Below are positions 1-60,793 of a stretch of DNA of 60,793 nt, piece after piece. The position numbers and the translations under genes were made by a program. The DNA is from Magnetospirillum sp. WYHS-4. GTDB lineage: Bacteria; Pseudomonadota; Alphaproteobacteria; Rhodospirillales; GLO-3. Within the stretch, counting starts at the first letter, position 1, and every line of letters begins with the position of its first letter. A model generated the notes under the pieces. The model searched no databases. It was not told where the DNA came from and saw nothing but the letters and a program-made list of their open reading frames with translations. Location of the stretch: the NCBI GenBank assembly GCA_039908345.1, contig JAMOBD010000025.1, positions 1 through 60,793 of the forward strand, in the 5' to 3' direction.

Positions 1-1022
1 GGCAGGCTGTCGCCGCCCAGGGCCGCCGCCAGGAACGGGGCCGCCGCCCCCAGGCCGACGCCGACCGCCGTCCCCAAGGCCGCCACCGCCATCGCCTGCA
101 GGAAATAGACGGCGAAGACCAGCCGGGCCGGCGCCCCCAAACCTTTCAGGATCGCGATGCTGCGGGTCCGGTCGTCCAGATGGGCCTTGATCGCGTTGCC
201 GACCCCGACGCCGCCCACCAGCAGGATCGCCAGGCCGACGAACCCCAGGAACAGGGTCAGGCGGCGGATGAAGCGGGCCACGCCCGGCGCCGCCTCGTCG
301 GTGGTGCGGGCCTGCCAGGCCGCGGCTTCGGGGATGGCGGCGCGCAGATCGGCGATCCAAGCCTCCCCATCGGCGCCGGATGGCAGAAGCACCTTTTCGT
401 GGAAGCGGATCTGGCTGCCCGGCTGGACCAGGCCGGTGGCTTGCAGGCTGGCGGTGGAAATCAGAAGCCGCGGCCCGAAGGTGAAGACATCGGCCACCCG
501 GTCGGCTTCCTGAAGGACGACGGCGCGCACCGTCACCGTGGCGTCGCCGACCCGGATGCGGCCCCCGATGCCGATTCCCAGGCGTCCCAGCAATGTCGCG
601 TCGGCCGCCGCGCCGCCGTTGGCCAGGACCTCCCCGATGTCCAGCGGCGGATCGAAGCGCAACGGCTTGACCAAAGGATAATGGCCGTCCACCGCCTTCA
701 GTTCGACCATGGACCGTCCGTCGCCGCCTTCTCCCGGGAAGGCCATGGCCTTCATCTCGACCACCCGCGACAGGGCCCGGGAATGGTCGCGCAGCCAAAC
801 CGTCTGGTCGGCCGTGGCCGGCCGGTGCAAAAGCCGCAAATCCACGTCGCCGCCCAGCAGGGCGCGGCCGTCGGCCTTCAGGCCTTCCAGCAGCGAGGCC
901 CCCAGGCTGCCCACCGCCGCGATGGCGCCGACCCCCAGCACCAGGCAGGCGAGGAAGATGCGAAACCCGGCAAGTCCGCCGCGCAGTTCCCGCGCCGCCA
1001 GGCGGACCGCAAGGGCGATCAT
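1..1022 (-). CDS. ybbP: FtsX-like ABC transporter permease, YbbP family (3' end outside window)
   Basis: This is the inner-membrane permease partner of the neighbouring ATPase. The translation starts MIALAVRLAARELRGG, followed by a first membrane segment rich in Leu, Val and Ala (about residues 22-42). A large periplasmic domain comes next. A second hydrophobic block, with the FtsX-type 'LFLGFVGLAILLVGGVGVGN' pattern and 'SIAILKGLGAP', lies close to the window edge. The reading frame is open to base 1, so the protein is incomplete. The ATG overlaps the stop of a nuclease remnant (ATGA). The order ybbP-ybbA divergent from tesA is the well-known bacterial arrangement. The substrate is unproven, with lipid or lipoprotein handling usually suggested. 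Confidence 0.85.
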   Translation of the reverse strand, partial: MIALAVRLAARELRGGLAGFRIFLACLVLGVGAIAAVGSLGASLLEGLKADGRALLGGDVDLRLLHRPATADQTVWLRDHSRALSRVVEMKAMAFPGEGGDGRSMVELKAVDGHYPLVKPLRFDPPLDIGEVLANGGAAADATLLGRLGIGIGGRIRVGDATVTVRAVVLQEADRVADVFTFGPRLLISTASLQATGLVQPGSQIRFHEKVLLPSGADGEAWIADLRAAIPEAAAWQARTTDEAAPGVARFIRRLTLFLGFVGLAILLVGGVGVGNAIKAHLDDRTRSIAILKGLGAPARLVFAVYFLQAMAVAALGTAVGVGLGAAAPFLAAALGGDSL

Positions 1023-1252
1023 CGCCCTGCTCCACAGGGGGCGCGGCCCAAGTCGGTGCCGTCCGGCAGGCGGACGGCGGCGACGATGCGTCTTCCGTAC
1101 TTGTCGGTCTGGGCTTCGAACAATTCCACTTCCCCTTCGCCAGGACAGCGGCCCCCCGGTTCGGGGGCGTCGATGTCGGCCACCCGTACCAGACGGCCTG
1201 CGTGCTGGTCCAGCCAGATGCGGATGCGGGCCTTGAAAGAATCGCCGGGCGG
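1019..1252 (-). pseudogene. Decayed staphylococcal-nuclease-like (SNase) fragment between ybbA and ybbP
   Basis: The stretch is open for 77 codons in the same frame as ybbA, directly after the ybbA stop, and ends in a TGA overlapping the ybbP start. It reads like the core of a thermonuclease-family protein. 'GDSFKARIRIW' matches the DGDTF strand, 'VRVADIDAPE' carries the usual Arg and Glu of the active site, and 'DKYGRR' carries the second active-site Arg, followed by a 'DGTDLGRA' segment. There is no good start codon. The helix normally lying between the DAPE and DKYGRR motifs is missing, and the end is cut short. I read it as a relic; the family assignment rests on motif recognition alone. 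Confidence 0.5.
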
Positions 1253-1948
1253 TCAAAAGAAAGGCGCGTCGGGCGGGGCGATGCGGCCGTCGGCCAAGCG
1301 CACCAGACGGCTGCACCGTTCCGCCAGGGCCGCTTCGTGGGTGACCAGCAGCAAGGTGGTGCCGCGCCGGGCATGCAGGTCGAACAGCAGGTCCATCACC
1401 CGCCGGCCGGTGGCGGCGTCCAGGTTGCCGGTGGGTTCGTCGGCCAGCAGGACGGCGGGCTCGGCGACGAAGGCCCGCGCCAGGGCCACCCGTTGCTGCT
1501 CGCCGCCCGAAAGCTGGCCCGGATAATGGGTGAGGCGATGGCCGAGGCCCACCGTCTCCAGCACCTCCCGCGCCCGGGCGAAGGCGTCCCCGCGCCCGGC
1601 GAATTCCAGGGGCAGGGCGACGTTCTCCAGGGCCGTCATGGTGGGTACCAAGTGGAAATCCTGGAAGACGATGCCGATGTTGTCGCGGCGGAACAGGGCC
1701 AGTTCATCCTCGTCCAGGCCTTCGATGGCCCGCCCCGCCACCTGGATGCGGCCCGAGGTCGGCTTCTCCAGGCCGCCGATCACCATCAACATGCTGGTCT
1801 TGCCCGATCCCGACGGCCCCACCACGCCCACCGTCTCGCCGCCGGCGATTTCCAGGTCCAGCCCGCGCAGCACGTTGACGGGCCCGGCGTGGCTGGGCAA
1901 GGTGAGGGTGACGTCCGAAAGGCGGACGGCCGGGGGCGTCTCGGTCAT
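1253..1948 (-). CDS. ybbA: ABC transporter ATP-binding protein, YbbA/LolD type
   Basis: This 231-residue protein is the cytoplasmic ATPase subunit energising the YbbP permease. Walker A is GPSGSGKTS (residues 44-52), the signature is LSGGEQQRVALARA, and Walker B is LLADEPTG with the downstream His of the switch region (LVTHE). Length and motifs are typical of the LolD/YbbA/MacB-ATPase group. It is divergent from tesA with only 15 bases between the two start codons. The promoter for each gene should therefore lie inside the other gene's coding sequence or very close to it. An SNase relic separates it from ybbP. Confidence 0.9.
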   Translation of the reverse strand: MTETPPAVRLSDVTLTLPSHAGPVNVLRGLDLEIAGGETVGVVGPSGSGKTSMLMVIGGLEKPTSGRIQVAGRAIEGLDEDELALFRRDNIGIVFQDFHLVPTMTALENVALPLEFAGRGDAFARAREVLETVGLGHRLTHYPGQLSGGEQQRVALARAFVAEPAVLLADEPTGNLDAATGRRVMDLLFDLHARRGTTLLLVTHEAALAERCSRLVRLADGRIAPPDAPFF

Positions 1949-1963
1949 GGGGAAGTCCTGGTC

Positions 1964-2575
1964 ATGGGTCGAATCCTGTCAACTCTTGGAGTCCTGGCGG
2001 CGCTTGTCAACCCGGCCGCGGCGGAACCGGTGCGCGTCGTCGCCCTGGGCGACAGCCTGACCGCCGGCTACAACCTGCCCCGCGACGCCGCCTTCCCGGT
2101 CCGGCTGGAAGCCGCCCTGCGGAAGGACGGCCTGGACGTCCGGGTGGAAAACGCGGGCGTCTCGGGCGATACCACGGCCGGCGGCCTGGCTCGCCTGGAC
2201 TGGGCCCTGGGCGGCAAGCCGCAGGCCGTCGTCGTCGAGTTGGGGGCCAACGATGCGCTCCGCGGCGTCGATCCCCGCCAGACCGAGGCCAATCTGGATA
2301 CCCTGCTCGCCCGTCTGAAGGCCAGGGGCATCAAGGTTCTGCTCGCCGGCATGAAGGCGCCGCCCAACTGGGGGCCCGAATACCGCCAAGCCTTCGACGG
2401 CCTCTATTCCCGCCTGGCGGAAAGGCACGGCGTCCTGCTCTATCCCTTCTTCCTGGAAGGCGTCGCCGCCGTGCCGGGGCTCAACCAGGACGACGGCATC
2501 CATCCGACGGCGGCCGGCGTCGACGAGATCGTGCGGCGCATCCTGCCCTTCGTGAAATCCTTGTTATCGCGCTGA
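1964..2575 (+). CDS. tesA: Secreted SGNH-hydrolase, arylesterase / acyl-CoA thioesterase I / lysophospholipase L1 type
   Basis: This 203-residue periplasmic esterase hydrolyses thioesters and esters of lipids. The chosen ATG gives a short signal peptide ending NPAAA-EP and has a GGGGAAG-like ribosome binding site. All four SGNH blocks are present: Ser31 in GDSL, Gly in AGVSGDTT, Asn96 in GAND, and Asp177/His180 in DGIHP. Size is typical for TesA after signal removal. The frame is open further upstream, but that extension lies antisense to ybbA and shows no family similarity. Pairing with ybbA-ybbP is conserved across proteobacteria. Confidence 0.92.
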   Translation: MGRILSTLGVLAALVNPAAAEPVRVVALGDSLTAGYNLPRDAAFPVRLEAALRKDGLDVRVENAGVSGDTTAGGLARLDWALGGKPQAVVVELGANDALRGVDPRQTEANLDTLLARLKARGIKVLLAGMKAPPNWGPEYRQAFDGLYSRLAERHGVLLYPFFLEGVAAVPGLNQDDGIHPTAAGVDEIVRRILPFVKSLLSR

Positions 2576-2648
2576 AGGGGGCTGGAAAAGCCTGGCCGGG
2601 TCCACTACGTTCCCCTCCACCGTCCAAAACAACGAAGAGGCAAAGACC

Positions 2649-3257
2649 GTGAGCAGCACCGTGTTCAAGGATATGGTTTTCCCCAGGCACGTTTCCGACC
2701 TGATGACCATCATGCACATGATGGTCTTCGACGGGACGGACGGGGAGGAACGGTGGGACACGCTCCTCAGCAATGCCCAGAAGGAATGCGTGGCCCTGGG
2801 ACTGGCGCTTTACTACCAGTGCGAACACTGCATCGACTATCACATGAAGGTCATGCTCCGGGTCGGCGGGATCGACCAGGACGTCCTGTCGAACAACATC
2901 AATTCCCTGATTCTGTTTCTGCGCACCGATGTGGAACGGATCGGCGAGAGCGAGAAAAAGCGCTGGGTACAGGCCTGGCAGGAATATGCGATGAAGGTCT
3001 CGCGCCGCAGCGGGGACGAAACGCGTCCCTACCTGATCGGCCTTGCCATCGGCATGGCGCGCGACGACGGCTTTCTCATCGACTACTGCGGCCGCGAGGT
3101 GAGACGGCGCTTCGAGGACGCGGGGATCGACGCCCGCCAAGCCATCGGCGAACTGGAATCGGTGGTCATCTTCATGAAGGCCGCCGCATCCAAGAACCGC
3201 ATCGTGCCGAAGATCGAACGGATCTTCGCCGAAAGGGTGCAGGACGCCGTGGCCTGA
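2649..3257 (+). CDS. AhpD-like / carboxymuconolactone decarboxylase-family protein
   Basis: This 202-residue helical protein carries the AhpD-type redox motif CEHC followed by IDYH ('YYQCEHCIDYH', about residues 55-65). In the family this Cys-x-x-Cys-x-x-x-His arrangement gives peroxidase or disulfide-reductase activity. The protein is longer than the single-domain members, with an extra C-terminal helical part (residues 110-202). A GTG start is used after a GAAGAGG site; an in-frame ATG eight codons downstream is an alternative. No partner peroxidase gene is adjacent, so the physiological substrate cannot be told. Confidence 0.7.
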   Translation: MSSTVFKDMVFPRHVSDLMTIMHMMVFDGTDGEERWDTLLSNAQKECVALGLALYYQCEHCIDYHMKVMLRVGGIDQDVLSNNINSLILFLRTDVERIGESEKKRWVQAWQEYAMKVSRRSGDETRPYLIGLAIGMARDDGFLIDYCGREVRRRFEDAGIDARQAIGELESVVIFMKAAASKNRIVPKIERIFAERVQDAVA

Positions 3258-3280
3258 AGCGGCCTGCCTGCGGAGAGTCG

Positions 3281-3309
3281 GTGAAAGGCATGCCGTCTTC
3301 CTATATAGT
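3281..3309 (+). promoter_or_regulatory. Candidate sigma-70 promoter placing transcription start at the FIST gene's ATG
   Basis: GTGAAA (3281-3286) and TATAGT (3304-3309) are separated by exactly 17 bases in an otherwise GC-rich gap. The expected start point, about 7 bases downstream, falls at 3316-3318, on the ATG of the next gene. No Shine-Dalgarno sequence precedes that ATG. Confidence 0.45.
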
Positions 3310-3317
3310 ATGACCGT

Positions 3318-4433
3318 ATGACCCTTTTCCGCTCCTCGCACGCCGCAGCCGACGACTGGGCCCATGCCGCCAAGGCCTGCGCCGATGGGCTGTTGCCCCT
3401 GCCGTCGGGTGCCAACCTGGGGTTCGTCTACGCCACCGACCATCTGGCGGCCGACCTGGGCAGCGTGCTCACCTACCTGAAGCAGAAGACCGGTATCGCC
3501 GACTGGGTGGGCAGCGTCGGACTGGGCATCATGGGCGACGGCACGGAATATTTCGACGAACTGGCGGTGGCCGCCATGGTCGGCGCCTTCCCACCCGGTT
3601 CCTACCGCCTGTTCCAGTCCCTCGCCAAAAGCGTCGACGAACTACCGGCCGCGGAGCGCGCCTGGATGAAGGCGGCGCCCGCGGCTTTCGCGCTGGTCCA
3701 TGCCGATCCCTCCAACCCCCAGGCGCCCGACCTGGTTCGCCAACTGGCGGAGGCCGGCGACGCCTTTCTGGTCGGCGGCATGACCTCGTCCCGCGAGGCG
3801 ACGCTGCAGGTGGCGAACCGGCTGACCGGCGGGGGCCTGTCGGGAATCCTCTTCGCCCCGGAGGTCGGGGTGGCGACCGGCCTCAGCCAGGGCTGCTCGC
3901 TGCTGGGCCAGAGCCACGTGGTCACCGATGCCCTGGACGACATCCTGATGGGCCTGGACGGCCGCCCGGCCCTGGACGTGCTGCGCGACGACGCCGGCAC
4001 GCTGATGGCGGACGATCCGGCCAAGGCGGCCATGTTCCTGCACCTCGCCCTGCCGGTGGAAGGTTCCGACACCGCCGACTATCTGGTGCGCAACATCGGC
4101 GGCATCGACCCGGTGCGCGGCTGGCTCAGGGTGGGAGCCCACTTGCGGGCCGGCGACCGCATGCGGTTCGCCCGCAGGGATTCGGCATCGGCCGCCCAGG
4201 ACTTGGCGCATATGGCGGAAAAGGTGATGAAGCGCGCCGGCGGCAAGGCGCGGGGCGCCGTCTACGTGTCCTGCCTGGGGCGGGGCGCCCGCATGTTCGG
4301 GGAACACAACCGGGAACTGGCCATCCTGCGCTCGGTGCTGGGCGACGTGCCCCTGGTGGGCTTTGCCGCGGGCGGCGAGATCTTCGCGGGCAGGCTTTAC
4401 GGCTACACGGGCGTTCTCAGCCTCTTCGTGTAG
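3318..4433 (+). CDS. FIST domain signal-transduction protein
   Basis: This 371-residue soluble protein has a FIST_N half ('GANLGFVYATDHLAADL', then 'SVGLGIMGDGTEYFDELAVAAM') and a FIST_C half ending 'PLVGFAAGGEIFAGRLYGYTGVLSLF'. Those are the hallmark blocks of this family of small-ligand-binding sensory proteins. It has no signal peptide, membrane segment or fused output domain, so it must act through a separate partner. FIST genes often accompany chemotaxis or two-component genes, but none is adjacent here. The ligand is unknown; amino acids are a common suggestion for the family. Confidence 0.8.
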   Translation: MTLFRSSHAAADDWAHAAKACADGLLPLPSGANLGFVYATDHLAADLGSVLTYLKQKTGIADWVGSVGLGIMGDGTEYFDELAVAAMVGAFPPGSYRLFQSLAKSVDELPAAERAWMKAAPAAFALVHADPSNPQAPDLVRQLAEAGDAFLVGGMTSSREATLQVANRLTGGGLSGILFAPEVGVATGLSQGCSLLGQSHVVTDALDDILMGLDGRPALDVLRDDAGTLMADDPAKAAMFLHLALPVEGSDTADYLVRNIGGIDPVRGWLRVGAHLRAGDRMRFARRDSASAAQDLAHMAEKVMKRAGGKARGAVYVSCLGRGARMFGEHNRELAILRSVLGDVPLVGFAAGGEIFAGRLYGYTGVLSLFV

Positions 4434-4493
4434 AAGGTTTCCCTTCGCCCCCGATTTGGTCTAGAAGAGGCCCGCCGACAGGGAGGATACCGC

Positions 4494-6173
<1,680 letters not shown>

Positions 6174-6304
6174 AGGGCGGCGATGCCGCAGGGGGCCCTA
6201 CCCGGCGCCCCCTTGGGCCCGCCTTATCTCTTTCGTTTGCCCGAATGCAGCTCCTGCCGACATGGTCGGCGGGATGATCCGCCGTGGAAGGAGAGGGGGG
6301 ATGC

Positions 6305-6321
6305 GATAATTAGGAATTATC
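6305..6321. promoter_or_regulatory. Perfect inverted repeat, possible operator
   Basis: GATAATT and AATTATC flank AGG: a perfect 7-base dyad with a 3-base centre in a GC-rich genome. It lies 245 bases upstream of the radical SAM gene. The binding protein is unknown. Confidence 0.35.
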
Positions 6322-6380
6322 ACAACACGGGAGGATGGTCGAGATATACGATATTAATCGTCACCGTATCGCACTTCAAG

Positions 6381-6406
6381 CCCTTGCGACCGGCCCTTGC
6401 GACCGG
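6381..6406. repeat. Tandem 13-base direct repeat
   Basis: CCCTTGCGACCGG occurs twice back to back (6381-6393 and 6394-6406). It is probably a small slippage duplication, or a pair of binding sites. Confidence 0.6.
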
Positions 6407-6565
6407 CGGCAGGCAGGTTGTGGAGCTTGGGGGGGCCGTCCGTCGCCGTGGCCGATGGGGGGATCGCACTCTGCAACGTCTCCCTGGCAAACCCCCCCCG
6501 ACATCCCATATAGTAGGGCAGTGGACGGTCCTTGAGAAACGGATGGACCCGGAAAGCCCAAGAAC

Positions 6566-7786
6566 ATGGGAACAGCACCGATGAACGATCAATCGCCCGA
6601 GGAGGCCGTCGCGGCCGCCCTGCATGTCGCGTCGTCCGCCGCCGCCTGCAAGTCCTGCCAGCCCGATCCCGCCGCCGCCGATCCCGCCCGCAAGGAGCCG
6701 CTCGACCGTTATCTGATGGACGGCAGCAAGATGCTCTGGCACCTGGACCGGGTCATGGCCTGGCAGCGGGGCGAGCGCATCGCGCCCATCCATATCGACG
6801 CCGGCCTCAGCAAGGGCTGCAACATCCGCTGCCACTACTGCTACGGCGTCACCCAGGGCAATTTCTTCCGCAAGGGTTCCGACCGCGTGTTCCCGCGCGA
6901 CGCCCTGCTGCGGTACATGAAGGACGCGGGCGAGGTGGGCGTGCGTTCCATCGCGCTCATCGGCGAGGCCGAGCCCCTGCTCAACCCCGCGGTCTACGAG
7001 GCTATCGTCACGGGCCGCAAGGCCGGCGTCGACATGTCCATGGGGACCAACGGCATCCTGCTGGACACCGGCGCGGCCGGCGAGGAAGCCCTGGAACACC
7101 TGACCTGGCTTCGCTTCAACATCTCGGCGGCATCCGACCATGCTTACCGGCGCATCCACGCCAGCAAGGAATTCGAAACCGCCCTGGACAAGATCCGTTT
7201 CTGCGTCGCCACCAAGCGCCGCAAGAACCTGAAGACCACCATCGGCCTGCAGATGGTGCTGACGCCCAAGAACGTGGACCAAGTGGTGCCCCTGGCCAGG
7301 CTGGGCCGGGAGCTGGAGGTGGACTACCTGGTCGTCAAGCAGTGCAGCGATACGGTGGAAGGCGACATCGGCGTCATCGACCAGTTGGACCGCTACGTGG
7401 ATTTCTCCGATACCCTGAAGGAAGCCGAGACGCTGTCCTCGGGGGACTACCGGGTGATCGTCAAGTGGGGCAAGATCCTCAACGAGGGCAAGCGCGACTA
7501 CGACAACTGCCTCGGCGCTCCCTTCCTGCTCTATACCTCGGGCGACGGGCGGGTCTATTCCTGCGGCATGTGGTTCGACAGCCGCGAGGCGGAATTCCGC
7601 ATGGGCGATCTGACCGAGATGTCCTTCAAGGAGATCCTGGAAAGCGACCGCTACTGGGAAATCGCCGCCAAGCAGACTTCCTGCGTCGACGTGCACAAGG
7701 AATGCTACGCCAACTGCCGCACCCACATGGTCAACGATTTCCTGTGGAAGCTCAGGCATCCGCCCGAGCACGTCAACTTCGTGTGA
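6566..7786 (+). CDS. Radical SAM protein with SPASM-like C-terminal cysteine region
   Basis: This 406-residue (391 if started at the ATG at 6611-equivalent downstream options are ignored) enzyme binds a 4Fe-4S cluster through Cys85, Cys89 and Cys92 in GCNIRCHYCYG, the radical SAM motif. The glycine-rich SAM-binding strand appears as 'IALIGEAEPLLNP'. The C-terminal third has six further cysteines (NCLGAP, YSCGMW, SCVDVHKECYANCR), as in SPASM auxiliary-cluster enzymes that modify peptides or proteins. A second in-frame ATG at 6581 (MNDQSPEEA) is an equally good start. The N-terminal 60 residues are Ala/Pro-rich with a CKSC pair. It precedes two genes of unknown function on the same strand and may modify one of their products, but the substrate is not evident. 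Confidence 0.8.
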   Translation: MGTAPMNDQSPEEAVAAALHVASSAAACKSCQPDPAAADPARKEPLDRYLMDGSKMLWHLDRVMAWQRGERIAPIHIDAGLSKGCNIRCHYCYGVTQGNFFRKGSDRVFPRDALLRYMKDAGEVGVRSIALIGEAEPLLNPAVYEAIVTGRKAGVDMSMGTNGILLDTGAAGEEALEHLTWLRFNISAASDHAYRRIHASKEFETALDKIRFCVATKRRKNLKTTIGLQMVLTPKNVDQVVPLARLGRELEVDYLVVKQCSDTVEGDIGVIDQLDRYVDFSDTLKEAETLSSGDYRVIVKWGKILNEGKRDYDNCLGAPFLLYTSGDGRVYSCGMWFDSREAEFRMGDLTEMSFKEILESDRYWEIAAKQTSCVDVHKECYANCRTHMVNDFLWKLRHPPEHVNFV

Positions 7787-7860
7787 CGGAGGGCACTTCC
7801 AAGGGGCCCGCGGTTCTGGTATCCTAAGGCACGCTCAGATCAGAAGGATCGAGGCCAGCC

Positions 7861-8970
7861 ATGTCCGATATCGTGAAGACGCCCTACACCGGCGGAATAA
7901 CCGTTCTTTCCCAGGTTTCCCAGAAGGGTATCAGCCAAAGCCGCCTGCTTTCGCAAATGTCCTCCGGCCAGCAGAAGGTCGCCGAGGAGAAGATAGGGGC
8001 GATTTCGGGCCTTTACGAACAAAAGATCGCCCGGCTTGGCCGCGAGGAGGCCAAGTGGAAGGGCTTGGTCACCGACGTCGGCAAGGCGACTTCCGACATC
8101 AGCAACATTGTCGGCCGCCTGAAGTCCATGAGCGGCAAGATCGAAAGCATGATCCGGTCGGTCAACAAGGCCGACCAGCGGGATCAGGAAGGCCAATACG
8201 TCAATCCCGCCGGCTATGCCGCGTCCTTCGATTCGATCCTCAAGGGCCTGCACCAGGATGCCATCAAGGGCGACAAGCAACCCAACATGCTGGGCGCCGA
8301 TGGCGTGTCCTATTCCTACCGCACGAGCATCAGCAACGACGGCAACAAGGTGATGGGGGCCTATCTGGGCTCCGAATACAAGATCACCGACAGCGAAGGA
8401 AAGATCTGGGCTGCCGACCTGAGCGCGGGGCTGGTCCAGCGATACGACGACTATCCGACCGACAAGGCGGCCGAGTCCGGCAACATCGTCAACGGCATCC
8501 GCCTCGATTCCCAAAGCGGCGATTCCGTCACCTTCACCACGGCGCCCGATACCGCCAGCCCCCAGCAGTTCAGCGGCACCATCGAACGCAAGGGGCTTCG
8601 GCTGGTCAATTCCTGGTTCTACGAGGGGTTCTCCACCGAAGGCGGACGCAGTCGCGCCCTGGCCGACCTGAACGACGCCAAGGAAGCCGTCAAGCTGGAA
8701 ATTGCCCGCTACGAGCTTTCCCTCAAGACCGCCAAATTCTACGAGGCGCGTGCCCGCAACGAAGCCAAGGGCTATCGCAACCAGGGGAACGCGCTGCAAA
8801 TAGAAAGCGCCCAGGAAATCGCCAAGGCCCAGAAAGCCCTCGCCCGGGAATATAATGCCGCGCAAGGTCTCGTCGCCCAGGCCCTGGCCCAGAAGACCGG
8901 TTACGCCAAGATGTTCCAATCCACGGGCGGCACGGCCCTGGGCAACAAGCTGGTCAATATCCTGACCTGA
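7861..8970 (+). CDS. Unrecognised coiled-coil protein of flagellin-like layout
   Basis: I do not recognise this 369-residue protein. It has no signal peptide or membrane segment. The N-terminal 110 residues are long amphipathic helices (including 'QSRLLSQMSSGQQK'). The middle (about 120-235) is rich in Gly, Ser, Asp and Thr and looks beta-structured, with no cysteine anywhere. The C-terminal 120 residues are again helical and Ala/Lys/Glu/Gln-rich, ending NKLVNILT. Helical ends around a variable beta core recall flagellin and FlgL, but no diagnostic flagellin motif is present. It lies between a radical SAM enzyme and a methyltransferase-like protein. Confidence 0.6.
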   Translation: MSDIVKTPYTGGITVLSQVSQKGISQSRLLSQMSSGQQKVAEEKIGAISGLYEQKIARLGREEAKWKGLVTDVGKATSDISNIVGRLKSMSGKIESMIRSVNKADQRDQEGQYVNPAGYAASFDSILKGLHQDAIKGDKQPNMLGADGVSYSYRTSISNDGNKVMGAYLGSEYKITDSEGKIWAADLSAGLVQRYDDYPTDKAAESGNIVNGIRLDSQSGDSVTFTTAPDTASPQQFSGTIERKGLRLVNSWFYEGFSTEGGRSRALADLNDAKEAVKLEIARYELSLKTAKFYEARARNEAKGYRNQGNALQIESAQEIAKAQKALAREYNAAQGLVAQALAQKTGYAKMFQSTGGTALGNKLVNILT

Positions 8971-8981
8971 AATCGTTGAGA

Positions 8982-10469
8982 ATGGCGGGGATCGGTATCG
9001 ACGACCTGATCGGCGATTCCTTCCGGGCGCGGCATCTTCGTGACCAGGTGGCGGCCATGGTGGCCGCCGGCCACCTCGACGGCGCCTTGTGCCTTCAGGC
9101 GGCCCGGCTCTGCTTGGCCTGCGGGAATCCCGCCCGTGCCGGCTGGTTCCTGGCGGTCGGTCTCGGTGCCGGCGGTGCGACCGAGGACTGGTGCGAGCCG
9201 GTGTCCCTTGCCCTTGCGGCAGCCGGTCCCGCGACGCCTCCCGAGGTGTTCCGTAGCCTAGACCGCCTTGCCGGCCCTGCCCACTGGCGCCTGATGCAGG
9301 TGGCCGTCGAGGGCTTGGCCCGGCGGCATCCTCTTCCGGCTTTGCCGGCCGAACCGGCCGACGGCGAATCGCTTCTTGGGCTGTGCCTGGCGCGGTCGGT
9401 CCTGGCCGGAGACTTGGCGGCGGCGACGGAGGTCGGCGGCCGGTTGTCCCTTCTTCCCCGCCTCAAGCGATGGAGCCACCAGGCCCTCGGGAAACTGGCG
9501 GCCATGCAAGGAGACCTGGCCGGAGCCGAGGCCCGGTTTCGTGCCGGACTGGCTGCCGACGGCGAGGCCCTGCGGACTTGGGGGGACTTGGCCGCGGTGT
9601 TGTTCTGCCAAGGCCGGGAACGAGAAGCGCGCGAGGCCCTGTCCCGATCCTTCGTCGGTCGGCCGGAGGACTCGGATGATCCGCGCCAGCAGGCTTGGCG
9701 CGACCAGCTTGCCCAGGCCATGCGCGACGGCCTCCGGGACGGCGGCGAGGCGGGGCGCATCGGGGCCGCCCTCAACTACACCCATCCGGACCGCCTGCGG
9801 CGGTACTGGGACGCCCATCGCGAGGAGGCCGGGGAAGAAAACGGTCTTCGGACGGTCAGCGCCTTCACCAACGATTTCATGTTCGGCCGCATCGACGCCC
9901 TCCTTGCCGCCCATCCGGAAGTTGCCAAGGTGGTGAACTACGGCACGCTTTGCGGGGCGCGCGAGGCCGCCTTCGCCCGCCGCCATCCCGCCCGCCTGAT
10001 TGCCGGCTACGACATTTCCGAAGAAGCGACGGCGCTCAATCGCCAAGTCTTCACGGCGCCCAACCTGGCCTTCGAATCCGATCTTGGCCACTTGGCCGCC
10101 CGTCTTGGGGAGCGGCCGGGCGACAGCCTGTTGGCCCACTGCCGGACCCTGGACATCATGTTTCCGGCGGCGGTGCGCGATCTCTACGCCTGGTGCCGGG
10201 GGGCAGGCGTCCGTTTCGTGCTGTCGGCCGAATACTTCGCCGCCCGCATCGCCACCTTCGACTATCCGGATTTCGCCGCCGATCCGGTGGATACGGTACA
10301 GTGGGAAGGCATCGTGATGATCCACGATATCCCCAGACTGCTGGCCGAGTCGGGCTACCGGGTCCGGGAGACGTCCTTCCATCCGCTGCCGCTGCTGGTC
10401 AGCGCCAGCGGGGAAGGCCTGCAACCCGCCCAGTTGATCCAGTACGTCCTGGCCGAGCTAATCCTTTAG
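8982..10469 (+). CDS. TPR-like protein with C-terminal methyltransferase-like domain
   Basis: The N-terminal half of this 495-residue protein is Ala/Leu/Arg-rich helical repeats resembling tetratricopeptides (for instance 'AMQGDLAGAEARFRAGLAADGEA', split at its middle by loops). The C-terminal half (about 260-495) has 'VVNYGTLCGAREAAFA' and 'IAGYDISEEATALNRQ', where GYDIS resembles the acidic-loop strand of class I SAM methyltransferases, then 'LLAHCRTLDIMFP'. A TTG two codons upstream is also possible. It starts 11 bases after the coiled-coil gene and so is probably cotranscribed with it. The 3' end overlaps the convergent hydrolase gene by 12 bases. The substrate is unknown. Confidence 0.6.
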   Translation: MAGIGIDDLIGDSFRARHLRDQVAAMVAAGHLDGALCLQAARLCLACGNPARAGWFLAVGLGAGGATEDWCEPVSLALAAAGPATPPEVFRSLDRLAGPAHWRLMQVAVEGLARRHPLPALPAEPADGESLLGLCLARSVLAGDLAAATEVGGRLSLLPRLKRWSHQALGKLAAMQGDLAGAEARFRAGLAADGEALRTWGDLAAVLFCQGREREAREALSRSFVGRPEDSDDPRQQAWRDQLAQAMRDGLRDGGEAGRIGAALNYTHPDRLRRYWDAHREEAGEENGLRTVSAFTNDFMFGRIDALLAAHPEVAKVVNYGTLCGAREAAFARRHPARLIAGYDISEEATALNRQVFTAPNLAFESDLGHLAARLGERPGDSLLAHCRTLDIMFPAAVRDLYAWCRGAGVRFVLSAEYFAARIATFDYPDFAADPVDTVQWEGIVMIHDIPRLLAESGYRVRETSFHPLPLLVSASGEGLQPAQLIQYVLAELIL

Positions 10470-11099
10470 GCGCTTGTCCAGGTAGGTCCCGACCTGCTTG
10501 CCCACGTTCTCCAGATGGTCCCGGAAGAAGTGGTCGCCGCCGTCGATCACCTTGTAGTCGATCTTGATGTTCTTTTGGGATTGCAGCTTCTGCGCCAGCT
10601 TGTCCACGGTGTTGACCGGGACCACCTCGTCCTTGTTGCCGTGCAGGATCAAGCCCGACGACGGGCAGGGCGCCAGAAAGGTGAAGTCGTAAAGGTTGGC
10701 CGGCGGGGCGACGCTGACGAAGCCGTTGATTTCCGGGCGGCGCATCAGGAGTTGCATGCCGATCCAGGCCCCGAAGGAGAATCCGGCCACCCAGCAGCCG
10801 GTGGCGTTGGGGTTGTAGCCCTGCATCCAATCCAGCGCCGAGGCGGCATCGGACAATTCTCCGTGGCCGCCATCGAACTGGCCCTGCGACCGTCCGACGC
10901 CCCGGAAGTTGAAGCGTAGCGTCGAAAACCCCCGATCCACGAATGCCTGGAACAAGGAGTAGACGACCTTGTTGTTCATCGTTCCGCCGTGCTGCGGGTG
11001 GGGATGCAGGATCAGCGCGATGGGCGCCGCCGTGCGCTTGGAATGATGATAACGGCCTTCCAGCCGGCCTTCGGGTCCGTTGAAGATAACTTCAGGCAT
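10458..11099 (-). CDS. Alpha/beta hydrolase (dienelactone-hydrolase-like esterase)
   Basis: This 213-residue cytoplasmic alpha/beta hydrolase has its oxyanion region in 'LHPHPQHGGTMNNKV', the nucleophile elbow GFSFG, the acid in 'HGNKDEVVP' and the catalytic His in 'DGGDHFF'. It matches the short hydrolases annotated as 'alpha/beta hydrolase, YqiA/OsmC-neighbour type' in proteobacteria, and the substrate is unknown. The start MPEVIFNGPEG is chosen because the family begins at this point; the upstream in-frame extension covers the promoter region of cysE and shows no similarity. It is divergent from cysE. Confidence 0.82.
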   Translation of the reverse strand: MPEVIFNGPEGRLEGRYHHSKRTAAPIALILHPHPQHGGTMNNKVVYSLFQAFVDRGFSTLRFNFRGVGRSQGQFDGGHGELSDAASALDWMQGYNPNATGCWVAGFSFGAWIGMQLLMRRPEINGFVSVAPPANLYDFTFLAPCPSSGLILHGNKDEVVPVNTVDKLAQKLQSQKNIKIDYKVIDGGDHFFRDHLENVGKQVGTYLDKRLKD

Positions 11100-11186
11100 G
11101 CGCGATTGCCCCGCCAGACGTTGCCATATCCGACAACTGAACTTGGATAAAAATTCCCCACAAATCGGGTCTGTTACCGGATATTC

Positions 11187-11215
11187 TTGACCACCCTTGT
11201 CGGGCATCATATATA
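11187..11215 (+). promoter_or_regulatory. Strong sigma-70-type promoter of the cysE-isc operon
   Basis: TTGACC (11187-11192), a 17-base spacer and TATATA (11210-11215) lie 98 bases before the cysE ATG, in an AT-rich island between divergent genes. The expected start near 11222 leaves a leader of about 90 bases, with room for regulation by IscR or another factor; no clear IscR box was recognised. Confidence 0.65.
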
Positions 11216-11312
11216 TTAGTCGACGACCAAGTACGGCTCGGGCGCTAAAATAGCCAAGGCACCCAGGCGAGCCAGCTTGTATCGACAACGCCCATAACAT
11301 AGCCGACGGCCC

Positions 11313-12107
11313 ATGGTTTTCAAGACCCTCCGCGAAGACATCGACGCCTTCATGAGCCGCGACCCCGCCGCGAGGTCGCGTTTGGAGGTCCTATTGTGCT
11401 ATCCCGGCCTGCACGCGCTTCTCTTCTACCGCCTGACCAGCCGCCTTTGGCGGGCCGGCTGGTGGCTGACCGCGCGCTGGCTGTCGCACGTGGCCAAGAT
11501 GGTCACCGGGGTGGAAATCCATCCCGGCGCGACCATCGGCCGGCGCCTGGTCATCGACCACGGCACCGGGGTGGTGATCGGCGAGACGGCCGAAATCGGC
11601 GACGACGTCACCCTGTACCAGGGCATCACCCTGGGCGGTACTGCGCCGTCGGTGGATTCCAAGTCCCAGGCCAACAAGAAACGCCATCCGACCCTGGAAA
11701 ACGGGGTCATCGTCGGTTCGGGCGCCCAGGTGCTGGGGCCGATCACCATCGGCCACGACGCCCGCGTCGGGGCCAATGCGGTGGTCACCCACGACATGCC
11801 GCCGGAAGTGACGGCGGTCGGCATTCCGGCTCGCATCGTGATGCCCCGCGACCGCAAGAAGGCCCACGAATTCGTCGCCTACGGTACGGCCGAGGACATC
11901 CAGGACCCCATTCTCCGGGATCTGCACAGCCTTCGCAGCCAGATCTCGGCGCTCAAGGAACGGATCGGGGAACTGGAAGGCCAGCGTCCGGCACCCCAAC
12001 TCAAGGAGGGCCAGGAGGTGGATTCCGCCGGCGCTATCGCCGAGGTCGCCGCCCCCAAGACACGCGGCCGGCGCGGCGCCACCGGCGCTCGCGGCGGAAG
12101 GAGGTAG
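11313..12107 (+). CDS. cysE: Serine O-acetyltransferase
   Basis: This 264-residue enzyme acetylates L-serine with acetyl-CoA to O-acetylserine, the committed step of cysteine synthesis. The N-terminal helical part is followed by the left-handed beta-helix hexapeptide repeats ('[18 protein letters not shown]', '[21 protein letters not shown]', '[20 protein letters not shown]', each read as blocks). His residues of the active site are visible in DHGTG and KRHPT. A charged C-terminal extension (about 190-264) ends in [13 protein letters not shown] and replaces the usual short tail. It heads the isc operon, so cysteine supply and its desulfuration are encoded in one transcript. Confidence 0.93.
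12098..12105 (+). promoter_or_regulatory. Near-perfect ribosome binding site fixing the iscR GTG start
   Basis: AAGGAGGT lies five bases before GTG 12111 and overlaps the cysE stop codon, so translation of iscR is probably coupled to cysE. Confidence 0.7.
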
Positions 12108-12110
12108 CAG

Positions 12111-12572
12111 GTGAGACTCAGTACGAAGGGACGCTACGCGGTGATGGCCATGGTCGACTTGGCCACCCACAGCAACGGCAAGCCGGTCGCCCTGGCCGAC
12201 GTGGCGGAACGGCAGGAAATATCGTTGTCCTACCTGGAACAGTTGTTTGGCAAGCTGCGCAAGGGCGGGCTGGTGCGCAGCGTGCGCGGCCCCGGCGGCG
12301 GCTACCTGCTGGCCCGGCCGGCCCCCGACACCCGGGTTTCCGACATCATCATGGCGGTGGACGAGCCCATCTCGACCACCCGCTGCCATTCGGGCTCGCC
12401 CATGGGCTGCCACCTCAACAAGAGCCGCTGCCTGACCCACGACCTGTGGGAGGAACTGGGCAACCAGATATACCTTTACCTCAGTTCGGTCTCGCTGGCG
12501 GACATCTGCGAACGCCGGGTGCTGGGCTCCAGCCGCGTCGGCCTGCGCCCCGGCTCCCAGGCTGCGGAATAG
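12111..12572 (+). CDS. iscR: Rrf2-family iron-sulfur regulator IscR
   Basis: This 153-residue transcription factor begins with the IscR hallmark MRLSTKGRYAVMAMVDLA, then a winged helix ('SLSYLEQLFGKLRKGGLV', 'VRGPGGGYLLAR'). Three cysteines in 'TRCHSG', 'MGCHLN' and 'SRCLTH', with the following His, are the cluster ligands; the first spacing is seven residues, slightly longer than in E. coli IscR. It senses 2Fe-2S status and controls the isc operon, normally by autorepression. It starts at GTG three bases after the cysE stop. Confidence 0.92.
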   Translation: MRLSTKGRYAVMAMVDLATHSNGKPVALADVAERQEISLSYLEQLFGKLRKGGLVRSVRGPGGGYLLARPAPDTRVSDIIMAVDEPISTTRCHSGSPMGCHLNKSRCLTHDLWEELGNQIYLYLSSVSLADICERRVLGSSRVGLRPGSQAAE

Positions 12573-12576
12573 GGCC

Positions 12577-13677
12577 ATGACCCAGACGGTCTATCTCGAT
12601 CACAACGCGACCACGCCGGTGCGGCCCGAAGCCGCCGCCGCGGTCGCCGAAGCCTTGGCGGCGGGCGGCAACGCCTCGTCGGTGCACGGCTTCGGGCGGC
12701 GGGCGCGCCGCCTGATCGAAGAGGCCCGCGAACGTGTCGCCGCCCTGGTGGGCGCCCCGTCCGTCTCCGTCGTCTTCACCAGCGGCGGCACCGAAGCGAA
12801 CGCTTTGGCCCTGCAAGGCTGCGGCCGTCGTCGCATCGTCGCTTCGGCCGTCGAACATCCCTCGGTGCTGAAGGCGGTACCCGGCATCCAGGCCGTCCCG
12901 GTGGATGGCGATGGCGTCATCGACCTGGAAGCGCTCGATCGTCTGCTGGGGGCGGCGGCGGAACCGGCCCTCGTCTCCCTCATGCTTGCCAACAACGAGA
13001 CCGGCGTTCTGCAGCCGGTGGCCGAAGCCGCCCGCATCGCCCGCCGGCACGGGGCGTTGGTCCATTGCGACGCCGTCCAGGCGGCGGGCAAGATTCCTGT
13101 CGACATGCCCACGCTGGCTGTCGATTTCCTGACATTGTCCGCCCACAAGCTGGGCGGGCCCCCTGGCGTCGGCGCCCTGGTGGCGGCCGAAGGGGCGCCC
13201 CTGGCGGCCCAGGTCCGGGGCGGCGGTCAGGAACGGGGCTTGCGCGCCGGCACCGAAAACCTGCCCGGCATCGCTGGCTTCGGCGCCGCCGCGGCCGCCG
13301 TCGATCTGGGAGCCTTCGCCCGCCTGGCGGCTTGGCGCGACGATTTCGAGGGACGGGCGCGGGACCGGATTCCCGGCCTGCGGATCGCTTCGACGGGCGC
13401 GCCCCGCCTGCCCAACACCAGTTGTCTGCTGGCCCCTGGCCGGGACGGGGCGACCCAGGTGATGGCCCTTGATCTGGCCGGGGTGGCGGTGAGCGCCGGG
13501 GCTGCCTGCTCCTCGGGCAAGGCCGTCCCCAGCCCGGTGTTGCGTGCCCTGGGCAGTTCCGATGCCGAAGCGGCCTCGGCGATCCGGGTCAGTCTGGGCT
13601 GGACCAGCCGGGCCGAAGACCTGGAATATTTCTTGCTACGTTGGGCCGAAACGGCGGCACGACGCGCCGCGGCGTGA
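12577..13677 (+). CDS. Cysteine desulfurase, NifS/IscS paralogue
   Basis: This 366-residue class V aminotransferase-fold PLP enzyme starts '[18 protein letters not shown]'. The PLP lysine is in '[14 protein letters not shown]', and the sulfur-accepting Cys loop is '[14 protein letters not shown]'. It is shorter and more divergent than the adjacent iscS, and has the C-terminal Cys followed by SSGK, a form seen in IscS/NifS-like desulfurases. Tandem duplication of the desulfurase before iscS is common in alphaproteobacterial isc operons. Its separate role, perhaps tRNA thiolation or supply to other acceptors, is inferred only. Confidence 0.88.
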
Positions 13678-13708
13678 CGAAGACCGACAACGGAAGGACC
13701 CGAGACCC

Positions 13709-14938
13709 ATGACCGACAAGAAGAACCGCAAGTCCCCGGTCTACCTGGACTACCAAGCCACCACCCCCTGCGATCCGCGGGTCGTCGAGGCCATGCTGCC
13801 CTACTTCACCGAGAAGTTCGGCAATCCCCATTCGCGCAGCCACGCCTACGGCTGGGAAGCCGAGGCGGCGGTCGAACAGGCCCGCGAGCACATCGCCACG
13901 CTGATCGGCGCCGATCCGAAGGAGATCGTCTTCACCTCGGGCGCCACCGAATCCAACAATCTGGCGCTCAAAGGCGTGGCCCACTTCTACAAGGACAGGA
14001 AGAACCACGTCGTCACCCTGGTCACCGAACACAAGTGCGTGCTGGACACCGGCCGCCACCTGGAACAGGAAGGCTTCCAGGTCACCTATCTGCCGGTGAG
14101 GAAGAACGGCCTGGTGGACCTGGCCGAACTGGAAGCCGCGATCACCGACAAGACCGCCATCGTTTCCATCATGGCGGTCAACAACGAGATCGGCGTCATC
14201 CAGCCGATGGCGGAAATCGGCGCCCTTTGCCGCAAGAAGGGCGCTTTCTTCCATACCGACTGCGCCCAGGCGGTGGGGAAGATCCCGCTGGACGTGAATG
14301 CCATGAACATCGATTTGATGAGCATCTCGGGCCACAAGATATACGGGCCCAAGGGCATCGGCGCCCTCTACGTGCGCCGCAAGCCGCGCGTCCGCCTGGT
14401 GGCGATGATCAACGGCGGCGGCCAGGAACGCGGCATGCGCTCGGGCACCTTGCCCACGCCGCTTTGCGTCGGACTGGGCGAGGCCTGCGCCATCGCGACC
14501 CGCGAGATGGCCGCGGAAACCGAGCGCCTGCGCATGCTGCGCGACCGCGCCTACCGGTCCATCATGGGCCGGCTGCCGGAAGTCTACCTGAACGGCGATC
14601 TGGAAAGGCGCATCCCCGGCAACCTGAACATCAGCTTCGCCTTCGTCGAGGGCGAGGGGCTGATGATGGGCATCAAGGATCTGGCGGTGTCGTCGGGGTC
14701 CGCCTGCACCTCGGCTTCCCTGGAGCCGTCCTACGTGCTGCGCGCACTGGGCGTCGACGAGACCCTCGCCCATACGTCGTTGCGCCTGGGCTTCGGCCGG
14801 TTCACCACCGAGGAAGAGGTGGACTACGCCGTCGAACGTATCGTATCCGAGGTATCGCGGCTGCGCGAAATGAGCCCGCTCTGGGAGATGGCCCAGGAAG
14901 GCATCGACATCAAGTCCATCCAATGGGCCGAACACTGA
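13709..14938 (+). CDS. iscS: Cysteine desulfurase IscS
   Basis: This 409-residue PLP enzyme takes sulfur from L-cysteine as a persulfide for cluster assembly on IscU. It starts at ATG ([20 protein letters not shown]) after GGAAGGACC. The PLP lysine is Lys210 in [10 protein letters not shown], and the persulfide Cys is Cys333 in [20 protein letters not shown], matching IscS rather than SufS. The tail 'IKSIQWAEH' fits the C-terminus that contacts IscU. The frame is open upstream into the preceding desulfurase gene, but the family start is here. It lies 22 bases before iscU. Confidence 0.95.
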
Positions 14939-14960
14939 GCCAATCCAAGGAGGTGCGACA

Positions 14961-15371
14961 ATGTCGTACAGCGAAAAGGTCGTGGACCACTACGAGCATC
15001 CCCGCAATGTGGGCTCGCTCGACAAGAATTCCGGGGACGTGGGCACCGGCTTGGTCGGCGCCCCCGCCTGCGGCGACGTGATGCGCCTGCAGATCAAGGT
15101 CGGCGAGGACGGTGTCATCCAGGACGCCAAGTTCAAGACTTTCGGCTGCGGTTCGGCCATCGCGTCCAGTTCCCTGGTCACCGAATGGGTCAAGGGCAAG
15201 ACCATCGACGAGGCGGCGACCATCAAGAACAGCCAGATCGCCGAGGAACTGGCCTTGCCGCCGGTGAAGATCCATTGCTCGGTGTTGGCCGAGGACGCCA
15301 TCAAGGCCGCCGTCGAGGACTACAGGAAAAAGCGCGGCCTGTCCGGCAACAAGGGGGAGGCCGCCGAATGA
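14961..15371 (+). CDS. iscU: Iron-sulfur cluster assembly scaffold IscU
   Basis: This 136-residue scaffold builds 2Fe-2S and 4Fe-4S clusters with IscS. Three cluster cysteines are present: GAPACGDV, FGCGSAIASSS and KIHCSVLAEDA. The HscA recognition motif LPPVK precedes the last Cys. It starts at ATG with an AAGGAGGTG ribosome binding site, and the stop overlaps the iscA start (ATGA). A C-terminal extension (KKRGLSGNKGEAAE) is slightly longer than in E. coli. Confidence 0.96.
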   Translation: MSYSEKVVDHYEHPRNVGSLDKNSGDVGTGLVGAPACGDVMRLQIKVGEDGVIQDAKFKTFGCGSAIASSSLVTEWVKGKTIDEAATIKNSQIAEELALPPVKIHCSVLAEDAIKAAVEDYRKKRGLSGNKGEAAE

Positions 15372-15709
15372 GCGATCTTCCCGCGCCCCTCACCATCACC
15401 GAGGCCGCCGCCGAACGGGTCCGGCAGATGATCGCCAAACGGGGCAAGCCCTGCGCCGGGGTGCGCATCGGCGTGCGCACCAAGGGCTGCTCCGGCCTGT
15501 CCTACACCCTGGAATTCGCCGAGGAGAAGAACGAGTTCGACGAGGTGGTCGAAATCAACGGCGTCACGGTGCTGATCGACCCCAAGGCGACCATGTTCAT
15601 CATCGGCACCGAGATGGACTTCGTCACCGACAAGCTGAATTCCGGCTTCGTCTTCCGGAACCCCAACGAAAAGGGGCGTTGCGGCTGCGGCGAGTCCTTC
15701 CACGTCTAG
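15368..15709 (+). CDS. iscA: A-type iron-sulfur carrier IscA
   Basis: This 113-residue carrier delivers iron or clusters to target apoproteins. The first ligand is in 'TKGCSGLSY' and the paired C-terminal ligands are in GRCGCGESF. The ATGA overlap with iscU implies translational coupling, and hscB follows after one base. The N-terminal 'PLTITEAAAERVRQMI' is typical of the family. Confidence 0.95.
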   Translation: MSDLPAPLTITEAAAERVRQMIAKRGKPCAGVRIGVRTKGCSGLSYTLEFAEEKNEFDEVVEINGVTVLIDPKATMFIIGTEMDFVTDKLNSGFVFRNPNEKGRCGCGESFHV

Positions 15710-15710
15710 C

Positions 15711-16322
15711 ATGATTGCCCAGGCCGCCCATCCCTGCTGGTCGTGCAAGGGGCCGGTGCCGGCCGGCGCCCCTTTCTGTTCGACCTGCGAGGCCGTGCAG
15801 CCGCCCGGCCAAGTCGACCATTTCGCGCGGCTGTCCGTCGAGGCCCGCTACGAACTGGACCTCGCCGAACTGGACCGCCGCTACTTCGCCTTGCAGCGCC
15901 GCCTGCATCCGGACCGCTTCGCCACCCGCACGCCCCGCGAACGCGCCTTGTCGCAACAACAGGCGACCAGCCTCAACGAGGCCTACGAGACCCTGAAGGA
16001 CCCCTTGCGGCGCGCCGACTATCTGGTGCACCTGAAGGGCGCCGGAGTGCTGCCGGAAGGCTGCGACCTGATCGCCGATCCGGTGGTGCTGATGGAGGCC
16101 ATGGAGATGCGCGAACGCTTGGGCGAAACCGAAAGCCCGGCCGAGGTGGACGCCATCGCCGACGAAACCTCCCGCGATATGCGCAATTGCGTGGACGAGC
16201 TGCGGTCGGCCTTTGCCGCCAACGAACTGGCCACCGCCTGCCGCCTGACCACCCGACTGAAATACCTCACCAAGCTGGCCGGCGAGGTCAAGGCCCGCCG
16301 GGCCCGCCTTGCCGCCTCGTGA
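15711..16322 (+). CDS. hscB: Co-chaperone HscB (J-domain) with N-terminal zinc-ribbon-like cysteines
   Basis: This 203-residue J-protein recruits IscU to HscA and stimulates the HscA ATPase. The J-domain HPD is residues 66-68 (RRLHPDRFA), followed by '[19 protein letters not shown]' and the C-terminal helical HscB domain. Residues 9-28 carry CWSC and CSTC, a four-cysteine zinc-ribbon-like extension known from some HscB proteins, including the eukaryotic HSC20, but absent from E. coli HscB. The first codon follows the iscA stop by one base. Confidence 0.93.
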
Positions 16323-16333
16323 CCGGAGCGACC

Positions 16334-18223
16334 ATGGAAATCCTGCTGCAGATCCACGAACCCGGCGAATCCCCCGCCCCCCACGAAGGGACCGAGGCCC
16401 TGGCGGTCGGCATCGATCTGGGCACCACCAATTCCGTGGTCGCCATCGCCCGCGACGGCAAGACCGAGGTGCTGCGCGGCCCCGCCGGCGACGCCTTGGT
16501 GCCTTCGGTGGTCTATTACGCCCCGGACGGCGCGGCGACGGTGGGCGAGACGGCGCGCGAGATGCTGCTGGACGCCCCCGAGCGGGTGGTGAGTTCCATC
16601 AAGCGTCTGATGGGCCGGGGCGTCGAGGATCTGAAGGCCCTGGCCGGCACGCTGCCCTTCGACGTGGAACCGGCGCCCGCCGGGGCCAACAAGATGGTGC
16701 GCCTCAACGTGGCGGGCCATCGCCTGACGCCGGTGGAGATTTCGGCCGACATCCTGAAGGCCCTGAAAGCACGGGCGGAGGACATGCTGGGCCAGACGGT
16801 CGAAAAGGCGGTGGTCACCGTGCCCGCCTATTTCGACGACGCCGCCCGCCTCGCCACCAAGGACGCCGCCCGCTTGGCGGGGCTTGAGGTGCTGCGCCTG
16901 GTCAACGAACCCACCGCCGCCGCCCTGGCCTACGGTCTGGACAAGGAGACCGAAGGCGTCTACGCGGTCTACGATCTGGGGGGAGGAACCTTCGACATTT
17001 CCATCCTGCGCATGGAAAAGGGGGTCTTCCAGGTTCTGGCCACCGGCGGCGACGCGGCCCTGGGCGGCGACGATTTCGACCATGCCCTGGCCGAGCACTT
17101 CCTGCAGGAGCGCGCGGCCCGCTTGGGTGCGGCGACCATCACCACCGCCGAGGCCAAGACCGCCCTGATGACGGCCCGTGTCGCCAAGGAATGCCTGTCG
17201 GCCTGCCAGAAGGGCGAATGGATGCTGGACGTGGGCGGCCAGCCGACCCGCCACGGCATGGAAAGGTCCGGTTTCGAGCACCTGATCTCCCCCTTTGTCG
17301 AACGCACGGTCAAGCTCTGCCGCGACGTGCTGGAGGATGCGGGACTGGAACCGGCCGAGGTCCATGGCGTCGTCCTGGTCGGCGGTTCCACCCGTGTACC
17401 GATGGTACGCCGCGCGGTGCACGACCTGTTCGGCCGCAAGCCTCTGGCCGACATCGATCCGGACGAGGTGGTGGCGGTCGGCGCCGCCTTGCAGGCCGAG
17501 GCCCTGACCCGGGGGTCCGATACCCTGCTGCTGGACGTGACGCCGTTGTCGCTGGGGCTGGAGACCATGGGCGGGCTGGTGGAAAAGATCATTCCCCGCA
17601 ACACCCCGATTCCGGTCGCCAAGGCCCAGGAATTCACCACCTTCAAGGACGGCCAATCCGCCATGGCGGTGCATGTGGTGCAGGGCGAGCGCGAGATGGT
17701 CGACCAGTGCCGCTCGCTGGCCCGCTTCGAATTGCACGGCATCCCGCCCATGACGGCGGGGGCGGCGCGCATCCGCGTCGCCTTCCAGGTGGACGCCGAC
17801 GGCCTGCTGACGGTTTCCGCGCGCGAGGAATCCACCGGCATCGAGCAGCAGGTGGAGGTCAAGCCCTCCTACGGCCTGTCGGAAGACGAAATGAGCAAGA
17901 TGCTTTACGACAGTCTCAAGCACGCCAAAGAGGACATGGAAGCCCGCCTGCTCACCGAGGCCCGTGTCGAGGCCCGGCGCGTGGTCAACGCGGTGGCCGC
18001 CGCCCTGCAGGCCGACGGCGACCTGCTGGCCGGCGCCGAGAAGGCCCCGATCGAAGCCGCCATGGCGAAACTGGAAGCCGCCATCGCGGGTCCGGATCGC
18101 GATGCCATCAACGGCGGGGTGGAAGCCCTGGACGTGGCCACCCGCGATTTCGCCCAGCGCCGCATGGACCGCGGCATCGCCAAGGCCCTCACGGGGCACA
18201 AGGTGGACGAGTTCGGAAGCTGA
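16334..18223 (+). CDS. hscA: Hsp70-type chaperone HscA
   Basis: This 629-residue specialised DnaK homologue releases clusters from IscU. The ATPase domain begins '[12 protein letters not shown]', with '[13 protein letters not shown]' and '[15 protein letters not shown]'. The substrate-binding domain begins near '[17 protein letters not shown]'. The N-terminal [13 protein letters not shown] and total length match HscA rather than DnaK (no long acidic tail). It lies 11 bases after hscB. The ferredoxin gene usually following hscA is absent; a tRNA comes next. Confidence 0.95.
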
Positions 18224-18275
18224 CCGGCGACCGTCTTGATTCGGGACGGGGTAAGTGGTTCTCTGGCGTCCGGTT

Positions 18276-18351
18276 GCCGGATTAGCTCAGCTGGTAGAGC
18301 ATCTGATTTGTAATCAGAGGGTCGCGGGTTCGAGTCCTGCATCCGGCACCA
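18276..18351 (+). tRNA. tRNA-Thr (anticodon TGT)
   Basis: The 76-base cloverleaf has the acceptor stem GCCGGAT/ATCCGGC, a D-arm with AGCTCAGCTGGTAGAGC, anticodon stem CTGAT/ATCAG around TTTGTAA (anticodon TGT, reading ACA and related Thr codons), and a T-arm with GGTTCGAGTCC. The terminal CCA is encoded. Confidence 0.95.
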
Positions 18352-18405
18352 ATATTTTCAATGATGCCGTCTCCGGCCGGTCCCGGTCGCCTGTTCCTTA
18401 TGGCC

Positions 18406-18433
18406 AAAAAAAGCCGGGCCACGAGGGCCCGGC
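18406..18433 (-). terminator. Rho-independent terminator for the cytochrome b561-queG transcript
   Basis: On the minus strand, a perfect 8-base stem GCCGGGCC/GGCCCGGC with a 5-base loop is followed by seven T. It lies 165 bases beyond the queG stop; tRNA-Thr is on the other strand. Confidence 0.8.
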
Positions 18434-18598
18434 GAGTCCAACAGGGAGGTTTTTCGTCGCGAGGACGAAGGGGCCGGTACCGCAACGGGAGGAAGACGGT
18501 GCGCGGTCCCCGTCGACCGTGCGGCAAACATGGGGCGTTGCTGCACGGCAACATGTGTATTTTCTAATATACGCATATACAAACCGCAAGAGCTTTTT

Positions 18599-19549
18599 TC
18601 ACCGGTCTCCCCTCCCGCCGTTGGCCTGGGCGGCCCGGGCGTTGCGGACCAGACGGTCCCGCCCGGTCCGTTTGAGCGGCGAGCCGGCGAAGACCTCGCG
18701 GAATCCTCCGTCGTCAAGGTCGATCAGGTCGGCCAGCCGGGGCGCCAGAAGCTCGGCACGGGGAAGGAAGGCCTCCTCGCGGGCCGGGCGGGCGAACTTG
18801 TTCCACGGACAAGCGGCCAGGCATTCGTCGCAGCCGAAGACGCGGTTGCCCAGGCGCGCCGCCAAATCCGGCGGAATTTCCCCCTTGTGTTCGATGGTCA
18901 GATAGGAAATGCAGCGCCGGGCGTCGATTCGTCCCGGATGGTGGGGATCGAGGGCACCGGTCGGGCAGGCCTTGACGCAGCGGTCGCAGAACCCGCAGCG
19001 ATTGGTCTCCGGCGCGTCGGCCGGCAATTCAAGGGTGGTGAAGACCTCGCCCAGGAACAGCCAGGAGCCGAACCTGCGCGACACCAGATTGGTATGCTTG
19101 CCCTGCCAGCCCAGGCCGGCCCGCGCCGCCAGGGGCTTTTCCATCACCGGAGCGGTGTCGCTGAAGACCTTGACCTCGCAGGGCCAGCGTTCCGCCATCC
19201 AGCGAGCCAGCCGTTTGAGCCGCGTCTTCATCACGTCGTGGTAGTCGCGGCCCCGGGCATAGAGGCTGACCGCTCCCCGGTCCGGCTGGCGCAACACCGC
19301 CAAGGGATCGCCGCCCGGCATGTAGTTCAGACCGAGGACCACCACCGAGCGCGCCTCGGGCCACAAGGCCTGGGGCGAGGCCCGCCGGTCGGCGTTGGCG
19401 GCCATCCAGTCCATGCCGCCGTGACGGCCTTCCGCCAGGTAGGCGGCCAAACGGCGCCCGTCCTCGGGATCGGCGGCGGAGGAGGCGAAGCCGACGGCGT
19501 CGAAGCCCATAGCGAAGGCCTCCTCGCGGATCGCCTCCCTGGCTTCCAT
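18599..19549 (-). CDS. queG: Epoxyqueuosine reductase QueG
   Basis: This 316-residue enzyme performs the last step of queuosine synthesis, reducing epoxyqueuosine in tRNA using cobalamin and two 4Fe-4S clusters. The dicluster motifs are visible: 'CGFCDRCVKACPTGALD' and 'FGCDECLAACPWNKFA'. The N-terminal part has 'YARGRDYHDVMK' and 'DTAPVMEKPLAARAGLGWQGKH' (given as blocks), typical of QueG. It is somewhat shorter than E. coli QueG, which has a C-terminal HEAT-like extension. Its ATG overlaps the stop of the cytochrome b561 gene (TGATG). Confidence 0.93.
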   Translation of the reverse strand: MEAREAIREEAFAMGFDAVGFASSAADPEDGRRLAAYLAEGRHGGMDWMAANADRRASPQALWPEARSVVVLGLNYMPGGDPLAVLRQPDRGAVSLYARGRDYHDVMKTRLKRLARWMAERWPCEVKVFSDTAPVMEKPLAARAGLGWQGKHTNLVSRRFGSWLFLGEVFTTLELPADAPETNRCGFCDRCVKACPTGALDPHHPGRIDARRCISYLTIEHKGEIPPDLAARLGNRVFGCDECLAACPWNKFARPAREEAFLPRAELLAPRLADLIDLDDGGFREVFAGSPLKRTGRDRLVRNARAAQANGGRGDR

Positions 19550-20097
19550 CAGGCGCCGCGCAAGGGCCGCATGCGGTCGAGCAGCCCGTCCTTCAGCCGG
19601 TACTGGTGGCGCAGCGCCGCCGCCACATGGGCGACGAACAGGACGGCCAGCACCCAGCCGAAGGCGCTGTGCATGGTCTCCATGGCCTTGTGCAGGGCCT
19701 CGTTCTTTTCCACCAGGGTGGGCAGCACCAGACCGAAGACGGAAACCGGCCGGCCCCCGCTCTGGGACATGACGATGCCGCCCACCGGCAGGCCGACCAT
19801 CAGGACGTAGAGCAACGCATGCCCCGCCTTGGCGGCCAGGCGCTCGACCGGACCGAGGCCGCCCGGCAGGTCGGGAACGGGACGCAAGGCCCGCCAGGCC
19901 AGGCGTGCCGCCACCAAGGCCAGAACGACGACGCCGATGGCCTTGTGCAGGCCGAAGACCTGGGCCCGATAGTCGCCCTTGGGCAGGCCCTCCATCCAAT
20001 GGCCGAGGATCCAAAGGCCGACGATCAGGGCGGCGATCAGCCAATGCAGGCCGATCATCATGCCATCGTAGCGGGCGGGCGCGGCGGGCTCGTTCAT
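19549..20097 (-). CDS. Cytochrome b561-family membrane protein
   Basis: This 182-residue inner-membrane dihaem cytochrome has four transmembrane segments and histidine haem ligands in 'MIGLHWLIAAL', 'FGLHKAIGV', 'KAGHALLYVLM' and the 'MHSAFGW'/'VAHVAAALRH' pair. It belongs to the prokaryotic cytochrome b561 group, which moves electrons between quinone and periplasmic acceptors. It is translationally coupled to queG. A soluble c-type cytochrome gene, cytochrome c', lies 494 bases away on the other strand and could be a partner; that link is inference. Confidence 0.88.
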   Translation of the reverse strand: MNEPAAPARYDGMMIGLHWLIAALIVGLWILGHWMEGLPKGDYRAQVFGLHKAIGVVVLALVAARLAWRALRPVPDLPGGLGPVERLAAKAGHALLYVLMVGLPVGGIVMSQSGGRPVSVFGLVLPTLVEKNEALHKAMETMHSAFGWVLAVLFVAHVAAALRHQYRLKDGLLDRMRPLRGA

Positions 20098-20166
20098 GGA
20101 GCGATCTCCTTGAGGGTGACAGGGCCGTTCCATGCTGCCGCCCGGGGGCTGAACGGCGGCTGAACG

Positions 20167-20394
20167 TTATCCGGAGCCCCGCAGGGTTTCCAGCACGAAG
20201 ACGCGGATGGCTCCCGACAGGCTGCCGCTCCGGTCCGCGTCGACCTCGGCGATCAGGTCGTTGAGGGACAGGCCCCGCCGGACGGCGATCTCCTTCAGTC
20301 CTTGCCAGAAGGCGTCCTCCACCGAAACGCTGGTGCGATGCCCGCTGAGCAGCACGGAACGCTTGCGAAGGGTCGTCGGAGGCATGGCGTCCAT
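20167..20394 (-). CDS. Ribbon-helix-helix domain protein (RHH_4 type)
   Basis: This 75-residue small DNA-binding-like protein reads 'RKRSVLLSGHRTSVSVED' then 'GLSLNDLIAEVDADRSG' and 'LSGAIRVFVLETL'. It matches the alphaproteobacterial RHH_4 family, whose DNA targets are unknown. The ATG at 20394 is preferred over the TTG at 20427; the ATG at 20385 is also possible. It is divergent from cytochrome c' and could regulate that gene. Confidence 0.78.
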   Translation of the reverse strand: MDAMPPTTLRKRSVLLSGHRTSVSVEDAFWQGLKEIAVRRGLSLNDLIAEVDADRSGSLSGAIRVFVLETLRGSG

Positions 20395-20590
20395 CTCGGG
20401 TCGGGGGTTGACGGCGCTTCCCGGCAAAGTGCCCCCTTATCGCACGATTCCAGTGGCCGGAAATCAAGTTTCGCCCCTTCAGGAATCGTGAGACGCGTGT
20501 TATATGTCCCGACCTATCAACAAAGTCTCGCCACATTCAGGTGGCAGACGAGGGAAACCGGTCATCACTCTCAACGGGAGGAATATCGAA

Positions 20591-21052
20591 ATGAATCGTT
20601 CCATTCTTCGCGCGGGCCTCGCCGCCCTGGCCGTCGTCGTCGCCGCGGGCCTGGTCGTGCCCGCCGCCCTCGCCGACGGGCCCGCCGACATCGTCGACAA
20701 GCGCATCAAGCAGATGAAGAAGATGCGCACCGCCATGACGGGCATGAAGCAGGTGGTCGCCGAGTCCGCCCTCGACAAGGCCAAGGCCGAAGACTTTTCC
20801 AACACCGTCGCCACCGAGAGCAAGGTCGTCGTGACCCTGTTCCCCGCCGGCTCCAACGTGGCGCCGACCGAAGCGCTGCCCGCCGTCTGGGACAAGCCGG
20901 CCGACTTCAAGGCCGCCGCCGACAAGGCCACCGCTGCCGCCGATGCCATGCTGGCCGCCGCCAAGTCGGGCGACATGGGCAAGGTCAAGGAGACCTACGA
21001 GGCCATGCGCAAGGCCTGCGACGGTTGCCACGACAATTTCCTGAAGAACTAG
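20591..21052 (+). CDS. Cytochrome c' (periplasmic haem protein)
   Basis: This 153-residue protein has a signal peptide ending near AALADG and a four-helix body. The haem-binding CDGCH lies 10 residues from the C-terminus, the class II cytochrome c layout. 'RIKQMKKMRTAMTGMKQVV' supplies the N-terminal helix of the bundle. Cytochromes c' bind NO and CO and may protect against NO. The start after CGGGAGGAATATCGAA gives a proper signal peptide; the frame upstream is non-homologous. Confidence 0.9.
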   Translation: MNRSILRAGLAALAVVVAAGLVVPAALADGPADIVDKRIKQMKKMRTAMTGMKQVVAESALDKAKAEDFSNTVATESKVVVTLFPAGSNVAPTEALPAVWDKPADFKAAADKATAAADAMLAAAKSGDMGKVKETYEAMRKACDGCHDNFLKN

Positions 21053-21190
21053 GCCCGCTCGACATTCCGGCCCGGCCTTTCCGCCAAGCGCCTGAGACCT
21101 TGGTGGGAGACCGGGCCGGATTTCGGTTGCGCGCCCGCCCCATGATGGGGCACCTTTCAGCGACGGGTCGGCTGAGGGGACCGAGATGAC

Positions 21191-21847
21191 ATGCGCGTCC
21201 TGATAGCGGATGACCATTCCATCGTTCGCAGCGGCTTGAAGCTGCTGCTCGCGGAACTGGCGGACGACGTGACCGTCGTCGAGGCCACCACCTTCCCGCA
21301 GGCCCACGAAGCCGCCGAGGGAACGGAGGCCTTCGACCTTGCGGTGGCGGATCTGCGCATGCCCGGCTTCGCGGGTCTCGACAGCCTGACGGAACTGGCC
21401 GACAAACTGGCGCCGGCTCCGGTGGTGGTCTTTTCCATGTACGAAAATCCGGACGAGATGCGGGCGGTCCTGGGTTCCGGGGTCAAGGCCTTCATTCCCA
21501 AATCGACCGACGACGGCCTGATCGTCAGCATCCTGCGCCTGGTGCTGGCCGGGGGAACCTACGTGCCGCCGGTGCTGGGCGGCATCGGCGCGGCCACCGC
21601 CATCCCCGCCATTTCCGCCATGGCGCCGGCCGCCGCGCCGCCGGGCGCGCTGGCCAACCTGACCCGCCGCCAGCAGCAGGTGCTGGGCCTCCTGGCCCAG
21701 GGGCTGTCCAACATGGAAATCGGCCGGCGGCTGGGGTTGAACCTCAGCACGGTGAAGACCCACGTCACCGGCATCCTCAAGGCCCTGGGGGTGGAAAACC
21801 GCACCCAGGCCGTCCTGGCGTTGCGCGAGATGGGACGCGAGGATTAG
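21191..21847 (+). CDS. NarL/FixJ-family response regulator with LuxR-type DNA-binding domain
   Basis: This 218-residue protein has a receiver domain 'MRVLIADDHSIVRSG', phosphoacceptor Asp in 'AVADLRMPG' and Lys in 'AFIPKS'. An Ala/Pro/Gly-rich linker follows, then the LuxR helix-turn-helix 'NLTRRQQQVLGLLAQGLSNMEIG' (blocks) and 'LNLSTVKTHVTGILKALG'. No histidine kinase gene is near. It precedes the large LEPR secretion locus by 242 bases on the same strand and could regulate it, which is untested. Confidence 0.92.
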   Translation: MRVLIADDHSIVRSGLKLLLAELADDVTVVEATTFPQAHEAAEGTEAFDLAVADLRMPGFAGLDSLTELADKLAPAPVVVFSMYENPDEMRAVLGSGVKAFIPKSTDDGLIVSILRLVLAGGTYVPPVLGGIGAATAIPAISAMAPAAAPPGALANLTRRQQQVLGLLAQGLSNMEIGRRLGLNLSTVKTHVTGILKALGVENRTQAVLALREMGRED

Positions 21848-21857
21848 GGGGAATGTC

Positions 21858-21879
21858 GGTGCCGGGGATTCCCGGCGCC
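21858..21879 (+). terminator. Possible terminator hairpin after the LuxR-type regulator
   Basis: GGTGCCGG pairs with CCGGCGCC around GGATTC (one G-T pair), 11 bases past the stop. No T tract follows, so it may instead be a transcript-end stabiliser. Confidence 0.35.
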
Positions 21880-22089
21880 GTTCGGAATGCCCCTCAGGGA
21901 CCATAACAACGATTGCTTACGAATACATAAGGCGCGAATAAGTCGATTTAGTGTCGTATCATGACGGGGCCCGTGGGTATTTATATCAATGTACCGCCTT
22001 GTCTCCCCTCATGCTTTACGGCTTAATCTCCTTCTGCGGAGAGGCGAGCGGACATTTCCGTTTCGCTTGCTTTGGGGTGGAGGTAATAC

Positions 22090-25000
22090 ATGGCTCCGAG
22101 GGATGGCTGGTTCGACGTTGGCGATGGCGGAACAACGGGGCGGCTCTGTCTTCTCGCCCTGGAACCCCGCATGATGTTCGACGCCGATTCCCGGTCCGAC
22201 GTCTCGGGAGCCCTGGCCGAGGCGCCGCCGTCGGCGTCCGAGCGCAAGGAAGTGGCTTTCGTCGATACGTCCCTTGCCGATTGGCAGACCTTGGCGAACG
22301 GCCTGCGCGCGGGCATCGAGGTTATACAGATCGACGGTGGCCAGAGCGGCCTGGCGCAGATGGCCCAATGGGCCGCCACCCATTCCGGCTACGACGCCAT
22401 CCATATTCTTTCCCACGGGTCGGAAGGCCAAATCGCCATTGGCACCGACATCCTGAACGATGCCAGCCTTTCTTCCCCGGTGGCACAGGCCGGGCTTACG
22501 GTTCTGGGGCAAGCCCTGAACGGGGAAGGCGACATCCTGGTCTATGGTTGCGACGTGGCAGGGGGGGCCGACGGCCTTTCCTTCATTGGCCGGCTGGCGG
22601 CCGCCACAGGCGCCGACGTCGCCGCTTCCGACGATATCACCGGCGCCAGCGGTGACTGGGTTCTGGAAGGAACTAGCGGAACGGTCGCGACGGAAACCGG
22701 GCTCACGGCCGCCACTCAAGTCGTTTACAGCCATGACCTGTTGAGCGTGAACCTTGGTTTCGGGGGAACGTCGAGCGACACGGCGTCGGCCATCACGGTG
22801 GACAGCTCCGGTAACATATACGTCACCGGCACCTTCGAGGGCACGGTGGACTTCGATCCCAGTTCCTCCGTTTCCAGTTTGACCAGTGCCGGCGGCGCGG
22901 ATGTCTATGTGCTGAAACTGACGTCGGCCGGCGCCCTTTCGTGGGCCAAGTCCATTGGCGGCACATCCGGCGAAGGCGTTAACGGGATCGCCGTCGACAG
23001 TTCCGGCAACGTCCACGTCACCGGCTTTTTCCAGGACACCGCGGATTTCGATCCCAGTGCGGGAACCTCGAATCTGACCAGCGCGGGCTCCTACGACATG
23101 TTCGCGTTGAAGCTGTCGTCGACCGGCGCCCTGTCCTGGGTCAAATCCGCCGGCAGTACGGGGGCCGACAACGGCAACGGCATTGCCGTGGATAGTTCCG
23201 GCAACGTCTATATCGCCGGGTATTTCTCGAATACCGTGGATTTCGATCCCGGGGCGGGAACCACGAACCTGGCCAGCGCCGGCGGTTACGATATTTTCAT
23301 CCAGAAGCTTGATGTGAACGGCGATCTGGTCTTTGCCAAAGGCATGGGCGGGGCCAGCGACGATATCGCCAAGGCCATTGGGGTGGACGGTTCCAGCAAC
23401 ATCTACACGACCGGATCCTTCCTCGGCACGGCGGATTTCGACCCGAGCGGCGGAACCAGCAACTTGACGAGCGCGGGCGGGTCCGACGTCTTCATTCACC
23501 AGCTCGCCGCGGCCGGCGGGCTTGGCTGGGTCAAGCAGGTCGGCACGACATCGAGCGAAACAGGCCGTGCCATCGCGGTCGTCGGTTCCAACGTGTATAC
23601 AGCCGGCGAATTCCTGGGCACGGTCGATTTCGATCCCGACGCGGGAGACACCAGCCTGACCAGCAGTGGCAGCGCCGACATCTTCGTCCAGAAGCTCGCC
23701 ACCGCCAACGGCGCTTTAGCCTGGGCCAAGAACATGGGCGGGACAGGCTACGACACGGGCCTGGGCATCAGCGTGGACGGTTCGGGCAACGTTTACACCA
23801 CCGGGTATTACAGCGGCACCGCGGATCTGGATCCCGGTGCCGGAACGTCCAACGTGACCAGCGCGGGGAGCGAGGACGTCTTCGTCTCGAAGCTTGATTC
23901 GACCGGCGCCATTGCCTGGGGCAAGTCCCTGGGCGGGACATCCAGCGATTATGGCTTCGGCATCGCAGCGGACAGTTCCGGCAACGTCTACACCACCGGC
24001 TTTAGTGGCGGTTCCGCTGACTTCGATCCCGGAGCCGGAACCTTCAACCTGCTTCCATTGGGCAGCAACGACGTCTTCATTTCCAAGCTCACATCGGCCG
24101 GCGCCCTTCCCACCCTGACCTCGGAAACCCTGGAAAACGGGAAGCTGCGGTTCGGCACCGGAAGCGAAGCCTCGGTCAACAGCAAGGGCACGCTGCAACA
24201 GCCCTTCTACTACAATACCGCCGCGACAGCGTACCGTAAGCTCACCTACAGCACCAATCCCATGAACTACGCCATCGGGTTGGGTGGGGATGGGACCAAT
24301 ACGTTCAACAGCAATGGGACGACGATCAACTCGGACGCGGATGCGGCCGCGACGACCTGGTCCAATCTGAATGTCGACACAACCGGATTCACGGCCACGT
24401 CGGGGAACGTGGGCTACGGGACCATCATCGTCACAGGTAGGTTGTCCATCGGCGGGTCGATCATCGACGTGGAAAACAAATACGAGTTGGGCCAGACCGC
24501 CAACTTCGTCAAGATCACCTCCAAGGTCACCAACAATACCGCCGGCGCCCTCGCCAACATCCGCTATTGGGTCGGCACGCGGGATGACTGGATCGGCACG
24601 ACGGATAGTCCGACCAAGACGCGCGGCAATGTAACGGATTCCGGGGCGACGTTCGCGGCCGTCGGCAGCGCTGCGACCCAGTCGAACGGCATCCGCATTT
24701 CGTCGGGCACGGAAATCGTCCAGTTCTATTCGGACTCGGCCAGCGCCTACACGGTCCTGAATGCGACCCTTGGCTTTTCCAACGTCATCGGCCAGAATCC
24801 CACCACCTCGGCCACTTCCATGACCGGAGACAATTCCTACGGCATGTTCGTGCGCATGAGCGACCTGGCCGCCGGGGCCAGCGATAATTTCGTGTGGTAT
24901 TACAAGGCGGCCACCCTCTCCGACTTCGGGGTCTCCACCACCACGACCGCCCCCACGCCGCCCGTCAACAACCCCGCCCCGCCGCCTCCGCCTCCGACCA

Positions 25001-25665
25001 GCTTGCCGGGGGGCTTGACGGGTGCCACCGGCGGTGTCTCGGTGACCAGCGGGCTGGCGGTTTCGGGTTCCACCATCAGCCTGGGCGGGCCGGGCGGGAT
25101 GGCCGCCACGACCGCCAACATTGGCGACAGCGGTACCCCGGTGACCGCCGCGACGGCAAGCTTTGGCGCGCCCACCGGCGGACTGGCGACGGTCGCCCCC
25201 GTCCAGGGCAACTTGGGATCGGTCAGCGCCATCGAGGGACGCACGCCGGTCACGGCGGCGCTTTCTTCCCTGGGCGGACCGACGGGCGGTTTCGGGGGCG
25301 GCCTGGCCAGCGCGCCTTCCGGCTTCGGCGGTTTCGGAGGCGGTTTGACCGGCGCGCCTTCTTCCGGCTTCGGCGGCCTGGGCGGCGCTTCCGGCGGTAT
25401 CGGCGGGGGACCGGGCGGCTTTGGCGGCGGCCTGGGCGGCGAACGGACGGGCCCCGGTCCCGAGGGCCGCGAAGGACCCCGGCAACTGGAAGGGCCGGGG
25501 GAAGGCCAGCCGACGGCGCCGACCGGCGGAAACGTCCAGGGTTCCCTGGAACCGGCGGCACGTCCGGGCCTGTCCCGGCAGATCGCGCTGTGGCACGGTC
25601 GGGGGGATGTGACGGCCGGATTGATCGCGGAGGCTTTGCGGGATCATGTCCTGCCCGCCGCGTGA
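22090..25665 (+). CDS. Large LEPR-motif / DUF4347 protein with seven-repeat beta-propeller
   Basis: This 1191-residue protein is the likely exported product of the locus. Residues 20-32 contain LLALEPRMMFDA, the LEPR-XLL motif found near the N-terminus of giant bacterial surface and secreted proteins; there is no Sec signal peptide. Residues 54-215 form a DUF4347 domain ('HILSHGSEGQIAIG', 'ILVYGCDVAGGADG'). Residues 225-674 are seven repeats of about 64 residues, SBBP beta-propeller type. Residues 675-955 are an unrecognised Asn/Thr-rich beta domain. The tail is Pro-rich, then very Gly-rich, and ends 'LSRQIALWHGRGDVTAGL'. There are no RTX calcium repeats. Start follows GGAGG. Confidence 0.8.
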   Translation: MAPRDGWFDVGDGGTTGRLCLLALEPRMMFDADSRSDVSGALAEAPPSASERKEVAFVDTSLADWQTLANGLRAGIEVIQIDGGQSGLAQMAQWAATHSGYDAIHILSHGSEGQIAIGTDILNDASLSSPVAQAGLTVLGQALNGEGDILVYGCDVAGGADGLSFIGRLAAATGADVAASDDITGASGDWVLEGTSGTVATETGLTAATQVVYSHDLLSVNLGFGGTSSDTASAITVDSSGNIYVTGTFEGTVDFDPSSSVSSLTSAGGADVYVLKLTSAGALSWAKSIGGTSGEGVNGIAVDSSGNVHVTGFFQDTADFDPSAGTSNLTSAGSYDMFALKLSSTGALSWVKSAGSTGADNGNGIAVDSSGNVYIAGYFSNTVDFDPGAGTTNLASAGGYDIFIQKLDVNGDLVFAKGMGGASDDIAKAIGVDGSSNIYTTGSFLGTADFDPSGGTSNLTSAGGSDVFIHQLAAAGGLGWVKQVGTTSSETGRAIAVVGSNVYTAGEFLGTVDFDPDAGDTSLTSSGSADIFVQKLATANGALAWAKNMGGTGYDTGLGISVDGSGNVYTTGYYSGTADLDPGAGTSNVTSAGSEDVFVSKLDSTGAIAWGKSLGGTSSDYGFGIAADSSGNVYTTGFSGGSADFDPGAGTFNLLPLGSNDVFISKLTSAGALPTLTSETLENGKLRFGTGSEASVNSKGTLQQPFYYNTAATAYRKLTYSTNPMNYAIGLGGDGTNTFNSNGTTINSDADAAATTWSNLNVDTTGFTATSGNVGYGTIIVTGRLSIGGSIIDVENKYELGQTANFVKITSKVTNNTAGALANIRYWVGTRDDWIGTTDSPTKTRGNVTDSGATFAAVGSAATQSNGIRISSGTEIVQFYSDSASAYTVLNATLGFSNVIGQNPTTSATSMTGDNSYGMFVRMSDLAAGASDNFVWYYKAATLSDFGVSTTTTAPTPPVNNPAPPPPPPTSLPGGLTGATGGVSVTSGLAVSGSTISLGGPGGMAATTANIGDSGTPVTAATASFGAPTGGLATVAPVQGNLGSVSAIEGRTPVTAALSSLGGPTGGFGGGLASAPSGFGGFGGGLTGAPSSGFGGLGGASGGIGGGPGGFGGGLGGERTGPGPEGREGPRQLEGPGEGQPTAPTGGNVQGSLEPAARPGLSRQIALWHGRGDVTAGLIAEALRDHVLPAA
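22762..24111 (+). repeat. Seven tandem ~193-base coding repeats (SBBP beta-propeller blades)
   Basis: Each unit encodes about 64 residues with the core GGTSSD..GxGIAVDSSGNVYxTG, TVDFDPGAGT, NLTSAG and DVFVxKL..AGALxWxK (consensus broken into blocks). Seven copies would close one seven-bladed propeller. Blades differ enough at the DNA level to suggest an old expansion. Confidence 0.8.
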
Positions 25666-25715
25666 CGTGGATTCCTGAAATTTCTGATCGTGTCTTCGAG
25701 AGGGGAAAAGCTTTG

Positions 25716-27218
25716 ATGATATCGTTCGGTTCGAGGGGTTCCTTGCGCAGGGTGTGCCTGACCTCGTTGATGGCTTTGATGGCTGCCGGGTGCTCTCTGT
25801 CGCCGGTACCGTTCACCGATGAGGAAACCGGGGCCCGGGTCGCGGCCGACCGCCTCAACATGTTCGACAACCAGGAAAAGGTCGCCGAGGCGATCTCCCT
25901 CGAGGAGGCAACGGCGCGGGCGATCAAGTACAACCTGGACTACCGGCTGAAGTTGATGGAAAAGGCGGTGGCCCTGGAAGAGGTCGATCTCTCCCATTAC
26001 AGCCTGCTGCCGCAGGTGGCCGCGGATGCCGGATACAATTACCGCGACAACGACGACGGCACCCAGACGGTTCCCGGGGGTACGCCATCGATCACCAAGG
26101 AGCGCGTCCACAACACGGCCGGCCTGACGGCCACCTGGAACGTGCTCGACTTCGGCATCAGCTACATCCGCGCCAAGCAGCAGGCGGATATGTCGCTGGT
26201 GGTCGAAGAGCGCCGCCGCCAGGTGGTGCACAACATCGTCAAGGAAGTGCGTGCCGCCTTCTGGCGGGTGGCGGCGGCGGAGCGCAACCTGCCGCGCCTG
26301 GAGACCCTGCTGGAACGGGTGCGCGGCGCCCAGAGGAATTCCGAGAAGCTGCTGTCCGAAGGGCTCGGCAAGCCGTCCGACCACCTGAACTACCAGAAGG
26401 ACCTCCTCGACACGCTGTCCCAGCTCGAAGTGACCAAGCGCGACCTTCAGGCGGCGAAGACGGCCCTCGCGGCCTTGATGAACCTGCATCCGGGAGCCAA
26501 GTTCACCGTGACGGTCGACGAGGCCACGGTGGGCGATCCCTTGTCTTTCCAGGCGTCCGTGGAGCGGATGGAGGACGTCGCGCTTGCCAACCGTACGGAA
26601 ATGCGTGGCGAAGCCTACCAGACCCGCGTCTATGCCCAGGAATCGAAGATCGCCATCCTGCGCATGCTGCCGGGTCTCAGCTTCTCGGGCGGCCTGAAGT
26701 ATGACGACGACCATTACCTCTTGAACAGCAGTTGGAAGACCATGGGCGTGTCGCTCGCCTGGAACCTGCTCAATGTCGTCAAGTTGCCGGCCGCGCTGGA
26801 ACTGGCCGAGAAGCAGGAGGAACTTTCCAACGTCCGGCGCATGGCTCTCAACATGGCGGTGATCAGCCAGGTCCACGTTTCGGGGCTGAAGTATGCGTCC
26901 TCGGTCCAGGAATATGCCCTGGCCCGCAAGCGCTTCGAGGTCGAGGACCGGCTGCGCGCGCAGTCGGCGGCGGCCAAGTACGCCCAGCGGGGCGGCGAAC
27001 TCAACGAAATCCAGAACGAAGTCCGCTCCCTGCAGGCCCGCCTGCGGCGCGATCTCGCCTATGCCAGCGTTCAGGAGGCCTACGGCAGCTTGTTCGCCAC
27101 CATGGGCCTCGACCCCCTTCCCCAGGCCATGAGCGACCATTCCCTGGCGGCGGTGAAGACCGAACTGGGGAAGACCTTCAATTCCTGGCGGACCGGCAAG
27201 TTCGGCAAGGGCTCGTAG
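25716..27218 (+). CDS. TolC-like outer-membrane efflux lipoprotein
   Basis: This 500-residue outer-membrane channel has a lipoprotein signal 'LMALMAAGC' with Cys26 at the lipobox. Two long helical repeats follow, as in the OEP/TolC family: 'TWNVLDFGISYIRAKQQADM' (first strand-helix unit) and 'LAWNLLNVVKLPAALELAEKQ' (second, shown as blocks). The expected role is the channel across the outer membrane for the adaptor and membrane fusion encoded downstream. Start ATG follows AGAGGGGAAAAG, 50 bases after the LEPR gene. Confidence 0.88.
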   Translation: MISFGSRGSLRRVCLTSLMALMAAGCSLSPVPFTDEETGARVAADRLNMFDNQEKVAEAISLEEATARAIKYNLDYRLKLMEKAVALEEVDLSHYSLLPQVAADAGYNYRDNDDGTQTVPGGTPSITKERVHNTAGLTATWNVLDFGISYIRAKQQADMSLVVEERRRQVVHNIVKEVRAAFWRVAAAERNLPRLETLLERVRGAQRNSEKLLSEGLGKPSDHLNYQKDLLDTLSQLEVTKRDLQAAKTALAALMNLHPGAKFTVTVDEATVGDPLSFQASVERMEDVALANRTEMRGEAYQTRVYAQESKIAILRMLPGLSFSGGLKYDDDHYLLNSSWKTMGVSLAWNLLNVVKLPAALELAEKQEELSNVRRMALNMAVISQVHVSGLKYASSVQEYALARKRFEVEDRLRAQSAAAKYAQRGGELNEIQNEVRSLQARLRRDLAYASVQEAYGSLFATMGLDPLPQAMSDHSLAAVKTELGKTFNSWRTGKFGKGS

Positions 27219-27233
27219 GGAAGCGGAGCGGGC

Positions 27234-28010
27234 ATGGGGAGCAGGGGCGCGCTTTGTATCGTCGCCGCGGTTCTGGCATCCTCGGCCGCGAACGCCCAGG
27301 GACATCGTGATCCCGGTCCGCCCACGGACCGGGATTTCGTCGTCCGGGCCATGGTGACCGCTCCCAACAAGGCCCTGCTTTCGGCTCTGATCTCGGCCCG
27401 GGTCCTTGGCGTGTCCAAGCGCGTCGGCGAGACCTTCCGCCAAGGCGAGACCCTGGTATCCTTCGACTGCATTCCGTTCGAAGCCCGGTTGGCGGCTGCC
27501 CGGGCTGGCGTCTCGGGAGCCGAGACCACGCTGGAATCGACGACCCGCATGTTCGACCTTCGCTCGGTGGGCAAGCACGACGTCGACCTGGCCAAGGCGG
27601 CGGTCCAGAAGGCCAAGGCCGAGGCGGCGATCCAGGACCACGACGTCCGCAATTGCAAGGTCGCCGCCCCCTACGACGGCCGGGTCACGGATCGCAAGGT
27701 CGGGCCGCACGAAACCGTGAAGGCGGGCGATCCGTTGTTGAGCGTTCTCGACCACCGGGAACTTGAATTGGAACTGCTGGTCCCGTCGTCCTGGCTGCGT
27801 TGGCTGAGGCCGGGCACCGCTTTCTCGGTAACGCTCGACGCCACCGGCCGGGGCTATCCCGCCGAAATCGTCCGGACCGGCGCCCAAGTGGATACCGCCA
27901 GCCAGTCCGTCCAGGTTTTCGGCCGTTTCAAAGGTGCGGCGGAGGACGTTCTCAGCGGCATGAGCGGCGACGTGGCCTTCCCGTCCCAGCCGCCGATGGA
28001 GCGGCGATGA
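27234..28010 (+). CDS. Periplasmic HlyD/RND-type adaptor with signal peptide
   Basis: This 258-residue protein has a cleavable signal peptide (cut near AANAQG). A lipoyl-like half-motif ('SALISARVLGVSKRVGETFRQGETLVSFD', read as two blocks), a helical hairpin, and the second lipoyl half 'CKVAAPYDGRVTDRKV' precede the beta-barrel 'LELELLVPSSWLRWLRPG'. It lacks an N-terminal membrane anchor, unlike HlyD. It starts 15 bases after the TolC-like gene and its stop overlaps the next start (ATGA). It probably contacts the TolC-like channel. Confidence 0.83.
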   Translation: MGSRGALCIVAAVLASSAANAQGHRDPGPPTDRDFVVRAMVTAPNKALLSALISARVLGVSKRVGETFRQGETLVSFDCIPFEARLAAARAGVSGAETTLESTTRMFDLRSVGKHDVDLAKAAVQKAKAEAAIQDHDVRNCKVAAPYDGRVTDRKVGPHETVKAGDPLLSVLDHRELELELLVPSSWLRWLRPGTAFSVTLDATGRGYPAEIVRTGAQVDTASQSVQVFGRFKGAAEDVLSGMSGDVAFPSQPPMERR

Positions 28011-29335
28011 GCGATACTCAGGTCTTCGGGCTGTTCATCGACCTGGAAGCCGAGGCGCGCGCCGCGGTCTCCGAGGAGGCCCTGATCTTTCATATTATCA
28101 ACGGGACCCGCCGCCTGGTCGCGTGCCGGCAGGCCCTGGCCGTGGCCCTGGGACCGGACCATCGCCCCGAGGTCAAGGCGGCCGCCAACGTGGCGGTGGT
28201 CGATCGGCGCTCGCCCTTCCTGCAATGGTTCGAAACCGGACTTTCGCATCTCGCAAGGGACGGCGGCCTGCATCGGACGCGGATCGTCGCCGGCGGGGAC
28301 TTCCCCCCGGAAACCGCCGGGGCGTGGCATGACTGGTGCCCGTCGCAGGCTCTCTGGATTCCCCTCAAGGGGGCGGAGGAGACTCTGCTCGGCGGGCTAT
28401 GGCTGGCCAGGGACGAACCTTGGCAGGAAGCTGAACAAGCCCTCCTGTCGCGGCTTGGGGGGTGCTACGGCCATGCCTGGGAAGCGCTCGCCCTGCGTTC
28501 CGGCCGCCGGTCGGGGGGCAGGCCGCGCCGCCACGTCATCGGCGGCGCGTTGCTGGCCGCGGCGATTCTAGTCCTGGCGGTCCCGGTCCGTCAGTCGGTT
28601 CTCGCGCCGGCCGAGGTGGTGGCCGAGGTGCCCCATGTCGTCGTGGCTCCTCTGGACGGCGTGATCCGCAGCGTCTTCGTGCGGCCGAACCAGCCCGTGG
28701 CCCAGGGAGAAGCCTTGTTCGCCATGGACGATACCAGCCTCCGGGCGGAGGCGGAACTGGCCCGCCGGGCCCTCGATCTCGCCCGTGCCGAACTGGACAA
28801 GGCCCGGCAGGGGGCGTTTCTCGATGCCCGATCGAAGGCCGAGGTCGATGTGCTCGGCGAACGGGTCCGTTTGCGCAAGGCCGAGGTTTCCTACGCCGAC
28901 GAGCGCCTGGCAAGAATTACCGTGCGGACGGAGGTGGCCGGCGTCGCCATCTTCTCCAGCGATCAGGACTGGATCGGCAAGCCGGTCCGTACCGGCGAAA
29001 GGGTGATGACCGTCGCCGCCCCGGAAAAGGCGGCGCTTCGCATCGACCTTGCGGCGGAGGACGCCATCGATCTGCCCCAAGGCGCCGGGATCTCCCTTTT
29101 CCTTGGAACGGCCCCCCTGTCGCCGGTCGCGGCGGAGTTGGTGCGGATCAGCTATGAAGCCCGCCCCTTGCCCAACGGAACCATGGCCTTCCGCCTGGAC
29201 GGGCGTTTCGTCGATGCGGATCGCCCCCGCATCGGCCTCAGGGGAACCGCAAAGGTTCACGGCCGGCCGGTTCCCTTGATCCTTTTCCTTTTCCGCCGTC
29301 CGCTTGGGGCGTTGCGGCAACTGCTGGGGGTTTAG
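28007..29335 (+). CDS. Membrane-anchored HlyD-like adaptor with cytoplasmic GAF-like domain
   Basis: In this 442-residue protein, residues 1-165 have no signal and look like a GAF-type sensor ('EEALIFHIINGTRRLVACRQA', 'ALWIPLKGAEETLLGGLWLAR' as blocks). A single membrane segment (about 180-200, 'GGALLAAAILVLAVPV') follows. The periplasmic part has 'VVAPLDGVIRSVFVRPNQPVAQGEALFAMDD', a helical hairpin, and a second lipoyl half. The GAF-like head could make export respond to a cytoplasmic ligand. The ATG overlaps the previous stop and the stop abuts the next ATG, indicating tight coupling. Confidence 0.75.
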   Translation: MSDTQVFGLFIDLEAEARAAVSEEALIFHIINGTRRLVACRQALAVALGPDHRPEVKAAANVAVVDRRSPFLQWFETGLSHLARDGGLHRTRIVAGGDFPPETAGAWHDWCPSQALWIPLKGAEETLLGGLWLARDEPWQEAEQALLSRLGGCYGHAWEALALRSGRRSGGRPRRHVIGGALLAAAILVLAVPVRQSVLAPAEVVAEVPHVVVAPLDGVIRSVFVRPNQPVAQGEALFAMDDTSLRAEAELARRALDLARAELDKARQGAFLDARSKAEVDVLGERVRLRKAEVSYADERLARITVRTEVAGVAIFSSDQDWIGKPVRTGERVMTVAAPEKAALRIDLAAEDAIDLPQGAGISLFLGTAPLSPVAAELVRISYEARPLPNGTMAFRLDGRFVDADRPRIGLRGTAKVHGRPVPLILFLFRRPLGALRQLLGV

Positions 29336-31462
29336 ATGGCCGCGGCGCTTTCCGCCACCAAGCATCCCCCGCTTCCACACCTGCGCGAGGACGTCGCACT
29401 GTTCCAGGGATGCGACGATACCGCCGGAGCACCGACCTGGCTGCTTTACGACCCCCTGCGCCATCGCTATTTCCGGATCGATCGCCTCGGTTTCGAGATG
29501 CTGGCACGCTGGGGCGAGGGAGAGGGGCGGAAGTTGTTGCGGAAGGTCCGGGAACAGACCTTCCTTCTTCCCCAGGAAGAGGACTTGTCGACCCTGATCG
29601 CCTTTTTGCGGCGCAACTGTCTGGTCGACGTTCAGGGCCCGTCCGCCGCCGCGGCCTTCCTGGAAATCCGGAACGCGGGCCGGGAGAAGTGGTATTCCTG
29701 GCTTCTCCATCGCTACCTGTTCATCCGGGTGCCGATCCTGCGGCCACAGCGGCTTCTCGATGCCGTCGCGCCCTGGGTCGCGCCCCTTTATTCCCCCGCC
29801 GCCCTCTGGAGTCTGGTCCTTCTGACCCTGACCGGCCTTTATCTTGCGGGACGGCAATGGGAGACCTTCGTTTCGACCTTCACGGCCTTCGGGACCTGGG
29901 AGGGGCAGGTGGCCTTGGCGGTTGGACTGGCGGTATCCAAGCTCCTGCACGAGTTCGGCCATGCCCTGACGCTGCATCGCTTCGGCGGCCGGGTCCCCAC
30001 CATGGGAGTGGCCTTCCTGGTCATGCTTCCCGTCCTCTATACGGACACCAGCGACAGTTGGCGCCTGCGTTCCCGCCGCCGGCGCCTGGCGGTCGGCGCC
30101 GCCGGCATGGCCGCCGAACTGGGACTGGCCGGTCTCGCGCTGTTGCTGTGGAGCTTCGCGCCCGACGGCGGCGCCAAGGGGGCTCTGTTCGTCCTGGCGA
30201 CGACGGTCTGGGTCGCGACCCTGTCCATCAATGCCAGCCCGTTCATGCGCTTCGACGGCTATTATATCCTCAGCGACTACCTCGACATCCCGAATTTGCA
30301 GGATCGGGCCTTCGCCTTGGCACGCTGGCACCTGCGGGAGTTCCTGTTCGGCCTGGGGGAAGCTCCACCCGAACGCTTCCCCATGGGCCGGCGGCGGATG
30401 CTGCTGGCCTACGCCTATGCGACGTGGCTCTATCGCCTCGTGCTGTTCCTGGGCATTGCGCTGCTGGTCTATCACTTCTTCTTCAAGCTTCTGGGCATTA
30501 TTCTATTTGGGGTCGAAATCTGGTATTTCGTCACGCGCCCCATCGCCCTGGAACTTCGACGGTGGTGGACCCGCCGGGAGCGGCTGCGTTGGACTCCCGC
30601 CAGTTTTCGGAGCCTCGTCCTCTTGGCTTGCCTGATCGCCGGCTTGGCCTTTCCCTGGCGTGCCACGGTGTCCGTGCCGGCGGTGTTGAACGCCGCGGGG
30701 CGGATGGAGGTGTTTCCACCCGTTCCCGCCCGGATCGAGGAAATCCTCGTTCCGCCGGAAGGAACGGTGGCCGAGGGGCAGGCGATCTACCGCCTCGCCT
30801 CCCCCACGCTCCGGTTCGAACTGGAGCAGGCAACCCACGAACTGGCCCTCGCCCGCATCCTACAGGATCAGGTAGCGGTGACGCGGGACCGCGCTCAGGA
30901 CACCGGCGTGGCTCGGCAGGAAATGATCCGCCTGGATGCCAAGATCCGTGGGATCGAGTCCCGGATGGCGCTGTTGACCCTTGCCGGAGCCTTCGACGGG
31001 CGTCTGGCCGACGTGCCGGACTTCCTGCGTCCGGGATTATGGGTGAACGAATCGACGAGCCTTGGGGTTGTCGTCGCGGATGGGGGGGCGACCCTGACGG
31101 CCTATGCCCAGCAGGAGGATTTGGAAGCCCTCGAGGCCGGAGCGGACGTGACCTTCTTTCCGGACGATCCGCTCGGCCGGGCCCTTTCGGGGCGGGTGGG
31201 CGAGATTTCTCCGGTCGCGACAGAACAACTCGCGGACAGGCTCCTGGCCTCGGTTCACGGCGGCCCGGTCGACGTTCTGCGGGGGGAAGACGGGGCCTTG
31301 CGGTCCGTCGCGGCCATCTACCGGATTACGGCGGCCTTTTCGGATCGGACGGTCGCCCGACAGACCCGGGGCGTTGCAAGAATCGACGGCGTGCCGCGCA
31401 GCCTGCTATCGCGCTTCCTGCGCGGTGCCGCCGTCGCCTTGGTCCGGGAAAGCGGCTTTTGA
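29336..31462 (+). CDS. PqqD-like / M50 zinc metalloprotease / HlyD fusion membrane protein
   Basis: This 708-residue inner-membrane protein combines three parts. Residues 1-100 look like a PqqD-type winged helix that binds peptides. Residues 130-430 are multi-spanning with site-2-protease motifs: His205-Glu-Phe-Gly-His209, and Asn299-x-x-Pro-x-x-x-x-Asp307-Gly308, so the zinc site seems intact. Residues 435-708 form a HlyD-like periplasmic arm ('PPVPARIEEILVPPEGTVAEG'). The layout matches proteins named 'putative peptide zinc metalloprotease'. It is the only inner-membrane core in the locus; no ABC ATPase is present. It probably handles or processes the LEPR protein. Confidence 0.82.
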   Translation: MAAALSATKHPPLPHLREDVALFQGCDDTAGAPTWLLYDPLRHRYFRIDRLGFEMLARWGEGEGRKLLRKVREQTFLLPQEEDLSTLIAFLRRNCLVDVQGPSAAAAFLEIRNAGREKWYSWLLHRYLFIRVPILRPQRLLDAVAPWVAPLYSPAALWSLVLLTLTGLYLAGRQWETFVSTFTAFGTWEGQVALAVGLAVSKLLHEFGHALTLHRFGGRVPTMGVAFLVMLPVLYTDTSDSWRLRSRRRRLAVGAAGMAAELGLAGLALLLWSFAPDGGAKGALFVLATTVWVATLSINASPFMRFDGYYILSDYLDIPNLQDRAFALARWHLREFLFGLGEAPPERFPMGRRRMLLAYAYATWLYRLVLFLGIALLVYHFFFKLLGIILFGVEIWYFVTRPIALELRRWWTRRERLRWTPASFRSLVLLACLIAGLAFPWRATVSVPAVLNAAGRMEVFPPVPARIEEILVPPEGTVAEGQAIYRLASPTLRFELEQATHELALARILQDQVAVTRDRAQDTGVARQEMIRLDAKIRGIESRMALLTLAGAFDGRLADVPDFLRPGLWVNESTSLGVVVADGGATLTAYAQQEDLEALEAGADVTFFPDDPLGRALSGRVGEISPVATEQLADRLLASVHGGPVDVLRGEDGALRSVAAIYRITAAFSDRTVARQTRGVARIDGVPRSLLSRFLRGAAVALVRESGF

Positions 31463-31486
31463 TGTCAATCGAGAAGGGAACGGGGA

Positions 31487-32740
31487 ATGCGAAGCATGGG
31501 TAATCACCTCGGAAGGGTGGCGGCACTGGCCGTGGCCATCGCTTGGTCTTTTGCGGCCTATGCGGGCGGCAAGGAGCAGGGATCGGGGGCGGAGGGACCC
31601 GCCTCGCTGGTCATCACCATCGACGGACTGAACAAGGGCCAGACCTTGTCGGTCGGCATCGAAATGCCGGTCGGCGAACCGCGGATGGACGTCATCACCT
31701 TATCTCCGGGAAATAACCGCATGACCTTCCCCGCCGCGAAGGCCGCGGGAGCCCCCTCGGCGCCGAGGGCGAAGGCTTCGGCCGGTCCCCGGAAGCAAAA
31801 GGCCGCGGAGAAGCCGCCGGCTGTCGTGAAAACCCCAGAACCTCCTTCTCCCAAGATCGCGGCCGAGGAACCCCGGCAACCGGTTCCCGTTGCGCCGGAA
31901 CCGGCCGTCCAGTCGGTTTCCGCCCCCGAGCCCGCACCGGCCAAGTCCACCATGCCGGCTCCTCCGCCTTCGGTTCCGGAACCCGCGCGGGCTTCGGTCG
32001 CGCCGGCCATTCCGGCCTCGACCGCGGACGGAGCCGGGTTTCGCGACTGTCCGGAGTGTCCGTCCATGGTGATGGTTCCCGCCGGCACCTTCGTTCTTGG
32101 GGCGGGCGATCCGATCGAGGAGGTCCGCAAGCTTCCCGTCCCCATCGTCAGGCCTTTCGCCGCCGGGCGTTTCGAGGTCACTTACGGCGAATGGTCCGCC
32201 TGCGTCCGGGACGAAGCTTGCGGAGCCCATGTGCCGAAGCCCGACGAGGGCGACCGGGTTCCCGTGACCGGCGTGAACTTCGGCGATGCGAAGCGGTACG
32301 TCCAATGGCTTTCGGGCAAGACGGGCAAGACCTATCGGCTGCCGACCGAGGCGGAATGGGAATATGTGGCGCGGGCCGGGACCGGCACGGCCTTCTGGTG
32401 GGGTGACTCGCCCCAGAAGGGCAAGGCCAATTGCGTGGGCTGCGGCAGCGTCTGGGATGGCAGGAAGGCCGCCCCGGTGGGTTCCTTCGCGCCCAATCCC
32501 TTCGGCGTTCACGACACGGCGGGCAACGTCTGGGAATGGGTCGAGGATTGCTTCGAGGCCAACGCCTACGAAACCCACAAGGACTATCCGTCCGCAGTGA
32601 AGGGCGGAGGATTCTGCGACCGCGTGCTGCGCGGCGGCGGCTGGGACATCGGCCCGACCGCGATCCGCTCCACCTTCCGCTTCGGGGCCGATCCGCAGAA
32701 CCGCTTCAATTTCTACGGCTTCCGTGTTGTCCGGGATTAG
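31487..32740 (+). CDS. Exported FGE/SUMF1-fold protein lacking the catalytic cysteines
   Basis: This 417-residue protein has a signal peptide (ending near AAYAGG), a Pro/Ala-rich linker (about 85-180), and a formylglycine-generating-enzyme-fold domain (185-417): 'MVMVPAGTFVLG', 'RLPTEAEWEYVARAG', 'GVHDTAGNVWEWVED', 'RVLRGGGWDIGP', 'YGFRVVRD'. At the place where true FGE has its two active-site cysteines, after RGG, it has no Cys (WDIGPTAIRS). Conversion of Cys to formylglycine is therefore unlikely, and a binding or structural role fits better. It ends the LEPR locus and follows the M50 gene by 24 bases. Confidence 0.85.
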   Translation: MRSMGNHLGRVAALAVAIAWSFAAYAGGKEQGSGAEGPASLVITIDGLNKGQTLSVGIEMPVGEPRMDVITLSPGNNRMTFPAAKAAGAPSAPRAKASAGPRKQKAAEKPPAVVKTPEPPSPKIAAEEPRQPVPVAPEPAVQSVSAPEPAPAKSTMPAPPPSVPEPARASVAPAIPASTADGAGFRDCPECPSMVMVPAGTFVLGAGDPIEEVRKLPVPIVRPFAAGRFEVTYGEWSACVRDEACGAHVPKPDEGDRVPVTGVNFGDAKRYVQWLSGKTGKTYRLPTEAEWEYVARAGTGTAFWWGDSPQKGKANCVGCGSVWDGRKAAPVGSFAPNPFGVHDTAGNVWEWVEDCFEANAYETHKDYPSAVKGGGFCDRVLRGGGWDIGPTAIRSTFRFGADPQNRFNFYGFRVVRD

Positions 32741-32795
32741 CCTAAGGCGGTCATATCGTCTGTTAGCGCCATTGCGAGGCGGATGCCTTGGAGCT

Positions 32796-33179
32796 ATGAT
32801 TGCCGCCATGCTTTTCAAAGCTTCCGGTAACGGGGACATCCTGCGGCTGGGCTTCGCGGCCCTGCTGTTGGGCGTTCTGTTTCTGGTTCTGCCGGGCCGG
32901 GCGGAGGCTCACGACCACGGCAATCACGGCCATGGTGCGGCGATGGCGGACGAGCAGGCCATGCCGGCCGCTTCCCCGAAAGGCGACCTTGATGGCCACT
33001 GCGGCGGACAGGGCGACGGCTGCTGTTGCGTCACGGCTTATTGCCACGCGCCGCTGCTGACCGAACGGGCGGCCGTGGCCCTTCCGATTCCGCTGGCCCT
33101 CGTTCTCCCCTTGCCGACCGAGGCCGGCCTTCGCGCCCTCGCCGACGAGGGGCCTCCGCCTCGACCCCCGCGCGCCTGA
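32796..33179 (+). CDS. Small His/Cys-rich membrane or exported protein of the metal-efflux operon
   Basis: This 127-residue protein has a hydrophobic N-terminal segment (LGFAALLLGVLFLVLPG). Next comes a His-rich stretch 'AHDHGNHGHG', a Cys cluster 'CGGQGDGCCCVTAYCH' and a second hydrophobic segment, ending Pro/Arg-rich. I do not recognise a named family. The His and Cys clusters next to an RND metal-efflux system suggest periplasmic metal binding. An alternative ATG lies at 32808. Confidence 0.6.
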   Translation: MIAAMLFKASGNGDILRLGFAALLLGVLFLVLPGRAEAHDHGNHGHGAAMADEQAMPAASPKGDLDGHCGGQGDGCCCVTAYCHAPLLTERAAVALPIPLALVLPLPTEAGLRALADEGPPPRPPRA

Positions 33180-33247
33180 CGCATCCGGCCGCCCATCGGC
33201 GGCTTTCGGAGCTTTGCGTCATCGGCTGATCGCGGGGAGTTGCTTTC

Positions 33248-34876
33248 ATGATCCGTAAGATCCTTTTCGGCACCGCGCTGGCGGTGTCGGTCGCCGCCTG
33301 TCCGGGTGGCGCCCTGGCCCATTCCGGCCACGACCACGGGGCTCCGGCGGCGCCCCCTCCCCCGGCGACCGAGGCGCCCGGTTTCGGCGGGGAGGGGTTC
33401 GCCTTCCAGGCCGTGCTGGTACCCGAGGTGGAGCGAACGCTTTTGTATCTGGCCGGCCTGGACGACAACGCGCCCGTCGCCGGTGCGGCCATCGCGGCGG
33501 AAGCCGGGACCTGGAAGGGCCGGGCCGAAGCGACGGCGGCCGAAGGCGTCTACCTCCTGGCCTGGACACCACCGCCCGAAGGCGCCGCCGTGACCTTGAC
33601 GGTGGCGGCGGACGGGCGCGACGACCTCCTCCTGGTGGCCGAGGTCAAGCCCCTATCGCCGGCTGCCGCATCCCCGGGCGCCGTGGCGCCGGTCGAACAC
33701 TGGCGCCACTGGGTGGGCGGCGGCGGCATCGCGCTAGCCGTCTTGGCGGCTCTCGCGTTTCTGGCCCGGCTGTTCCGTGGCCGGGGAGCGGTAGCCCTGC
33801 TGGCTCTATTCTGGGCGACGTCGGCGGCGGCCCATTCCGGCCACGACCACGGCACGCCCGAGACGACGGTTCCTTCCGTCCAGGCCGGCCGCTCCTTCGC
33901 CATGTCCAAGGCGACCCAATTCCTGCTGGGCATCCGTACGGTCCGGGTGGAACCCCGCGAGGCGGCCGAGACCCAGCGGGTGGTCGGCCGGGTTGTTCCA
34001 GACCCCGCCGGCTATGCGCGGGTGCAGTCATCCCAGCCGGCGCGGGTGGTGGTCGATCCGTCCTTCGCCTATCCGGTACCTGGCCAGAAGGTGACGCGGG
34101 GCGACGTGCTGCTGGTCCTGGAGCCGACGTTGACATCTCTGGAGCGCAGCGAGAAACGCGGTGCGCTCTATCGCACCGAAAGCGAGATCGCCCTCCTGGA
34201 ACGGGAACTCGGCCGTCAGGAGGCCCTGGGAGGCGTGGTGGCCGCCAAGACCGTCGAGGCCAGCCGCATCCGCCTGGAACAACTGCGCAAGGAGCGCGGC
34301 CAGATCGCCGGCACGGCGCTGGGCCGCGATCTGGTGGCGGCACCGGTCGACGGGGTGGTGACCGACGTCCACGTCGTGCCGGGCGAGGTGGTGACGCCGG
34401 ACCGCGTGCTGGTGGAAATCGTCGACCCCACCCGTCTGCGGGTTGAAGCGGTGATCCACGACCTGGCGGTCGCGGACCGGGTGACCGGCGCCACCGCGGC
34501 CACCCGGCTGTTCCCCGACCGGACCTTTCCCCTGGAACGGCTGGGGGCGAGTCCGAAGATCGACTCCGCCGACCACGGCATCCACATGCATTTCCGGGTG
34601 GCGGAGGGCCAAGCCGACGGCCTCAGGATCGGCCTGCCGGTCGACGTCCACTTGGCGGTCGGATCGACGCGGCTCCGTCTGGCTGTGCCGCGCGAGGCGG
34701 TCGCGGAGGTCGGGGGCCGCCCGGTCGTCTTCATCCGGGTGGGGCCGGAAGCCTTCGTGGCCCGGCCGGTCGGCGTGGGCCGGGTGGTCGGGCCGATAGC
34801 CGAGATCGAGGACGGCCTTTCCCCCGGCGAGCGCGTGGTGGTGCAGGGCGTCCAGCAACTTCGGGCGGCGAGGTAG
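33248..34876 (+). CDS. Heavy-metal RND efflux adaptor fused to an N-terminal anchored His-motif domain
   Basis: This 542-residue protein is the periplasmic adaptor of a CzcB/CusB-like tripartite metal pump. The first 180 residues make an extra module: a signal peptide ending AHSGHDHGAP, a small beta domain and a membrane segment ('GIALAVLAALAFLARLF'). A second signal-like hydrophobic run ('GAVALLALFWATSAAAHSGHDHG') then repeats the His motif and leads into a standard adaptor ('SFAYPVPGQKVTRGDVLLVLE', hairpin, 'VAAPVDGVVTDVHVVPGEVV' as blocks). It looks like a fusion of two once separate exported proteins. Its stop is four bases before the pump gene. Confidence 0.85.
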   Translation: MIRKILFGTALAVSVAACPGGALAHSGHDHGAPAAPPPPATEAPGFGGEGFAFQAVLVPEVERTLLYLAGLDDNAPVAGAAIAAEAGTWKGRAEATAAEGVYLLAWTPPPEGAAVTLTVAADGRDDLLLVAEVKPLSPAAASPGAVAPVEHWRHWVGGGGIALAVLAALAFLARLFRGRGAVALLALFWATSAAAHSGHDHGTPETTVPSVQAGRSFAMSKATQFLLGIRTVRVEPREAAETQRVVGRVVPDPAGYARVQSSQPARVVVDPSFAYPVPGQKVTRGDVLLVLEPTLTSLERSEKRGALYRTESEIALLERELGRQEALGGVVAAKTVEASRIRLEQLRKERGQIAGTALGRDLVAAPVDGVVTDVHVVPGEVVTPDRVLVEIVDPTRLRVEAVIHDLAVADRVTGATAATRLFPDRTFPLERLGASPKIDSADHGIHMHFRVAEGQADGLRIGLPVDVHLAVGSTRLRLAVPREAVAEVGGRPVVFIRVGPEAFVARPVGVGRVVGPIAEIEDGLSPGERVVVQGVQQLRAAR

Positions 34877-34879
34877 ACC

Positions 34880-37800
34880 ATGTTCGACCGTATCATCGAA
34901 TTCTCGCTACGGAACCGGCTGTTCGTCCTGGCCGTCGCCTGCGCTCTCCTGGCCTATGGCGGCTTCGCCCTGCAACGCCTGCCGGTCGACGTCTTTCCCG
35001 ATCTGAACCGGGCCACGGTGACCGTGATGACGGAGGCGCGCGGTCTGGCCCCCGAGGAGGTGGAGGCCCTGGTCACCCGGCCGGTCGAAACCGCCATGAA
35101 CGGCGCCCCCGGCGTGATGCGGGTGCGGTCCAGTTCCGGCGTCGGGCTGTCCATCGTCTTCGTCGAGTTCGACTGGGGCACCGACATCTATCGCAACCGC
35201 CAACTGGTCGCCGAACGCCTGGCGACCGTCAGGGAACGCCTGCCGGCGGGCATCCTGCCCGTCATGGGGCCGGTCAGTTCGATCATGGGCGAGATCCTGC
35301 TGGTCGGCATGCGCTCGGAATCCGGATCCACCCCATCCATGGAAGTCCGAACCTTGGCCGACTGGCTGGTGCGGCCACGCCTTTTGTCCATTCCCGGCAT
35401 CGCCCAGGTGATCCCCATCGGCGGCGAGGTGCGCCAGTATCAGGTTCTGGTCTCGCCGGCCCGCCTGTCGGCCCTGGGGCTGTCCTACGCCGACCTGGAA
35501 AAGGGCCTGGCCGGATTCGCCCGCAACAGCACGGGCGGCTTCCTGGAACAGCGGTCCAGCGAATTCCTGATCCGCAATATCGGCCAGACCACCCGCATCG
35601 AGGATCTGCGCGACACGGTGATCGCTTGGCACGGCGAGGCCTCCGTCACCGTGGGCCAGGTGGCTGAAGTCCGCCTGGGCGCGGCGGTCAAGCGCGGCGA
35701 TGCCGCGGTGAACGGCAATCCGGCGGTAATCCTCGCGGTGCAAAAGCAGCCGGGCGCCGATACCATCGCCCTGACCCGGGCGGTGGAAGCGGCACTGGAG
35801 GAGTTGAAGCCGGCGCTGCCGCCCGACGTGACGGCGGACCGCATCCTGTTCCGCCAGGCCGACTTCATCGAACGCGCCGTCGCCAACGTCTTGGAAGCCC
35901 TCGGGGACGGCGCCATCCTGGTGACCCTGGTTCTGTTCGCCTTCCTGCTCAACCTGCGTACCACCTTCATCAGCCTGACCGCCATTCCCTTGTCGATAGT
36001 GGCCACCGCCCTGGTCTTCCAGGCCTTGGGTCTGACCATCAACACCATGACCCTGGGCGGGCTGGCGGTGGCCATCGGCGAACTGGTCGACGACGCGGTG
36101 GTCGACGTGGAGAACATCCTCCGCCGCCTGCGCGAGAACGCCCGCCTGCCCAGTCCCCGTCCGGCCTGCGACGTGGTGCGGGCGGCGTCTTCCGAGGTGC
36201 GCAACTCCATCGTCTACGCCACCGCGATCGTGGTGCTGGTGTTCCTGCCGCTGTTCGCCCTGTCGGGCATCGAAGGCCGGCTGTTCACCCCGCTGGGCAT
36301 CGCCTACGTGGTGTCCATCCTGGCCTCGCTGCTGGTGTCGCTGACCGTTACGCCGGTGCTCGCCTATTACCTGTTGCCCAAGGCCCGCGCCGTGGCCCAC
36401 GGCGATTCCTGGCTGGTGCGCGGGCTCAAGGCGGGAGACCGCCGGCTGCTGCAGTGGTCCTTCGCCAATCCGGTGCTGGCGATCGGTCCCGCGGTGCTGC
36501 TGGCGGTCGCGGCGGCGGCCTCGGTCCCCTTCCTGGGCCGCGCCTTCCTGCCGGCCTTCAACGAAGGCACGGTGACGGTCAACGTCCTGCTGCCGCCCGG
36601 GACCTCGCTGTCGGAATCGAATCGCATCGGCACCATCGCCGAGACTCTGTTGCTTGGCGTTCCCGAAGTCGCCTCGACGGGGCGGCGCACCGGGCGGGCC
36701 GAGCTGGACGAGCACGCCGAAGGCGTCCACTACAGCGAGATCGACGTGGACCTGAAGCCGTCGGCGCGCGGCCGGCAGGCCATCCTGGCCGACCTGCGCG
36801 GGCAGTTGGCGCGGCTTCCCGGCGTTTCGGCCAATATCGGCCAGCCCATCTCGCATCGTCTCGATCATCTGCTGTCGGGGGTGCGGGCCGAGATCGCGGT
36901 CAAGATCTTCGGCGACGACCTGGATGTCTTGCGCGGCTTGGCCGAGGAGGTTCGCCGCCGCATGGCCGAAGTGCCCGGCATCGTCGACCTGCAGGTGGAA
37001 AAGCAGGTGCTGATCCCGCAGCTACAATTGCGCCTGGACCGCGCGGAGGCTCGCAAGTTCGGCCTCACCCTGGACCAGTTGACCGAAACCTTGGAAGCTG
37101 CATTGCAGGGCCGCGTGGTGTCCCAGGTCCGCGATGGGGAGCGGACCTTCGACGTGGTTCTGCGCTTAGCCGATGACTGGCGGGCCCGCACGGCCGACTT
37201 CCGCCAAATCCTGGTGGACACGCCGTCCGGCAAGGTGCCCCTGGCGCTGCTGGCCGAGGTGGTGGAAACCAAGGGCCCCAACATCATCAACCGCGACGAC
37301 CTGCGTCGCCGTATCGTGGTTTTGGCCAATACCCAGGGTCGTGACATGGGCGGCGCCGTGGCGGATGTCCAGGCGCGCCTGGCCGGCTTGGCGCTGCCGC
37401 AGGGCACCTTCCTCGCCTACGAGGGCCAGTTTCGCAGCCAGCAGGAGGCCAGCCGTCTGATCGGTCTGCTGGCCCTGGTCTCGCTGGGTGGCGTCTTCGT
37501 GGTCCTCTACGGCCATTTCCGCTCCGCGGCCTTGGCCCTGGTGGTCATGGCCAACGTGCCCATGGCGCTGGTGGGCAGCGTCGCCGCCGTCTGGCTGACC
37601 GACCAGACGCTCAGCGTCGCCACCCTGGTTGGCTTCGTCACCCTGACCGGCATCGCGGCGCGCAACGGTATCCTCAAGGTGTCCCACTACCTCAACCTGA
37701 TGGCCCGCGAAGGCGAGTCCTTCGGCCCCGCGATGGTGATCCGGGGCTCCCTCGAACGCCTGACGCCGGTGCTGATGACCGCGTTGGTGGCGGCACTGGC

Positions 37801-37981
37801 CCTGCTGCCCCTGGTGATGGCGGGGGGCGCGCCGGGCAAGGAGATCCTCCACCCGGTGGCGGTGGTGATCTTCGGCGGCCTGCTGTCCTCGACCCTGTTG
37901 GACAGCCTGGTGACGCCTGTCCTGTTTCTGTGGGCCGGCCGCAAGGCGGCCCTATCCCTCTCGCAAGGCAAGGAGAAATGA
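34880..37981 (+). CDS. Heavy-metal efflux RND permease (CzcA/CusA family)
   Basis: This 1033-residue, 12-helix inner-membrane proton antiporter exports metal ions from periplasm or cytoplasm. It starts 'MFDRIIEFSLRNRLFVL', has 'LPVDVFPDLNRATVTV' and a TM4 motif GELVDDAVVDVENI with the charged residues needed for proton relay. That TM4 form resembles, from memory, the HME subclass of uncertain cation rather than clear CzcA (Zn/Co) or CusA (Cu/Ag) types. It follows its adaptor by three bases. No outer-membrane channel gene is in this operon, so the TolC-like gene at 25716 or one elsewhere might serve. Confidence 0.92.
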   Translation: MFDRIIEFSLRNRLFVLAVACALLAYGGFALQRLPVDVFPDLNRATVTVMTEARGLAPEEVEALVTRPVETAMNGAPGVMRVRSSSGVGLSIVFVEFDWGTDIYRNRQLVAERLATVRERLPAGILPVMGPVSSIMGEILLVGMRSESGSTPSMEVRTLADWLVRPRLLSIPGIAQVIPIGGEVRQYQVLVSPARLSALGLSYADLEKGLAGFARNSTGGFLEQRSSEFLIRNIGQTTRIEDLRDTVIAWHGEASVTVGQVAEVRLGAAVKRGDAAVNGNPAVILAVQKQPGADTIALTRAVEAALEELKPALPPDVTADRILFRQADFIERAVANVLEALGDGAILVTLVLFAFLLNLRTTFISLTAIPLSIVATALVFQALGLTINTMTLGGLAVAIGELVDDAVVDVENILRRLRENARLPSPRPACDVVRAASSEVRNSIVYATAIVVLVFLPLFALSGIEGRLFTPLGIAYVVSILASLLVSLTVTPVLAYYLLPKARAVAHGDSWLVRGLKAGDRRLLQWSFANPVLAIGPAVLLAVAAAASVPFLGRAFLPAFNEGTVTVNVLLPPGTSLSESNRIGTIAETLLLGVPEVASTGRRTGRAELDEHAEGVHYSEIDVDLKPSARGRQAILADLRGQLARLPGVSANIGQPISHRLDHLLSGVRAEIAVKIFGDDLDVLRGLAEEVRRRMAEVPGIVDLQVEKQVLIPQLQLRLDRAEARKFGLTLDQLTETLEAALQGRVVSQVRDGERTFDVVLRLADDWRARTADFRQILVDTPSGKVPLALLAEVVETKGPNIINRDDLRRRIVVLANTQGRDMGGAVADVQARLAGLALPQGTFLAYEGQFRSQQEASRLIGLLALVSLGGVFVVLYGHFRSAALALVVMANVPMALVGSVAAVWLTDQTLSVATLVGFVTLTGIAARNGILKVSHYLNLMAREGESFGPAMVIRGSLERLTPVLMTALVAALALLPLVMAGGAPGKEILHPVAVVIFGGLLSSTLLDSLVTPVLFLWAGRKAALSLSQGKEK

Positions 37982-37982
37982 C

Positions 37983-38690
37983 ATGAGGAAGTTCGCGATT
38001 GCGGCCGCGCTGCTGCTGGCCGGACAGGCGCAGGCCCATGGCCCCATGGCCCCCGCCTACGGCGGTCAGGTCGTCGAGGTGGGCAATGCCTGGCGCATCG
38101 AATTCGCGGTGCGCGACGGCGGCATCCGGGTCTGGCTGCGCGATCATTCGGACGTGGCGGTGCCGCCTGCCCGGCTGGCCGGCAAGGCGACCTTGCTGGC
38201 CGGCGGGCGGCGGCTCGACCTGGCCCTGGCGCCCGACAAGGAGTTCTTGAAAGCCGATGCCGACGTCAAGGCGGCCGAGCGTCTGGCCGCCGTGGTGACC
38301 CTGGTCGTCGAGGGCCAGGCGGTGGCCGCTCGCTTCGAGCAGCCGCAACTGGCGATGCCCGCCCTGGGGCCGGCGACGCAGGCCGGCAAGGCGGTGTTCG
38401 ACCAGATCTGTGCCGCCTGCCATGGCACCAGTCTGCGCGGCACCGACAACGGCCCGCCGCTGCTGCATCCCTTCTACGCCCCCGGTCATCACGACGATGC
38501 CATGATGGTGGCGGCGATCAACGTCGGGGCCAAGAGCCACCACTGGAAATTCGGCGACATGCCGAAGCCCGAGGGCGTCAAGCCCGGCCAGGACAAGGCG
38601 TTGGTGGCCTATATCCGGGCCGTGCAGGCGGTCAACGGCATCGCGCCGACGCCAGCCATGACCGGCGCCGGCGGCCATGCGGGGCATTGA
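37983..38690 (+). CDS. Periplasmic protein with C-terminal cytochrome c domain
   Basis: This 235-residue protein has a signal peptide cut near AQAHG. A beta-rich N-terminal domain (about 20-125) starts 'PMAPAYGGQVVEVGNAW', a form seen in small periplasmic proteins near metal pumps. A class I cytochrome c domain has CAACH (143-147) and a likely distal Met193 in FGDMPKPEG. The tail 'AGGHAGH' is His-rich. The gene overlaps the end of the RND permease gene by no more than one base, so it belongs to the efflux operon. It may redox-couple metal oxidation or chaperone metal; this is inference. Confidence 0.82.
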   Translation: MRKFAIAAALLLAGQAQAHGPMAPAYGGQVVEVGNAWRIEFAVRDGGIRVWLRDHSDVAVPPARLAGKATLLAGGRRLDLALAPDKEFLKADADVKAAERLAAVVTLVVEGQAVAARFEQPQLAMPALGPATQAGKAVFDQICAACHGTSLRGTDNGPPLLHPFYAPGHHDDAMMVAAINVGAKSHHWKFGDMPKPEGVKPGQDKALVAYIRAVQAVNGIAPTPAMTGAGGHAGH

Positions 38691-38744
38691 AGCGGGGCTC
38701 CCCGGCGGCATAGACTGGAGGCCATCGAAGCAAGGGAGGCCGAC

Positions 38745-39068
38745 ATGCTGATTACCACCACCGACGGGGTCGAAGGGCGCCGCGTCACCGCTTACCTGGG
38801 TGTCGTCACCGGCGAGGCGGTGATGGGCACCAATGTCTTCCGCGACCTGTTCGCCGGCATCCGCGACATCGTCGGCGGGCGGTCCGGATCTTACGAGAAG
38901 GAACTGCGCAACGCCCGCGACATGGCCATGGACGCCATGGCCGAGCAAGCCCGCGACCTGGGCGCGGACGCCATCGTCGCCGTGGACCTGGACTACGAGA
39001 CCATCGGCGGCGACCAGAAGTCGATGCTGATGGTCGTGGTCAACGGTACCGCGGTGAAGCTGGGCTGA
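38745..39068 (+). CDS. YbjQ family (UPF0145) protein
   Basis: This 107-residue cytoplasmic protein reads '[18 protein letters not shown]' and '[18 protein letters not shown]', the hallmark blocks of the YbjQ family, sometimes called putative heavy-metal-binding domain. The function is unknown. It lies 54 bases after the metal-efflux operon on the same strand, with an AAGGGAGGCC site before its ATG, and ends one base from a convergent gene. Confidence 0.88.
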
Positions 39069-40001
39069 TCAGCCGTCGGCGTTGATGCGCTGGACCAGTT
39101 CGGCCAGCACCCGGTCGGCCTCGGCGTGCGGCACCCGGCAGGTGCCGGCGCCGGCATGGCCGCCGCCGCCGTATTCCAGCATCAGGGGGCCGATGTTGGT
39201 CTTCGAGGACCGGTCGAGGATCGACCTGCCCACCGCCAGGATGGTGCGCGGCCCGTCGTTTTCCTCGCGGGTCACCTGGATGGAGACCTTGGTCGCCGGG
39301 TTCAGGGCGTAGACCATGAAGCGGTTGCAGGCGTAGATGACCTTTTCCTTGCGCAGGTCGGTGACCACGACTTGGCCTTCGACCCTGGAGCAGCGGCGGA
39401 GTTGGTGCTCCGACGGTTCGTCGTGTTCGATGTAGGTGTGGATGCGCTCGACGATGTCCGGAAGTTCCAGGATTTCCTTCACCGAGTGGCGCTGGCAGTA
39501 GATCATCAGGTCGCGCATCATTTCATCGTTGGGGACGCGGAAATTCTTGAAGCGTGCCAGACCCGTGCGCGGGTCCATGATGAAGTTGAGCAGCGTCCAG
39601 CCGGTGGGGGCCAGGATGTCTTCCTCGGTGTACTGGGCGGAATCGGCCTGGTCGACGGCATCCATCATCTCGCGCGAGATCAACGGGAAACCTTCGTGCC
39701 CGCCGTAGTAGTCGTAGATCACCCTTGCGGTGGATGGCGAATTGGGCTTGATGACGTGGTTGTGGTTGTCGCCCACCCGCGTCAGTTCGCTGACGTGGTG
39801 ATCGAAGCAGAGGTGCACGGCGGCACAGTAGGGCAGGTTGGCGGTGATGTCGCCGCCGTCCACCGGCACGACCCCGTCCTGCATGTTCTTGGGCTCGGCG
39901 AACAAAACCTCGTTCACGAGGTTCAGTTCCATGAGAAGGCTGCCGCAGACGATACCATCGAAATCGGCGCGGGTGACCAAGCGGTACTTCTTTTCGCTCA
40001 T
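39069..40001 (-). CDS. DHH/DHHA1 phosphoesterase-like protein (exopolyphosphatase-related)
   Basis: This 310-residue cytoplasmic protein has DHH superfamily metal motifs 'RADFDGIVCGSLL' and 'CFDHHVSE', then a C-terminal DHHA1 domain with 'YGGGGHAGAGTCRV'. The family includes NrnA-type oligoribonucleases and exopolyphosphatase-like proteins. The first motif has D-F-D-G rather than the DxDx form of some members, still with two acids. The start MSEKKYRLVTRADFDG is chosen because the motif must follow shortly after it. Confidence 0.82.
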   Translation of the reverse strand: MSEKKYRLVTRADFDGIVCGSLLMELNLVNEVLFAEPKNMQDGVVPVDGGDITANLPYCAAVHLCFDHHVSELTRVGDNHNHVIKPNSPSTARVIYDYYGGHEGFPLISREMMDAVDQADSAQYTEEDILAPTGWTLLNFIMDPRTGLARFKNFRVPNDEMMRDLMIYCQRHSVKEILELPDIVERIHTYIEHDEPSEHQLRRCSRVEGQVVVTDLRKEKVIYACNRFMVYALNPATKVSIQVTREENDGPRTILAVGRSILDRSSKTNIGPLMLEYGGGGHAGAGTCRVPHAEADRVLAELVQRINADG

Positions 40002-40042
40002 GTGCCTATCGCGATCCCATCCCAGATCCTCGACGTCCCCAT

Positions 40043-40450
40043 TCAAAGGCCGTCCGGATTGCCCTTGCGCACGGTGAACGTGGACGAAAGCTCCCCCTCC
40101 GGCGTGCGCATCTCGAAACGCCCATGGCCGGCATCCCGCACCTGGAAGCACTTCCGCATTCCCTTTCGGGTCTGTGCATACTGGCTGCAGTATTGCCCAT
40201 CGGCCGTGACTTCCCAGGTGCCGCCATCCTGCCGGCCATCGAAGTTGACGATGACCAGCGTTCCGTCAGCCCTGAGGTGGAGTCGGAAGGGCTGCCCCTC
40301 GAAGCGCTTCAAGGCCGTCACGGCATCCAGGGTGTTGCCACCCAGCAGCGAACGCACCGCCGCGACGTCGAGCGCAGCCGACTCGGCCGCCAACGCCCCT
40401 TGCGCCGCGAACAAGACACCCGCCAAGACAGCCGGCAAACGGCTCGCCAT
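40043..40450 (-). CDS. Small secreted protein, DUF995-like pattern
   Basis: This 135-residue protein has a clear signal peptide (cut near ALAAES). The mature part has 'LLGGNTLDAV', 'LHLRADGTLVIV', 'GGTWEVTADGQYCSQY' and 'MRKCFQV', ending 'VRKGNPDGL'. That succession (GNT, DGT, GTW, DGxYC, C) is shared by many small periplasmic alphaproteobacterial proteins; I call it DUF995-like from memory. The two Cys may form a disulfide. The function is unknown. Confidence 0.65.
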   Translation of the reverse strand: MASRLPAVLAGVLFAAQGALAAESAALDVAAVRSLLGGNTLDAVTALKRFEGQPFRLHLRADGTLVIVNFDGRQDGGTWEVTADGQYCSQYAQTRKGMRKCFQVRDAGHGRFEMRTPEGELSSTFTVRKGNPDGL

Positions 40451-40641
40451 GGGAAGCTTCCTCCTTCTCACCCGTCCGCTATAACCGAAATCCATCGCGA
40501 AGACGATGATATTCTTGCGTAACGTGGGTTTTTCCGGGGCGGCCCCGCGACCGAGGTAAGGAGCCTTGCAGGCATTGCACGGAGAAGCGATGGAGCCGGC
40601 TATTTATCACAGTATATAAAATGTAGAAAGAAAATTTCCAC

Positions 40642-40670
40642 TTGAAACCACGGAAATCGCTTCCTATACG
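40642..40670 (+). promoter_or_regulatory. Candidate promoter of the ArsR/SqrR-like gene
   Basis: TTGAAA (40642-40647), 17 bases, TATACG (40665-40670), within an unusually AT-rich stretch from about 40595 to 40690. It gives a leader of about 55 bases. The palindrome ATACGTAT overlaps the -10 and could be the repressor site. Confidence 0.55.
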
Positions 40671-40732
40671 TATTTATGAAGATATGCATGCGTGGCCCCG
40701 GCTCGGGCCGCGCCAAAAGAAGGATATCGCAC

Positions 40733-41062
40733 ATGGATATGGTTTACGATCGGCTGGAATGCCGCGCCCAGGACGCCGCCGACCTCTTGCGGGCCATGAG
40801 CAACACCCACCGTCTCGCCATTCTTTGCCATCTGGCGAAGGGAGAGAAGTCGGTCGGCTGGCTGGCCGGCGCGTCGGGCATCGGGCAGTCGGCGGTCTCG
40901 CAGCACCTGTCCATTCTGCGGGCTCAAGGTTTGGTGAAGAGCCGGCGTTCGGCCCAGACCGTCTACTATTCCGTCGACGGTCCGGAGGTGCAGGCGATTC
41001 TCGAGGCGCTCTACAAAGTCTTCTGCGCCGGAGAATCGGCTTCGATACCGGAAGCCGCCTGA
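40733..41062 (+). CDS. ArsR/SmtB-family repressor, SqrR/BigR-like persulfide sensor candidate
   Basis: This 109-residue winged-helix repressor reads 'LLRAMSNTHRLAILCHLAKGE', 'SAVSQHLSILRAQGLV' and 'RRSAQTVYYSV' (blocks). Cys32 in helix 2 and Cys98 near the C-terminus are 66 residues apart. That is the same separation as the two reactive cysteines of SqrR (41 and 107), which form a polysulfide bridge in response to sulfide; there is also Cys10. It lacks metal-site motifs of ArsR and SmtB. The start after AGAAGGATATCG gives a normal length. No sulfide-oxidation gene is adjacent. Confidence 0.8.
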   Translation: MDMVYDRLECRAQDAADLLRAMSNTHRLAILCHLAKGEKSVGWLAGASGIGQSAVSQHLSILRAQGLVKSRRSAQTVYYSVDGPEVQAILEALYKVFCAGESASIPEAA

Positions 41063-41194
41063 GGCGCCAGCATCTCCGGCCGATTGTCGGGGGTCCAACC
41101 CTTGAACGGTTCAAAAGCTTGACAAGCCGCCGCATGGGGGTAAGGCTGGCCCCGTCGCGTCGGCTTTTCGCGGCTTGATACCAGGGGGGAGACC

Positions 41195-41719
41195 ATGGGG
41201 AAAGAGGTGTTTCTGTCCGGAGTGGAGCGCTTCTTCAACAAGGACGAGATCATCGTCAGCAAGACGGATCTCAAGGGGCGAATCACCTACGCCAACCGGG
41301 TTTTCCAGAACGTGGCCGGCTACTCGGAGCAGGAATTGCTGGGAGAGCCCCACAGCATCGTGCGCCATCCCGCCATGCCCCGATGCGTTTTCAAGCTGCT
41401 GTGGGATACCATCGAATCGGGTCAGGAAATCTTCGCCTATGTGATCAACCGCGCACGAAACGGCGATCACTATTGGGTATTCGCCCACGTCACGCCCAGC
41501 TACGACGTTTCCGGTACCATGGTCGGGTACCATTCCAGCCGCCGCGTTCCCGACCGCCGGATCGTCGAAGGCGCCATCGTTCCTCTCTACCGCACCCTGC
41601 TCGACGTGGAGACTTCCCATGCCGACCGCAAGGAAGGCATAGCCGCCTCGTTCGGCGCGGTGGTCGACCTCTTGACCAGCAACGGAATCACCTACGATGA
41701 GTGGATCTTCTCTCTTTAA
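41195..41719 (+). CDS. Stand-alone PAS domain protein, Aer-like
   Basis: This 174-residue cytoplasmic PAS protein reads '[24 protein letters not shown]', '[19 protein letters not shown]', '[20 protein letters not shown]' (blocks), the pattern of Aer-type, FAD-binding redox sensors. A helical tail (about 130-174) follows. It overlaps the receptor gene downstream by 23 bases in another frame. The two together make a split version of an Aer energy-taxis receptor. Confidence 0.88.
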
Positions 41720-43370
41720 GGCCCAGATACTGGCCGGCGTCTCCGCCGCGCTCGTGGCAGCGCTGGTCGTCGCAGGGGTGCTGATCGGCGGGCTGTCGAC
41801 GCCCCTGGCCGCCTTGGGGGCGGGTGCAATGCTCCTGGCCGGCGGCACGCTCGTCTTTCTCAATCGGGTCGCAGCGGACATCGCCAAGGCTAGCGAGGCT
41901 TGCCGGGCCGTGGCGCGCGGCGATTTCGAGGCGCGCATCACCGACATCCGCGAGGGCGGCGAGTTGGGGGAGATGATGTGGGCCTTCAACGAGATGGTCG
42001 ACCAGACCGACGCCTACGTGCGCGAGGCCACCGCCGCCATGGAGGCGGTCAGCCGGCATAAATACCATCGCCGCATCATCCCGACCGGCATGTTGGGCGC
42101 CTTCGGCCGGTCGTCGGAGACCATCAATGCGGTGCTCGACGGTTTGGCGGCTCGCCAAAAGGAACAGCAGGCCATCGAGACCGAAGTGGAAGGCTTGGTC
42201 AGCGCGGCCGCGGCCGGAGACTTCACCCAACGTATTCCCACTCAGGGCAAGGCCGGCTTCATGCTGAGTCTGAGCGAGGGAATCAACCGCATGGCCGGCA
42301 CCGTCCAGTCGGGACTCGACGAAGTGGTGCGGGTCATCGAGGCCTTGGCCGAGGGCAATCTGACTCGGCGCATGGACGGCGATTACCAGGGCGCCTTCGC
42401 CCATCTGAAGGACGACTCCAATGCGATGACGGATCGCCTGAACGGGGTTCTGCGGACGATCATCGCCACCACCACCGAGGTGGAAAACGGCGCCGCCGAG
42501 ATTTCCGCCGCCAGCCGCGACCTCGCGGCGCGCACCGAGCAGCAGGCGGCCAGCCTGGAGAAGACGGCCTCGGCTATGGAAGAACTTTCGGCCACCGTGC
42601 GCCAGAATGCCGAAAATTCCCAACAGGCCAACCAGTTGGCCTTGGCCGCACGGGCGACCGCCGACGAAAGCGGCTCCGTCATGAAGGATTCCGTCGAGGC
42701 CATGCGGACCATCGAGGAATCCTCGGACAAGATTTCCGAGATCGTCAGCATGATCGACGAGATCGCCTTCCAGACCAACCTTCTGGCCCTGAACGCCGCC
42801 GTCGAGGCGGCGCGGGCGGGCGACGCCGGCAAGGGCTTCGCCGTGGTGGCCACGGAGGTGCGTTCCCTGGCCCAACGGACCAGCCAGGCATCGCGCGAGA
42901 TCAAGGACCTGATCCTGGCCAGCAACCATCAGGTCAAGCAGGGCGTGGACCTGGTGAACGGCGTCGGCCGCAAGCTGGGCGACATCGTCGTTCAGGTGAA
43001 GAAGGTGACCGACATCGTGGCCGAGATTGCGTCGGCAAGCCGTGAACAAGCCATCGGGCTGGACGAGATCAACCAAGCCATGAGCCAGATGGACGACATG
43101 ACCCAGCGCAACGCGGCATTGGTCGAGGAGACATCGGCCTCGGCCGAATCCCTCAAGCATCAAGCCGAGGAACTGGTTCGCATGGTGGCGTTCTTCGACG
43201 CCGATCATGTCGGCGCGGCTTCAACCCCGGCCCCGGCTCCCAAGCCGGTCCTTGCCGCGCCGCCGAAAAAGGCGGCCGCGCCCTTGCCTCCCGCCAAACC
43301 GGCCGCCGCAGCCGCCAAGCCGGCCGCCGCTTCCGTCGCCAAGACCGACGACGAGTGGGAAGAGTTCTAA
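41697..43370 (+). CDS. Methyl-accepting chemotaxis protein with short membrane region and C-terminal W-x-x-F tail
   Basis: This 557-residue receptor has two adjacent N-terminal membrane segments (residues 8-55) with hardly any periplasmic part, so it cannot sense periplasmic ligands. HAMP-like segments come next (two copies, near 60-110 and 165-240). The signalling hairpin tip '[38 protein letters not shown]' is split here as two blocks. A Pro/Ala linker ends in DEWEEF, a pentapeptide-like CheR/CheB docking tail. Overlap with the PAS gene suggests both work as one energy sensor. Confidence 0.9.
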
Positions 43371-43377
43371 TCCGAAT

Positions 43378-43770
43378 TCAATGCGGGATGTTGACCGGGA
43401 TGGGCGAGGCCGAGGCCGTCCGTCCGCCCAGGGCGGGCCGCAGCAGGTCGGACAGGTAGCGCACCACGCCGCTCCGGCTCTGGCCATCCAGTTCCACCCA
43501 GGTCGCATAGAGACCGCCGCTGGGGTCCAGAGCGGCGAAGGCGGGATCGGACCGCAGCCGGTCAAGCGTGGCGCCGATGTCCTCGGCGTCGCCGATGGCG
43601 ATCCATTCGGGCGGACTGCCAAGATGCCAGATCAAGTAGACGCCGCCCACGCCCCGCACCTCGGGACTGGCGGTGTCCATGGTCATGACGTGGTGGTGAT
43701 AGCCCGACGCCGCCCTCTGCCAGACCAGCCATAGCGCCTTGCCATCCGGTTCGGCCGACCTCGCGAACAT
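43378..43770 (-). CDS. Hypothetical protein with degenerate GIY-YIG-like fold
   Basis: This 130-residue protein reads 'GGVYLIWHLGSPPEWIAIGDAEDIGATLDRLRSDP', taken here as two blocks. It resembles GIY-YIG nuclease-like proteins (GVYxIWxxG, then xVGxGxIxxRL) but with the second motif altered (IAIGDA). It is probably not an active nuclease. A 'VRYLSDLLRPALG' block and a tail 'PIPVNIPH' also recur in that group. It is convergent with the receptor gene, 7 bases apart. Confidence 0.5.
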   Translation of the reverse strand: MFARSAEPDGKALWLVWQRAASGYHHHVMTMDTASPEVRGVGGVYLIWHLGSPPEWIAIGDAEDIGATLDRLRSDPAFAALDPSGGLYATWVELDGQSRSGVVRYLSDLLRPALGGRTASASPIPVNIPH

Positions 43771-43904
43771 CGTCCCTCCCCAGCGCGAATCGCGAGGTCA
43801 TGCTGCCCCCTGGCCGAATCGCTGTCAACCAGGAATGGTGGGGGACGGCAAGAACGTCCGCAAGATGTGGGAACGGGCAACGGCTTGCCGCCGGATGCCG
43901 CCCC

Positions 43905-45290
43905 TCACGGCGCCAATTCGTTCAGCAGGCGCAAGACTTCTGCCGAGGACGTCTCGACCTCGTGCAGTTCGGCCACCGCACCGTCCAGGTCGCCGGAATT
44001 GAACATCTCCACCGCTCTCTTGCCGTGGGCATGCACCGCCTCGTGGGGGGCGATCATGGCGCGGAACGCGGGATGCTCGCGCATTTCGGGCTCAGTAACA
44101 TGATCATACCACTTTCCGAAGCGGCATTGGTGGTGGTCGGCCAACTCCTCGCTCTTGAGCTTGAGGCGGCCGGCGAGCATGGAGGCGATGCGCTTCTTCC
44201 ACAACACGTGGTCCGACTTCGCGAGATGGATCAGCTTCCTCGGCAGGGCGCAGGTCGCCAGTTGGTCCAACTGCTCGGTGATCTTGGCCCCGGATCGGTC
44301 CAGAGTGTCCAGGGTGTTGCGGATCTGCCCCTCGGTATGATCGGTCATGTCGGCGATGACGCCGATACCCTGCGCCACCTCGCTCACCGCCGCCTGCTGC
44401 TGTTCAAGGATGGCCGCCACGTCGTGCATGCGGTCGGCCACCTGGTCGGCGCGGCCGGATACCGCGGTCATGCTGCCGCTGGTCTCGTCGATGGCCTGCC
44501 GACCCTGGATGACCACGCTGCGCACCTCGCCCATGGATCGCACGATGCCGTCCATCTCGGTGCGCAGGTCATGGACGCGCCGGGAAATCTCGACGGTCGC
44601 TTCCTTGGTCTGGCCGGCCAGCCGCTTCACTTCGTTGGCCACCACGGCGAAGCCCTTGCCGGCATCGCCCGCCCTGGCCGCCTCGACCGAGGCGTTGAGC
44701 GCCAGGATATCGGTCTGGAAGGCGATTTCCTCGATCATGCCCAGGATCTTGCCTATATCGGCCGAAGCCTCCGCCAACTTGTGCACCCGGGCCCCGGCCA
44801 CGTCCACCGCCTGGCTGACGTCGCTCATGTTCTCCACCGCCCGGTGCGCCGCCGCGAGGCCACCGCGAATGGCGCCTTGCACCTCCCCGGCCTCCTTGGC
44901 CACGGCGTTGCTGTTGGTGGCGATCTCGTGTACCGAGGCGACGAGTTCCTCCGCGGCCGCGGCGATGGTCTGGCTGCGCGTGGCGGCTTGGCGGACGCCA
45001 CGCAGCATTTCCACGGCGGCGACCACGCCGTCGTTGGTCTCCGTGGACAGCGACACCATTCGCTTCAAGGTGCGGGAGTACTCGCGCCCCAAGGTCCCGG
45101 CCAGCTTCCGCAAGGCCTCCGACAGGCGGCAGGTGCCCTTGGGGACGTCCAGCAGGCGTCCCTCGCCGATCATCGCGATGGTGGCTTCCAGTTCCGCGAT
45201 CCGCGACGGCGGAACCCATCCCTCGGCAATCAGGTTTCCGCCATCGGAACCGACGGTTTCCGTCTCGTTGTCGATCGGCATCGTATCCAT
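43905..45290 (-). CDS. Soluble chemoreceptor with C-terminal CZB zinc-binding domain
   Basis: This 461-residue cytoplasmic receptor has no membrane segments. The signalling hairpin contains '[20 protein letters not shown]' and '[16 protein letters not shown]'. The C-terminal CZB domain (about 345-440) has the zinc ligands '[10 protein letters not shown]', '[11 protein letters not shown]' and 'PHEAVHAHG', a 3His/1Cys site. CZB receptors respond to zinc and hypochlorous acid. It starts at ATG after GGGAGAGACC, downstream of a response regulator on the same strand (52 bases), with which it probably forms an operon. Confidence 0.92.
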
Positions 45291-45342
45291 TGGTCTCTCC
45301 CTGGCGACGTTCTCATCGACTTTTCCGACGCATTTCCGCGGC

Positions 45343-45912
45343 TTACATCTCGGCCAGCATCTTGTCGATCTCGTCTTGCGAGATCTGGACACCGCTTTCT
45401 TCCGCCACCGTCTGGTCCTCCTGCCGCCGCGCCACGCCGGCCTGGAACGGATCGCGGCGGCGGCGACGATCCGGTCCCCGATAGCGGGCAGCCTGCACGA
45501 ACTGGCGGGGCTTTTCGATCACCGAACAAATCCGGCCATAGAGTGTGGTCGCCGACACCGGCTTGGCAAGGAATTCGGTAACCCCCGCATCGCGGGCTTC
45601 CATCACCCGGTGCAGTTCGGTGAATCCGCTCAGCATGATGACCGGAACGAAGGCATTGGGGCTGTCGGGGGCGGTACGCAGGATGCGCACGAACTCGATC
45701 CCGTCCACCGGCGCCATCATCCAGTCGCAGATCACGATGTCGGGCGGGGTGGCCCTCATGACGACCAGCGCATCGGCGCCGTCGGCGGCTTCGGATATCA
45801 GGTTGACGCCAATGGAGCGCAAGATATTGGCCACGAGGTCCCGCATGTGGGGATCGTCATCGATAATCAGGAAGCGCAACTTTTCCAGCACGTAGGCGGG
45901 GAGTTTGGCCAT
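45343..45912 (-). CDS. Single-domain response regulator with FliM-like C-terminal peptide
   Basis: This 189-residue protein has a receiver domain (1-125) with phosphoacceptor Asp in '[13 protein letters not shown]', Ser in 'IMLSGFTE' and Lys in 'EFLAKPVS'. A basic linker follows ([13 protein letters not shown]), then an end '[16 protein letters not shown]' (174-189). That end copies the pattern of the N-terminal CheY-binding peptide of the flagellar switch protein FliM (I-L-S-Q-x-E-I-D-x-L-L). It may bind its own receiver or other CheY proteins. It heads a minus-strand unit with the CZB receptor. Confidence 0.85.
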
Positions 45913-46065
45913 CCCGTCGCTATCCCAAAGATTCTTGTCGACCCCGATCCCGGCGTATACGCCCGCCCAGACCCTTCCCTTGCCGGATTGTAGGGAGAGG
46001 GCCCCGGAGTAGCAAGCAACAGAGTGCGATGAAACAGGGAGTCCGTGGATTCCCAACCCAAAGTG

Positions 46066-46096
46066 TTGTGCTTCCAAACTTCATCTGTGTTATACA
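46066..46096 (+). promoter_or_regulatory. Candidate promoter of the main che operon
   Basis: TTGTGC (46066-46071) and TATACA (46091-46096), 19-base spacer, or TTATAC with 18, in the AT-rich gap between divergent genes. It implies a start near 46103, which argues against a start for the STAS gene at 46029. Confidence 0.4.
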
Positions 46097-46208
46097 AAAC
46101 GCCGAATCGCGCCTGTCGGCCGGCGTGGCTGGGGCATGGGGAAGGGATCCGGGGTCCGGCTGGCTGGCGCAGGGCGCGGGTGGGCTTGGCAGCCGGAGGC
46201 GTGTGGAC

Positions 46209-46514
46209 TTGTTCGCTCTCTCGGACAGTGGAACGGGATGCCGAATCGATCTTCTGCCGGTCATGGACCTGCGGGCGGCGGGGCCATTCAAGGGCATCCT
46301 GGAACAGGCCATCGGACGGGGAGTCGAGGTGACCATCGCCGCCGCCGATGTGGAACGGCTGTCGACGCCCTGCATACAGGTCCTGCTGGCCGCGACGGCC
46401 GCCATGGAGAAGGGAGGCATCGCCTTCAGAATCGTCGGGCCGACCGATGCCTTCATTTCCGCTTTCGACGACCTGGGTCTGTTTCCGGTCATCATGAAGT
46501 GGAAGGTGGAATGA
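46209..46514 (+). CDS. STAS-domain protein heading the che operon
   Basis: This 101-residue protein has a STAS-type fold: 'RIDLLPVMDLRAAGPFKGILEQAI', 'VTIAAADVERLSTPCIQVLLAA', 'IAFRIVGPTDAFISAFDDLGL' (blocks). The position of the regulatory Ser is taken by 'RLSTPC', with S-T available. TTG at 46209 is placed 9 bases after GGAGG; a GTG at 46203 is close. A longer in-frame reading from 46029 crosses the promoter and looks non-coding. STAS proteins lead several alphaproteobacterial che operons and are thought to bind CheA or other kinases. Confidence 0.75.
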   Translation: MFALSDSGTGCRIDLLPVMDLRAAGPFKGILEQAIGRGVEVTIAAADVERLSTPCIQVLLAATAAMEKGGIAFRIVGPTDAFISAFDDLGLFPVIMKWKVE

Positions 46515-46879
46515 TGGTCAAGCGCGTCCTGACCATCGACGATTCGAAGACCATCCGCGACATGCTGGCCTTCACTCTGGGCCGCGCCGGGTTCGAATTC
46601 GTCCAGGCGGTCGACGGCCAGAAGGGACTGGAGGCGGCGCGGGCCGATGGCTTCGACGTCATCATCACCGACATCAACATGCCGGTGATGGACGGCATTA
46701 CCTTCATCCGCGAGGCACGCCGCTTGCCGCACTGCAAGGCGACGCCGATCCTGGTGCTGACCACCGAAACCTCGGACGAGAAGAAGGCCCAGGCGCGCCA
46801 AGCCGGCGCGACGGGATGGATCGTCAAGCCCTTCGATCCGGCGAAACTGCTCGCCGTGATCGCCAAGGTCAGTCCCTGA
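46511..46879 (+). CDS. cheY: CheY-type response regulator (first copy)
   Basis: This 122-residue receiver-only protein reads 'RVLTIDDSKTIRDML', phosphoacceptor Asp in 'IITDINMPVMDG', Thr in 'LVLTTETS' and Lys in 'WIVKPFDP'. Its ATG overlaps the STAS stop (ATGATG). It sits directly before cheA and is the usual phosphate sink or motor-binding CheY of these operons. Confidence 0.93.
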   Translation: MMVKRVLTIDDSKTIRDMLAFTLGRAGFEFVQAVDGQKGLEAARADGFDVIITDINMPVMDGITFIREARRLPHCKATPILVLTTETSDEKKAQARQAGATGWIVKPFDPAKLLAVIAKVSP

Positions 46880-46890
46880 GGGAGCGGGCC

Positions 46891-49074
46891 GTGGACGAAC
46901 TGGCACAATTCAAGCAGACATATTTCCAGGAATGCGAGGAACTGCTTTCCGATCTGGAACAGCACCTCATGACCATGCAGGACGGCAACACGGAAGCCGA
47001 AACCCTGCACGCCGCCTTCCGCGCCATCCATTCCATCAAGGGCGGCGCGGGAGCCTTCGGTTTCGAGCAGTTGGTCGCCTTCGCCCATACCTTCGAAACC
47101 ACTCTGGATCTGATGCGCGACGGGCGCCTGGCGCCGTCCGAGGAAGTGGTGAGGGTCTGCATTCGGGGCGGCGACGTGTTGGCCGACTTGGTGCGCGCCG
47201 CCCAGTCGGGTTCTCCCATGCCGGCCGATCATGGCGCGGACGTGCTGGCCGCCCTCAAGGCCCTGGCGGGCGGCGGCGCCGATTCCGGCGAACTGGGCCA
47301 GGACTTCGACGAGATCGACTTCACTCCCGTTCCAGCCGACGAAACCGGTGCCCCTGCGCCGTCCGCGGCGCCCGAACCCGAGCCCGAGCCCGCGGCGAAG
47401 ACGGCCTTCACTACCTATCGCATCCTGTTCACGCCACACACCGAGTTGCTGCGCCGTGCCAACGAGCCGCTTTTGCTGATCCGCGAGTTGAAGACCCTGG
47501 GGGCGATCCGGCCGGTTCCCGACCTGGGCCGTCTGCCGGCCCTCGACGACCTGGACCCCGAAGCGGCCTATATCGGCTGGACCATCGAGTTGGAGACATC
47601 CCGCGACAAGGCGGACGTCGAGGAAGTCTTCGAATTCGCCGCCGGCGATTGCGACCTGACCATCGAGGCGGTCGGCGATTCGGAACCACCGGCAGCCGAG
47701 GAAGTGGTCGTCGTCCCGGCCCCTCCGGCCGCTCCGGAAGGCCTGCGCCGCGAAGCGCCCCCGCCCCGCCCCGCCCCGCCCCCGCCGCATCCGGAAGTGG
47801 AACATGCAGGCACCGGCCCGGCAGGCCCGGCCGGTGCCGCCCGGGCGAGTTCCATCCGCGTCGACCTGGACAAGGTCGATCGCTTGGTCAACATGGTTGG
47901 CGAATTGGTGATTACCCAGGCCATGCTGATCCAGCAGTCGGGAGGCCTCGCCACCGAGGAACATCCGGAACTGATGCGCGGCATCGAGGAATTGTCGCAC
48001 CACACCCGCGATCTGCAGGAAAGCGTGATGGCGATCCGCGCCCAGCCGGTGAAGTCGGTGTTCCAGCGCATTCCCCGTCTGGTGCGCGAGACCGCCCTGG
48101 CCTGCGGCAAGAAGGTGAGGCTTGTGACCAGCGGCGAGAACACCGAAATCGACAAGACGGTGATCGAGCAGTTGGGCGATCCGCTCACCCATATGATCCG
48201 CAATGCCGTCGACCATGGCATCGAAACGCCGGAAAGGCGCATCGCCGCGGGCAAGCCCGGAGAAGGCACGATCCATCTTTCCGCTGACCACCGGGGCGGA
48301 CGTATCGTCATCGAGATCGACGACGACGGCCAGGGCATCCCGCGCGACAAGGTGCTGAAAAAAGCCGTGGAACGCGGACTCGTATCGCCGGGCGTGCAAC
48401 TGACCGAGGAGGAAATCGACAATCTGATCTTTCTGCCCGGGTTCTCGACCGCCGAGCAGGTGACCAGCGTCTCGGGACGCGGTGTCGGGATGGATGTGGT
48501 CCGCCGCAATATCCAGAACCTGGGCGGACGGGTGATCGTTCGCTCGCGGCCCGGCCACGGATCGACCTTCCTGCTCACCCTGCCGCTGACTCTCGCGGTG
48601 ATGGACGGCATGATCGTGCGGGCGGGGTCCCACTCCTACGTCCTGCCGCTGGCCAATATCATCGAAAGCCTGCGGCCCAAGCCGGCCGAATTGCATCGCA
48701 TGGTCAACGGCAACGATGTCCTGTCGATCCGCGGCGACTACGTGCAGCTCATTCCCTTGCACCGCCTGTTCAACATCCGCGATGCCGAACGGGACCCCAG
48801 CCGTGCCCTGGTGGTCATGGTGGAGACCGAAGGCGACCATCGGGTTGGCCTGGTGGTCGACGAGATCCTCGGCCAACAGCAAGTCGTCATCAAGAGCCTG
48901 GAAGACAATTTCGATCCCGTCGAGGGAGTCGCGGCCGCCACCATCCTGGGCAGCGGTCGCGTGGCCCTCATTCTCGACGTGGTCGGACTCAAGGTCATGG
49001 CGGATCGCCTGACGGCCGTCCACATGCGCCATGAGCGCACCCGCATCGAACACGTCGAGACCCTGGAGGCTTGA
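46891..49074 (+). CDS. cheA: Chemotaxis histidine kinase CheA
   Basis: This 727-residue kinase autophosphorylates and passes phosphate to CheY and CheB. The Hpt site is His47 in AIHSIKGGAGAFGF. Residues 160-290 form a second globular part after an Ala/Pro/Glu linker ('TYRILFTPHTELLRRANEP'). Dimerisation ('IRVDLDKVDRLVNMVGELVI'), the ATPase (N box 'HMIRNAVDHGIE', G boxes 'DDDGQGI' and 'GRGVGMDVV') and the CheW-like P5 follow. GTG start after GAGGGAGCGGGCC. cheW follows after three bases. Confidence 0.95.
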   Translation: MDELAQFKQTYFQECEELLSDLEQHLMTMQDGNTEAETLHAAFRAIHSIKGGAGAFGFEQLVAFAHTFETTLDLMRDGRLAPSEEVVRVCIRGGDVLADLVRAAQSGSPMPADHGADVLAALKALAGGGADSGELGQDFDEIDFTPVPADETGAPAPSAAPEPEPEPAAKTAFTTYRILFTPHTELLRRANEPLLLIRELKTLGAIRPVPDLGRLPALDDLDPEAAYIGWTIELETSRDKADVEEVFEFAAGDCDLTIEAVGDSEPPAAEEVVVVPAPPAAPEGLRREAPPPRPAPPPPHPEVEHAGTGPAGPAGAARASSIRVDLDKVDRLVNMVGELVITQAMLIQQSGGLATEEHPELMRGIEELSHHTRDLQESVMAIRAQPVKSVFQRIPRLVRETALACGKKVRLVTSGENTEIDKTVIEQLGDPLTHMIRNAVDHGIETPERRIAAGKPGEGTIHLSADHRGGRIVIEIDDDGQGIPRDKVLKKAVERGLVSPGVQLTEEEIDNLIFLPGFSTAEQVTSVSGRGVGMDVVRRNIQNLGGRVIVRSRPGHGSTFLLTLPLTLAVMDGMIVRAGSHSYVLPLANIIESLRPKPAELHRMVNGNDVLSIRGDYVQLIPLHRLFNIRDAERDPSRALVVMVETEGDHRVGLVVDEILGQQQVVIKSLEDNFDPVEGVAAATILGSGRVALILDVVGLKVMADRLTAVHMRHERTRIEHVETLEA

Positions 49075-49077
49075 GCC

Positions 49078-49626
49078 ATGATGGACCTCGCCAACGAATT
49101 CCCTTCGGCCGGCATGCCGACCCGGAAGGAGGAAAAGCCGGTCGGCCCCACCGTCCAGCTCATCACCTTCACCATCGGCGACGAGGAATACGGCGTCGAC
49201 ATCATGGCGGTGCGCGAGATCCGCGCCTGGGCGGAAACCACGCTCTTGCCGAATACGCCCAAATACGTGCGGGGCGTCATCAACCTCCGGGGCACCATCG
49301 TGCCGATCTATGACCTGCGGGCCCGCTTCGGCATGGGGGCCACCGACGCCAGCAAGACCCACGTGGTCATCGTGGTGGGTATCGGCGGGCGCACCATCGG
49401 CATCCTGGTCGATACGGTCTCCGACATTCTGACCGTGACCGAACACGATGTCCGCCCGGTTCCCGACATGGAACTGACGGTGGACGGAGCCTTCCTGAGC
49501 GGCCTGATCACGGTGCAAGACCACATGGTGGCCTTGATCCAACTCGACAAGCTGTTCGACACGACGCTGGCGGTTGCCGGCACTGCGACCAAGGGGGCGG
49601 AGAGCCTGCCGTCCCCGGGAACCTGA
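49078..49626 (+). CDS. cheW: Chemotaxis coupling protein CheW
   Basis: This 182-residue scaffold links receptors to CheA. The core reads '[21 protein letters not shown]', '[18 protein letters not shown]', '[12 protein letters not shown]' (blocks). A 20-residue N-terminal extension and a 15-residue tail are additional. It lies between cheA and a receptor gene. Confidence 0.95.
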
Positions 49627-49649
49627 AGGACCGAGAATTGGGGGGCGAT

Positions 49650-52379
49650 ATGAATGCTGCCAAGAGCCGTTCCGGATTTCGGCTCCGGCACCGGTTGGGC
49701 GTGCTGGTGCTGGCGCCGCTGCTGGGCATGGCTTCGTTCTCCGGCATCCTGGTGGCGGAGAAGCTCAGCCAGCACGACGCGATCGAGGAACTGCACGAGG
49801 TCATCGATATCGCCCCCGCCCTGGGCGGCCTGGTGCACGAACTGCAGAAGGAACGCGGCTTGACGGCGGGCTACCTGGGACCCGGGGGCGCCGCGAAATT
49901 CAAGGACAAGCTGACAGCCCAGCGACAGGCCACCGACAAGGCCCTGGCAGCCTTCGCCAAGGCCGCCGGGCCGCTCAAGGCGACCGCGGACGGCGGCCTT
50001 TCCGAAACCTTCAAGACCGTCGACTCCCTGTTCGGCGCCATGGCCGACCGGCGCGGTGCGATTCTGGACGGCACGATCCCGGTTCCCGAGGGGACCGGCT
50101 ATTACACCACCCTCGTCGACCGTCTGCTGCACATCGTCGGCGGCCTTGCCCATCTCAGCATGGACGCGCGGGTCAGCAGCCAGATCGCCGCCTATGTGGC
50201 GATCCTGCAGGGCAAGGAAGCGGCGGGCCAGGAACGGGCCGTGGGAACGGCGGGGTTCACCGGCGGCTTCTTCGGGCCCGCGGCGCACCGCCAATTCATC
50301 AGCCTGGTGGCGGCCCAGAAGGCCTATTTCGCCGTTTTCGCCGAATTCGCCAACGCCGGCCAGAAGGGCTTCTTCGAGGAAACCCTGCGCGATCCCGCCA
50401 TCGCCGAAATCGACCGCCTGCGTAAGATCGCCATGGAAAGCCCGGACAACGGCCATACGGGCAGTGTCGATCCCGCTCGCTGGTTCGAGGTGACGACCAC
50501 GCGCATCGAACTGCTGAAGAAGATCGAGGACCGTCTCGCCGGCGACATCAACCGACGGACAGAGGAACTGCACGACGCCGCCGAACGGCACGTCTATGGC
50601 TTCGGCGGTTTGGCCGTGGCGATCATGATCGGGACCGTCGCCCTGGTGATGGCGATCCTGCGCGGTCTGACCGGGCCGATCAACACCATGGTCGGCGTCA
50701 TGGACCGTCTGGCCGCCGGCGAGACCGTGGACATCCCGGCCGCCGACCGCGGCGACGAAATCGGCGACATGGCCCGCGCGCTTTCCCAGATCCACGAGAC
50801 CGGCGCCCGCGCGGCCCGAGTCCAGGCGGCGCTCGACGTGGTTTCCTCCATGGTCGTCCTGATCGATCCGGAGCACCGGATCAGCTACGCCAATCGGGCG
50901 GCGCAGCGCCACGCCTCGGAGAACGGCGCGGCCCTGGGCGCCGCCCGTCCAGGATTCCCGACCGGCGGCTTGGTGGGCTGCGACTTCGACTCGTGCCATA
51001 CCGATCCCACCCTCGGCCGCCAAGCCTTGCGCGGTCTCCGCGGCGAGCACCGCAGCCGCTTCGAGATGGGCGAGCGCACCTTCGACGCCGTCGCCAATCC
51101 GGTGGAAGTGGGCCGCGGAGAAAGAGTCGGCACGGTCGTCGAGGTCGTCGACATGACCCATCAACTGGCGATCGAGAAGGAGGTGTCCGACCTGGTGGAC
51201 GCGGCCGCCGCCGGAGACTTCAGCCGCCGCATCGACCTGGCCGATCAGAGCGGCTTCATGGCCCGTCTGGCGCAAGGCGTCAACCAACTGGCCGATACGG
51301 TCGAAAAGGGCCTGGAATCGGTGATCGCCGTATTTCACGCCATGGCCGAGGGCGACCTGACCCAACGCATGGCCGGCGACTACCAGGGCGCCTTCCTTCG
51401 CCTGCAGGAGGACTCGGCGCAGATGGCCGAACGCCTGGCCGGTATCGCCACGCGGATCATCGAGGCCACCTCGGCGGTGCAGACCGCCGCCGCCGAGATC
51501 TCGGAGGGCACCGCCGATCTGGCCCAGCGGACCGAGCACCAGGCTTCCAGCCTGGAAGAGACGGCGGCCGCCATGGAAGAGCTGTCGGCCACGGTGCGCC
51601 AGAATGCCGGCAACGCCCAGCAGGCCAATCAGTTGGCCGTCGCGGCCCGCGAGTCCGCCAACCAAGGCGGAACCGTCGCCAAGGACGCGGTGGAGGCGGT
51701 GACCGGTATCGCGGCCTCGTCGCGCCAGATCACCGAGATCGTCGGCATGATCGAGGAGATCGCGTTCCAGACCAACCTGCTGGCACTGAACGCGGCCGTG
51801 GAGGCCGCACGGGCCGGTGACGCCGGCAAGGGCTTCGCCGTGGTGGCCGCCGAGGTCCGGTCCCTGGCGCAAAGGACCAGTCAGGCCTCCAAGGACATCA
51901 AGGGCCTGATCGATTCCAGCAATAAGCAGGTGGGACGGGGCGTCGGCTTGGTCACCCAGGCCGGAACCGTGCTGGGAGAGATCGTCACCGGCGTCAAGAA
52001 GGTGGCGGACATCGTGTCGGAGATCGCCGCCGCCAGCCGCGAACAATCCACAGGCCTGGACGAGGTCAACACGGCCGTCTCGCAGATGGACGAGATGACC
52101 CAGCAGAATGCCGCCATGGTCGAGGAAAGCACGGCAGCCGCCCAGTCCCTGGCCAATCAGGCGCAGGAACTGCTGCGGCTGGTCGCCTTCTTCAGGACGG
52201 GCGACGTCGCACTGGACGGGGCTCTCGCACCGCCACCCATCGCTCCAGCCCTCCCGCAGCCGGCGCCGAAGCCGGCCCCGGCCGCCAAGCCGGCACCTGT
52301 CGCCGAACTCAAGCGGCCCCCGGCCAAGGGCACCGCGAATTCCGATTCCGACGCGGATCCGGAGTGGCAGGAGTTCTAG
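49650..52379 (+). CDS. Methyl-accepting chemotaxis protein with nitrate-sensor (NIT) domain
   Basis: This 909-residue receptor has a first membrane segment (about 15-35), and a periplasmic NIT domain with its hallmark '[17 protein letters not shown]' (four-helix, binds nitrate or nitrite). The second membrane segment ('[17 protein letters not shown]'), HAMP, a PAS-like cytoplasmic part ('[19 protein letters not shown]', with an unusual CDFDSCH pair of cysteines) and the MCP signalling hairpin follow, ending in EWQEF. ATG 49650 after GGGGGCG is preferred to TTG 49638. It sits inside the che operon between cheW and cheR. Confidence 0.9.
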
Positions 52380-52381
52380 GA

Positions 52382-53239
52382 ATGGCCGTTTCCAAGGGAG
52401 GCACGGTCGCCGAGCGGGAATTCCACCTGGGCGAGGAAGAATTCCGCTTCCTCGTCGACATGGTCCATCAACGCACCGGCATCGTGCTGGGCGAGCACAA
52501 GCGGACCATGATCTACGGCCGTTTGGCGCGCCGCCTGCGCCAGTTGGGCATGAACAGTTTCCGGGACTATTGCGATCTGATCGCCGGCGATCACGGAACC
52601 GCCGAAATCGGCTTCTTCGTCAACGCGGTGACCACCAACCTCACCCGCTTTTTCCGCGAAGGCCATCACTTCGACCACCTGCGCGACGAGTTCCTGCCCG
52701 CCCTGGCCAGGCGGGCGGAAGGCGGGGCGCCCAGGCGGCTGCGCATCTGGTCGGCCGGCTGTTCCTCGGGCGAGGAGCCCTACACCATCGCCATGACCCT
52801 GCGCGAAGGTCTTCGCGATCTGGACCGCTGGGACGCCCGCATCCTGGCTACCGACATCGATACCGACATGCTGGACAAAGGAGAGGCCGGGCTTTACCCG
52901 GCGGATTCCCAGGAAGGCATCCCCGAAGCCTACCGCGGGCGCTATACGGAAAGCCAAGGCGGCAAGATCAGGATGAAGGACTCGCTGCGTTCCCTGATCG
53001 CCTTCAAGCGGCTCAATCTGTTGGGCCGCTGGCCGATGAAGGGCCCCTTCGATGCCATCTTCTGCCGGAATGTGGTCATCTACTTCGATCGCCCGACCCA
53101 GACCGCCTTGTTCGGACGCTATGCCGAGTTGCTGGCCGACCACGGCTTTCTTTACGTCGGCCATTCCGAGAATTTGTTCAACGTTACCGACCGCTTCCGC
53201 TTGGTGGGACGGAGCGTCTACCGCAAGGCACCTGTTTGA
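52382..53239 (+). CDS. cheR: Chemotaxis protein methyltransferase CheR
   Basis: This 285-residue SAM-dependent enzyme methylates receptor glutamates. N-terminal helical domain 'RFLVDMVHQRTGIVLGEHKR', then 'TTNLTRFFREGHHFDHL', SAM-binding 'IWSAGCSSGEEPYTIAM', 'ILATDIDTDML' and 'IFCRNVVIYFD' (blocks). It starts two bases after the NIT receptor stop. Confidence 0.95.
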   Translation: MAVSKGGTVAEREFHLGEEEFRFLVDMVHQRTGIVLGEHKRTMIYGRLARRLRQLGMNSFRDYCDLIAGDHGTAEIGFFVNAVTTNLTRFFREGHHFDHLRDEFLPALARRAEGGAPRRLRIWSAGCSSGEEPYTIAMTLREGLRDLDRWDARILATDIDTDMLDKGEAGLYPADSQEGIPEAYRGRYTESQGGKIRMKDSLRSLIAFKRLNLLGRWPMKGPFDAIFCRNVVIYFDRPTQTALFGRYAELLADHGFLYVGHSENLFNVTDRFRLVGRSVYRKAPV

Positions 53240-53276
53240 AAATGGAATCATCTTGATCGAATCGCGGCGGGCCGGT

Positions 53277-53293
53277 AAGCCGAACCTCGGCTT
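53277..53293 (+). other. Perfect hairpin between cheR and cheB
   Basis: AAGCCGA-ACC-TCGGCTT can fold into a 7-base stem with a 3-base loop 28 bases before the cheB ATG. No T tract follows, so it may tune mRNA stability or cheB translation rather than terminate. Confidence 0.4.
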
Positions 53294-53320
53294 CTCGCCA
53301 ATCCGATAGGGGACCACACG

Positions 53321-54379
53321 ATGGCTGGCAAGATACGCGTTCTGATCGTCGACGACTCGGCGTTGATCCGCCAGATGCTGACGGCCATGCTGAGCGAAGA
53401 CCCAGAGTTGGAGGTCGTCGGCTCCGCTTCCGATCCCTTGATCGCGCGCGAGAGGATCAAGGAACTCAATCCGGACGTCATCACCTTGGATGTCGAGATG
53501 CCGCGCATGGACGGCATCAGCTTCCTGCGCAAGATCATGAAATTGCGGCCGATGCCGGTGGTGATGGTTTCCACCCTGACCCAGAAGGGGGCCGAGGTCA
53601 CCCTCGAGGCTCTGGAAATCGGCGCCGTCGACTTCGTCGGCAAGCCGACCATCGACATGCAGCAGGGCATGGCCGGCAAGAAGGAGGAGATCATCTCCAA
53701 GGTCAAGGCGGCCGCCCGTGCCCGCGTGCGCGTCCCCGCCGACCTGAATTCCCCGGCGCAACGGCCGAAGGTTCTGGCCGTTCCGGCCGGCCCGGGCTTC
53801 CGCACTACCGATCGCATCGTCGCCATCGGCGCTTCGACCGGCGGCGTGGAGGCGCTACGCGAGGTGATCTGCGCCCTGCCCGCCGACTGCCCGCCCATCC
53901 TGATTACCCAGCACATGCCGGTGAAATTCACCGAAAGCTTCGCCAAGCGGCTCGATTCCATGGCGGCGCTGGCGGTTTCGGAAGCCCGTGATGGTGAACG
54001 GGCCGTGCCGGGCCACGTCTACATCGCGCCCGGCGGCCAGCATCTGGAACTGGTCCGGTCCGGCGGCACCTACGGCTGCAAGGTCTACGACGGACCGCTG
54101 GTGTCCGGTCACCGGCCCTCGGTCGACGTGCTGTTCCGGTCGGTGGCCGCCCAGGCCGGTCCCAACGCGGTGGGCGCCATTCTCACCGGCATGGGCCGGG
54201 ACGGGGCCGAAGGCCTGATGGCCATGCGCGAGGCCGGCGCGATGACCCTCGGCCAGGACGAATCCACGGCCCTGGTCTATGGGATGCCGCGGGTCGCCAA
54301 GGAAATCGGCGCCGTCCAGGTCGAATTGCCCTTGAGCCGCATCGCCGAAGGAATCCTTAAGCACAGCAGCGGCGGCTGA
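53321..54379 (+). CDS. cheB: Chemotaxis-specific methylesterase CheB
   Basis: This 352-residue enzyme demethylates and deamidates receptors. The receiver domain has Asp57 in TLDVEMPRMDG. The esterase has Ser172 in GASTGG, His in 'ITQHMPVKFTESFAKRL' and Asp in 'ILTGMGRDGAEG'. 81 bases, including a hairpin, separate it from cheR. Phosphorylation by CheA relieves the block by the receiver. Confidence 0.96.
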   Translation: MAGKIRVLIVDDSALIRQMLTAMLSEDPELEVVGSASDPLIARERIKELNPDVITLDVEMPRMDGISFLRKIMKLRPMPVVMVSTLTQKGAEVTLEALEIGAVDFVGKPTIDMQQGMAGKKEEIISKVKAAARARVRVPADLNSPAQRPKVLAVPAGPGFRTTDRIVAIGASTGGVEALREVICALPADCPPILITQHMPVKFTESFAKRLDSMAALAVSEARDGERAVPGHVYIAPGGQHLELVRSGGTYGCKVYDGPLVSGHRPSVDVLFRSVAAQAGPNAVGAILTGMGRDGAEGLMAMREAGAMTLGQDESTALVYGMPRVAKEIGAVQVELPLSRIAEGILKHSSGG

Positions 54380-54450
54380 AGAAAGAAATTGATCGATTCC
54401 CGGTCTTCACAGTAAGGAAGCATTGAGCCGATTTGGGGGAAGAAGCAGCC

Positions 54451-54840
54451 ATGCCGCAAGCGCACAATCTCAAGATCCTGATCGTCGACGACCAGCAGAG
54501 CATGCGGGGCTTGCTCCGCTACGGCCTGCAGCAGCTGGGCGTCCGCAACGTGGTCGAGGCCAAGGACGGAGGAGAGGCGCTGCAGGCGCTGCTCGCCAAC
54601 AAGTTCGATCTGGTGATCTCGGACTGGAACATGGACGGCATGGACGGCCTGACCTTGCTGAAGACCATCCGCTCCAATCCGCTGATCAAGAAGACGCCCT
54701 TCATCATGTCGACGGGGCAGAAGGACCAGGAAAAGGTCCGCGAGGCCATCCAGGCCGGCGTCAACAACTACGTGGTCAAGCCCTTCAACGTCGAAACCCT
54801 GAAGAAGAAGATGGAAGCCGTCATCGGCAAGCTCGAATAG
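54451..54840 (+). CDS. cheY: CheY-type response regulator (second copy)
   Basis: This 129-residue receiver-only protein is closer to classical CheY than the first copy: 'ILIVDDQQSMRGLLRYGLQQLG', phosphoacceptor Asp in 'VISDWNMDGMDG', Thr in 'IMSTGQKDQ', Lys in 'YVVKPFNV'. ATG 54451 follows GGGGGAAGAAG; a TTG at 54433 is less likely. One of the two CheY proteins probably drives the motor while the other drains phosphate; which is which cannot be told. Confidence 0.94.
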   Translation: MPQAHNLKILIVDDQQSMRGLLRYGLQQLGVRNVVEAKDGGEALQALLANKFDLVISDWNMDGMDGLTLLKTIRSNPLIKKTPFIMSTGQKDQEKVREAIQAGVNNYVVKPFNVETLKKKMEAVIGKLE

Positions 54841-54844
54841 TCCC

Positions 54845-55681
54845 ATGGTCGGACCGGCCGGCACCCATATCGTCGTGGTCGGCAACGAAAAGGGCGGGGC
54901 CGGCAAGACCACGGCGGCGATGCATTTGGCGGTAGCCTTGATGCGCATGGGTTATCCGGTGGGGACCATCGATCTCGATCCCCGCCAGCGCACCTTGACC
55001 CGCTACGTCGAGAACCGGTCGCGCTGGATGGAAGAAAACCCCGTTCGCCTGCCGCGACCCGAACACCGCCTGGTGATCCGCAGCACCCTCGACAGCATTC
55101 AGGACGCCGCCCGCGACGAAGAAGACCGCCTTGCCGCCACGGTCGAGGAACTGGGCCGCACCTGCCCCTTCCTGGTGGTGGATTGCCCAGGCAACGACGT
55201 GCCGCTGGCCCGCTTCGCCCATACCTTCGCCGATACCCTGATCACGCCGATCAACGACAGCCTGGTCGACCTGGACCTGTTGGTCGAATTGCATCCCACC
55301 ACGCTGGCCCTCGAACGGCCGGGAGTCTATGCGGCGATGATCCTGGAGCAGCGCCGCGCCCGCCTGGGGGGCTGGCGGCGGGGGTGCGACTGGATACTGC
55401 TGCGCAACCGCTTGTCGGCGCTCAACGACCACAACAAGCGGCGCGTCCTCGCCACGCTGGAAAGCCTGTCCAAGACCCTGGGCTTCCGCATGGTGCGCGG
55501 ATTCGGCGAACGTATCGTCTTCCGCCAGCTTTTCCTTGCCGGGCTGACGGTGCTGGACCTGCGCGAACCGGGCACCGGCATCCCGCTCACCATGTCACAC
55601 GTCGCAGCCCGCCAGGAAGTGCGCCAACTGGTCGAAGCCCTCTGGCTGCCGCGCCTGGAGGGCAAGCTGGATATGATCTGA
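54845..55681 (+). CDS. mipZ: MipZ-type ParA/MinD-family ATPase in the che operon
   Basis: This 278-residue P-loop ATPase has a deviant Walker A GNEKGGAGKTT (13-23), 'TIDLDPRQRTLTRYVENR' and 'FLVVDCPGNDVPLARFAH', matching the MipZ family that positions the division plane in alphaproteobacteria. It starts five bases after the second cheY and ends one base from a convergent gene. Chemotaxis operons often carry ParA-like proteins that place receptor arrays (ParC, PpfA). Here a MipZ-type protein occupies that place, so an array-positioning role is possible. Whether the genome has another MipZ is unknown. Confidence 0.85.
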   Translation: MVGPAGTHIVVVGNEKGGAGKTTAAMHLAVALMRMGYPVGTIDLDPRQRTLTRYVENRSRWMEENPVRLPRPEHRLVIRSTLDSIQDAARDEEDRLAATVEELGRTCPFLVVDCPGNDVPLARFAHTFADTLITPINDSLVDLDLLVELHPTTLALERPGVYAAMILEQRRARLGGWRRGCDWILLRNRLSALNDHNKRRVLATLESLSKTLGFRMVRGFGERIVFRQLFLAGLTVLDLREPGTGIPLTMSHVAARQEVRQLVEALWLPRLEGKLDMI

Positions 55682-56107
55682 TCAGAACAGCTCGACGTCG
55701 GGAACGGCGGCCGAAGGGGTGGCCGGGTCCGTGCCACGCAGGCGGGCGGCCAAGCGCTGGCGCATGGCTTCGAGGGGTAGTCCGTCCAGCAGGCCGGCCG
55801 CGATTCGGTCGCGCAGATCCGCATCCGACCCCGCGGCCGGCGTCATGGCTGCCAGATCGACGACGGCGCTTCTCAGGCGGGCCAGGAGCATCGCGACCTG
55901 TTCCTGGTGCTGGCGGATCAGATCCTCGCTCTGCAGGGCCCCGATCACCTCGGGAAAGTGGCCTTCCTCCCCTCGCAGGTGCGTCCCGATGGTCTGGGCG
56001 CACCGTTCCTGTTCGGCGGCCACGGCGACGATTTCCGCTTCCGCCGCCTCCAGGCCGGCAACCATCACCTCGCCCAGGGCGAGCCATCGTTCCAAGGTTG
56101 GCTTCAT
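55682..56107 (-). CDS. CheT/CheZ-like candidate CheY-phosphate phosphatase
   Basis: This 141-residue all-helical protein has 'IGALQSEDLIRQHQEQV' at residues 55-71. The DLIRQ is a D-x-x-x-Q motif (Asp62, Gln66) that lines up without gaps on the catalytic AQDFQDLTGQ of CheZ. A flexible Ala/Pro linker follows, then the end DVELF, where CheZ has its CheY-binding ...LGF tail. S. meliloti CheT, also DxxxQ-bearing, is encoded in a similar operon. The gene is on the opposite strand to the operon. Overall similarity to either family cannot be judged by eye. Confidence 0.55.
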   Translation of the reverse strand: MKPTLERWLALGEVMVAGLEAAEAEIVAVAAEQERCAQTIGTHLRGEEGHFPEVIGALQSEDLIRQHQEQVAMLLARLRSAVVDLAAMTPAAGSDADLRDRIAAGLLDGLPLEAMRQRLAARLRGTDPATPSAAVPDVELF

Positions 56108-56273
56108 GGTGGACTTCTACCGTTACGTCCGATCCCCGCCTCCAGCATACCCGGCCTGTCTAGAGCAAGTCTAGGAAGTTGGCGAATCTTCGAGTATGGT
56201 GAACATACTTGTGGCTGGGGAGCCCCGTTCCGTCTAGCCGGAACGGAAAAAGCAGGGCCGACGGAAAATCGCG

Positions 56274-57446
56274 ATGGAACGCTGGCAAGTCCAGGAGGTG
56301 CTTTATTTGCATCGGCTGTGGACGCTGGGAAGTCCCGGCGGCCGTCGTGCGGATTTGTCCGGACAGGATCTGGGCGGCCTACCCTTGGCCGGGGCCGCCC
56401 TGGAACGCGCCAAACTGGCCGGAGCCAATCTCGCCAGATGCGACCTGCGCGCCGCCAAGCTTGGCGGGGCCGACCTGTTCGGCGCCAACCTGGCTGGAGC
56501 CGACCTCGCCGGAGCCGATCTGGAAAACGCCGATCTGCGTGGCGCCGTGTTGCGCGATGCGAACCTTTCCGTCGCCAACCTCAAGGGCGCCAACATGCGC
56601 CGCGGGCTCAGCCTGGGCGGCGGCGCCGATGCCCCGCCCCAGGTTCTCCGACAGGACTTGCGCGGCGCCACCTTGGACGGCGCCGACTTGGCCGGGGTTG
56701 ACGCGGCTTCCGCCGATTTCACGGGCGCCAGCCTCGATTCCGCCAACCTGGAGAACGCGTCCCTGGCCGATGCCGAAATGGAGGGTGCCGTTCTCGCCCA
56801 CGCCAATTTGGCCAACGTCGAGCTAGGCGGCGCCAACCTGGAAAACTGCGACCTCCGGGGCGCCGTGCTGGATGGTGCCAACCTCGATGGCGCGACGATG
56901 CGCGGCGCCAATCTGGCCGGCGTCGACCTGTCCACCGCCGTGGTCGATGGCGCCGACCTGGCCGGAGCGGTCCTGGAAGGGGCGACCATCCCGGAGCCCA
57001 TCGACCGCCGGCCCCGCGATCTGGCGGCGCTGCTGGTCGACCACCGCGCCTGGCTGGCCGACCAGGGGGGGCGGGCCCTGGTCCTGGATCGGGCGGACCT
57101 CAGTTTCGTCGATCTGGCGGGAAGGAACCTGTCCGGGGCCATCTTGCGCCAAGCCGATCTGCGCGGCGCCGAACTGACCAAATGCAAACTGGTCCTGGCC
57201 GATCTGACCGGATGCAACCTGACGGGGGCCGTGCTGCGCGGGGCCGACTTGCGCGGCGCGATTCTCCGGGGCGCCGACCTGACCGGAGCCGACCTCGGAG
57301 ACGCCGATCTGCGTTCGGGCCGGGTCGCCGAGGGGGCCAGCATCCTGGAACGGCCGGTCGACCTGACCGACGCCAACCTGGCGGACGCCAATCTGGAGGG
57401 AGCCGTAGGCCTTCCGGCCGACGCCAAGGGGGGGCAGGGGGAATGA
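56274..57446 (+). CDS. Pentapeptide-repeat protein
   Basis: This 390-residue protein is made of A(D/N)LxG repeats in two blocks (about 26-238 and 275-385) forming right-handed quadrilateral beta-helices. Between them is a helical insert 'RRPRDLAALLVDHRAWLADQGG' (block split at DL). There is no signal peptide. The N-terminal 15 residues are helical. Functions of such proteins vary (DNA-gyrase mimicry, scaffolds). The stop overlaps the cheD start (ATGA), so it is translated together with cheD. Confidence 0.9.
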   Translation: MERWQVQEVLYLHRLWTLGSPGGRRADLSGQDLGGLPLAGAALERAKLAGANLARCDLRAAKLGGADLFGANLAGADLAGADLENADLRGAVLRDANLSVANLKGANMRRGLSLGGGADAPPQVLRQDLRGATLDGADLAGVDAASADFTGASLDSANLENASLADAEMEGAVLAHANLANVELGGANLENCDLRGAVLDGANLDGATMRGANLAGVDLSTAVVDGADLAGAVLEGATIPEPIDRRPRDLAALLVDHRAWLADQGGRALVLDRADLSFVDLAGRNLSGAILRQADLRGAELTKCKLVLADLTGCNLTGAVLRGADLRGAILRGADLTGADLGDADLRSGRVAEGASILERPVDLTDANLADANLEGAVGLPADAKGGQGE

Positions 57447-58078
57447 TGAAGCCGGCAGCGACGGCACGCGTCATCGCCGCGGACGACATCGACGACACCC
57501 GGCGTCGCTATTTCGATCCGGTGCTCAAGGTTACCGTGGTCTCCGTCTTCCAGGGCGATTTCTACATCACCGCCCGGCCGGGGGAGATGCTGTCCACGGT
57601 CCTCGGGTCCTGCATCGCCGCCTGCATTCGCGATCCCATCGCCGGGGTCGGGGGGATGAACCATTTCCTGCTGCCCGACGCGGGCGGAGCCGATGGCGGC
57701 GGCGCGGGCGTGGAATTGCGCTACGGCAGCTACTCCATGGAACAGTTGATCAACGGCATTCTGTCCCGCGGCGGCCGGCGCGAGCGCCTGGAGGTCAAGG
57801 TGTTCGGCGGTGCCAATGTGATCCGGTCGTCGTCGGCCGTCGGACATCGCAACGCCGACTTCATCGAAGGCTACCTGACCAACGAAGGTCTGGCCATCGG
57901 CAGCCGCCACCTACGTGGCACCCTGCCTCGCAAGATCCAGTACTTTCCCGCCTCCGGCCTGGTACGCATGAAGGAAATCGCCGAAGTCGTCGCCAACCGG
58001 GTCTTCGAGCGCGAGACCGCCCATCAGGTTCGGCTGCGTCCCTCGCCCGCCGCGGGTTCCATCGAGCTTTTCGACTAA
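57443..58078 (+). CDS. cheD: Chemoreceptor glutamine deamidase CheD
   Basis: This 211-residue enzyme deamidates receptor Gln residues. Catalytic Cys57 is in LGSCIAAC, His74 in GGMNHFLLP, then 'KVFGGANV' and '[17 protein letters not shown]' (blocks). An N-terminal extension of about 25 residues precedes the core. It ends IELFD, close to the DVELF end of the nearby phosphatase candidate. Start ATG overlaps the pentapeptide gene stop. Confidence 0.94.
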
Positions 58079-58160
58079 GGGGATAAGGAATATCCACAGG
58101 TGCCATCACCATTCGCTTCTGATAGGCTTTTGCAGGGGCGTTGTCCGTAGGGGGTATGCC

Positions 58161-60305
58161 ATGTTCGATCTGAAGATTTCCGCCAAATTGCCGTTGGGAT
58201 TCGTGTCGCTTGCGTTGCTGACCGCCGTGGTGACGGGCATCGTGGCCTTTCATGCGTCCGAGGACGCCCTCGAGTCCGCAGCCTTCGACAAGCTGAAGGC
58301 GGTAAGCCAGGCGCGGCGCTCCGAACTCGGCAACTACCTGGACTCGATCAAGGCCGACGTCCTTCTGCTGGCCGAGAACCACATGATGATCGACGGCCTG
58401 GAGGAATTCGAGGCCGGCTGGGATGAAATGGGCGACAAGGTCGAGGAAACGCTGCAGAAACTCTACATCTCCGACAATCCCAACAAAGCTGGCGAAAAGC
58501 ACAAGATGGACGCTGCCAAGGATGGCGGAAAGTATAGCCAAGCCCATGCCAAATACCATCCCTGGTTGCGTTCGGTGGTTGAGGCGCGAGGTTATTACGA
58601 CCTCTTCCTTCTCACCCACGAGGGCAAGGTCGTCTATTCGGTCTTCAAGGAACCGGATTTCGCGACGGATCTCGTGAAGGGTAAATGGAAGGATAGCGAC
58701 CTCGCCAAGGCCATGAAGGCCGTCGATGCCAACTTCAAGAAGGGCTTCGCCGCCTTCACCGATTTCGCCCCCTATGCGCCTAGCGACGGCGCGCCGGCCA
58801 GCTTCATCGCCGCCCCCATCTTCGATCACGAAGGCAAGCGGCACGGCATCCTGGTCTTCCAGATGCCGACCGCCAACATCAACAAGGTCATGCTGAACAC
58901 GGCGGCCATGGGCGAAACCGGCGAGACCTTCCTGGTCGGCCAGGACTACCTGATGCGCAGCGATTCCCGCTTTCTCAAGGAATCCACCATCCTCAAGAAG
59001 AAGCTGGATACCGAGGCCGTGCGGCGGGTGGCACGCGGCGAGGAAGGCACCCTTGTCGCCAACGACTATCGCGGCAAGGAAAATCTGATTGCCTATTCCC
59101 CCTTCGAATTCCTTGGCGCCAAATGGGGCATGATCGCCAAGATCGACATGGAGGAAGTGGACAAGCCCATCGGCGCCATGCGCAACGACCTGATCGTCGC
59201 CGTCCTGGTCGTGGTGGTGATCGTCGGTGCCATCGGCTTCGCCCTCGCCCTGGGGCTGACCCGGCCCATCGGGGCCATGGTCGGCGCCATGAACCGGCTG
59301 GCCAACCGCGATTTGACGGTGGAAGTGCCGGCGCGCGGCCGCAAGGACGAGATCGGCGAGATGGCCGCCGCCGTACAGATCTTCAAGGACAACGCGCTCA
59401 GGGTGCGCGACATGGAGGCTGAGCAGGAAGCCGCCAAGAAGCGCGCCGAGGAGGAAAAGAAGGCCCTGATGCGCCGCATGGCCGACGACTTCCAGGCCAG
59501 CGTGGGCGGCGTGGTGCAGGGCGTGTCCTCGGCGGCGACCCAGTTGCAGTCTTCCGCCACCGCCCTGTCGGCGACGGCGGAAGAAACCAGCAAGCAGGCC
59601 ACCACCGTGGCCGCGGCCGCCGAGCAGGCCTCGACCAACGTGCAGACGGTTTCCGCCGCGGCGGAGGAACTGTCCAGTTCGATCCACGAGATCGGCCGCC
59701 AAGTGAGCCAGTCCACCCGCATCGCCGGGCAGGCTGTGAGCGAGGTGGATGCCGCCAACGCCAAGGTCCAGGGCCTGGTCGCGGCGGCCAAGAAGATCGG
59801 TGAGGTGGTCTCCCTGATTTCCGACGTGGCCGAACAGACCAACCTGTTGGCGCTCAACGCCACCATCGAGGCGGCCCGGGCCGGCGAAGCCGGCAAGGGC
59901 TTCGCCGTCGTGGCTTCCGAGGTGAAGAACCTGGCCAACCAGACCGCCAAGGCGACCGAGGAGATCGGCGCCCAGATCGGCGGCATCCAGGCCGCTACCC
60001 ACGAGGCGGTCGATGCCATCGCCGGCATCGGCAAGATCATCGGCCAGATCAACGAGATCGCCTCGGCCATCGCAGCGGCAGTGGAGGAACAGGGCGCGGC
60101 CACCCAGGAAATCGCCCGCAACGTGGAACAGGCATCGGTCGGCACGCGGGAGGTCTCGTCCAACATCGGCGGCGTCACCCAGGCGGCCGGCGAGACCGGG
60201 GAGGCCTCCAGCCAAATCCTGAACGCCGCCCAGGAACTATCCCACCAGTCCGAGACCCTGCGCGGCAAGGTGGATGGCTTCCTGGCCCAGATCCGGGCGT
60301 CCTGA
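58161..60305 (+). CDS. Methyl-accepting chemotaxis protein with Cache-type periplasmic domain
   Basis: This 714-residue receptor has a first membrane segment (11-31), a long periplasmic domain (32-340) with '[18 protein letters not shown]' and '[18 protein letters not shown]', typical of dCache-like sensors. A second segment ('[19 protein letters not shown]'), HAMP and a signalling hairpin with '[20 protein letters not shown]' follow. It ends FLAQIRAS, without the W-x-x-F tail seen in the other two membrane receptors. It is separated from cheD by 82 bases and may have its own promoter. Confidence 0.92.
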
Positions 60306-60310
60306 ACCGG

Positions 60311-60652
60311 TTACAGGATCTCCAGCACCTTCTCGGGCGGGCGGCCCAGCGCCGCCCGCTTGCCCTTGACCACGATGGGCCGCTCGATGGTGCGCGGATG
60401 GGCGGCCATGGCGGCGATCAGGGCCTCGTCGGACAGGGCGGGATCGTTCAGGCCTTCCTCCTTGGCTTCCTTGGCGCGCAGCAACTGGCGGGGCGTCAGG
60501 CCCAGCTTGTCCAGCAGTTCCTTCAACTCGGCCGCCGTCGGCGGGCGGTCCAGGTATTCGACCACCTGCGGCTCGATCCCCCGGCCGCGCAGCAGGTCCA
60601 GGGTCTGGCGGGATTTGGAACAGCGGGGGTTGTGATAGATGGTGACGGTCAT
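60311..60652 (-). CDS. arsC: Arsenate reductase, glutaredoxin-dependent (ArsC family)
   Basis: This 113-residue thioredoxin-fold protein has catalytic Cys11 in NPRCSKSRQ and the Arg-rich anion-binding region 'HPRTIERPIVV'. It reduces arsenate with glutathione and glutaredoxin; some members (Spx/YffB-like) have other roles. The ATG overlaps the recX stop (ATGA). No other ars genes are seen in the window. Confidence 0.88.
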   Translation of the reverse strand: MTVTIYHNPRCSKSRQTLDLLRGRGIEPQVVEYLDRPPTAAELKELLDKLGLTPRQLLRAKEAKEEGLNDPALSDEALIAAMAAHPRTIERPIVVKGKRAALGRPPEKVLEIL

Positions 60653-60793
60653 GCTTCTTGCTCCAGGTCGTCGGGGGTGGCGGCGTCGACGATACGCCGG
60701 GCGGTGTCGAAGGAAAAGCCGGCCCGTGCCAGGGCGGCCAGGTCCCGGTCGCGCAGGGCCGCCCGCTTGTCCGCCGCCCGCCAGGGGCCCAGG
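60649..60793 (-). CDS. recX: Regulatory protein RecX, C-terminal part (5' end outside window)
   Basis: The visible 47 codons read 'LGPWRAADKRAALRDRDLAALARAGFSFDTARRIVDAATPDD' (taken as blocks), the C-terminal three-helix repeat of RecX, an inhibitor of RecA filaments. 'LARAGFSFDTARRIVDA' is the typical end. The gene continues past the window edge. Its stop overlaps arsC. Confidence 0.7.
   Translation of the reverse strand, partial: LGPWRAADKRAALRDRDLAALARAGFSFDTARRIVDAATPDDLEQEA

Follow-up and report, generated by a model that had tools for sequence, protein, structure and literature searches.

Gene organization of the chemotaxis locus

The window, which is the whole stretch of DNA analyzed here, comprises 60,793 nucleotides of contig JAMOBD010000025.1 from Magnetospirillum sp. 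WYHS-4. The features considered below are the following.

46263..46514 (start approximate), plus strand: STAS-domain protein, CheS-like (PF13466, E 1.4e-9; 36% identity to the S. meliloti STAS gene at the same position)
46511..46879, plus strand: cheY1 (PF00072; 61% identity to S. meliloti CheY1)
46816..49074, plus strand: cheA (longest frame, true start probably past the cheY1 stop; 44% identity to S. meliloti CheA)
49078..49626, plus strand: cheW (47% identity to S. meliloti CheW)
52394..53239 (5' end approximate), plus strand: cheR (44% identity to S. meliloti CheR)
53321..54379, plus strand: cheB (57% identity to S. meliloti CheB)
54451..54840, plus strand: cheY2, its product the likely substrate (PF00072; 46% identity to S. 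meliloti CheY2)
54845..55681, plus strand: MipZ/ParA-like ATPase of the che cluster (PF09140, E 6e-97; adjoins the cheT-like gene in L003, L029 and L030)
55682..56107, minus strand: cheT-like gene (141 aa from ATG; relatives retrieved)
55910..55924, minus strand: codons D62-L-I-R-Q66 of the DxxxQ motif (in the second long predicted helix, residues 51-88; invariant in 30/30 relatives)
55685..55699, minus strand: codons of the C-terminal DVELF tail (predicted disordered; tail L and F invariant in alignment A2)
57443..58078, plus strand: cheD, ending SIELFD (PF03975)

From the STAS (CheS-like) gene through cheY1, cheA, cheW, cheR, cheB and cheY2 to cheD, the order of genes is that of the S. meliloti set, and the operon contains two cheY genes as it does in S. 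meliloti. ORF 55682-56107 is a genuine gene. It is divergent from a pentapeptide-repeat gene and convergent with the mipZ-like gene, and the stops of the two convergent genes abut base-to-base. The original prediction, which proposed a CheY-phosphate phosphatase on the basis of a DxxxQ motif, placed this gene beside mipZ and cheD; the first of these neighbors is confirmed, whereas the pentapeptide-repeat gene (56274-57446) intervenes before cheD. This intervening gene codes for a protein of 390 aa, and it neighbors the cheT-like gene in L031 and cheD in L071. The MipZ/ParA-like ATPase accompanies the cheT-like gene in several Magnetospirillum-like genomes and is possibly involved in array positioning; a MipZ search of genomes G001 and G121 was empty. 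A scan for promoters and terminators around the cheT-like gene found nothing above chance.

The ALQSEDLIRQ stretch is present in the protein with D62 and Q66 correctly assigned, 4 of its 10 positions being identical to the CheZ stretch with which it had been aligned. The C-terminus reads PDVELF, in agreement with the DVELF end noted originally. Searched alone against Pfam, NCBIfam and PDB sequences, the 141-aa protein gave chance-level matches only. Two candidates were discarded: Cupin_NOL9 (E 0.14) as chance-level, and Csx15 (E 0.009) as far under its cut-off.

Conservation of the DxxxQ motif

By our own estimate, DxxxQ is expected by chance in roughly one third of proteins of this size, and one-to-one BLASTP between the window protein and S. 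meliloti CheT was not significant (E 0.23), so the motif by itself is no proof of function. It rises above the chance level because both residues are conserved across relatives. A search of the genomes of the order returned two relatives at first and then many, among them records named as Magnetospirillum aberrantis SpK and M. fulvum DSM 13234. One match of the initial homologue search, L004, contained stops and was discarded as spurious. D and Q were invariant in all 30 retrieved relatives, down to ~23% identity, as well as in 22 of 22 rows of A2 (the alignment of the window protein's family) and in all 15 sequences of the CheT set described below. The complete list of invariant A2 columns is W8, E25, Q59, D62, Q66, L112, R116, L123, L140 and F141. 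Loss of DxxxQ in orthologues had been named beforehand as an observation that would count against the phosphatase; the motif is kept in all of them, and this objection therefore fails.

Nearly all relatives are found beside cheB or cheD, and of those in one family of the order almost every one is 160-170 aa long and encoded immediately 3' of cheD-cheB. The same MipZ-like ATPase adjoins several of them. In L031, which belongs to another family, the arrangement is that of the window, with cheY, the cheT-like gene on the minus strand and the pentapeptide-repeat gene.

Relationship to CheT

According to a review (PMC12654446) that cites Agbekudzi et al. 2024, S. meliloti CheT has a DXXXQ motif and a CheZ-like predicted fold, and speeds the dephosphorylation of one CheY. 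We located it as the gene after cheD in CP090106.1 (L079:8555-8926). Two further groups of Alphaproteobacteria have relatives of it encoded next to cheD or cheY. Together, S. meliloti CheT and these relatives made up a CheT set of 15 sequences, from which a profile was built without the window protein. Its members have, in this order, an E in helix 1, LQxxDxxxQ, an (L)xxMxxRL segment and an acidic tail ending in F, and the window protein has the same features in the same order.

The comparison of profiles, which the original prediction had put forward as a check, supported a relationship with CheT. In hmmsearch the window protein ranked first of 2503 sequences (window frames plus shuffles) with E 8.5e-6, and the best of 2000 shuffles reached E 0.11. 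Against the whole genome the CheT profile placed the cheT-like gene at the top (E 0.003), tied with a coiled-coil protein. Alignment of the window family with the CheT set by hhalign gave 84.5% and E 7e-6 with no column-shuffled decoy near, and 87% and E 3.7e-6 after the most distant members were dropped. The window-family profile against the lone S. meliloti CheT sequence was not significant.

The window protein resembles S. meliloti CheT in size (141 vs 124 aa), LQxxDxxxQ, the amphipathic (L)xxMxxRL segment and the acidic F-ending tail, with ~25% identity over the alignable part, and the S. meliloti CheT operon has the same STAS gene, cheY1, cheA, W, R, B, cheY2 and cheD. Unlike in S. meliloti, the window gene is on the opposite strand between the MipZ-like and pentapeptide-repeat genes, and the genome also has CheZ. 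Because DxxxQ is conserved, the CheT profile ranks the protein first and the operon with two CheY matches that of S. meliloti, the reading as a CheT-like protein is supported. We consider the product of the gene to be probably a divergent CheT. It would be a candidate auxiliary phosphatase, small and all-helical, of a two-CheY chemotaxis operon of the S. meliloti type, and would dephosphorylate CheY2 and/or CheY1.

Relationship to CheZ

The window protein falls outside the CheZ family PF04344. It had no match to this family at E 10, was not among the PF04344 matches in its own genome at E 1, and was not listed in a CheZ profile search, so that the comparison with CheZ, also put forward as a check, did not bear out direct CheZ membership. 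The window family matched the CheZ profile at E 0.015 with DxxxQ aligned, but at 0.28 without the two most distant members, and for this reason we do not claim a direct link; the CheT and CheZ profiles, compared directly, scored no better than decoys.

In the moderate-confidence model of the window protein DxxxQ is on helix 2 of a predicted hairpin, as it is in CheZ; the spacing of D62 and Q66 is that of CheZ, and a disordered linker and a C-terminal docking-like peptide occur in both. In contrast to the window protein, CheZ has AXXFQ, a described motif (PMC7750401), directly before DxxxQ (ACGFQ-DITGQ in CheZ of related genomes vs ALQSE-DLIRQ), and alphaproteobacterial CheZ has an end of the AEIDALLASFD type in place of DVELF. 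We classify the protein as a divergent CheT, not CheZ, that would work in the manner of CheZ.

The view that CheZ is typical of beta- and gamma-proteobacteria proved too narrow, since 60 of the order's 78 good genomes had a CheZ-Pfam match. In the genome studied here, a canonical CheZ of 225 aa is encoded next to another CheY, and there are other CheZ-like proteins as well. A second phosphatase thus exists in this organism, which we counted against the CheT-like reading.

Predicted structure and possible mechanism

In the AlphaFold model of the window protein (six sequences; pLDDT 67.5, and under 50 for residues 129-141), long helices 2-44 and 51-88 are accompanied by two short ones and a disordered tail; an orthologue was modeled with the same arrangement (pLDDT 72). 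As in CheZ, the DxxxQ of this moderate-confidence model is on its second long helix. Foldseek and VIA-align returned long helical hairpins of many kinds and many unrelated bundles, and did not discriminate among them; CheZ was unlisted, an absence that carries no weight, and a soluble chemoreceptor matched at Z 9.2, within the noise range for helical bundles.

As far as a model of this confidence allows, the two long helices would form a hairpin, and D62 and Q66 on helix 2 would be presented to the active site of CheY-phosphate. There they may orient the attacking water as in CheZ, by which the signal would be ended. The short amphipathic helices and the flexible acidic DVELF tail may dock on CheY, on CheR/CheB or on the array.

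C-terminal tail and docking

Two of the receptors encoded in the window have the usual CheR pentapeptide at their ends (EWEEF and EWQEF). The pattern of such pentapeptides is x-aromatic-x-x-aromatic, which the DFEAF end of S. meliloti CheT fits better than DVELF does. Besides, (D/E)xELF was found at, or 1-3 residues from, the end of most CheD proteins in these loci, including the CheD of the window (SIELFD), and no other gene of the window cluster has an ELF tail. CheD proteins of these loci and CheT-like proteins have a common C-terminal G(D/E)(V/I)ELF. The ELF tail common to CheD and CheT-like proteins suggests a common binding partner in these operons. As DVELF fits the pentapeptide less well than DFEAF and ELF recurs in CheD, several partners are conceivable for the tail, among them CheR/CheB and CheY.

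The tail also bears on the possibility that the protein is a CheT homologue serving mainly in docking or adaptation (its pentapeptide-like tail could bind CheR, for example) and hardly or not at all active as a phosphatase, D and Q being kept for binding CheY. Its D-x-E-x-F resembles the two receptor pentapeptides and is as invariant as DxxxQ, and S. meliloti CheT was reported to bind CheR (PMC12654446, citing Agbekudzi et al. 2024). However, D and Q are the exact catalytic pair of CheZ and are invariant in three separately collected sets, Q66 is not needed for bare docking, and the tail is without the aromatic residue at -4 found in pentapeptides. We regard this explanation as unlikely, and a phosphatase of the CheT type as the preferred reading.

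Receptor-like relatives with an MCP domain

A class-wide search with A2 found proteins of ~370-535 aa, mostly adjoining cheB or cheD, with cheY-cheA in some small genomes. They are made up of an N-terminal W..LS..Q helix, an MCP domain and two further helices, (L)QFQDRxxQ and then one of the GEMRERF type, with a (D)DIELF end that hardly varies. The MCP signaling domain PF00015 was detected at E 1e-21 to 1e-25 (L046, L047 and L054) and is absent from the window protein in the Pfam search. The receptor-like proteins (~400 aa, near cheB, in other Alphaproteobacteria) are like the window protein in having the N-terminal helix, DxxxQ helix, amphipathic helix and tail, and differ from it by the MCP hairpin inserted between the N-terminal and DxxxQ helices. 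Their C-terminal part matched A2 at E 3e-15, or 1.5e-11 once the two most distant members were dropped, and it matched CheZ at E 1.3e-5; through these matches the receptor-like proteins bridge the two. No description of MCP-DxxxQ fusions was found in the literature searched.

Receptor-like loci include L046 655-1860, L047 1408-3015 and L054 688-1887, among others. Those of L059-L062 start with hydrophobic, membrane-like N-termini, and in L066 391-1779 the MCP-DxxxQ unit is tandemly duplicated, the second copy being without DxxxQ.

Several members of 203-323 aa, from one family of the window's order, had no MCP tip but kept both ends, and one of these tip-less members gave a weak match to Pfam CheZ (E 0.004). 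The simplest reading is that the tip was lost step by step within this order, with gain as the alternative. With wider relatives carrying an MCP signaling hairpin and a MipZ-like ATPase often adjoining the gene, one might regard the protein as a remnant, a receptor-like protein minus its tip that now serves only as a scaffold in organizing the receptor array or in its MipZ-driven positioning; yet the retained part, consisting of no more than the tail and the DxxxQ and amphipathic helices, is strongly conserved, and L031 keeps the gene although the MipZ search of its genome was empty, which argues weakly in the same direction, so that we give this explanation little credence. The protein might also be an unrelated coiled-coil protein in which DxxxQ arose by chance, as the frequency of the motif and the failure of single-sequence searches to find a family might suggest. 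This is most improbable and already refuted by the conservation of the motif in 30/30 relatives; the che context is conserved too, and the profile matches stand well clear of those with shuffled controls.

Beyond the assignment to CheT, we put forward a tentative proposal, which we hold to be possible though doubtful, that CheT, the window protein and CheZ are one phosphatase module. Its ancestral or intermediate form would have been a chemoreceptor-like protein with a phosphatase site at the base of its own coiled coil, which would combine kinase control and signal termination in one component of the array. From this form the MCP tip may have been deleted stepwise in this order (535-400, 323-203, ~160 and 141 aa), and the (D/E)xELF docking tail would be common with CheD.

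Implications

CheT, which has been described in rhizobia, appears to extend to Magnetospirillum-like bacteria and their kin, and CheZ can occur together with a CheT-like protein in the same organism, each beside its own CheY. The proposed link from small phosphatases to receptor-like proteins that carry a DxxxQ site of their own is testable.
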